Origin: a virus
DNA: 30,587 nucleotides
Virus record (IMG/VR): IMGVR_UViG_3300026457_000119
Coordinates: 1 to 30,587 of that record
Direction: 5' to 3' (one strand)
This document shows, piece after piece, positions 1-30,587 of this stretch (position 1 is its first letter; every line of letters starts with the position of its first letter). The notes beneath the pieces were generated by a model. That model saw only the letters and a list, made by a program, of their open reading frames with translations. It was not told the origin of the DNA and did not search any database. Made by a program: the position numbers and the translations under genes.

Positions 1-7
1 GTGCAAT

Positions 8-32
8 AAAAAAGGCTACCGAAGTAGCCTTT
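8..32 (-). terminator. Rho-independent terminator of the tmRNA gene
   Basis: Read on the minus strand, a 9-bp stem (AAAGGCTAC / GTAGCCTTT) closes a TTCG tetraloop and runs straight into a T tract. It lies just after the coding piece of the tmRNA and is the natural end of that transcript. Confidence 0.9.
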
Positions 33-350
33 ACTATTTTGGGTTATAAGGTATAGCTACCCCAGACTTGCAGTTTCTTAGGCTGCTAGTGCAACACGAC
101 CGCCTACAGTGTTACCTGTGAAGCTTAGTGCTGCGAAGTCAAATGAATCGTCGTTTGCGATTACTTTTTTTGCGTCTACGGCCGGGAAACCCCAACCCTA
201 CGGTTTCTGCCTTACCGTGCTGTCCACTTCTCTACTCTTTGCCCTGTCGAAACCAGAATTCACCCCCACCTAAATATACCTTATACACTTAGGTGGAGGT
301 GGTGGGCCTCGAACCCACGTCCAGAACACTTTTCCTTCCGCTTCATACAG
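33..350 (-). ncRNA. ssrA: Circularly permuted (two-piece) tmRNA
   Basis: Transfer-messenger RNA, which rescues stalled ribosomes and tags the nascent protein for proteolysis. The order is permuted. The acceptor piece comes first: T arm GTGGG-TTCGAGG-CCCAC at 302-318, then CACCTCC at 295-301, discriminator A294 and CC. A short intervening hairpin follows (ACCTAA...TTAGGT, about 268-294). The coding piece starts at 267 with GGGGGTG, then AATTCTGGTTTCGACAGGG, close to the E. coli tmRNA 5' end. The 7-bp acceptor helix forms between the two pieces and carries a G-U third pair, the alanine identity signal. The resume region TAATC-GCA-AAC-GAC resembles the E. coli one. The genome encodes CCT rather than CCA after the discriminator, so the tail would be completed enzymatically. 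Exact piece ends are approximate. Permuted tmRNA is typical of alphaproteobacteria, cyanobacteria and some betaproteobacteria. Confidence 0.92.
78..158 (-). other. tmRNA tag reading frame (26 codons plus TAA)
   Basis: From the resume codon GCA at 158-156 the frame reads ANDDSFDF, continues through a glycine-rich middle, and ends RVALAA before TAA at 80-78. The hydrophobic ALAA end is the usual ClpXP-type degron. ANDD is a typical alphaproteobacterial start. At 26 residues the tag is about twice the common 10-15. Confidence 0.82.
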
Positions 351-361
351 CAATAACTTAC

Positions 362-390
362 ATTATATATTTATTCTTCTTCTAAGTCAA
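362..390 (-). promoter_or_regulatory. Sigma70-type promoter of the tmRNA
   Basis: On the minus strand TTGACT (390-385), a 17-base spacer and a perfect TATAAT (367-362). It sits inside the 3' end of the upstream 175-residue gene and would start transcription near 355, just before the acceptor piece. A late-type AATAAATA lies within the spacer (368-375), so both early and late expression are conceivable. Confidence 0.75.
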
Positions 391-898
391 GTTCATCTTC
401 TTCCCAAATTGTGCCTTTCTGATCATATTTCTGATAATAGGCTTCGTTTGGTTTGAGTATGCGCCAACTGTTTGGATACTTCAATGCTGCCAAAGTGGCT
501 TCTTCTTTTTTCAGCAGATCGCAAATAATGTAACTGCTGCCACACGAACCTTCTACATTCTTGAATGGCGAATGCTTAAACTCGTTTCCCGCCAAGGCCT
601 TGTGCATGGTGGATCCCCAACCAAATATAATTCGGGTGATACCAAGCTTCTGGTTCCGTAACCGGATCTTATCAAATATAGTGAGAGTAGAAATAGTAGC
701 AGAGTTGTCGCCGTCGATAGTCAGCAAACAGTCTTTGATCTTGATGCTACCTTTGGTGTGCGAGTTGTCTGGTGTTTCCTTGGTAGTCCAAGGTATCTCG
801 CAGGTAACGTGATGAACGTAAAATGATTCCCCATGTGTTTTTAGGACCCACATAGGTATTGATTGGTCCTCTAAGTGTTTTTTGTTAAAATGGAACAC
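371..898 (-). CDS. Phage protein of unknown function, 175 residues
   Basis: I do not recognise this family. The 175-residue product starts at a GTG (898) with AAGGA six bases upstream, and ends in a short acidic tail. There is no signal peptide or membrane segment. An upstream ATG at 931 is in the same frame, has its own good AAAGGA site, and is separated only by one TAG at codon 3 (925-923). Given the amber-type tRNA nearby, a start at 931 with read-through of that TAG is possible but unproven. The tmRNA promoter is embedded in the last codons. A soluble phage protein is all that can be claimed. Confidence 0.7.
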   Translation of the reverse strand: MFHFNKKHLEDQSIPMWVLKTHGESFYVHHVTCEIPWTTKETPDNSHTKGSIKIKDCLLTIDGDNSATISTLTIFDKIRLRNQKLGITRIIFGWGSTMHKALAGNEFKHSPFKNVEGSCGSSYIICDLLKKEEATLAALKYPNSWRILKPNEAYYQKYDQKGTIWEEDELDLEEE

Positions 899-944
899 TA
901 CATCCTTACAAGCATATTCAATCTATTGCATTTTATTTTCCTTT

Positions 945-978
945 AAAAATGATAGTTTTTTTGTGTCAGGAAACTATC
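945..978 (-). terminator. Terminator upstream of the 175-residue gene
   Basis: On the minus strand GATAGTTT pairs with AAACTATC across an A-rich loop and is followed by ATTTTT. It ends transcription coming from the zinc-ribbon gene at 1070-1795. Confidence 0.65.
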
Positions 979-1069
979 AAACCCCGTGAGCGCAGCCCAT
1001 CCTGTTTTCGCGTCAGCGGAGCCGGAATATGGTTACAGGTCCGGCAAACTTATTTACACTATACAATCT
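979..1069 (-). other. GC-rich structured 3' untranslated segment
   Basis: This 91-base stretch lies between the stop of the 1070-1795 gene and its terminator. It is roughly 60 percent GC, well above its AT-rich surroundings. On the minus strand GCCGGA pairs with TCCGGC over a 13-base loop. I see no supported coding frame or known RNA family. It would be transcribed as the 3' tail of an abundant late mRNA. Confidence 0.4.
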
Positions 1070-1795
1070 TTATGCGAATATTTCAAGAGCAGTTCCACAC
1101 TCTTGGCAAAACTTGCTAGTAGCTTTATTCTGCTTGCCGCAGGTCACGCACTTTGGTTTATGCTTGACTGTGATTGGTTCAGGCATAGTGCCACCAAACA
1201 GTTTGAACACCATGCTATGTTTAGTAGATTCCAAAAGACCAACATGAGTAGTTTGGAAACTCTGTGTGCTCTTCGAACCAGGAACAGTGATACCTACATC
1301 GTTGGTAGCGGCATAGTTGACCGCAGAGCAAGTTACTGATCCAGCTGGTGCTGCCCAATCTGCTGTAGAGTTTCGTAGTATTCCGCCTTGTGGATAAATG
1401 GTAGATCCGCTGGCTGAGATCCAGGGTGTATTGTAGATCGGACGAGGTTGTTCAAATTGGAATTCAATACGAACTAATCCATCTTCTAGTTTAATGCCAC
1501 GGTGTTTTTCTACTGCACCTGTGCGTTCGATGAACTTAAACCTGTTGCCTTCTGTGAGATTACCGTTCTTTACAGAACGTTCTAGATCAATTTCTTGTCC
1601 GGCGTTGAGAACGATTCCTCCCGGAACCATATCATCACCGTCAATGAATACATTGACTACTGCTCGTTGTGTGTTGAGATTTTTTAGTAAGATTGTATAT
1701 TCACTGCCGAATGGTATGTGAACTGTGTCCTTGAACTCTCTTAGGACTTTGCCGTTGACTTTGATTGCCGCGGCGAGCTTTGATTGATACATCAT
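1070..1795 (-). CDS. Probable virion-associated protein with C-terminal zinc ribbon
   Basis: A 241-residue protein. The first 200 residues look like a beta-rich structural domain. The last 30 carry two CxxC pairs (CVTC and CQEC, about 217-235), a zinc-ribbon pattern. The function is not known to me. Expression signals are very strong: a TATAAATA late box at 1872-1879, a leader with two hairpins, and AAAAGGAGAAAA just before the first of two consecutive ATGs. That resembles the leader of the 14493-14852 gene and suggests an abundant late, probably structural, protein. It ends in TAA and is followed by a GC-rich tail and a terminator, so it forms its own transcription unit. Confidence 0.75.
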   Translation of the reverse strand: MMYQSKLAAAIKVNGKVLREFKDTVHIPFGSEYTILLKNLNTQRAVVNVFIDGDDMVPGGIVLNAGQEIDLERSVKNGNLTEGNRFKFIERTGAVEKHRGIKLEDGLVRIEFQFEQPRPIYNTPWISASGSTIYPQGGILRNSTADWAAPAGSVTCSAVNYAATNDVGITVPGSKSTQSFQTTHVGLLESTKHSMVFKLFGGTMPEPITVKHKPKCVTCGKQNKATSKFCQECGTALEIFA

Positions 1796-1815
1796 GTTTT
1801 CTCCTTTTACGGTCT

Positions 1816-1866
1816 ACACTCTAAAGACCTATCATTTAAAGAGTGTTGGGTGTGGGACCTTCCCAC
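1816..1866 (-). other. Two leader hairpins of the zinc-ribbon gene
   Basis: The 5' leader contains GTGGGA-AGG-TCCCAC (1852-1866) close to the expected transcript start and a second stem, ACACTCT with AGAGTGT (1816-1822 with 1840-1846). Stable leader stems near the 5' end commonly protect abundant phage mRNAs from decay. Confidence 0.6.
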
Positions 1867-1871
1867 GCATC

Positions 1872-1879
1872 TATTTATA
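1872..1879 (-). promoter_or_regulatory. T4-type late promoter box TATAAATA
   Basis: Exact TATAAATA on the minus strand, about 77 bases before the start of the 241-residue gene. T4-like phages use this box with their own late sigma factor. It overlaps the stop of the 78-residue gene. Confidence 0.7.
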
Positions 1880-2111
1880 GATACTGTTCTATAAACGGAT
1901 CTTCGTTTGGGAAATAATGCACATCATACATTATTCCGCCAACATTATATTCAGCACACCAGCTATGTTGATTGTTAGTCTCTCTAACCGGTTCTGTCAT
2001 TTGCAGCATTAACCAAACTTGATCGTGTTCAGCGCCTTCTAGCCTGCGTCTAGGAGGTCCCATGATCTTAAGAACAAATGCTTCTGCTTCTTCTTTGGTT
2101 TCAAACTGCAT
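1875..2111 (-). CDS. Phage protein of unknown function, 78 residues
   Basis: The product begins MQFETKEEAEAF. The ATG at 2111 is chosen because it follows AAAGGA at good spacing, and because any earlier in-frame start would lie inside the tRNA. The family is not recognised. The protein is small and soluble, rich in acidic and aromatic residues, with one Cys. It lies 11 bases downstream of the tRNA 3' end and is probably cotranscribed with it from the promoter at 2206-2234. Confidence 0.72.
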   Translation of the reverse strand: MQFETKEEAEAFVLKIMGPPRRRLEGAEHDQVWLMLQMTEPVRETNNQHSWCAEYNVGGIMYDVHYFPNEDPFIEQYL

Positions 2112-2121
2112 GTAAATCCTT

Positions 2122-2196
2122 TGGTGCGCTCGACGGGAATCGAACCCGCCAACCAGAGATTTAGAGTCTCCTAACCGACCGCCAGTAACCGAGCGC
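2122..2196 (-). tRNA. Phage tRNA with CUA anticodon (amber-decoding)
   Basis: On the minus strand the acceptor stem GCGCTCG pairs with CGAGCGC, followed by A and an encoded CCA. The T arm is GCGGG-TTCGATT-CCCGT and the variable loop has 5 bases. The anticodon arm is GGAGA-CTCTAAA-TCTCT. With T at position 33 the anticodon is CTA with A37, which reads UAG. The D arm is unusual: position 8 is G rather than T, and only about three pairs form. Leu or another identity cannot be derived from shifted frames, because no other T33 fits a 7-base loop. The charging amino acid is unknown. Only one TAG stop is used among the 47 genes of this window, which agrees with amber decoding. Confidence 0.68.
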
Positions 2197-2205
2197 ATTA
2201 AACGT

Positions 2206-2234
2206 ATTTAAACATCTTTTTTTGTAGCTGTCAA
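2206..2234 (-). promoter_or_regulatory. Sigma70-type promoter for the tRNA
   Basis: On the minus strand a perfect TTGACA (2234-2229), a 17-base spacer and TTAAAT (2211-2206). Transcription would begin near 2199, almost exactly at the tRNA 5' end. It lies in the 3' end of the 85-residue gene. Confidence 0.6.
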
Positions 2235-2465
2235 TAGTTTAGAATGCAAAATCATGTTTTCAGTTATTAATTTGGTAATCACAGCCAATAGTATTAGACG
2301 ATCACCGTCACCGATTACTTCTTTGTCAAATTGTTCTAATATACTGGTTCCGATCATTTTCATTGCTTGCTCTTGTCCTTCTTTGAACACACCCCAATCG
2401 ATAGGGTCGCCCTCTTCGTGGGCGAATGCAATGTCCATTAACTCGTCTAGGGTTATTTTAGCCAT
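2208..2465 (-). CDS. Phage protein of unknown function, 85 residues
   Basis: An 85-residue, mostly helical and soluble protein starting MAKITLDELMD, with an acidic N-terminal half and a lysine-rich C terminus (TKKDV). No family is recognised. Its start overlaps the last 13 bases of the DUF454-type gene, which implies translational coupling. It ends in TAA just before the tRNA, and the tRNA promoter sits in its last codons. Confidence 0.7.
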   Translation of the reverse strand: MAKITLDELMDIAFAHEEGDPIDWGVFKEGQEQAMKMIGTSILEQFDKEVIGDGDRLILLAVITKLITENMILHSKLLTATKKDV

Positions 2466-2863
2466 CCGATTTTTTTACCTTCTGTTTTTCTACGATCATG
2501 TTCTTCAACGCTGTTAGGATAACGGCAAGCCCAAACAGCCACAAGGGCCATAAAGATAGCAGTTGAGATAATTCCAATTGGTTTAACTCCTCCAGTATAC
2601 ATTAACACAAGACTTAGACTCATCATAAAAAACATCAGATAGCGCATCTTTTGTGGGAACACACGCTTTTCATTCCAGTTGGTTAGGAATGGTCCGAAGA
2701 TCTTATGATTGTAAATCCAGCGATGCATACGTTCGCTGCCTTTTGAGAAACAGTATGCAGCAAACACCACAAACGGGCTGTATGGTATGCCTGGAGTTAC
2801 TACTCCGATGTAGGCCATGCCTAAACTTAAAAATCCTAAAATGTTCCAAAATAATTTTTTCAT
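2453..2863 (-). CDS. DUF454 (YbaN-like) small inner-membrane protein
   Basis: A 136-residue protein resembling the DUF454/YbaN family of inner-membrane proteins. The N terminus MKKLFWNILGFLSLGMAYIG runs into a hydrophobic segment with GxxTPxxP-like spacing (VVTPGIPYSPFVV). The family-typical FSKGSERMHRWIYNHKIFGP follows, then a second hydrophobic pair around residues 75-110. The C terminus is charged and cytoplasmic. The biochemical role of DUF454 is unknown. The gene begins one base after the PAAR-M15 stop, without a clear ribosome site, so it is probably coupled. A membrane role during infection is inference. Confidence 0.75.
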   Translation of the reverse strand: MKKLFWNILGFLSLGMAYIGVVTPGIPYSPFVVFAAYCFSKGSERMHRWIYNHKIFGPFLTNWNEKRVFPQKMRYLMFFMMSLSLVLMYTGGVKPIGIISTAIFMALVAVWACRYPNSVEEHDRRKTEGKKIGWLK

Positions 2864-2864
2864 G

Positions 2865-3848
2865 TTATTTGTCCGCTAAATCAACAAGTCCTTGAGCATA
2901 GGTCTTATCGTTGAGGAAAGTAAGAACCTGTTTCCTATTTCCTGCTTTGTTAAAACTAATATGTATCCACGGTAAGCCAGTTCCTGTGGTCTTATATTCT
3001 AATAATAATTGATCGTAAGGAACTAAATCTTTGATTACCTGTGCTATCTTAAAATATTCTGATTTCGTAACACCTCTGAACTGTATGTCTGCGGCCATGC
3101 CTTTTGGATGTTGACTGTTTGGATTGCCGCTGGGTTTCCTCCAGGTATTAGTGATAAATGCGTTCGAATATTTGTTATATATTGGTTCTAGGCAGTTGAT
3201 GCATAGTAATTTTAAATTACAAACTATCTCTTCTCTAGATAAACTACCACCCGGCGGTTCTAAAGGATTATCAAAAGCCACATTCGGTTTTCGTGTTAGT
3301 TTACCTACAGTAAATCGTGGACTTAATTGTATTTTTTCTATTTTATCTAACGTAGCTGCCGCAGTTACTTCTGCTTCAACACCGCCACAATCCGCTGTTG
3401 GAGTTCCGGTGAATTTGCTAGGTTCTGTATTTTTATTACCTGTTGGTGCTGGATCCGGAACTGCCTTTTCTCTATCGGATCTAGGAACAGATGCGAAAGC
3501 AGTGGCGCCCGAACCTGGATCGTGAACGTCTTCTTCGTCGGCCTCAACTACTAATCTAATACTCGGGATATCTTGGTCAATATCGTCGCCAACAAACACA
3601 TCTCCGCTTCCACCGATACGAACAGCACCGTCCGAATCCGGATTATCTGTATAGTTGATAGGCTTTCCGTGCGCCGAGACTGTGCCGCTACCGGACGATG
3701 TTGTAGTTGTAGATCTGGGATATCTAACTAAACTTGTATCAACGCTGGCTAATCTACCGTTGGCAAACACTGTAGAGTTTCCATCTGCATTTGAGATGTT
3801 ACCTCCTCTATTATTTGCATCGCCAATGCGTTGTATCGGCTTAGTCAT
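2865..3848 (-). CDS. PAAR-like tail-tip protein fused to an M15 peptidase domain
   Basis: A 327-residue protein with two readable parts. Residues 1-90 have PAAR-like features: RIGDANNRGG, then GNSTVFANGR, SGTVSAHGKP and GGSGDVFVGD. This is the glycine/His-rich cone that caps contractile tail spikes. After a Pro/Thr-rich linker, residues 205-327 form a zinc D,D-peptidase (M15) domain: SQHPKGMAAD with H247 and D254, E284 in LLLEY, and H296 in PWIHISF. These match the SxHxxGxAxD and HxH-type ligands of the family. The likely role is to pierce the envelope and locally cut peptidoglycan cross-links as the phage enters. Translation is coupled to the Sm-like gene upstream (TAACATG). Confidence 0.82.
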   Translation of the reverse strand: MTKPIQRIGDANNRGGNISNADGNSTVFANGRLASVDTSLVRYPRSTTTTSSGSGTVSAHGKPINYTDNPDSDGAVRIGGSGDVFVGDDIDQDIPSIRLVVEADEEDVHDPGSGATAFASVPRSDREKAVPDPAPTGNKNTEPSKFTGTPTADCGGVEAEVTAAATLDKIEKIQLSPRFTVGKLTRKPNVAFDNPLEPPGGSLSREEIVCNLKLLCINCLEPIYNKYSNAFITNTWRKPSGNPNSQHPKGMAADIQFRGVTKSEYFKIAQVIKDLVPYDQLLLEYKTTGTGLPWIHISFNKAGNRKQVLTFLNDKTYAQGLVDLADK

Positions 3849-3849
3849 G

Positions 3850-4140
3850 TTAGGCCAATGCTATACCTGTAGTTGACTGAATAAATTGATCAGCAAACCC
3901 TTTATCAGTAGCTTCGCATACAGTCACCGTTGTCTTTGACAGTTTAATATCTTTTTCTGGGCTCACTGTAAACAGATACGGCATTAGCCCCGGACCTTTT
4001 TGTCCCATGCCGATAACCATTGGTCTATTTAATTTATAATATGTTGCAGTTTCTTCAGCTAATTTCGCAACTATCTCTTCGCCGCTAGTTAGTTTAAGTG
4101 TGACAACTTCACCTACTGATACACCTTTATCAATTAACAT
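3850..4140 (-). CDS. Sm-like fold phage protein
   Basis: 96 residues from MLIDKGVSVGEVVTLKLTSG. This ATG at 4140 is preferred over the one at 4155 because AGAGGAAAG lies just ahead of it. The first 60 residues show the strand pattern of small Sm/LSm-like barrels (VVTLKLTSGEEIVAKLAEET). Proteins of this kind are widespread in T4-like marine phages, with no established role that I know of. It overlaps the glutaredoxin stop and abuts the tail-tip gene. RNA binding would be a guess from fold only. Confidence 0.7.
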   Translation of the reverse strand: MLIDKGVSVGEVVTLKLTSGEEIVAKLAEETATYYKLNRPMVIGMGQKGPGLMPYLFTVSPEKDIKLSKTTVTVCEATDKGFADQFIQSTTGIALA

Positions 4141-4369
4141 TTCTTTCCTCTTCAAAATACTTTTTAAGTTCTGTAAAGCCGCCGATCAATTTACCATCTA
4201 AAAATATCTGCGGCACTGTTCTTGCTGTTGGAACTGCTTCCAATAGATCTTCTTTGGTAAATCCGTCACCGACTTTCTTTTCTTCAAATTGAATTCCTTT
4301 TTGAGTCAAGAGTGCTTTTGCTTGATCGCAAAAAGGGCAATGATACTTACTCCAAACAATAGCTTTCAT
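4130..4369 (-). CDS. Glutaredoxin
   Basis: A 79-residue glutaredoxin. The active site CPFC is at residues 11-14 after a beta strand (KAIVWSKYH), with the cis-proline loop TVPQ and the glutathione-binding GGFTEL near the C terminus. It would reduce the C-terminal CxxC of the phage ribonucleotide reductase encoded next to it, as T4 NrdC does in its system. The gene lies downstream of nrdA and nrdB in the same orientation and ends in TGA inside the start of the Sm-like gene. Confidence 0.92.
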   Translation of the reverse strand: MKAIVWSKYHCPFCDQAKALLTQKGIQFEEKKVGDGFTKEDLLEAVPTARTVPQIFLDGKLIGGFTELKKYFEEERNVN

Positions 4370-4380
4370 TTTATTCCTTT

Positions 4381-4548
4381 TTAACCTGTGAATACGACAG
4401 CGCCGTTTTTATCTGTAACCCTAACCATCAGCATACCTTTGTTTTTGTAACTCAATGCTGCTGCCATGGCAGATTCTTCATTACCATAGTGTCCAATGGT
4501 AGTCCAAGATTCGTAGGGCGAGTGTCGTTTGAATTGTGCTTTAAACAT
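4381..4548 (-). CDS. Small phage protein, 55 residues
   Basis: A short open frame from ATG 4548 to TAA 4381, beginning MFKAQFKRHSPYESWTTIG and ending GAVVFTG. It fills the gap between nrdB and glutaredoxin exactly and has an even mix of strands and a helix (NEESAMAAALSYKNKG). No family is recognised. Such small beta-alpha-beta proteins are common near nucleotide genes in T4-like phages. There is no strong ribosome site, so it may be coupled to nrdB, whose stop lies 8 bases upstream. Confidence 0.65.
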   Translation of the reverse strand: MFKAQFKRHSPYESWTTIGHYGNEESAMAAALSYKNKGMLMVRVTDKNGAVVFTG

Positions 4549-4556
4549 AATCTTTA

Positions 4557-5657
4557 TTATATAGCCGGTAACTCGTCATAGTCAAGATTATCACTCATCA
4601 CACCAATAACGTAATTGGTAGATTCATTTTCTTGAAGTGCAGTTTGTTTTTTATGTGTATCGCTGTGCTTGTTGAACCAAGGAATCGGAGTCGTTTTTGG
4701 AGCAGGATGTCCGTATTTAATTCCGATGTCTTTTAGAGCAGTAGCGGCTGTATAGTCTACAAAATCTTTTAAAATATTTGAATTCAGACCAATCACTGTT
4801 CCTTTCTTGAACAGATAGTCAGCCCATTCTTTTTCTTCACGGATCACATCCATATACATTTGATATACTTCTGCTTCACATTCTTCTTTGGCTTTGGTGA
4901 ATCTAGGATCTTCCTTTACCACTTGATTAATAATCCAAGCAGTCCAACCTTTGTGTAGAAGTTCGTCTTGTAAAATCAAGCTAATGATGTTGCCGTTGCC
5001 AATAAAAATCTTGTTCTCTACCATTGCTAAGGATGTAGCGAACGATACCATGAAGCGGAATGCTTCTAGACCATAACTGGCATTTAGTGCTAACCAGATA
5101 GCTTTGATATGCTCTTGTTCAGCAAACTTCTCACCTAGTTCTTTACGACAATTAATCATATGTAATCGTTCATATTGAATACCGATACTAGATGCCATTT
5201 CTACGATTTCTTTAGTCTCGTGAATTGTATTGAATACTTCTTTAGGCACGTTGTAGATGTTACGAATGATGTGACTGTATGAACGACTATGAATGTTTGT
5301 TTCAAAGAATGTCCAGTTATTAACTAGTGCTTCAAGTTCAGGAAGGCTTACCACAGGCATGAATACCTGTGCAGGAGCTCGTCCTTGTAAACTGTCTAAT
5401 GCTGTTTGACGCAAAAGATTACTGGTAAAGATATGCTTAACTGCATCGCTGGCATCTTTAAAATCTTGTGCATCTTTGGTCAGACTGATTTCTTCCGGAA
5501 CCCAAAAGAAACCACGTGCTGTTGTTTCGAAACTGGCTAACTTGTTATATTTTACTTCTTCGAATCGTTGAATAGTTACAGGACCGGCTGGGTCCAAAAA
5601 CATTTTTCGACTTAGATAATCTGTGCTGTGTTTTAAATTGTATTGTGCTAAACTCAT
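4557..5657 (-). CDS. nrdB: Class Ia ribonucleotide reductase, small (beta) subunit
   Basis: A 366-residue R2 protein that houses the diiron-tyrosyl radical used to reduce ribonucleotides. The helix FFETNIHSRSYSHIIRN contains iron ligands E119 and H123 and the radical tyrosine Y127. The second helix DELLHKG supplies the later Glu/His pair. E119 and H123 are one residue further apart than E115/H118 of E. coli. The C terminus is YDELPAI and would dock on NrdA. Start ATG overlaps the nrdA stop (ATGA), so the subunits are translationally coupled. The partner is NrdA (5654-7987) and the reductant is the glutaredoxin downstream. Confidence 0.95.
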   Translation of the reverse strand: MSLAQYNLKHSTDYLSRKMFLDPAGPVTIQRFEEVKYNKLASFETTARGFFWVPEEISLTKDAQDFKDASDAVKHIFTSNLLRQTALDSLQGRAPAQVFMPVVSLPELEALVNNWTFFETNIHSRSYSHIIRNIYNVPKEVFNTIHETKEIVEMASSIGIQYERLHMINCRKELGEKFAEQEHIKAIWLALNASYGLEAFRFMVSFATSLAMVENKIFIGNGNIISLILQDELLHKGWTAWIINQVVKEDPRFTKAKEECEAEVYQMYMDVIREEKEWADYLFKKGTVIGLNSNILKDFVDYTAATALKDIGIKYGHPAPKTTPIPWFNKHSDTHKKQTALQENESTNYVIGVMSDNLDYDELPAI

Positions 5658-7987
5658 AATTTACATGCCTCGCAATCTTCTTCTATACTTGTTTCAATTT
5701 CTCTCTCATGGAATCCGTTGTAATGAACTTCGGGGGTAGCTTCTTCGTGTTTGGCTCCTGCTTTATTAATCAAGCTGTAATAGAAAGTTTTGATACCCCA
5801 CATCTGAGCCTGCATCAAATTCTTAGCGATCAATGTAGTTGGAACTTTCCTTGAAGGGAAATGTGCAGGATTGTAAAAAGTATTTGTAGAAATACTTTGA
5901 TCAACATATGCCGCTAATACTGCTGCGGTTTTTAAGTAACCCTGACAATCTCTTTGATCCCACATTAATTGATATTTGTTTTTTAATCTATTGTATTCTG
6001 GAACTACCTGCGTGAATGATCCTGCTTTTGATTCTTTTGTAGAAATCAAACTCATAGGCATTTCAATACCGTTGGTCGAATTGATCACAACACTAGAACT
6101 TTCTACTGGAGCGATTGCCATTAAGGTGGCATTTCGAACTCCATGTTCTTTCATTTCTTTCCTAAGAGATTCCCAATCAAGTTCAGGAGTGAAGTCTGTA
6201 AGGTCGTTAACTCCGTTGGCTCTGAGCTCCCAGGGGAAGATTCCTTGACCGTATCTGGTTTTGTCTGAGTCTTTACACTTGCCTCTCTCCTTGGCAAGTT
6301 CAACTGTGGCTTCGGTAAGATAGTAGGCCTGATGTTCCATCCAACTTTTAACTTCCGATAGTGCATCTTTGTCGCCATATTTTATTCCTCTCTTAGCATG
6401 CCAGTAGGCTAGGTTAGTAACACCGATACCTAACGGCTGAATCTCATCGTTACTGAGTTTACTCTGTATCGACAAGAAGTCTTGGTAGTCAAGGATGTTA
6501 CACAGGCTACGCTGTAGAATCCTACAGGCTCTACGCATATCCTCTGGGTTCCGGAACGCACCCCAGTTGATAGATCCCAGTGTGCATAACGCTATGCGAC
6601 CAGCATCGTCATCAAGTCGTTTAAACGGACGTGTGGGCAATAGAATCTCACAGCACAGGTTACTCTGATATATCGTATGATATTCAGGATCAAATGGTCC
6701 TTGATTCATTACATTATCAATAAAGACCAAATAGATACGACCCGTATCTGTGCGTTCTTTCAGTATACCACCCTTGAAAACTTCTTCTGCGCTCATAACC
6801 TTTTTGCGTAGGTCTTTGCGCTTTTCATATTTTACATATAGATCTTCGAATAAGTCTGTGTCTTTATAGAAGGCTTCGTAAAGATCAGGAACTTCGTTAG
6901 GATCAAAGAACGTAATATGTTCCTTATTTTTAAACCTACGCCAAAAGAACGCTGATAAGACAACTCCGTAGTCCATGTGTCTAACGCGAGTTTCTTCAGT
7001 TCCCTGATTGTTTTTAAGAACAATGAGGTCGTCAAACTGATGATGCCAAATAGGATAAAAGACTGTAGCACTAGCGTTTCTAATGCCACCTTGTGAGCAA
7101 GAACGTAAATCACCGAACCACTTCTTTAAAAAAGGAATCATGCCAGTATGCATGATTTCGCCGCCACGTATAGGACTGCCTAATGATCGTAGACGACCAA
7201 TTTCTAAACCAATGCCTGCACGTTTGCTGGCATACTTGGCCATCATCTCTCCAGAAGCAAATATGCTATCCAGATCGTCGTCACTGCGGATAAGAACACA
7301 ACTAGAAAACTGTTTAGTAGGAGTGCCGAGCCCAGCCAAGACAGGTGTAGCAAGAGTAAACAAGCCATCGGATGCCGCTGTATAATATTCTTTAATGTAA
7401 CGCATTCTTGCACTATTCGGCTCTTCTTTATGGAAGACAGTCGCGGCAGCAACCATGTAACGAATTTGTGGTGTTTCATAGATCTCCTTAGTAGCTCGGT
7501 TACGCACGAGATACTTTTCAATCAATTGTTCGATAGCTGCGTAACTGTATTCCTCGTCTTTGGAATGATCTAACATGTCATTCATTTTATTCCAGTCATC
7601 TTCCGAATACCATTCAAGCAACTCTGGTGTATACAATCCGACCTCAACATTTTTCTTTACTATTTCATAAAGGTGGGGAGGCTCGTATTGACCATATACA
7701 TCCTTACGTAGCATAGACAAACGTTGCTTGCCTGCTACATATTGATAGTTCGTATGACCTACATCTGGATTTGATTCAATATCGATAAGATCAACAATCG
7801 CTCTTAAAGTAATTCCGTCAATCTCATCTGTTGTGATGCCATCGTAAAAGTGTAACTGTGCTTTAATCTCTATCATCGACTGGCTGACATCTGCTATTCC
7901 CTTACAAACTTTCGCTACCTGTGCCTGCCATTTCTCAATCATTAACGGCTCTTTCTGTCCGCTTCTTTTAATTACTGTAATTGTCAT
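5654..7987 (-). CDS. nrdA: Class Ia ribonucleotide reductase, large (alpha) subunit
   Basis: 777 residues, full length for the family. An ATP-cone allosteric domain occupies about residues 1-95 (starting ITVIKRSGQKEPLMIEKW). The substrate-site cysteine is in FSSCVLI. The catalytic core has YQSNLCCEILLPTRPF, and the radical-transfer tyrosine pair is KTFYYS. The mobile C-terminal redox pair is CEAC followed by KL. It converts NDPs to dNDPs with NrdB for phage DNA synthesis. The start at 7987 lies 30 bases after an exact TATAAATA box; the ribosome site is weak (GAGACGCACA). Confidence 0.96.
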   Translation of the reverse strand: MTITVIKRSGQKEPLMIEKWQAQVAKVCKGIADVSQSMIEIKAQLHFYDGITTDEIDGITLRAIVDLIDIESNPDVGHTNYQYVAGKQRLSMLRKDVYGQYEPPHLYEIVKKNVEVGLYTPELLEWYSEDDWNKMNDMLDHSKDEEYSYAAIEQLIEKYLVRNRATKEIYETPQIRYMVAAATVFHKEEPNSARMRYIKEYYTAASDGLFTLATPVLAGLGTPTKQFSSCVLIRSDDDLDSIFASGEMMAKYASKRAGIGLEIGRLRSLGSPIRGGEIMHTGMIPFLKKWFGDLRSCSQGGIRNASATVFYPIWHHQFDDLIVLKNNQGTEETRVRHMDYGVVLSAFFWRRFKNKEHITFFDPNEVPDLYEAFYKDTDLFEDLYVKYEKRKDLRKKVMSAEEVFKGGILKERTDTGRIYLVFIDNVMNQGPFDPEYHTIYQSNLCCEILLPTRPFKRLDDDAGRIALCTLGSINWGAFRNPEDMRRACRILQRSLCNILDYQDFLSIQSKLSNDEIQPLGIGVTNLAYWHAKRGIKYGDKDALSEVKSWMEHQAYYLTEATVELAKERGKCKDSDKTRYGQGIFPWELRANGVNDLTDFTPELDWESLRKEMKEHGVRNATLMAIAPVESSSVVINSTNGIEMPMSLISTKESKAGSFTQVVPEYNRLKNKYQLMWDQRDCQGYLKTAAVLAAYVDQSISTNTFYNPAHFPSRKVPTTLIAKNLMQAQMWGIKTFYYSLINKAGAKHEEATPEVHYNGFHEREIETSIEEDCEACKL

Positions 7988-8016
7988 TGTGCGTCTCTAT
8001 TTTAAACTTGGTCTGG

Positions 8017-8024
8017 TATTTATA
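8017..8024 (-). promoter_or_regulatory. T4-type late promoter box before nrdA
   Basis: Exact TATAAATA on the minus strand, overlapping the stop of the 141-residue gene and 30 bases from the nrdA start. A late box before a nucleotide-metabolism gene is slightly unexpected, so use of this site is uncertain. Confidence 0.5.
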
Positions 8025-8445
8025 AGCTATCGGATTTTGCCCACAACAGCTTGGTTTCGATGTCTGAAATCGCTTGATAGTCAACAACCTGTCGATACTC
8101 AAAGTTAAGAACATGCTGATGATCAATAACTAGAAAGTAACGAGGGTCTTTTTCTTTCGGAAGCATAGACATATGTATCTCGCAATTGGTATCAATAAAC
8201 CGACGTGTTAATTTAATAGTATACAGCATACCGAGGCTGATTGCAAGATCATCAAGGCGGGAATCTAACACCAAATGCCAAGGATCGGGCCATTCGGAGG
8301 GATTGTTTGGATCTAGGAATGGACTAACAAACGGTGCTGAACTCCAAAACTCTGCCACTTCAGTGTAAGGATTTTGGCTGCTTTCTAAACTTTCTCTAAA
8401 TTCTTTCCAGTATGCTAGTCGTTCAGTGCCGTGCTTATCAAACAC
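8020..8445 (-). CDS. Conserved T4-like phage protein, 141 residues
   Basis: Starts at a GTG (8445) that overlaps the tail-fibre stop by 8 bases: MFDKHGTERLAYWKEFRESL. It is rich in Trp and Pro (SEWPDPWHLVLD) and contains LDDLAISLGMLYTIKLTRRF. I recall close relatives in T4-like cyanophages, but with no assigned function. It has no signal peptide or membrane helix. Its position between the tail fibre and nrdA and its coupling to the fibre gene do not settle a role. Confidence 0.75.
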   Translation of the reverse strand: MFDKHGTERLAYWKEFRESLESSQNPYTEVAEFWSSAPFVSPFLDPNNPSEWPDPWHLVLDSRLDDLAISLGMLYTIKLTRRFIDTNCEIHMSMLPKEKDPRYFLVIDHQHVLNFEYRQVVDYQAISDIETKLLWAKSDSL

Positions 8446-10003
8446 CGTAGGTCACATCGAATGAGATGTTACCTGTGGCTCCATTACCAACCGGATTCTT
8501 ATAACTTAGCACCACAGTGTCGACTCCAGAGTCTACATCGTTGTCTCTGATCTCTGCTGAGAATTCAAATTGTGTCATAATCATTCCTCCGATTGATGTT
8601 GATGATGTTGAACTATATGAATAATTATCAACAAGATTCACCGCAGTAAAATCTTCGTCGATAGTCATTGTAAGTTGTCCTATGCGTGTGTGACTTGAAA
8701 GTGTTAACACATAATTGATGACTGCATATCTGTTCAGTGCAGAAAATACTGCAACAGGTCTAAAGCTGTCTGACAGATAAATTTGAGAATAGTTTCTATC
8801 TACAAATTCAGCCTTGTCAACATTATATGCTTCGCTGACAGCATTGACAGTATTAACAGAAACTATGCCTGCTGCCTGTTGTCTATCACTAGAGCAGTCA
8901 ATTAATAGGTTTCCAGTCTTTTCTCCAAAGTAAACTATTGGATGTGTTGGATCAGCTGCTGTGGCTGTATCGTTGCCGCAATTCTTAAATCTGCAACGAT
9001 GTAGGATTGTTCTTCTACCTGCAATAGATCGCAGTGCTTGTCTTGCGATTTCTTCAAATTCGCAATCGTTGATATACCATTTGTTGTCTTGACCAGTGAT
9101 TCCGTCTATGTATATAGAAGTATGGTTTACTAAAAACTTACAATTGATAAATCCAACTACTGTTTCAAATGCTACAGTCTGTGAACATTTAATACTCAGT
9201 GGATTAGAATCAAATATACATGACTTAAACTCAACGCCATTTACTTTTGTTCCTGCTAGGTTGTTCAACCAAACTACAGCGGCCGCGGCAGTTGAAAGGG
9301 TTACTGCGTCACCTAAACGATACTCGCCTTTGAATCGAACTCCTTCGAGTTTACTGTTGGCCAACCCAGAAAGAATTAGAGATCCGGACGATCTTAAAAT
9401 TGTAAAGTTAGATAACTCAACATTCTGAGGACGATTAGAACTGTCAAACCCTGCTAGTTCTGTTCCATCGCTGGTAATAAATCGAATGTTGTTGGCTCCG
9501 ATGTTGATAACGGCACCAAGTTGTGTTTCGCCGCGAATGATAGCGTTACTTGGAATCGCCAAGCTACCGGAGATAAGATATTCTCCGTTTGGTATCATTA
9601 AAACTTTTTTGTAGTTTGAATTTGCATTTCTGAACAGCTGAGTAAAAGCTGTTTGGAATATTTCAGTGCAGTCTGTAGAACCGTCGCCGATAGCGCCGAA
9701 GTCTGTTATGCTTACATATTCGTCTAACTTTGATTGTAAACTTCTCGGAATCGAAAGAGTTACGGCTGTGTCATCTGAAGCAAACTGATAGCTAGATGCA
9801 AGGTCTAGTATGTTATCGTGTTCTGTAATGATCTTAGTGTTTCCTACATAAGGAGCACCTTCTGCTACAGAACCATTACCGATGTAAAGTTCTTGTGTGT
9901 CAATAGCCCACGCAAACTCTGCAGAGCTGAGCTGTGGAATACCGCTATTTGAGTTTTTTTGTCCTCTGCGGACTTGTATTTTAGATATCTGAACGACAGC
10001 CAT
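8438..10003 (-). CDS. Tail fibre or spike with pectate-lyase-like beta-helix
   Basis: 521 residues. The N-terminal 60 residues (AVVQISKIQVRRG, FAWAIDTQELYIGNG) are the attachment motif seen at the start of many phage receptor-binding proteins. Residues 95-400 form a right-handed beta-helix of the Pectate_lyase_3 type, opened by SITDFGAIGDGSTDCTEIFQ. The C-terminal 100 residues are a separate beta domain that could bind the receptor or drive trimerisation. Enzymatic activity against surface polysaccharide is possible but no catalytic residues can be named. A GATAAATA late-type box lies upstream at 10027-10034. Confidence 0.85.
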   Translation of the reverse strand: MAVVQISKIQVRRGQKNSNSGIPQLSSAEFAWAIDTQELYIGNGSVAEGAPYVGNTKIITEHDNILDLASSYQFASDDTAVTLSIPRSLQSKLDEYVSITDFGAIGDGSTDCTEIFQTAFTQLFRNANSNYKKVLMIPNGEYLISGSLAIPSNAIIRGETQLGAVINIGANNIRFITSDGTELAGFDSSNRPQNVELSNFTILRSSGSLILSGLANSKLEGVRFKGEYRLGDAVTLSTAAAAVVWLNNLAGTKVNGVEFKSCIFDSNPLSIKCSQTVAFETVVGFINCKFLVNHTSIYIDGITGQDNKWYINDCEFEEIARQALRSIAGRRTILHRCRFKNCGNDTATAADPTHPIVYFGEKTGNLLIDCSSDRQQAAGIVSVNTVNAVSEAYNVDKAEFVDRNYSQIYLSDSFRPVAVFSALNRYAVINYVLTLSSHTRIGQLTMTIDEDFTAVNLVDNYSYSSTSSTSIGGMIMTQFEFSAEIRDNDVDSGVDTVVLSYKNPVGNGATGNISFDVTYGV

Positions 10004-10026
10004 ATAGATAAATTCCCGTTATAGGG

Positions 10027-10034
10027 TATTTATC
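10027..10034 (-). promoter_or_regulatory. Late-type box GATAAATA before the tail fibre
   Basis: One-base variant of TATAAATA on the minus strand, about 24 bases before the tail-fibre start and overlapping the end of the nuclease gene. The same GATAAATA variant occurs before two other minus-strand genes. Confidence 0.55.
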
Positions 10035-10731
10035 TTAATGAGTTGTAGTATTCCTCTACCTTCTCAAGCCACAGATCTTGATATTTGTTGAAATCGCTAG
10101 GCCATAAATCGAACTGCTGATATTCGCAGTTGCGACTACACATAAACACATGCCCTTCTCGGATGTCTGTGCCGTAGACTTCATTATGTGCTAGTATATA
10201 GGCTACCAACTGCATTTTGTAATCGTCAACCCATTCTTCTTTTTTAGGTTTATTTGTTTGCTTATAATCGCATACGCTCGGATTATCTTTGTAGACAGCT
10301 ACAAGATCTGTAGTTCCGGAATACAAGCCCGGAAAGTATAAACTCTGTTCCATTGCCCATACTTCGTTTACATAAGCAAGCCCGTTTATAATAATCTGGT
10401 CTGCCATTTTATTAGCTTGGACATGCACAGGATTATTACCTGGTTGCCTTTGTATGCCTGCAATAAATCTTTCTAAATTGCTGTGCATGGCAGTTCCAAC
10501 ACCAGCAGCTTCTGTAGTAATCTGTTTGGCTTTTTCTTCGCCTATTCTCTTTTTCCATTCGTTCAAATGAGTCATATCCTTAGTAGCACTAAGAATAGTA
10601 GTAACAGAAGGAAGGCTTTCTCCGTCTGGAGTTAGATAAACTCGTTTACGGGTAACAGGGTCATTGACCTGTTGACAGTTCTTATATTGGAACTTTTCAA
10701 CAAAGGGGGGTGGATTTAATTGTATAGTCAT
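10030..10731 (-). CDS. PD-(D/E)XK (RecB/Cas4-like) nuclease
   Basis: A 233-residue nuclease of the PD-(D/E)XK superfamily found in many T4-like marine phages. The motifs in order are the helix GVGTAMHSNLERF (His), SLYFPGLYSGTTDLVAVY with the metal-binding Asp, then VCDYKQTNKP giving the D-x-K core (DYK), and a late tyrosine-rich segment (YKMQLVAYILAHNEVYG). No four-Cys iron-sulphur cluster of Cas4 is visible. The likely job is processing of DNA ends in replication or recombination. It starts at ATG 10731, nine bases after a sigma70-like -10 and without a ribosome site, so the mRNA may be almost leaderless. Confidence 0.85.
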   Translation of the reverse strand: MTIQLNPPPFVEKFQYKNCQQVNDPVTRKRVYLTPDGESLPSVTTILSATKDMTHLNEWKKRIGEEKAKQITTEAAGVGTAMHSNLERFIAGIQRQPGNNPVHVQANKMADQIIINGLAYVNEVWAMEQSLYFPGLYSGTTDLVAVYKDNPSVCDYKQTNKPKKEEWVDDYKMQLVAYILAHNEVYGTDIREGHVFMCSRNCEYQQFDLWPSDFNKYQDLWLEKVEEYYNSLR

Positions 10732-10740
10732 ATTCTGTAT

Positions 10741-10769
10741 ATATTAACAGAATAATTAACGATTGTCAA
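10741..10769 (-). promoter_or_regulatory. Sigma70-type promoter for the nuclease gene
   Basis: On the minus strand a perfect TTGACA (10769-10764), 17 bases, then TAATAT (10746-10741). The start codon is only nine bases further on, implying little or no leader. Confidence 0.55.
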
Positions 10770-11158
10770 ACCTGGGGAGTCGCTTGTGCTTGAGCTAGTT
10801 GTCCGGCTGCTGCCGAAGATGCTATCTTATCTACAGTTTGGGCACTGTCCTTGCCGCCATTCGGTAATGGTTCTGTAGCATCACCTGGTTCTTCTGCTCC
10901 TGGAACATTTAATTCGATACCATTCTTATCAAAGTTTTTAACTAGACTTTGGATAGTAGGATTTGAATCATACATGGCTTTGAATGTTTCGTAGTCGGCA
11001 GCAAATTCAAATCCTGCATTATTGGTAATGTTATGCAAGGCATTCCAGTTGAGAGAACTAGGAACTTTTTTAGATGCAGCACGACCAATATGATTTTTTA
11101 GTATCATAATAAACTTGTCTACGGCTACATCATCGCCTGCGAATTCAAAAAATCTCAT
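10766..11158 (-). CDS. Phage protein of unknown function, 130 residues
   Basis: Starts MRFFEFAGDDVAVDKF at an ATG overlapping the previous stop (ATGA). The first 85 residues look globular (HIGRAASKKVPSSLNWNALH). The last 45 are disordered and rich in Ala, Gln, Pro and Asp. The MRxFEF start also occurs in the ligase-fold protein at 14942-16144. No known family. Position in a run of virion-type genes suggests a packaged or head-associated protein, as inference only. Confidence 0.7.
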   Translation of the reverse strand: MRFFEFAGDDVAVDKFIMILKNHIGRAASKKVPSSLNWNALHNITNNAGFEFAADYETFKAMYDSNPTIQSLVKNFDKNGIELNVPGAEEPGDATEPLPNGGKDSAQTVDKIASSAAAGQLAQAQATPQV

Positions 11159-11511
11159 CCTAGTTCTGCCAATTGTTTTTGTAGATCAGTTAATTCTTGT
11201 TGCTTTTGTTTAATAGCATCTTGAATTTGTTTTTTCTGCTCTTGCTGATCTTTTGCAGCCTGAGCTGCTTGTGCTGGATCCATGCCACTGCCTGCCAACC
11301 CAGCGGCTTGACCGGCTTGACCAAGTGCCTGAGCACCTTGTGCTATTTTTCCGCCTAGGGCTTTTGCTCCTTGGGCCACAGCACCGCCTACTGCCCTTGC
11401 TCCTTGCATGGCAGCACCTGCGGCTTTTCCTACCCCGCCAGCGACTGCGCCAAGAGCAGGCAATAATTCATCAAGCTGAGAGTCACGCTCTCTTAGATCT
11501 TTGAGTTTCAT
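11155..11511 (-). CDS. Gly/Ala-rich protein with C-terminal coiled coil
   Basis: 118 residues in three parts. There is a charged N terminus (MKLKDLRERDSQLDELLP), then about 60 residues made almost only of Gly, Ala and Gln with GAxAxGAxAxG periodicity, and last a coiled coil (KKQIQDAIKQKQQELTDLQK). The low-complexity middle could span or associate with membrane, or simply be flexible. I cannot assign a function. It abuts the start of the acidic protein's stop and is coupled to the next gene by ATGA. Confidence 0.7.
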   Translation of the reverse strand: MKLKDLRERDSQLDELLPALGAVAGGVGKAAGAAMQGARAVGGAVAQGAKALGGKIAQGAQALGQAGQAAGLAGSGMDPAQAAQAAKDQQEQKKQIQDAIKQKQQELTDLQKQLAELG

Positions 11512-12830
11512 TAACCTGCTAATACTTTTAATAGACGATTGCTACGATCAATGCTTTCGCGTTGCTCTCTGCCTAATGTTTCGTCGCCACCTGCTGCTGC
11601 ATCTGCTGCGCCAAACTCATCGCCGCCTTCTTCTGGTGGACCCATTTCGTCACCCATGTTCATAGCGTCTGGTTCAGCTGCACCTAACTCGTCGCCACCT
11701 GCATCTGGCTCAGAACCTAGCATTTCAGCACCTTGTTCTTCACCTGTTAGTGTGCGAACACCTGTAGCTAAAGTTTCGCGTGTTTGCTTTAGATTTTCTA
11801 GAGCTTGTTGGATAGCTGGAGCACATGCAGAAATAAACTGCTTGGCTTGATCTTGTCCCATCTCGTCACGGATCTGATCACCTAACTGTAGAAGGGTATC
11901 GTTCTCCATGCCAGATAGTTCTTCAATCCAGCGACTAACTCTGTCGACCATTGTCTTTGCTGTGACGATTGCACTGGCCTGTTGCACTTCGCCTTCTCTT
12001 AGTGTAGTCATATCTTCTCCTGATTCAGTTGACTCGTTTTTCTCTTTGTTGTGTTGCTTCCATGCAGTAGCATAGGCAATACCTTTTTCTTTGTCTGTTA
12101 GTTTACCATCTTTAGCATATCCTTTTTTGATATGCTTAACCATTCTTTCTGCTTTGGCACCCGGCGGCGCTTTTTCTTCTATGCTCTCATCGTAGCCAAA
12201 ACTTCCATAATCTTCATCTGATCCGTGACCTGCTGATGCTAGAGCATAGGAGTCATCTGTATCACCGCCTTCGTCTTCATCTCCACCTTGTGCGAGATCT
12301 TCAAATTCTGCTTCTAGGTCTTCGATGTAGGGATCCATATTGCGGATTTCGCCGCCGTCCTGATCACTATAGGCATACCATACTTCTTCAACAGCACCTT
12401 CAACATCACCTTGCTGTAATAGTTTAACAATCTTGTCAGCATCCGGATCACCGTATCCGCCGATCTCATTCATATCTTCGTCAAATCGTTTTAGAATTTT
12501 TGCAACTTCGCTTTCCAAAGACCCAAATCCTTCTTCGGTGCTGACTTCCGCAACACCAGGATCAACAATAAATTCTTCTCTTTCTGCGATCTCTGCGTTT
12601 ATAGCATCTAGCATGAACTGTGCTTTAGTAAAGGCTTCGTTGTCTAGATTCTCGTTGAATCCGCTCTGTCCTCTAACTTGGCTGATCTGTGTTCGTAGTT
12701 TGTTACGAGCATCTTCTAATTTTGGAAGATCAAAGCTCTGCAAATCTAGCTTCTGCCCAAACATACGTTCCATGCTTTCGTTGATCTTTTTACTGGATCT
12801 ATTAGTTTTAAATAGGTCTGTGGTTTTCAT
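11511..12830 (-). CDS. Acidic virion-type protein, 439 residues
   Basis: The ATG at 12830 (MKTTDLFKTNRSSKKINES) is preferred; a TTG 15 bases earlier would add five residues and also lacks a ribosome site. The N-terminal 90 residues are helical and charged. The middle is very acidic, with repeats of DEDEGG type. A conserved module (MVKHIKKGYAKDG, LTDKEKGIAYATAWKQH) lies near residue 240, and the C terminus is again a Glu/Gly/Ala low-complexity run. Similar modules occur in structural or head-associated proteins of marine T4-like phages, to my recollection. Function is unknown. An AATAAATA late-type box precedes it. Confidence 0.72.
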   Translation of the reverse strand: MKTTDLFKTNRSSKKINESMERMFGQKLDLQSFDLPKLEDARNKLRTQISQVRGQSGFNENLDNEAFTKAQFMLDAINAEIAEREEFIVDPGVAEVSTEEGFGSLESEVAKILKRFDEDMNEIGGYGDPDADKIVKLLQQGDVEGAVEEVWYAYSDQDGGEIRNMDPYIEDLEAEFEDLAQGGDEDEGGDTDDSYALASAGHGSDEDYGSFGYDESIEEKAPPGAKAERMVKHIKKGYAKDGKLTDKEKGIAYATAWKQHNKEKNESTESGEDMTTLREGEVQQASAIVTAKTMVDRVSRWIEELSGMENDTLLQLGDQIRDEMGQDQAKQFISACAPAIQQALENLKQTRETLATGVRTLTGEEQGAEMLGSEPDAGGDELGAAEPDAMNMGDEMGPPEEGGDEFGAADAAAGGDETLGREQRESIDRSNRLLKVLAG

Positions 12831-12855
12831 ATTCAAAGGGTCCAAATTGATACTA

Positions 12856-12863
12856 TATTTATT
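12856..12863 (-). promoter_or_regulatory. Late-type box AATAAATA before the acidic protein
   Basis: Variant of TATAAATA on the minus strand, 26 bases ahead of ATG 12830, overlapping the stop of the 141-residue gene. Its flank GAATAAATATA is the same as at the tmRNA promoter. Confidence 0.45.
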
Positions 12864-13288
12864 CAGAATACAGCCAATCGCTCTACAGTTTTCTTGGCCT
12901 GAGCTGTGCGATTTCTACTTTCGCAATACCTAGCCCACAGCATATCTGCCCTGTCAAAGTCTTGTTGATTGTTGGCTTTTTCGTATTGGGATCGCAGCAT
13001 CTGGCTGTCAGCGAACCATTTACCATATTCTTGATCAGCTTTGTAAATGTTATCAATATTCATTTGAGATTTTTTTAATGCAAGTAAATTGGCTATAGCG
13101 ATAGCTGATTTGTTTAACGATATTTCTTTATATAACACATTTCCGTTTCTTACGATGTCTTTTAGGCTACCGTTATTTTTTATTAAAAAATCACCAACAA
13201 GAATTCCATCTTCTGTCTTAACAGGAATTATTAATTTGGATAGCTCTTTTTTAACGACTTGTTCTAGTCGTTGTGAAATATTAGTCAT
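12863..13288 (-). CDS. Helical phage protein of unknown function, 141 residues
   Basis: Starts MTNISQRLEQVVKKEL at an ATG that directly follows the T tract of a terminator. The product looks largely alpha-helical, with a likely coiled coil from about residue 80 on (MNIDNIYKADQEYGKWFADS). There is no signal or membrane segment. I do not recognise it. Because its start sits on the terminator's U tract, its translation may depend on read-through from upstream or on an unseen promoter. Confidence 0.65.
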   Translation of the reverse strand: MTNISQRLEQVVKKELSKLIIPVKTEDGILVGDFLIKNNGSLKDIVRNGNVLYKEISLNKSAIAIANLLALKKSQMNIDNIYKADQEYGKWFADSQMLRSQYEKANNQQDFDRADMLWARYCESRNRTAQAKKTVERLAVF

Positions 13289-13311
13289 GAAAAAAGGACC
13301 TATGGTCCTTT
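13289..13311 (-). terminator. Terminator after the small coiled-coil membrane protein
   Basis: On the minus strand AAAGGACC-ATA-GGTCCTTT followed by a T tract that ends at the next start codon. Confidence 0.8.
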
Positions 13312-13340
13312 ATTTAACTGCGTATATAATACGCTAAAAA

Positions 13341-13586
13341 TTATCCGCCTCTCATTAACATAGTAACAATAATGCTTAATACACCAGCTACTACTGTTCC
13401 TGCTGTGCCAATGATAACTTTGGTCATTGACTTCTGACCTTGAACGATGTCAGTATGAATGCTATCAACTTTATTTTCTAGGTTAGTCAGCCTCGTATCC
13501 AAGTTGAGGTAGCGCATGGCGCACAGGTCAACGTGAGCTTCAAGACTTTGTTTTTCTAAATTTGTGGTCTGTGATAAATCAGACAT
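13341..13586 (-). CDS. Coiled-coil protein with C-terminal membrane anchor (XhlA-like)
   Basis: 81 residues. A helical N-terminal part ends in a coiled coil (LNLDTRLTNLENKVDSIHTD). One transmembrane helix follows near the C terminus (VIIGTAGTVVAGVLSIIVTM), and the tail is short (LMRGG). This layout matches XhlA-type holin-associated proteins, so a role in lysis is plausible but not shown. It has a GATAAATA late-type box at 13656-13663, the leader contains GGAGAG before the ATG, and a terminator closes the unit, so it is a single-gene late transcript. Confidence 0.68.
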   Translation of the reverse strand: MSDLSQTTNLEKQSLEAHVDLCAMRYLNLDTRLTNLENKVDSIHTDIVQGQKSMTKVIIGTAGTVVAGVLSIIVTMLMRGG

Positions 13587-13654
13587 AATAAAATACTCTC
13601 CAAAATAAAAAATTGGATGCCTAAAATACTATGCCTGTTGTGAGCCTCTATGTT

Positions 13655-13966
13655 TTATTTATCTTTTGATAATATTTCTAAGACCGCAGATTTCATATCT
13701 TTAATATCAGTAGACACTTCTTGGACTTTTTCTTTAGTTTCATCCCACTGACGAACAAGATTTTTCATAGTATACATCGCCCACCACCACCAAGCTACCG
13801 CCACAGCAAACATAGCAGTTTCTCCGGTGATCATTGCCATACTAAAGACTGTGCCATCAAAAAATTTCCATACGAAAAAAATGCCTGCAAGAGCTGAAAT
13901 AGGCAGTATTACTGCTGCCCAAGCCCAGAGCCTGATTTGATTGATTGTTTTTATTTTAAAGTTCAT
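13655..13966 (-). CDS. Small two-helix membrane protein, possible holin
   Basis: 103 residues with two hydrophobic helices (about 13-35, LWAWAAVILPISALAGIFFV, and 47-66, AMFAVAVAWWWWAMYTM) and a charged coiled-coil C terminus (ETKEKVQEVSTDIKDMKSAV). Size, two helices and position next to the XhlA-like protein fit a holin or holin partner. The sequence alone does not prove it. It ends in TAA overlapped by the late-type box of the next gene. Confidence 0.65.
   Translation of the reverse strand: MNFKIKTINQIRLWAWAAVILPISALAGIFFVWKFFDGTVFSMAMITGETAMFAVAVAWWWWAMYTMKNLVRQWDETKEKVQEVSTDIKDMKSAVLEILSKDK
13656..13663 (-). promoter_or_regulatory. Late-type box GATAAATA before the XhlA-like gene
   Basis: Minus-strand GATAAATA, 70 bases ahead of the ATG at 13586, inside the last codons of the two-helix membrane protein. 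Confidence 0.5.
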
Positions 13967-14021
13967 TTTAATTTGCCTCTTTACACAAATATTTAATTTG
14001 TCTATTGAAGAAATTTAAATG

Positions 14022-14414
14022 CTAGATTATTTCAATCCAGGTATTTTGTCTATCGCCGGAGGTTTGAAATACAGGAGGTGTTAGATCTGCTGAATTTTCT
14101 AAAAGATCTACAATAGGAACACCGTGTAGATCTTTGAGTAGTAATAGAACTTTGTTGTCGCCTTCTTTGAAAACATCATCCCTTTCAGTGATAAATTCCC
14201 ATGTCCAGTGAACAGCCTTACCTTCATTGCCTACAGGTAATCGGCCGTTGTCTTTGACTGGATCTTTATTCCACTCGATATTACTTCTTATACCGATTGT
14301 TTGTATAAGACTATTGAAGTTGGCCTGTTGTCCAATTTTAATTTTATCTGTTTCGGATCTCGAAGCACCACTTCGGGTGATGTCAACTAGGGTGGTAAGT
14401 CTATAGCGTTCCAT
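14022..14414 (-). CDS. Phage protein of unknown function, 130 residues; only TAG stop in the window
   Basis: Starts MERYRLTTLVDITRSGASR and looks like a beta/alpha globular protein with no membrane segment. Similar proteins occur in marine T4-like phages, to my memory, without a function. It is the only gene here that ends in TAG (14024-14022). If the CUA tRNA reads that codon, translation would add 17 residues (HLNFFNRQIKYLCKEAN) and stop at a TAA just before the next gene. The start codon lies shortly after a terminator T tract and a weak AGTAAATA box. Confidence 0.7.
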   Translation of the reverse strand: MERYRLTTLVDITRSGASRSETDKIKIGQQANFNSLIQTIGIRSNIEWNKDPVKDNGRLPVGNEGKAVHWTWEFITERDDVFKEGDNKVLLLLKDLHGVPIVDLLENSADLTPPVFQTSGDRQNTWIEII

Positions 14415-14437
14415 AATGTGCTATTATTTACTCAGAC

Positions 14438-14464
14438 AAAAAAAGACCGGAATAAATCCGGTCT
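14438..14464 (-). terminator. Strong terminator after the small virion-type gene
   Basis: On the minus strand GACCGG-ATTTATT-CCGGTC followed by seven T. It closes the transcript of the 119-residue gene. Confidence 0.88.
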
Positions 14465-14492
14465 CTTCCTTCCCATCCCTAGGAATTAACTA

Positions 14493-14852
14493 TTATAGTG
14501 AATATAAAGTTGTTGGTGCTGTTACAGTTAATGTGCCACCTGCTGTAAATGTCCATACACCAGAAGCTGTCAATGAACCAGCGCCGATAACACGACCAGC
14601 ACGGATAGCTAATGTGTCGACATCTAGATTGTGGTTGTCACCGAATGCAATGATAGCCAAACCGTCGCTCTTAACTTGGAATACAGATGAAGTTGTTCCA
14701 ATTTCGTCAGTTACTGGGGCTGCTGTTGTTGCTGTTAGTGCTGCTGCACCGCCTGAACCGCTCAATACATACTTGAATACGGTTTGTTGGAATGTCTTTT
14801 GAACTGTTCCTAATGCTACTGCTGTAGGGTTTACTCTTGTAAATTCTGCCAT
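14493..14852 (-). CDS. Probable small virion protein, strongly expressed
   Basis: 119 residues (MAEFTRVNPTAVALGTVQKT...), rich in Thr, Ala, Val and Gly with alternating strands, like phage decoration or tail-surface proteins. I cannot name the family. The unit is compact: an exact TATAAATA at 14904-14911, a stable leader hairpin at 14882-14894, AAGGAGAAAAA before the ATG, a single gene, then a strong terminator. That is the same design as for the 241-residue gene at 1070-1795 and indicates very high late expression. Confidence 0.72.
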   Translation of the reverse strand: MAEFTRVNPTAVALGTVQKTFQQTVFKYVLSGSGGAAALTATTAAPVTDEIGTTSSVFQVKSDGLAIIAFGDNHNLDVDTLAIRAGRVIGAGSLTASGVWTFTAGGTLTVTAPTTLYSL

Positions 14853-14881
14853 GATTTTTCTCCTTGTCTCTTAAATCGTGA

Positions 14882-14894
14882 TCCCGCTCCGGGA
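14882..14894 (-). other. Leader hairpin of the small virion-type gene
   Basis: TCCCG-GAG-CGGGA lies between the late box and the ribosome site, near the likely transcript 5' end. It is probably an mRNA-stabilising stem. Confidence 0.55.
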
Positions 14895-14903
14895 CCGGCA
14901 TAG

Positions 14904-14911
14904 TATTTATA
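14904..14911 (-). promoter_or_regulatory. T4-type late promoter box TATAAATA
   Basis: Exact box on the minus strand, 52 bases before the ATG at 14852 and directly after the terminator of the ligase-fold gene. Confidence 0.72.
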
Positions 14912-14920
14912 GTTTGGAGG

Positions 14921-14941
14921 AAAAATCAGCCTTTTTGGCTG
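14921..14941 (-). terminator. Terminator after the ligase-fold gene
   Basis: On the minus strand CAGCC-AAAAA-GGCTG followed by ATTTTT, starting immediately after the TAA at 14942. Confidence 0.75.
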
Positions 14942-16144
14942 TTATTCTGATCGAAACGGTGTCCAACGATCTCTAGGGACTAGCTTAGATCCGCCAGCTA
15001 CATAACCTTCGCCGCCTGGTTTGCCGCCCGTATGTGCTGTAATATCGCCCTGAGCTGCATCGAGTTCTCTAATGACTTCATTTTTAGCAGCCATAATCTC
15101 TTTGACTAGATCGAATAGTTTGTCTAGGACTCCGGGATTAGCATCGCTGTGTGCTTTAATCTTCGTGGCTTTGGCTGGAGTTTTTTGTAAGAAGTTAAAA
15201 AATGCTTCAGCACTGATATTGTCTAGTTGTTTGGCCTTGCTCTGTGAATTAACAAAAGTATAAATTTCACTTTGTAGATAACCCATGCCTGCTACTGGGG
15301 CTAGGAATTTATCAATGGCTGGTTGATTCTTAGCCATAGATTCTATTTTTCCTAGATTGTCTGCATTGACTGCCGGTTTATGGCTAACGTATGTTAGACC
15401 GAAAACTAATAGTTCTGGATTAGCATTAAGAGCTTTTACATCTTCAATGTCCTCTCCAGTCTTATCGCCAAAGAAATCTAAATGTTTATGCGCTGCCACA
15501 GCTATCTTTGCCTTGCCTACACGTTGTCCTATAGGACTTGTGGCTTTAACCTCATAAGTTGTTTGATTAGGGGTAAACATGATCTTACCATTGCCGCTAT
15601 CGTAGGGCTTTCCCGGATGGAATAGGATATCACCGTAGATGTATCCACGGAAGTCTTTGGGAGTGCCTGCTTCGAAGATCGGCCACAAGCTAGCCATATC
15701 AGAAGCAAACTTTTCACGCCAGTCCTCGCCCTTGCCACGACTCATGATAAACTGTTTAAGTTCATCTGGGCTAGATGATTTACCTTCTTCACGACCCCAA
15801 TTGTTCTTGCCTACCATTCGGAAAGTTCCGTCGTCATCTCTGCCCCAATACACCGTAGGATTACCGTCCCACTTGATTGATATTTTGCTTTCTGGTTTAG
15901 CTAGATCTTTAAGTATCTGTATAGCACGTTGAGCACCGTTTGGTTCTGTGAACACTAGGTCTTCAAGGTGGTTGAACTCACGGCCTACTTTCTTAGGAGC
16001 AGGAGCTTCGGCTTCATTTACACTTTCGTTTTTCTTACGACCAGCACAGTGAGCCTTCTGACTAAACCCTTTAGGGTTTGAACAGTTGATTGAGCGTTTG
16101 TATTTTGCGCTCCATTTTTCTGTTAAAAATTCAAATGCTCTCAT
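14942..16144 (-). CDS. Nucleic-acid-ligase-fold phage protein (DUF6267-like)
   Basis: 400 residues. KISIKWDGNPTVYWGRDDDG holds K91-W-D-G94, matching the KxDG nucleotidyl-lysine motif of ATP-dependent ligases and capping enzymes. RGYIYGDILFHPG resembles motif III, FGLTYVSH motif IIIa, and GKAKIAVAAHKH may be motif V. I associate this layout with phage family DUF6267. Residues 11-40 carry a Cys/His module (CSNPKGFSQKAHC) that recurs in marine phage proteins. The N terminus MRAFEFLTE resembles a capsid-targeting peptide. It overlaps the nucleotidyltransferase gene by ATGA, so the two probably act together, perhaps in nucleic-acid end repair. Activity is inferred from motifs only. Confidence 0.72.
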   Translation of the reverse strand: MRAFEFLTEKWSAKYKRSINCSNPKGFSQKAHCAGRKKNESVNEAEAPAPKKVGREFNHLEDLVFTEPNGAQRAIQILKDLAKPESKISIKWDGNPTVYWGRDDDGTFRMVGKNNWGREEGKSSSPDELKQFIMSRGKGEDWREKFASDMASLWPIFEAGTPKDFRGYIYGDILFHPGKPYDSGNGKIMFTPNQTTYEVKATSPIGQRVGKAKIAVAAHKHLDFFGDKTGEDIEDVKALNANPELLVFGLTYVSHKPAVNADNLGKIESMAKNQPAIDKFLAPVAGMGYLQSEIYTFVNSQSKAKQLDNISAEAFFNFLQKTPAKATKIKAHSDANPGVLDKLFDLVKEIMAAKNEVIRELDAAQGDITAHTGGKPGGEGYVAGGSKLVPRDRWTPFRSE

Positions 16145-16929
16145 GATACTATGTCAATGATCCTGCGCATCCAACTAGGGCTATTAGGAGTGTAATGTTC
16201 CAACGCTTCTTTCTTTGGTAGCTCGATGCCGCTACGTCCTAATGTTTCTTGTGCGGCAGCAATTAATTCTTCGTAGTTAGGTAATTTTTTAATATAGTTG
16301 ATGATAGCTTCCACTGAGCGAATATCTTTAACAGTGGCTGATTGACCTAACAGTTGTTTTGAAATAACGTTCCAATCGTCGCCATTAGGAACTGGTTCAT
16401 TGGTTTCCGGATCTACTAATCCGTGCTTAGGACTATATTTCATTCCTCTTGCTCTAGCGATGCTAGACAATAATATATGTCTATGTTCGCCTCTGTAAGG
16501 ACTATCTGCGCCGCCACCCAACATACTGCCTTGTTGAAACTTGGGATTGGTGCTGAACATAAAATCTGTTTGAGCAAATCCGTTTGATGGATCACCATTG
16601 ATTGGTGTTTTTAAATGAACATTGTCACCAGAAAGTTTTACACTATCTTTACCAAAGATACTGATTAATTTTTGTGCAAATTCTTTTTTATCTAATTCGT
16701 TAGCATCTACTGATAGATCCAAGTCGCCGCTGTCTACCTTACGGCCAGTTGTTCCTAACCATTTAATTGGAACACCTTCTTCGTCTTTGTCTGTGGTAAA
16801 GTCCACTCCGGTTTCTTTTTCCAGAAAAGCTATTGTGGTAGGGATTTCTTCACGCTTAATTCTGCGTGTTAGAGGTGTTTTGTCCGGGCCTTTGAATACA
16901 TTGCCCCCTTCAAATAATTCAATCGTCAT
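16141..16929 (-). CDS. Nucleotidyltransferase-superfamily protein
   Basis: 262 residues. WLGTTGRKVDSGDLDLSVD contains the GS/GT-x-DxD signature of pol-beta-type nucleotidyltransferases: GT at 59-60 and D69-x-D71. The third carboxylate is probably D122 in AQTDFMF. These residues bind two metals and transfer an NMP. A helical C-terminal half follows (YSPKHGLVD, KKLPNYEELIAAAQ). The substrate cannot be named; tRNA or other RNA ends are possible. It overlaps the 94-residue gene by 11 bases upstream and the ligase-fold gene by ATGA downstream, so the three form one operon behind the promoter at 17245-17273. Confidence 0.75.
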   Translation of the reverse strand: MTIELFEGGNVFKGPDKTPLTRRIKREEIPTTIAFLEKETGVDFTTDKDEEGVPIKWLGTTGRKVDSGDLDLSVDANELDKKEFAQKLISIFGKDSVKLSGDNVHLKTPINGDPSNGFAQTDFMFSTNPKFQQGSMLGGGADSPYRGEHRHILLSSIARARGMKYSPKHGLVDPETNEPVPNGDDWNVISKQLLGQSATVKDIRSVEAIINYIKKLPNYEELIAAAQETLGRSGIELPKKEALEHYTPNSPSWMRRIIDIVS

Positions 16930-17203
16930 TGGTTTGATCTAGATGTTTATTAGTTCTGCGAGACTCTACGATTTTACGTATTCCTCTTGTAAATTTAGCA
17001 GGATCTTGACCGCGGATAGCATTGATAAATCTACGCTCTAGCTCATCTGCCTGTTCTGGAGAGTAGTTCTTATGGATGCTTTCTAATAGATTAATAGCTG
17101 AATTTATAATATTCGTAGCTCTGCTTTCAAACAGAGAGTCCTTGTTTCGGACTTCTGCTATTTCATTCAATTCTTGCAGTATTGATCTGGTTCGTAGTTT
17201 CAT
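16919..17203 (-). CDS. Small helical phage protein, 94 residues
   Basis: Starts MKLRTRSILQELNEIAEVRN, then a conserved-looking stretch (SRATNIINSAINLLESIH) and a basic C-terminal part (RFINAIRGQDPAKFTRGIRK). It is all helical. I recall similar short proteins in T4-like cyanophages, with no known function. It is first in the operon with the nucleotidyltransferase and the ligase-fold protein. The basic surface would suit nucleic-acid binding, as inference. Confidence 0.7.
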   Translation of the reverse strand: MKLRTRSILQELNEIAEVRNKDSLFESRATNIINSAINLLESIHKNYSPEQADELERRFINAIRGQDPAKFTRGIRKIVESRRTNKHLDQTNDD

Positions 17204-17244
17204 CGGAGTTTCCGTTTATATTATATTTAACTCAAAGCAATCAT

Positions 17245-17273
17245 ATTGTAAACTAAACTTATTTTGTTGTCAA
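17245..17273 (-). promoter_or_regulatory. Sigma70-type promoter for the nucleotidyltransferase/ligase operon
   Basis: On the minus strand a perfect TTGACA (17273-17268), a 17-base spacer and TACAAT (17250-17245). Host-type promoters mark early or middle genes in this window. Confidence 0.7.
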
Positions 17274-17307
17274 ATGCCCTTGTTTTGTGCGGTGCGCAAC
17301 ATCTCAG

Positions 17308-17315
17308 TATAAATA
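17308..17315 (+). promoter_or_regulatory. T4-type late box TATAAATA on the plus strand
   Basis: Exact box followed by CTAATACACACATC and AGGAGACGGA before the ATG at 17341. It drives the plus-strand cluster of small genes and is divergent from the promoter at 17245-17273. Confidence 0.65.
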
Positions 17316-17340
17316 CTAATACACACATCAGGAGACGGAA

Positions 17341-17463
17341 ATGTTCAAAAAAGTTCTAAAAACCACATGGGATTTTCTCTGCGAAATTGGCAAGGCTAGA
17401 TATGCAGCAGAATTGGCCCGCAATGGCAAATGGCGAGAAGCGCAGGAAGTTTGCCGAAAATAA
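17341..17463 (+). CDS. Very small protein, 40 residues
   Basis: ATG 17341 to TAA 17463, beginning MFKKVLKTTWDFLCEIGKAR and ending REAQEVCRK. It is supported by AGGAGACGGA at ideal spacing and the late box just upstream. A basic amphipathic helix with two Cys is predicted. Function is unknown. The next gene starts one base after its stop, so they are coupled. Confidence 0.7.
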   Translation: MFKKVLKTTWDFLCEIGKARYAAELARNGKWREAQEVCRK

Positions 17464-17464
17464 T

Positions 17465-17674
17465 ATGTTTTACAATTTTAAAGAGGTTCCTTATGATACC
17501 TGGGGACCTTGGCGCAATCAGTGGGGCTACGTTACAACCGTAGCCCAGTTCGACGAAGACGATATAATGTTAAAAAGTATCACACCTTATAACAGAAAAA
17601 TCGTTAGAAGATTCACAGACTGGGAAGACTGTCAGAAATTGATAGAATTGCTAGAACAGGATCGGAGATTTTGA
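17465..17674 (+). CDS. Small Trp-rich protein, 69 residues
   Basis: Starts MFYNFKEVPYDTWGPWRNQW at 17465, directly after the preceding TAA. An upstream in-frame start at 17387 would overlap the 40-residue gene and is not preferred. The N-terminal half is aromatic and the C-terminal helix is charged (DWEDCQKLIELLEQDRRF). The function is not known to me. It lacks a ribosome site of its own and is probably translated by coupling. Confidence 0.7.
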   Translation: MFYNFKEVPYDTWGPWRNQWGYVTTVAQFDEDDIMLKSITPYNRKIVRRFTDWEDCQKLIELLEQDRRF

Positions 17675-17718
17675 CTATGCTGACTCTTGATTTCTATCCC
17701 TCAGGGATATATAATAAT

Positions 17719-17742
17719 ACATACACAAACACACAAGGAGAA
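17719..17742 (+). repeat. Repeated leader element, copy 1
   Basis: ACATACACAAACACACAAGG leads into AGAA ahead of the ATG at 17746. Nearly the same element (ACATACACACACAAGGAGAA) precedes the gene at 18000, and a shorter form (TAATACACACATCAGGAGA) precedes the gene at 17341. Upstream, TATATAATAATACA resembles the late box region of the first copy, so each may be a promoter-leader unit. Confidence 0.6.
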
Positions 17743-17745
17743 GTT

Positions 17746-17967
17746 ATGTTTTCACCACATTTTTACATTGACTCATTTCAAAACACTAAGAAGATCGTTA
17801 CGGATCAAGTGTTCAAAGATCCTGCACTAAACAAAGCAGCTCACGCATATATCGATGCACAAACACAATTCGCCAAGATGGCTGTGAACAACACTATCGA
17901 CATGGCTAAATATTCTGTGGAATCAGTTAGTAAGTATCTGTTTCCTAAGAAGGATGTGACCGCCTAA
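17746..17967 (+). CDS. Small helical protein, phasin-like in appearance
   Basis: 73 residues starting MFSPHFYIDSFQNTKKIVTD at an ATG preceded by AAGGAGAAGTT. An in-frame start 75 bases earlier is rejected because it would include the promoter/leader. The middle (HAYIDAQTQFAKMAVNNTID, then MAKYSVESVSKYLF) has the spacing of amphipathic helices in short phasins, which coat polyhydroxyalkanoate granules. Short helical proteins look alike, so this is weak. It belongs to the plus-strand small-gene cluster. Confidence 0.68.
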   Translation: MFSPHFYIDSFQNTKKIVTDQVFKDPALNKAAHAYIDAQTQFAKMAVNNTIDMAKYSVESVSKYLFPKKDVTA

Positions 17968-17975
17968 AGGTCTAG

Positions 17976-17996
17976 ACATACACACACAAGGAGAAA
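17976..17996 (+). repeat. Repeated leader element, copy 2
   Basis: ACATACACACACAAGGAGAA, four bases before ATG 18000; a near copy of the element at 17719-17742. Confidence 0.6.
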
Positions 17997-17999
17997 ATT

Positions 18000-18275
18000 A
18001 TGTCAATTACAAACGGACTAGAAATGAAAGCACCAGAAGTTAAGTTTAACAAGAACGGTTATGAAATCCGCACAGAAATTCTTGAAATGGCTAAGGATTT
18101 GGTTGGTCAAGAGTTTAATTACAAGTGGCAGGGTTGGGAAGTATCTGTGAAGCGCGACGACAAAACTGGACAAGTATTGTCTAAGGTAGATATGCCTGAG
18201 TTCCCAGGTTTAGATAAAGTATTAGAAACCGCCGAAAAGATGTATTCTTTTGTTAATCAAGGCGTGAAGAAGTAA
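18000..18275 (+). CDS. Small phage protein of unknown function, 91 residues
   Basis: Starts MSITNGLEMKAPEVKFNKNG at an ATG with AAGGAGAAAATT upstream. A compact alpha-beta fold is suggested: helix (IRTEILEMAKDLVGQ), strands (YKWQGWEVSVKRDD), C-terminal helix (LDKVLETAEKMYSFVNQ). The family is not recognised. It is last in the plus-strand cluster and is followed by a strong terminator. Confidence 0.72.
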   Translation: MSITNGLEMKAPEVKFNKNGYEIRTEILEMAKDLVGQEFNYKWQGWEVSVKRDDKTGQVLSKVDMPEFPGLDKVLETAEKMYSFVNQGVKK

Positions 18276-18307
18276 TATAGCTCGTAGAGCATTATTATAG
18301 AAAAGAG

Positions 18308-18331
18308 AAACCCCCTTTAAGGGGGTTTTTT
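18308..18331. terminator. Terminator between convergent small-gene cluster and desaturase operon
   Basis: AAACCCCC-TTTA-AGGGGGTTTTTT is a strong terminator on plus. On minus the stem is followed by TTTCTCTTTT, so it may also end the desaturase transcript. Confidence 0.85.
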
Positions 18332-18332
18332 C

Positions 18333-19034
18333 TTATCTAACTGTTGCTAACTTAAAAAATCTAAGTATGTTGATATACATCCATCCTATATCAAACTCAT
18401 ACCATTTCTGACTAAATCTAGCATTGGCACCATCTGCGTGATGATTGTTGTGCAATTCTTCCCCGCCAATCCACAATGCCCAGGGCCATAAATTGCGACT
18501 AGTGTCTTTGGTATCTGTATTACGATATCCCCACCAATGAGCTAATCCGTTTACTACTCCGGCGGCCCAGAACGGTATCCATATCATTTGGATACCCCAC
18601 ACTAACAGTCCTACAGGTCCAAAAAGAACAAGGTCTATGACCAACATCAATAGAATCCCTAAGCGACTATGTGCGGAGTAAATGTTACGCTCTAACCAAT
18701 CATTAGGAGTTCCAACTCCTAGTTTTTCGACCATGGCTGTATCTTTGCTGGCTTCGTGATACAATAATGCGCCACCGAATAACACTTTCTTAATTCCATA
18801 AATTTGCGGACTGTGAGGATCAGAGTCAGTGTCGCTGGCCTGATGGTGCTTGCGATGTATTGCTACCCATTGTTTAGTAACCATACCTGTAGTCAACCAT
18901 AACCAAAAACGCATTATATGATTAACTACCGGATGGAAAGCTACTGCTTTATGTGTCTGCGATCTGTGCAAATAGAGCGTGACACAAGCAATGGTAATTT
19001 GAACCATTACCAAGGTGTATATAAATTCAATCAT
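18333..19034 (-). CDS. Membrane fatty-acid (acyl) desaturase
   Basis: 233 residues from MIEFIYTLVM at 19034, whose ATG overlaps the previous TAA (TAATG). A longer form from 19067 is less likely. All three histidine boxes of delta-9-type desaturases are present: HRSQTH (23-28), HRKHH (60-64) and EELHNNHH near residue 200. They bind the diiron centre that inserts a double bond into acyl chains. Hydrophobic helices flank the boxes, as expected for an integral membrane enzyme. It is shorter than typical 260-300-residue bacterial enzymes. It ends an operon with isocitrate lyase and the aldolase-family gene. A role in remodelling membrane fluidity or lipids during infection is inferred. Confidence 0.9.
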   Translation of the reverse strand: MIEFIYTLVMVQITIACVTLYLHRSQTHKAVAFHPVVNHIMRFWLWLTTGMVTKQWVAIHRKHHQASDTDSDPHSPQIYGIKKVLFGGALLYHEASKDTAMVEKLGVGTPNDWLERNIYSAHSRLGILLMLVIDLVLFGPVGLLVWGIQMIWIPFWAAGVVNGLAHWWGYRNTDTKDTSRNLWPWALWIGGEELHNNHHADGANARFSQKWYEFDIGWMYINILRFFKLATVR

Positions 19035-19687
19035 TAATAATTCCCTGAGCTTAGAACTATCTTGCAAATATGTTCTAATCTCTCTATATGTTCAAAAGAC
19101 CGCCATGGCGTTGAATCTATAGCCACGACCCCATGTCCTTTAATTCCAACTATATCATACTTAATCTCTCCAGTATTTGGATTTAAACCCAACTTTTCGT
19201 GACATTGATCGCCTAATTCTTGTGATATCGGCGGAACATCACCTACATTGGGTGCTACTCTAGTATAACGACTAAGTTCTGGAAAATCTTTGGCCAATTC
19301 ACTTAGTTCGATTCCGGCATGCATGGCAGCAACGATATAGGTAGGATGGATATGAGTAACTACACGAACTTCATCTTGGTATATTTCACGTTGTAGACCA
19401 AAGTGCAGAGGCATTTCACCTGTGGGCTTCAATCCTATACTGATATCGCTGTAAGGCATTTCCTCCCAACTATACAACATTTCTGCTGTGCCTGCACCGC
19501 TATTGATACATTTGTTTATTTTAATCTTTTTAAACTGATCAGGTTGCATTGTCTGTTTGCGCACACCACTAGGAGTAACATAGAAATGATCTCTATCGTG
19601 ATGACGAATAGAGATGTTGCCATCTCTACTCGTAATCCAATTGCGCTTATATGCTTCTACTAGAATATCGCAAATGGTTTCTAACAT
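19034..19687 (-). CDS. Class II aldolase/adducin-family protein
   Basis: 217 residues. The metal-site motifs of the family are in order: GNISIR near the N terminus, the catalytic Glu in KPTGEMPLHFGLQ, the HxH pair in VVTHIHPTYIV, and a third His in GIKGHGVVAI. Members cleave sugar phosphates (fuculose- or rhamnulose-1-phosphate), epimerise ribulose-5-phosphate, or dehydrate methylthioribulose-1-phosphate. The substrate cannot be chosen from sequence alone. Its ATG overlaps the isocitrate-lyase stop, and its stop overlaps the desaturase start, so three metabolic genes are translated as one block. Confidence 0.85.
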   Translation of the reverse strand: MLETICDILVEAYKRNWITSRDGNISIRHHDRDHFYVTPSGVRKQTMQPDQFKKIKINKCINSGAGTAEMLYSWEEMPYSDISIGLKPTGEMPLHFGLQREIYQDEVRVVTHIHPTYIVAAMHAGIELSELAKDFPELSRYTRVAPNVGDVPPISQELGDQCHEKLGLNPNTGEIKYDIVGIKGHGVVAIDSTPWRSFEHIERLEHICKIVLSSGNY

Positions 19688-20895
19688 TAGTGAAATTGCT
19701 CCGCTTCTGTAGAACTCTTGTTGGCCACTGTGCTGGTAGCACCAACTGCTTCACTGATTAGATCAAAGTAACCAACGCCAACTTCACGTTGATGTTTAAC
19801 GGTTGTGAAGCCACGAGCCTGGGCGGCAAATTCACGTTCCTGCATTTCACTGTAGCCAGCCATACCACGTTGTTTGTATGCTTCTGCTAATTCAAATGTT
19901 GCTAGGTTAACACTGTGGAATCCTGCTAGTGTAATGAATTGGAACTTATATCCTAATTCACCTAGCTCGCGCTGGAATGTTTCGCACTCGTCTACAGATA
20001 AAAACTTACGCCAATTAAAACTAGGGCTGCAATTATAAGCCAACATTTGGTCTGGAAACTCAGCATGTATAGCATCGGCGAATTTCTTAGCCTGTGCAAT
20101 ATCAGGTGTGCTAGTTTCGAACCATAGGAGATCAGCGTAAGGGGCATAAGCAAGACCTCGGCTAATACATGCATCAAGCCCATTTTTAAATTTGTAAAAA
20201 CCTTCTTCAGTGCGTTCATCGATAATAAAATCCTTGTCTAACGGGTCATGGTTGCTGGTAATCAACGTTGCTGATTCTGCATCTGTTCTTGCTAGAATAA
20301 CTGTATCAACACCTGCTACATCTGCGGCCAATCTCGCAGCCTGTAGGTTACGAATCGCTTGGCTAGTAGGAATTAGAACCTTACCGCCCAAGTGACCGCA
20401 TTTCTTTTCACTTGATAATTGATCCTCAAAGTGAACTGCGGCTGCACCTGCTTCGATCATGGCCATCATCAATTCGTATGCGTTTAACGCACCACCAAAG
20501 CCTGCTTCAGCATCAGCAACGATTGGTAGGAAGTAATCTGTAGTTACATTACCTTCTGAGTATTCGATTTGATCAGCACGACGGAAAGCATTGTTGATCT
20601 GTTTAACGATTGTAGGAACAGAGTTTACTGGATATAAACTTTGATCAGGATATGTTTGACCTGCGGTGTTAGCGGCTGCGGCCACTTGCCAACCCGATAG
20701 GTAAATTGCTTTGAGTCCTGCTTTGGCATGTTGGACTGCTTGTTGTCCACTGTATGCGCCTAGCGTATTAACGTATGGTTCTGTAGCTAGAAGTTCACGT
20801 AGTTTGGTAGCACCACGTTTGGCTAAAGTGTGCTCAATTTGTAATGAGCCTTGTAACTTGCGGACTGTGTCTTGTGTGTAATTGCGTTTTTTCAC
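19687..20895 (-). CDS. aceA: Isocitrate lyase
   Basis: 402 residues from a GTG at 20895 with AAAGGAGATAT upstream. It cleaves isocitrate to succinate and glyoxylate, the entry of the glyoxylate shunt. Signature [11 protein letters not shown] has the catalytic Cys at 166. The Mg2+ site is [10 protein letters not shown] (D128, E130). Also present are [25 protein letters not shown] and [10 protein letters not shown]. It aligns closely with E. coli AceA but lacks its first 25-30 residues, so the core is intact. It heads the minus operon behind a CATAAATA box. Finding it on a T4-like phage is unusual. No malate synthase is seen in the window, so glyoxylate may go elsewhere, for example to glycine. 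Confidence 0.95.
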
Positions 20896-20919
20896 GATAT
20901 CTCCTTTGCTGTGATGCAG

Positions 20920-20927
20920 TATTTATG
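20920..20927 (-). promoter_or_regulatory. Late-type box CATAAATA before isocitrate lyase
   Basis: One-base variant of TATAAATA on minus, about 25 bases before the GTG start. It suggests late-phase expression of the aceA operon. Confidence 0.5.
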
Positions 20928-20942
20928 GGTCTTGTAGAGGAC

Positions 20943-20971
20943 TTGACAAATTAATTAACTGAGTGTATAAT
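20943..20971 (+). promoter_or_regulatory. Perfect-consensus sigma70 promoter, likely leaderless
   Basis: TTGACA at 20943-20948, exactly 17 bases, TATAAT at 20966-20971. The ATG of the HAD gene follows after only six bases, so the transcript should begin at or next to the start codon. Confidence 0.88.
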
Positions 20972-20977
20972 AGCTGT

Positions 20978-21562
20978 ATGAAAAATAAAATCATTTTAAC
21001 AGACGCAGACGGAGTTCTGCTAGATTGGGAATACGCTTTCTCAGTTTGGATGGAACAACATGGTTTCCAAAAAACCGAGGATCACCAATTCAAATACGAT
21101 ATTGGCAAACGCTATGGTATTGAAAAAGAGCAGGCCAAAAAACTCATAAAGATGTTTAATGAATCGGCACATATGGGTTTCTTACCGCCCTTGCGTGATG
21201 CTATGTTTTATGTAAAACGGCTACACGAAGAACACGGTTATGTGTTTCATTGTATCACATCTATGAGTTCAGATGAGAATGCACAGGAACTACGCAAAAT
21301 GAATCTGCGTAAGTTGTTTGGAGAAACTGCATTTACCAAATTTATTATACTAGAAACAGGTGCTGATAAAGACGAAGTATTGGATAAGTATCAAGACAAA
21401 GGCTATTGGTGGATTGAAGATAAAATTACCAATGCTGTAGCTGGTCAAGATCGAGGTCTAAAAAGTTTACTTATGGAACATGGACACAATATGGATTTTG
21501 AACATCCGGAAATTCCTAGAGTAAAGAACTGGAAAGAAATCTACGAGAGAATCGTAGGCTAA
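20978..21562 (+). CDS. HAD-superfamily phosphatase (5'-nucleotidase-like)
   Basis: 194 residues starting MKNKIILTDADGVLLDWEYA. The DxDGVL motif I (D9 and D11) is the HAD nucleophile and acid. The Ser/Thr motif II is FHCITSM, and WWIEDKITNA supplies the acidic motif IV. Size and cap resemble the 5'(3')-deoxyribonucleotidase group found in many T4-like phages, which dephosphorylate dNMPs, but the substrate is not certain. A GTG five codons upstream lies on the -10 box and is rejected. It is transcribed early from a consensus promoter without a leader and is followed by the riboswitch and terC. Confidence 0.8.
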   Translation: MKNKIILTDADGVLLDWEYAFSVWMEQHGFQKTEDHQFKYDIGKRYGIEKEQAKKLIKMFNESAHMGFLPPLRDAMFYVKRLHEEHGYVFHCITSMSSDENAQELRKMNLRKLFGETAFTKFIILETGADKDEVLDKYQDKGYWWIEDKITNAVAGQDRGLKSLLMEHGHNMDFEHPEIPRVKNWKEIYERIVG

Positions 21563-21570
21563 ATATTTTC

Positions 21571-21655
21571 GGGGAGTAACCAACCTGTAGTTAGGGTTCT
21601 ATATATCGTCAACACGGCGAAACAGCGTCCGGTATATAGACAAAGAGGTGAGACC
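21571..21655 (+). promoter_or_regulatory. yybP-ykoY-type (Mn2+) riboswitch upstream of terC
   Basis: The two conserved loops of this family are recognisable. One is GGGGAGTAAC at 21571-21580. The other is CAAAGAGGTGAGACC near 21640-21655. Between them are ATCGTCAACACGG and a helix formed by TCTATATA with TATATAGA. The family binds Mn2+ and typically precedes mntP, P-type ATPases and terC/alx genes, exactly as here. No terminator follows, only AAAGGA before ATG 21677, so control is probably translational. Confidence 0.82.
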
Positions 21656-21676
21656 ATAACTTTTTAAAGGAAAATT

Positions 21677-22369
21677 ATGGAACTCTTTACACTCCAAGCC
21701 CTTTGGGCATTTCTCGCTATCATTTTGATAGACATTGTATTAGCTGGTGATAACGCTCTTGTTATCGGAATGGCGGCTAACAAATTACCAGACCACTTAC
21801 GCAAGAAGGCAATCTTCTGGGGAACGTTCGGAGCCATTGCTATACGATTTGTATCAGTTGCGGCACTAACATACCTATTAATGATCCCAGGACTTAGGAT
21901 CATAGGTGCTCTAGCACTGATATGGATTGGCTGGAAACTGGTATTTGATCACGGCGAACACAACATCGAAGCCAAGGACACCTTCTGGGGTGCAATTGGA
22001 ACTATTGTGGTCGCTGATGCTGTCATGGGCATAGACAATGCCTTAGGCATTGCCGCAGCCGCCAATGGTAGTTTTATTTTAGTCGCCGCTGGATTGTTGA
22101 TCAGTGTGCCAATCATATTGTTTGGTGCTACCATGGTCAGCAAGATACTACAACGTTGGCCGGACACAGTATTTCTAGGATCATTTGTGTTATTTGCTGT
22201 AGCATTCTTAATGGCTATGAAAGAACCATTAATGGCTGCATGGTGGGCAGGATTAGTTCCTTGGGTGGCCGCAATACTACCTTGGGTAGCTGCATTGGTT
22301 ATTACTGCTGTTCAATACAATCAGGCAAGATTGCATCTTCACAAAAAGTATTTGTTTAGAAAGAGTTAA
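21677..22369 (+). CDS. terC: TerC-family membrane protein (probable Mn2+ exporter)
   Basis: 230 residues with about seven membrane helices. Both family signatures are present: IVLAGDNALVIGMA near residue 22 and DAVMGIDNALGIAAAA near residue 115, each placing a conserved Asp-Asn in a helix for metal transport. TerC proteins export Mn2+, in part to metallate exported enzymes. The gene has its own AAAGGA site and sits behind the Mn2+ riboswitch. It is transcribed from the HAD promoter or an unseen one. Its stop overlaps the convergent gene by 14 bases. Control of host manganese during infection is a reasonable inference. Confidence 0.93.
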   Translation: MELFTLQALWAFLAIILIDIVLAGDNALVIGMAANKLPDHLRKKAIFWGTFGAIAIRFVSVAALTYLLMIPGLRIIGALALIWIGWKLVFDHGEHNIEAKDTFWGAIGTIVVADAVMGIDNALGIAAAANGSFILVAAGLLISVPIILFGATMVSKILQRWPDTVFLGSFVLFAVAFLMAMKEPLMAAWWAGLVPWVAAILPWVAALVITAVQYNQARLHLHKKYLFRKS

Positions 22370-22976
22370 CAAACTCTAATAAAAGTTTGTAATGAATACC
22401 TCGATGCCAATGCGGTTCGAGGTATTTTTTATTATACCAGTATTGACTACTTTCAGGGTGACAGCCTATTAATCCTATGCGGTTTTGAATGATCGCCATA
22501 GGATCCATGTTAGGATAAGTTGCTATTGTTTTAAAGCCTGTGCCTTCAAATGCACAACCGTCGTAGAAATACATCCTATGCTGTTCGCCGTTCCATAACA
22601 CAGGCATGGCTTTTGGGTGTGGGCGATGGGTATCTGTTTTAGGTCGTCTAATATACTGTTCTACTTTGACATTATTAAGTAGGTCAAAGTAATCAGGTCC
22701 TGCCCAATATGCGCCCATGCATATGCCAAGATAGCGGCCTCCTTGTTTTACATATCGAACAACATGCTCTTCATTGTATTTCATTAGGCTATCAAATCTA
22801 TCTGCATCTCCGATGCCTCCGGGAATACAAATACAGTCTACATCATCGAAGAATGTAGATTCTACTTCATCTTTGGAAAATAATTTAAAGGAATGTTGAG
22901 GAGAAAGAGATTTTATAATGCCATTAACTGAATCAACTGAGCAAGCTGGTTGATGAACAAATATAGCAATGTGCAT
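22356..22976 (-). CDS. BPL_N / class I amidotransferase-like protein
   Basis: 206 residues with the class I glutamine-amidotransferase-like fold: IPGGIGDADR, then the nucleophile elbow GICMGAYWA (Cys 86), and GCHPESSQYWY near residue 172 for the His/Glu. The pattern GxCxGAY with a C-terminal HPE fits the N-terminal domain of fungal biotin-protein ligases (BPL_N), found alone in bacteria and phages with unknown activity. It is not fused to a synthetase domain, so amide transfer is not assured. It has no ribosome site; a structured 111-base leader precedes it. The 3' end overlaps terC convergently. Confidence 0.8.
   Translation of the reverse strand: MHIAIFVHQPACSVDSVNGIIKSLSPQHSFKLFSKDEVESTFFDDVDCICIPGGIGDADRFDSLMKYNEEHVVRYVKQGGRYLGICMGAYWAGPDYFDLLNNVKVEQYIRRPKTDTHRPHPKAMPVLWNGEQHRMYFYDGCAFEGTGFKTIATYPNMDPMAIIQNRIGLIGCHPESSQYWYNKKYLEPHWHRGIHYKLLLEFVNSF
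22395..22430 (+). terminator. terC terminator lying inside the opposite-strand gene
   Basis: On plus AATACCTCGA pairs with TCGAGGTATT around a 12-base loop and is followed by TTTT. It lies 25 bases after the terC stop, within the coding region of the minus-strand BPL_N gene. Confidence 0.8.
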
Positions 22977-23087
22977 GATATAAATTGTAAAAGCTCACTT
23001 AGGGGACCATTCCGGGGCACGACTCCCATAATCCCCTGCCCAGCAGCCGGGCACACACTTGTAACGATAACGTCCTAAGGTAGTGTG
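22977..23087 (-). ncRNA. Structured leader with a loop antisense to 23S rRNA
   Basis: No gene is present. As RNA from the minus strand, ACACACT and AGTGTGT (23082-23088 with 23053-23059) form a 7-bp stem around a 22-base loop. Hairpin GCCC...GGGC and an outer AGGGGA/TCCCCT stem follow, just before the BPL_N start. Plus-strand 23061-23083 (GTAACGATAACGTCC then TAAGGTAG) matches the helix 69-71 region of 23S rRNA except one substitution and one missing G, so the loop is antisense to that rRNA. This is also the I-CeuI target region. Function is unknown; it could be a regulator of the downstream gene or a free RNA. Confidence 0.5.
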
Positions 23088-24215
23088 TTAGTTTTGCTTC
23101 TCGATTCTATAATCAGCCTCGTTAGAATCGGGATAGCGTGTAGTCAGCTTACGAAGGACATCAGCTCGATTTTCTCCTTCGATACGTGCTGTTCTTCCTG
23201 AAGCTATTTGTGTTACCAAATAAGTTCCTGGGCCGTCATTGGCATCTTGTTCGGGTTCTTCTGGTTCATCTTTCTTAGGTGCCTCAGATGCATAAGAAGC
23301 CGGTAACCTATCTTTAATATCAGCAATAGCTTTAGCAACATCATAACCACCTCTTGTAATGCTTTCCGAATTCTGTTTGATTTCTTCGGCTTTACTCTGT
23401 AGTGCTTTGATGATTTCTTTCATTAATCCTGGAAATAACTCTGCAAACTTTTTATCGCCTCTAGAATAACTATCGCTTTGATCACCATTATTCATTTGCC
23501 CAGTAGGGGCATGCATCTGCCATTTACCATTCTTATCGTCTGGATTCTCTTTATCGAAGATCGAAATGATCGGACCTTCCGGAGCATATCTTTCAAACCA
23601 GCGTAGGCCTGAACTAGATCCTGTGCAGAAACTAGCATTGAAACCAACAGAATTATTAAATGTATAACAGGCTCCGTAGTTATAAGGCAATGTAATTAAA
23701 AAACGCTCGTTATCGATTAAGGTAGTTTCTTTCTTTTCACGCTTATGTTTTTCGATAGTTTCGGCATCTTTGATCCGAGCAAGCTCGTTACGGTATTCTC
23801 TATCTTGTATGATGCGCTGTATCTGTTTGAGACTCTTGAACTTGTTGAAATCTTGATGTGGCTCTTTGAGCTTACCTCGGATGCTCAGTGCTTTCCAAGC
23901 ACCTAGAGCATCTCCGCCTTCACCGTTGATATCTTCGTAGTCAACAACACCGTTGATATAAAGACGAGTGAGCCAATCGTCAAACTTACCATCTTGACTT
24001 AGGTCCCCATAATCTGTTGATCTAAGACTGTCGTCTAACAGTTCACTCCATAACTTAACGACTTGATCGTCTGCAGGCTTTGTTCCCAGTGCTGCTACTT
24101 TATTTTTAGGCAATGTGCCGTCATGACGCATAGCAATGGTCAACATCTTGATCATCTTGGGGTCTTTGAGTTTGGCTGCTATGTTAGCTTCTAATACGAT
24201 TTGATTTAATTTCAT
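23088..24215 (-). CDS. Phage protein with a Trp/Cys-Thr catalytic-looking motif, 375 residues
   Basis: Starts MKLNQIVLEANIAAKLKD, coupled by ATGA to the preceding gene. The central part, about residues 180-240, is the most conserved-looking: GACYTFNNSV, ASFCTGSS, LRWFERYAPEGPIISIFD, WQMHAPTGQM. This is a pattern I associate with a T4-like phage family of unknown role. An acidic Glu/Asp/Pro linker separates it from a C-terminal domain of about 55 residues (YLVTQIASGRTARIEGENRA). The N terminus resembles a capsid-targeting peptide (VLE followed by A). Function unknown. Confidence 0.7.
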   Translation of the reverse strand: MKLNQIVLEANIAAKLKDPKMIKMLTIAMRHDGTLPKNKVAALGTKPADDQVVKLWSELLDDSLRSTDYGDLSQDGKFDDWLTRLYINGVVDYEDINGEGGDALGAWKALSIRGKLKEPHQDFNKFKSLKQIQRIIQDREYRNELARIKDAETIEKHKREKKETTLIDNERFLITLPYNYGACYTFNNSVGFNASFCTGSSSGLRWFERYAPEGPIISIFDKENPDDKNGKWQMHAPTGQMNNGDQSDSYSRGDKKFAELFPGLMKEIIKALQSKAEEIKQNSESITRGGYDVAKAIADIKDRLPASYASEAPKKDEPEEPEQDANDGPGTYLVTQIASGRTARIEGENRADVLRKLTTRYPDSNEADYRIEKQN

Positions 24216-25078
24216 CCTGATATCAAAGTCCTTTTAAAGAATCCAAGAACTGTGCCCAGTTTCTTTTGATCGCCATTGGATATATCTGTTAATAACTGCT
24301 TTGGGCCTTCTGAACGTTCTGCATTAAATCCTCTACTGTAACCTCTGGTAATGTTACCAGTCTGTTCTGGATAATGATGACTAGCTGCCATCAATACTGC
24401 TGTGTTGATAGCTTGAGAAACACTACCTGGAACATCCGAATCTCCTGCCTCTAAACTGTCTATAGCATTTTGTAAAGTTTTAACCTGACTAAGTTTCTTT
24501 TCTGCTTTATCAAACGCATCGTTCTTGATCTGATTGGCAATGTGTCCTTTGATGTCTGCGATAGCTGCTGTGATAGCGCGAACCCACAAAGGTTTAAACT
24601 TTTTAGTAAGTGTATCTACTGTAACTTCACCTGTAGTTCCTGCCTGTGCATCTGAACGGTTCCTCTTTTTATCATCTACAGCTTTAGAACCTTTGCCTAC
24701 ATAAAATTTCTGTAGTTTTCCAATCTCACCTTTTAAGAAATCTAATATATTTCCACCACGGCTGTCTTTAACTGATCTAGTTTCCCCGCCACTGCTGGCC
24801 ACAGCTTCGTAGGTATCGCCTCGAGCTTTGATAGCCCCTGTGCCGTTAGCACCTTTGATAATGACCCATGCTCCTTGATAAGCACCCTTTAGTTCTGACC
24901 AAGAAATTTTATCTACCTGACGATAATCTTGATCGTGCGCTAATCGCATATCTTTGTGTAGTTTGACGATAACTTCTTTTCCGCCAGGATTGCCGGAGAT
25001 AAGATCCAGCGATGTAGATGCTTCGTCTACATAACCTTCTAACAGTTGCGCAAATATTTTATAACTTTCTTGTCTCAT
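24212..25078 (-). CDS. Phage protein of unknown function, 288 residues
   Basis: Starts MRQESYKIFAQLLEGYVDEA at an ATG overlapping the nuclease stop (TAATG). Residues 35-120 look beta-rich (SELKGAYQGAWVIIKGANGT). The remainder is helical with charged stretches and ends KRTLISG. No known domain. The first 14 residues end in LLE followed by G, like T4 capsid-targeting peptides cut by the prohead protease. It is coupled to the 375-residue gene and may work with it. Confidence 0.68.
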   Translation of the reverse strand: MRQESYKIFAQLLEGYVDEASTSLDLISGNPGGKEVIVKLHKDMRLAHDQDYRQVDKISWSELKGAYQGAWVIIKGANGTGAIKARGDTYEAVASSGGETRSVKDSRGGNILDFLKGEIGKLQKFYVGKGSKAVDDKKRNRSDAQAGTTGEVTVDTLTKKFKPLWVRAITAAIADIKGHIANQIKNDAFDKAEKKLSQVKTLQNAIDSLEAGDSDVPGSVSQAINTAVLMAASHHYPEQTGNITRGYSRGFNAERSEGPKQLLTDISNGDQKKLGTVLGFFKRTLISG

Positions 25079-25512
25079 TAGTTACACCAACTTTGTTTTG
25101 CCTCACCGTAATATTCACGAGCAAAGCCATTACGTATTAATTCGGATCGTAGACTCACACCGTTTAGTATGATATCTCCCAATACACGACCACCGAACTT
25201 ATCCCATCCGTAGAGCGTAACTTGATGCTTTTGGGTTGTAGCGACAGCGTTTTTGGTAAAGGCTGTGGCGGCTTGTCCTCGTTGATCTTCTGAAGGGCAT
25301 TGGGCTCTGAATCCTTTTTCTGGAGTATCGACTCCGTAGATTCTAATCGCAAGTTCTGGCTTAAGCGGTTTAGGAAGAAACGGCGCACTGATTACTACTG
25401 TGTCGCCGTCGTTCACCCTTAAAATTTGTGCATCATAAGTAACACCTTGTGGTGTTTTATCTGCCAGTGCTAATGCGGGCACTGCCAATAATAATAGTAG
25501 TAGTTTTTTCAT
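25078..25512 (-). CDS. Secreted staphylococcal-nuclease-like (thermonuclease) protein
   Basis: 144 residues. A clear signal peptide (MKKLLLLLLAVPALALA) is followed by an SNase domain: VNDGDTVV (metal-binding Asp), then R57 in AIRIYG, E65 in VDTPEKG and R109 in FGGRVLGD. These correspond to Arg35, Glu43 and Arg87 of S. aureus nuclease, so the enzyme should be active. It degrades DNA or RNA with Ca2+. The export signal places it in the periplasm or outside the cell. An exact TATAAATA late box lies 26 bases upstream and AGGATC precedes the ATG, so it is a late gene. Confidence 0.9.
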   Translation of the reverse strand: MKKLLLLLLAVPALALADKTPQGVTYDAQILRVNDGDTVVISAPFLPKPLKPELAIRIYGVDTPEKGFRAQCPSEDQRGQAATAFTKNAVATTQKHQVTLYGWDKFGGRVLGDIILNGVSLRSELIRNGFAREYYGEAKQSWCN

Positions 25513-25537
25513 TTATAGGATCCTAAATAACTCTGTA

Positions 25538-25545
25538 TATTTATA
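25538..25545 (-). promoter_or_regulatory. T4-type late promoter box TATAAATA
   Basis: Exact box on minus, overlapping the stop of the 207-residue gene and 26 bases before the nuclease start. Confidence 0.7.
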
Positions 25546-26164
25546 CGGCTTTTTCAGTATACTCAGCTTTTGTCCATCCGAGCAAATATTCAGCTTTCCA
25601 ATGATTTTGTTCGAACCCTTGTAGATGATCCCACTTGTTTTTAGCGTTCCAAATACGGATAGCTGCATCTTGCCAATCAGTATGTCGAACAGTATATTCA
25701 AAACAGATCATACGATTCTTAAATGTTTCATAGTCGCAGTGATCATATTCCACGTGCAGAACTTCATAAACGGTGCCGTCTTCAGTGACAGCATCTAAAG
25801 CAAAATCAAAACCCCATTTACGTTTAGTCCTTAAAAGATAATCTGCTGAAGGGATAAGTTCTTTTAGTTCTTTTAGTTGATCGACAGCTTCTCTATCGTA
25901 ATTGCAACGACATAAAAACATAGAATGATCTAGTATTAATCCGAGATCAGATTTTTCTAATTCGAACCAAGGCTCCTGCCAACAACGATGATTTAGTATA
26001 GGATAGTTAATGGGATAACCCATAGCAGAATAAAACTTCTGTTCTGCTAGATTAAGTTCAAATCCGTCTTTGTCGTAATATTTGAAGTCCTGTGTTTCTA
26101 GACCTTCTACAGGTTTTGTGCAAGAAGGATTTGACATCAGTGTTACTTGATGTCTACGAAACAT
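25541..26164 (-). CDS. Phage protein of unknown function, 207 residues
   Basis: The ATG at 26164 is chosen because it overlaps the TAA of the Cys-rich gene (TAATG); a longer frame from 26209 would overlap that gene. The protein is aromatic-rich with several Trp/Tyr and scattered Cys (FLCRCNYDRE, VEYDHCDYETF). The central segment (KRKWGFDFALDAVTEDGTVY, then EVLHVEYD) has an FD...E-x-L-H-x-E arrangement that recalls nuclease folds, but I cannot confirm it. No known family. Confidence 0.7.
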   Translation of the reverse strand: MFRRHQVTLMSNPSCTKPVEGLETQDFKYYDKDGFELNLAEQKFYSAMGYPINYPILNHRCWQEPWFELEKSDLGLILDHSMFLCRCNYDREAVDQLKELKELIPSADYLLRTKRKWGFDFALDAVTEDGTVYEVLHVEYDHCDYETFKNRMICFEYTVRHTDWQDAAIRIWNAKNKWDHLQGFEQNHWKAEYLLGWTKAEYTEKAV

Positions 26165-26310
26165 TATTCTTCTTCTTGTGGCTTGGCTTGACAGTGAACA
26201 CAGGCGCACTCTGAACAGTGATCGCAGGTTTCGTCTAGGCAGCTATGTCCGCAGTGTGCAGGATGTCTGCAATGATTACATAAAAATTCATTCTGTTCTG
26301 TCTTTGTCAT
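26164..26310 (-). CDS. Cys/His-rich small protein (zinc-binding), 48 residues
   Basis: ATG 26310 to TAA 26164. After MTKTEQNEFL come nine Cys and six His in about 30 residues: CNHCRHPAHC, GHSCLDETCDHC, SECACVHC. This is a packed set of CxxC and CxxH pairs suited to two zinc sites. The tail is acidic. It overlaps the end of the upstream gene by 23 bases and the next start by one base (TAATG), which supports translation. The role is unknown; a nucleic-acid or protein-binding zinc module is the usual reading. Confidence 0.72.
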   Translation of the reverse strand: MTKTEQNEFLCNHCRHPAHCGHSCLDETCDHCSECACVHCQAKPQEEE

Positions 26311-26713
26311 CTATCGCTCCTCCAGTGACCCATGCTGTGCAACTACGATTGCCAGCGCATTTAAAATGTAAAAAGTTACAGTAACCTAAGTCTGCTCGGT
26401 GTATAGTAGCCATGGCATCTGTTTCTTTGCTGTCGCCTTTAATGCCTTCTTCTATACATGCCCACATCTTGTCGCTAACATCAAAGGCAGCACAATTGCC
26501 GCACTTCATAGTTTTAGCTGTTTTTTCTGTGATGCCCCAACGACGGGCAGCATCCTTCCAATATGATTCTGGCTCGTCTGGATTGGCAGGACCATAGTGA
26601 TATTCGTCTATGGCTTTCTGACGATTCTTTAGGTTAACATCTATATCATAGGTAGCAATAGGACAGCCCTTGTTGGCTGCTTCTACTATGTTAATATATT
26701 TTCTGTATGTCAT
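26288..26713 (-). CDS. Cysteine-rich phage protein, possibly metal or Fe-S binding
   Basis: 141 residues. The N terminus MTYRKYINIVEAANKG resembles T4 capsid-targeting peptides (IVE followed by A). The second half has C71-x2-C74, C86, C112, C119 and C125 in KCGNCAAF, MWACIEEG, LGYCNFLHFKC and RSCTAW. The order CxxC...C...C-x-AW recalls high-potential iron-sulphur proteins, but spacing differs and there are extra Cys, so a zinc site is equally possible. It is coupled by ATGA to the structural gene upstream and overlaps the Cys/His-rich gene downstream. Confidence 0.7.
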   Translation of the reverse strand: MTYRKYINIVEAANKGCPIATYDIDVNLKNRQKAIDEYHYGPANPDEPESYWKDAARRWGITEKTAKTMKCGNCAAFDVSDKMWACIEEGIKGDSKETDAMATIHRADLGYCNFLHFKCAGNRSCTAWVTGGAIDDKDRTE

Positions 26714-28026
26714 CTCTGTTCAATCCAAGTCATTGCAGACAGTGCCGATTTGTTAGCGTTGGGCGATGCTATGGCCAGTGTAAGAATATCGCTGACTGTG
26801 CCCAGACTGCCTCTACCTATTTGATAGACTGTGTCTTTATCTAGTCTAATACCTGTGCCTCCACCGCCAATAACGAATCCCGAATCAATATCTACTCCGC
26901 CTGTGTAACTGGTAGCTGAGATATCATATTGTGTGAATGAGTTAGCATCGGGCATGTCTACAAAGTTGGCGCCGGTCAGTGTGGCGTTGCGAACTAACTT
27001 ATAAAACACTGAAGTATTATCTAAAGTGGCCGCTTGAAAGAATGTAGGCAGAACGATACCTTTTAAGGCTGTGCTTTTTAATCTGATGCTGAGTATGGGA
27101 TAAAATGTATTAGCACTTGCCATAGTCCGACCAGTGATAGGACCAGTTATATTCTGTGCGATACCTAGTTTAGTTGCTGTTCCTTCTGATATAAGGCTGT
27201 TAGATCCTTGATATAGATAGTGGGTGCCTGCCACACCTGTGAGATTCTCTAGTTCTAATCTAATAGGCAAGAAAGGTGTCGAGCTCCAGGGCAGAGATGC
27301 TATGTTAGCGTGATTAAAGGTATGTATAACATGGGTGAACCCGTTAATGACCCAACCTATGATTATCTGTCCAGCACCATACCATTCATATTCAAATGAT
27401 ACCATTTGAGATTTTGTTGGATCGGCAGTTATTGAATCTATTCCACTTCCGTCTAACTTATCACCGTTCCATTGACTGCGAGGAACCCGAGTTTCAGTCA
27501 GAACGCCCGATGTGCTGGTGCGCACCACTACGTTATACTCGGGTAGCCCGTCGGCACCTATTACTCCAGCATCTTCAAAGTAAAATCCGTTATTTTCATC
27601 AAAAAGGCCTAATCGCCTGCGTATGCCTGTTACTGGTGTTTGTAATCTTACGGCATATGTTAGCGTAGAACTGCGTCCAGGGATATATCTCATCACATTG
27701 CGAGTTTGACGAATTACCTTAGATCCCTGTGTGCTGCCCACTGCCATATCTACCCAGTTGGTATTGGTATTCCAAGTAGCTGATCCTCCCAAGGTAGTGC
27801 TTTCATCCCAGACATCTGTTTCTTTACCGTATTGGAATGTATTAAAGAAATCAGTTTGATAATCTGATATTTTGATACGGTTCTTGCTAGTGTAGCCTGC
27901 TTGAGAATCTAGTGTTCTTAAACTGGGCTTACCTTCAGCATCATAGGTTAATGCTTTGTGTAGGTCGTAGAGATTGGGTTCGTCACTGTGGACGTAGTTT
28001 GTTGAGTTAGGATTTCGAATGCCCAT
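26710..28026 (-). CDS. Probable virion (tail or baseplate-associated) protein, 438 residues
   Basis: Starts MGIRNPNSTNYVHSDEPNLY. The body is beta-rich with many Thr, Ser, Gly and Asn and few Cys, as in phage fibre or baseplate proteins. It contains DFFNTFQYGKETDVWDES and RRRLGLFDENNGFYFE, a LamG-like or carbohydrate-binding sandwich appearance. I recall relatives among marine phage structural proteins. A glycine run (VIGGGGTGIRLDKD) lies near the C terminus. Receptor or capsid surface placement is inference. Confidence 0.75.
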   Translation of the reverse strand: MGIRNPNSTNYVHSDEPNLYDLHKALTYDAEGKPSLRTLDSQAGYTSKNRIKISDYQTDFFNTFQYGKETDVWDESTTLGGSATWNTNTNWVDMAVGSTQGSKVIRQTRNVMRYIPGRSSTLTYAVRLQTPVTGIRRRLGLFDENNGFYFEDAGVIGADGLPEYNVVVRTSTSGVLTETRVPRSQWNGDKLDGSGIDSITADPTKSQMVSFEYEWYGAGQIIIGWVINGFTHVIHTFNHANIASLPWSSTPFLPIRLELENLTGVAGTHYLYQGSNSLISEGTATKLGIAQNITGPITGRTMASANTFYPILSIRLKSTALKGIVLPTFFQAATLDNTSVFYKLVRNATLTGANFVDMPDANSFTQYDISATSYTGGVDIDSGFVIGGGGTGIRLDKDTVYQIGRGSLGTVSDILTLAIASPNANKSALSAMTWIEQR

Positions 28027-28029
28027 TGA

Positions 28030-28254
28030 TTATGCCCATGGGCGGCCCTGAATTAGACCCCCTACATTTGGATTATCTTCTACAGTATTATCTGCTTTAT
28101 ATTTTGTAGGTAGTTGTGTAATGTCTGCGGTTGTATCGGCATATCTGCCCGGTTCAATAAGATTTTGATCTGCTCTGTCTTGTCCAGCTAGAGCTAGTTT
28201 AGCTTCTTGTCTTAGTTTTTTATTTGCTAGAGTTGAAATTCCGTTAGCTGACAT
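28030..28254 (-). CDS. Small phage protein of unknown function, 74 residues
   Basis: Starts MSANGISTLANKKLRQEAKL at ATG 28254, which has a strong GGAGGAAATTAAA site. A longer frame from 28329 lies inside the previous gene and is rejected. It is short, charged and poor in hydrophobics, probably partly disordered (VEDNPNVGGLIQGRPWA at the end). Function unknown. It sits between two structural-type genes in one operon. Confidence 0.72.
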   Translation of the reverse strand: MSANGISTLANKKLRQEAKLALAGQDRADQNLIEPGRYADTTADITQLPTKYKADNTVEDNPNVGGLIQGRPWA

Positions 28255-28255
28255 T

Positions 28256-28660
28256 TTAATTTCCTCCGTGGATTCTAAAACTGTTGCCTCGTATATCATC
28301 AACGTGCTTAGGTTTGTTTGGCCCACCACCTGCTAGAGTTGTTACTGCGTCTGGTGCAGCATATTCTTCTTTGGGAGTGTTTGAATATTCAGTAGGATCG
28401 CCTTTGTCTGCTAGGTCTACGATCTGACGGAATCTGCGAATATCGTCATTGTAAAAATCTTCGTCTTTGATTGCTGGCTTACCTTGTTTCTGCATGAAGC
28501 TGACAATATCATCATAGTGTGCCATATCCACCGGGCCGTTCTTGCTGAGTTCTATAACTCTCTGTGCAAGATCATGTATGTCTGCATCTTGTTTGATATC
28601 TTCACGAGCTAATTCTAGCAGTCTAATAAAAAGAGGAACGTCTAACTGAACTATATCCAT
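28256..28660 (-). CDS. Conserved T4-like phage protein, 134 residues
   Basis: Starts [20 protein letters not shown] with CGGAGA upstream. The first 90 residues are helical ([31 protein letters not shown]). The last 40 are flexible and Gly/Asn/His-rich, ending RIHGGN. I recall relatives in marine T4-like phages with no assigned role; virion association is likely from context. It is first in the operon behind a GATAAATA box. Confidence 0.72.
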
Positions 28661-28678
28661 TTGTAATCTCCGATTGAA

Positions 28679-28686
28679 TATTTATC
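28679..28686 (-). promoter_or_regulatory. Late-type box GATAAATA
   Basis: Minus-strand variant of TATAAATA, 18 bases before the ATG at 28660, followed by CGGAGA. It heads the operon running down to about 25541. Confidence 0.55.
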
Positions 28687-28694
28687 GGTTAAAT

Positions 28695-29915
28695 ATGTTT
28701 ACTATGATCAACAAAGAACCTTTCAAACAATTAATCAAAGACCTTAAAGATTCCGGCAAATATCGTGTATTCAACGACATTGTTCGCGAGCGTGGTGAAT
28801 TCCCCAAAGCTATATGGTATGGGCCCTATAACATTAAAACTATAGTTAATTGGTGCTCAAACGATTATCTAGGTATGGGGCAGAACAAAGTAGTGCTAGA
28901 TGCCATGCACACAGCTCTAGACCAAACAGGGTCGGGTTCTGGCGGAACTAGAAATATAGGCGGACATAGTCATTATCATGTGGCTCTAGAACACGAACTA
29001 GCCATACTGCATAACAAAAGTCGTGCCCTGCTGTTTAGTTCAGCATATGTGGCCAACGAATGGACACTGATCAGCCTTGCTAAGATCGTGCCAAATATAC
29101 AGTTTATTTCTGACAGTAAAAACCATAACAGTTTGATCGTAGGCATACAACACAGTCGAGCAGCCAAACAGATATTCGAACATAATGATCTAGAAGATCT
29201 AGAAAACAAATTAGCTCACAGTAAATTAGCAGGACATACTCCGTGTATAGTATTTGAGTCAGTGTATTCTATGGACGGTGATGTAAGTCCTATCAAGCAG
29301 ATCTGCGATCTAGCAGACAAATATCAAGCTATAACTTACATCGACGAAGTTCATGCTGTGGGACTTTACGGCACACACGGTGGCGGCAAAGTTGAAGAAC
29401 TAGGTTTAGAAAATAGAATCGATATCATTAACGGAACACTGGGCAAAGCATTTGGCGTCCAGGGCGGTTACATTGCTGCTGATGCAGATGTTATTGATGC
29501 CATCCGTTCAGTAGCTGCTGGATTTATCTTCACCACATCAATGAGCCCTGTGGCCTGTGCTGGTGCTCTAGCCGCAGTTAAGTATCTTAAAGATCATAAT
29601 GAAATACGAGACAAGCATCAAGAACGTGCTAGAAAACTCAAGCATAGATTAAATGCCAACGGTATTCGAGTCATGGAATGTTCTACTACACACATCGTTC
29701 CTGTGCTGGTAGGCGATGCTGTTAAGTGTAAGGCAGTGTCAGATATGCTGTTAAACGAATACAACATCTATGTGCAGCCTATCAACTATCCTACAGTAGA
29801 TGTGGGAACGGAGCGGTTACGTTTTGCACCTACTCCGTTTCATGATGATGGAATGATTGAAGATCTTATTTCTGCTCTGAAGGCTTCGTTTGCGTATCAC
29901 CAGGTGCAAGTCTAA
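28695..29915 (+). CDS. hemA: 5-aminolevulinate synthase
   Basis: About 406 residues from [12 protein letters not shown]; another ATG lies three codons later, and the TTG at 28674 is unlikely. This PLP enzyme condenses succinyl-CoA and glycine to 5-aminolevulinate, the first step of heme and (bacterio)chlorophyll synthesis in alphaproteobacteria. Diagnostic stretches are [52 protein letters not shown], the PLP-lysine motif [22 protein letters not shown], and [10 protein letters not shown] followed by [11 protein letters not shown]. These fit ALAS better than 2-amino-3-ketobutyrate CoA ligase. Full length. There is no ribosome site or clear promoter just upstream. The 3' end overlaps the cupin gene convergently by 50 bases. 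Confidence 0.94.
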
Positions 29916-30252
29916 AACGGTCTTCAATAATATCTGTAGTTCCTACTTCAAATATCACAGTGTTGGGTTCTAGAGCTTCCACTTGATGGGGGCTCATTTC
30001 TGCAAAGTCTGCGGTCTTGCCTGCTTCTAGCTCAGCCTGTTTCAATTCGCCTGTGCCTACATCAGTCCAGGTTACACGAATCTTTCCTTCGTTGACAAAC
30101 CAGCTCTTGCGTTTATCTCTATGAAACACTAGGCTAGTCTTTGCGCCCACACGCTCAAATACTAGGATCTTTCCACAGTATTTTTCGTTGTTGGCCCAGA
30201 CTAATTCAAAGCCCCAGCCCTTGTCTAACTTTCCTGTTGGTTGTTGGTTCAT
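29866..30252 (-). CDS. Cupin-fold protein (mannose-6-phosphate-isomerase-like)
   Basis: 128 residues. [20 protein letters not shown], then [20 protein letters not shown] and the second-half [17 protein letters not shown] give the two cupin motifs. These resemble the small C-terminal cupin of mannose-6-phosphate isomerases, with FHRD-K...W and PHQ as metal-site candidates. The substrate is unknown. Similar single cupins are common in marine T4-like phages and could modify sugars of glycans. It overlaps the clpP stop by four bases (ATGA). Confidence 0.78.
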
Positions 30253-30587
30253 GGTCTTTTCTCAATAATTTTATCAATTAGCCCGTATTCTAGAGCTTCT
30301 TCTGCACTCATAAATTTATCTCTATCCATATCACGTTCGAATTCTTCATAGGTCTTACCTTGGGTATTATGCTTGACATAAAGTTCTGTAAGACGTTTCT
30401 TGATGTGCATGATCTCTTTGTATGAAATCTCAATGTCAGATGCCATACCTCTTGCACCGCCCGATGGTTGGTGTATCATATGACGAGCATTGGGCAGCAT
30501 AAAACGTTTGCCCTTAGCACCTGCATTGGCTAGAAACGATCCCATTGAACAGGCCTGACCCATGACATAGGTAGCCACATCACATTT
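30249..30587 (-). CDS. clpP: ClpP protease subunit, C-terminal part (cut by window edge)
   Basis: The frame is open to the right edge, so the N-terminal part is missing and no start is called. The visible 112 residues include the catalytic Ser in [10 protein letters not shown], the catalytic His in [10 protein letters not shown], and the Asp region [20 protein letters not shown]; all three triad regions are intact. ClpP forms a barrel-shaped peptidase fed by ClpX/ClpA-type unfoldases. Phage copies are known in marine T4-like phages, possibly for head maturation or turnover. It may also degrade proteins tagged by the phage tmRNA. Confidence 0.93.

Follow-up and report, generated by a model that had tools for sequence, protein, structure and literature searches.

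A phage-encoded permuted tmRNA with a long tag that contains a conserved peptide module

We have analyzed a tmRNA gene on the minus strand at one end of a 30,587-bp stretch of viral DNA, here called the window, which is a complete IMG/VR record. Covariance models place the gene in the Rfam families tmRNA_permuted (RF04321; 352->78, 118.4 bits against a cut-off of 47, E 8.4e-23) and beta_tmRNA (RF01850; 404->7, 103.3 bits against a cut-off of 84). An earlier note on this DNA had proposed a phage-encoded, circularly permuted tmRNA and had named a covariance-model search as the check; both matches exceed their gathering scores and bear the proposal out. Agreement with RF04321 covers a score above the curated cut-off, the acceptor-first order of the pieces, a 7-bp stem with G3:U70, the discriminator A, an alanine resume codon and a hydrophobic, degron-like tag end (GCA...ALAA-TAA). 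The betaproteobacterial type is indicated by the score above the cut-off of RF01850, a model with idiosyncratic helices. This label leaves the host unfixed, because tmRNAs of Xanthomonas and Pseudomonas phages match the beta model too. ARAGORN made no tmRNA call in the window, where the gene reaches the contig edge, and called a permuted tmRNA with the identical tag in five contigs near-identical to the window.

The layout of the gene is given in Table 1. The acceptor piece in front of the coding piece, the 7-bp acceptor helix with a G-U third pair, the long and distinct 26-codon tag ending in ALAA, and a promoter and terminator belonging to the gene had all been described in the earlier note, and all are found. 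The coding piece runs from GGGGGUG through a conserved CUGGUUUCGACAGGGC and ACAGCA into the tag reading frame, and the mature 3' end is predicted to lie downstream of position 78, close to the terminator. Promoter-like sites are expected by chance at about 1.7 per 950 bp on either strand, so position carries most weight in the promoter call. By analogy with known permuted tmRNAs, the spacer between the two pieces should be cut out by enzymes of tRNA processing. The last base of the CCA end is not encoded (position 291 is a U), so a host CCA-adding enzyme would have to finish it. The G-U third pair is no peculiarity of this RNA, being the universal identity element of tmRNA and tRNA-Ala and an ordinary AlaRS signal.

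Table 1. Positions of the tmRNA gene parts and of the other features discussed
Feature	Position	Strand	Detail or basis
sigma70-like promoter	362..390	-	TTGACT 390-385, 17-nt spacer, TATAAT 367-362; 11/12 consensus matches
acceptor piece of permuted tmRNA	292..352	-	covariance model, sequence, helix covariation
inter-piece helix, 5' strand UGCUGU	352-347	-	within acceptor piece
T-arm	322-304	-	within acceptor piece
3' acceptor strand CACCUCC	301-295	-	followed by discriminator A 294 and encoded CC 293-292
intervening transcribed spacer, 24 nt	268..291	-	sequence
coding piece	78..267	-	covariance model, sequence, ARAGORN in near-copies
5' acceptor strand GGGGGUG	267-261	-	start of coding piece
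inter-piece helix, 3' strand ACAGCA	223-218	-	within coding piece
tag reading frame, 26 codons, ANDDSFDFAALSFTGNTVGGRVALAA	78..158	-	GCA resume codon at 158, TAA at 78
conserved module inside tag, codons for SFDFAALSFTGNTVG	102..146	-	core FDFxA[M/L]SFTGNTV
intrinsic terminator, hairpin AAAGGCTAC-TTCG-GTAGCCTTT, then T run	11..32	-	sequence; paired equivalents in relatives
amber-suppressor-type tRNA, anticodon CTA	2122..2196	-	about 1.8 kb upstream of tmRNA
ClpP fragment, model positions 78-182	30249..30578	-	cut by contig end; about 30 kb from tmRNA
tmRNA of Xanthomonas phage XacN1	AP018399 37201-37621		beta model
tmRNA of Pseudomonas phage UF_RH6	OQ383211 near 53247		beta model
tmRNA of Alcaligenes phage QDWS595	OK149171 near 55250		beta model
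second long-tag family, AKASTGEVTVSGKNVKFSARTVKAESFAV and variants	L336-L354, L035, L073

The window tag is nearly three times the usual length owing to an extra peptide stretch. Relatives were gathered by degenerate-pattern scans of IMG/VR. Scans by structure only returned many tags of 10-14 aa, plus tags of 26-29 aa that share the FDF...SFTGNTV core of the window. A scan for this peptide returned at least 84 contigs, each with a permuted tmRNA called by ARAGORN or with a copy so truncated or changed that no call was made. Besides the window, at least 120 IMG/VR contigs carry the module, the five near-copies among them, and the set comprises at least 82 distinct tmRNA sequences and at least 52 distinct tags of 26-33 aa. 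The shared module can be written approximately as AN..TFDFxAMSF[T/S]GN[T/S]V and is followed by a variable linker and then by a normal ALAA-type degron. Two tmRNA copies (L207, ~9942-10311; L199, ~423-503) have a broken or altered frame 5' of an intact module, which reflects either sequencing or assembly error, or decay.

The conserved tag module appears to be the new part of this system; the permuted phage tmRNA, the G-U pair and clpP are not new. We found no published description of the module. It was not found in 50,697 phage records, where the only matches were chance ones to Porphyromonas primase. An origin as a copy of a phage protein or of a protein of solved structure was rejected, as no other open reading frame at the module loci holds a copy and a sequence comparison with the PDB gave no meaningful match. 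Capture from a host was tentatively rejected on partial, overlapping samples, in which exact degenerate patterns matched 0 of 369 genomes from the class and 0 of 399 from the order of a Rhodocyclaceae genome.

The acceptor stem and T-stem were compared among the module tmRNAs that lent themselves to parsing, 73 distinct sequences. In 73/73 the acceptor stem has its full seven pairs; eight different stem sequences occur, and at pairs 4-6 both partners have changed in a compensatory way. None of the 73 departs from G3:U70 or from the discriminator A, and the T-stem is paired at 5/5 positions, again with compensatory changes. The inter-piece helix covaries, as UGUUGU/CAACA in 66 and UGCUGU/CAGCA in 7. 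The CCA end is encoded without its last A in 13 of the 73, the window among them. The terminator hairpin differs in sequence and keeps its pairing in 76 of 82 distinct relatives. From this comparison, we regard the window gene as almost certainly a functional permuted tmRNA.

Upstream, the module phages have in common the gene order DUF454, a PAAR or endolysin gene, glutaredoxin, NrdB and NrdA, and many have AhpC and AhpD-like genes downstream (names from reading the sequences). The window shares the gene order of these phages. Its NrdA is nearest to that of Xanthomonas phage X1 (60%) and one of its virion proteins to those of Synechococcus myophages (59%), and by these sequences the phage looks T4-like. 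By DNA, no nearest phage was found for the tmRNA region, and a first genome scan with the exact T-stem of the window gave no match. In an NrdB tree, the 73 module phages for which an NrdB sequence is available all fall into one group, within which NrdB identity goes as low as 78.7%; their sister is contig L102, which shares the gene order but has a plain tag of 10 aa, ANDNVYALAA. The simplest reading of these sequences is that the module was gained once. The window also carries host-like metabolic genes at 18333-22369 and 28674-29915, which encode a fatty acid desaturase, a class II aldolase, isocitrate lyase, TerC and a class I/II aminotransferase similar to 5-aminolevulinate synthase.

The earlier note had set the tmRNA beside a phage clpP, and this part fails: the ClpP fragment lies at the opposite end of the record. 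ClpP as an adjacent partner was rejected, since the two genes are 25-37 kb apart in related phages and a ClpP-family gene occurs in 13 of 37 module-phage records, an indicative count because the records are fragments. A search of these 37 fragments for SmpB or SspB genes of the phage gave none, an equally indicative result that implies the use of host SmpB. A coupling to amber suppression, in which readthrough would produce nonstop complexes, is appealing for the window and for some relatives but was rejected as not general, CTA tRNAs occurring in 3 of 120 module loci. TAG is the stop of 1 of the 43 gene calls in the window. In XacN1 two CTA tRNAs lie directly upstream of an unannotated tmRNA, and in contig L163 a CTA tRNA abuts a tmRNA with a 28-aa tag.

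Selection on the tag was assessed with each half of the module used alone as the scan query, in order to avoid circularity. In the scan with the N-terminal half, ANA[D/N]TFDFxA, complete tmRNAs continue as SF[T/S][G/S]N[T/S]V, two of them with NF in place of SF; the other matches were one 509-aa protein family and contig-end truncations. The scan with the C-terminal half, SFTGNTV...AA-stop, returned tmRNAs in which the upstream residues are almost always [F/Y/N][D/E][F/V]x[A/G][M/L/F/I]. In the halves not used for selection, MSFTGNTV has a pN/pS of 0.166, and the ten codons that precede it have one of 0.44. A pattern-selected set of 27 distinct module core sequences shows third-position changes at most codons. 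Of the distinct module tags that the central-pattern scan gave, 46/46 close with TAA, and tag lengths vary in whole codons. Taken together, the sequences make it very likely that the module is under selection at the peptide level.

These data bear on two other readings of the extra codons. The long tag could be merely tolerated, its extra codons a passenger in an ordinary supplementary phage tmRNA; ordinary tags of 10-14 aa are indeed common in phage tmRNAs, and the sister phage has such a tag beside the same neighbour genes. This reading is already disfavoured by the low pN/pS over the module in the unselected halves, by a frame that survives whole-codon length changes and by retention of the module despite the deep divergence of its phages, and we consider it very unlikely. 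A similarly slim chance is given to conservation of the tag region for RNA structure or RNA binding, with the peptide incidental. Tag frames of tmRNAs normally overlap a helix, and in the 27 pattern-selected cores the Asp codon is always GAC and the Ser codon in SFTG always AGC, even though alternative codons were permitted in the scan. The four-fold sites of the Thr, Gly, Ala and Val codons nevertheless vary freely, most changes are either synonymous or conservative (T/S, M/L), and the frame stays open. The fixed GAC and AGC codons are a hint of some RNA-level constraint in addition to selection on the peptide.

Two further contigs with 29-aa tags of unrelated sequence prompted a dedicated scan, which returned 21 contigs with tags of the form A[K/N/T]ASTGEVTVSGK[N/G/S][V/I]KF...[F/L]AV. 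These tags are 28-29 aa long and end in AV, not LAA; 19 of the 21 contigs were called as permuted tmRNA, the acceptor stems are fully paired and varying in the 13 that were parsed, and the loci are without the neighbouring genes of the window. Phage tmRNAs have thus acquired conserved long tags more than once. Further long tags that differ in sequence, among them AKTFEFKTFSVEEVASNDFAFELAA and AKASTFKYMQVPASVALAAIDGEFALAA, occur in the phage contigs L024, L027, L163, L074 and L116; L027 and L163 have neighbour genes in common with the window.

The comparative analysis demonstrates a tmRNA fold under selection and the reading frame of the tag, together with conservation of the module as a peptide; processing, charging, tagging, degradation and a reader of the module are steps that we infer. 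The gene probably encodes a working beta-type phage tmRNA that relies on host machinery, with the module as an extra recognition element that would alter the fate of tagged proteins. The phage would transcribe one precursor RNA, from which host tRNA-processing enzymes would excise the 24-nt spacer and complete the CCA end. Host AlaRS would charge the tmRNA through G3:U70 and the discriminator A, and host SmpB would bring it to ribosomes stalled on broken mRNAs, where alanine and 26 residues would be appended to the stalled chain. The C-terminal ALAA would serve as an ordinary Clp-type degron. The module of the TFDFxA[M/L]SFTGNTV class, conserved across a T4-like phage clade, would be an added peptide recognition element that changes the handling of tagged proteins in infection; its most likely partner would be a protease adaptor or some other reader of phage or host origin.

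The main rival to this scheme is a bipartite or doubled degron, in which the extension spaces an SspB-type contact (A-A-N-x-x-x-F/Y, with the tRNA alanine counted) from the ClpX contact (LAA), or adds a second ssrA-like tag (...RG-AANESRFALAA, ...V-ANDSKFALAA). Delivery to host ClpXP would be improved and no phage reader would be needed. N at tag position 2 and F/Y at position 6 are kept in most module tags, and each of the 52 distinct tags listed closes with ALAA, AVAA, AFAA or VLAA. The tails 3' of the module are variable (SGKSKVALAA, GGRVALAA, ANDSKFALAA, RGAANESRFALAA), and many, of the form AANESRFALAA or ANDSRF/KFALAA, equal a whole ordinary beta tag. Hersch et al. reportedly found in 2004 that the spacing of SspB and ClpX determinants alters delivery in E. 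coli. Conservation is, however, strongest in SFTGNTV rather than at the putative SspB and ClpX contacts, the aromatic position is occupied by N or D in some tags, and a second AANxxxF is missing from many tails; we therefore rate the bipartite degron as unlikely. A ClpX grip effect (PMC6677533) was also considered and rejected: aromatic residues could matter, but beside the substrate these tags, like ordinary ones, have mainly small or polar residues.

Within the preferred scheme of an added recognition element, a dedicated reader for the module is a tentative proposal, and the phages may read or use the label otherwise than their hosts do. More speculative, and in our view doubtful, is the idea that the trans-translation tag has been turned into a phage signal, with at least two unrelated long tags read by phage-specific factors and stalled proteins rerouted; if true, such proteins would take a fate chosen by the phage rather than plain degradation by the host. 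That the phage re-labels stalled proteins on its own terms, as the earlier note suggested, is unproven. It gains indirect support, since the extra tag segment is conserved as a peptide across a phage clade, is absent from the sampled bacterial genomes and keeps its degron end.

Tags of tmRNA are usually regarded as short, near-universal degradation labels. A strongly constrained module amid fast-changing linkers and covarying stems suggests that this tag does more than end in LAA. The question of why phages carry tmRNA can now be tested directly, with a GFP reporter and a pull-down (peptide AANADTFDFSAMSFTGNTV), and the module would also supply new orthogonal tags for degradation or targeting.

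Compared with known permuted tmRNAs, the window gene resembles RF04321 and RF01850 in gene order, G3:U70 stem, T-arm, GGUUUCGACA, inter-piece helix, tag frame and degron end, and differs in its 26-aa tag with a conserved internal module. Measured against ssrA-type tags, the degron end fits, whereas the length and the module depart from the short form. The single permuted model RF04321 originates from PMC11915505, where the commonest tag length is 10 aa and the tmRNA database holds 79 phage sequences. Chromosomal beta permuted tmRNAs exceeded the RF01850 cut-off in 10 of 250 genomes; nine carry 10-aa tags of the ANDERFALAA type and the tenth call is doubtful. For one chromosomal beta-type permuted tmRNA (L315, 1452-1812), ARAGORN offers an odd 28-aa tag, GNQPSNLQVMQQFDVPTPANGDQYLNVA, probably because it took the wrong frame.

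That a phage-borne permuted tmRNA is exceptional, as the earlier note implied, is not supported: for phage genomes, the available text of PMC9004378 gives a count of 53 two-piece tmRNAs, of which 50 are marine or aquatic, and well over 100 further viral contigs were found here. The same text describes a two-piece tmRNA in methylophage Melnitz, with an ssrA assigned to an alphaproteobacterial lineage and a glutamine riboswitch. Melnitz and the pelagimyophages resemble the window in having a permuted tmRNA in a T4-like aquatic phage, and unlike for the window, no long conserved tag is described for them in that text. Mycobacteriophage DS6A also carries a phage-borne tmRNA derivative, which is the tRNA domain alone, without a tag frame (PMC4131195), whereas the window tmRNA has a long one. 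When expressed, a DS6A-like tRNA-domain RNA inhibits tmRNA (PMC4131195, PMC11915505), and the window RNA might, as proposed for the tag-less DS6A RNA, act as a competitor, titrating SmpB or AlaRS of the host so that its trans-translation is blocked. We hold this to be extremely unlikely, as the window RNA, unlike that of DS6A, has kept everything needed for productive tagging: the resume codon, the frame, the degron, G3:U70 and the discriminator A.

Other close counterparts are unannotated permuted tmRNAs that we detected in isolates, namely XacN1 (tag ANANTFDYALAA), UF_RH6 (ANDTSFDVRLAA) and QDWS595 (ANDNVYAAAA). A GOLLD RNA (RF02032, 227 bits; L299 3071-3484) lies about 1 kb downstream of the tmRNA in XacN1. 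Chromosomes of Pseudomonas and Xanthomonas typically carry a one-piece tmRNA, whereas the phages UF_RH6 and XacN1 have the permuted beta form, which may therefore travel with phages. All three isolate tmRNAs are of the beta permuted type like that of the window, but are without the SFTGNTV extension; the XacN1 tag has an ANANTFD start in common with the long module tags.
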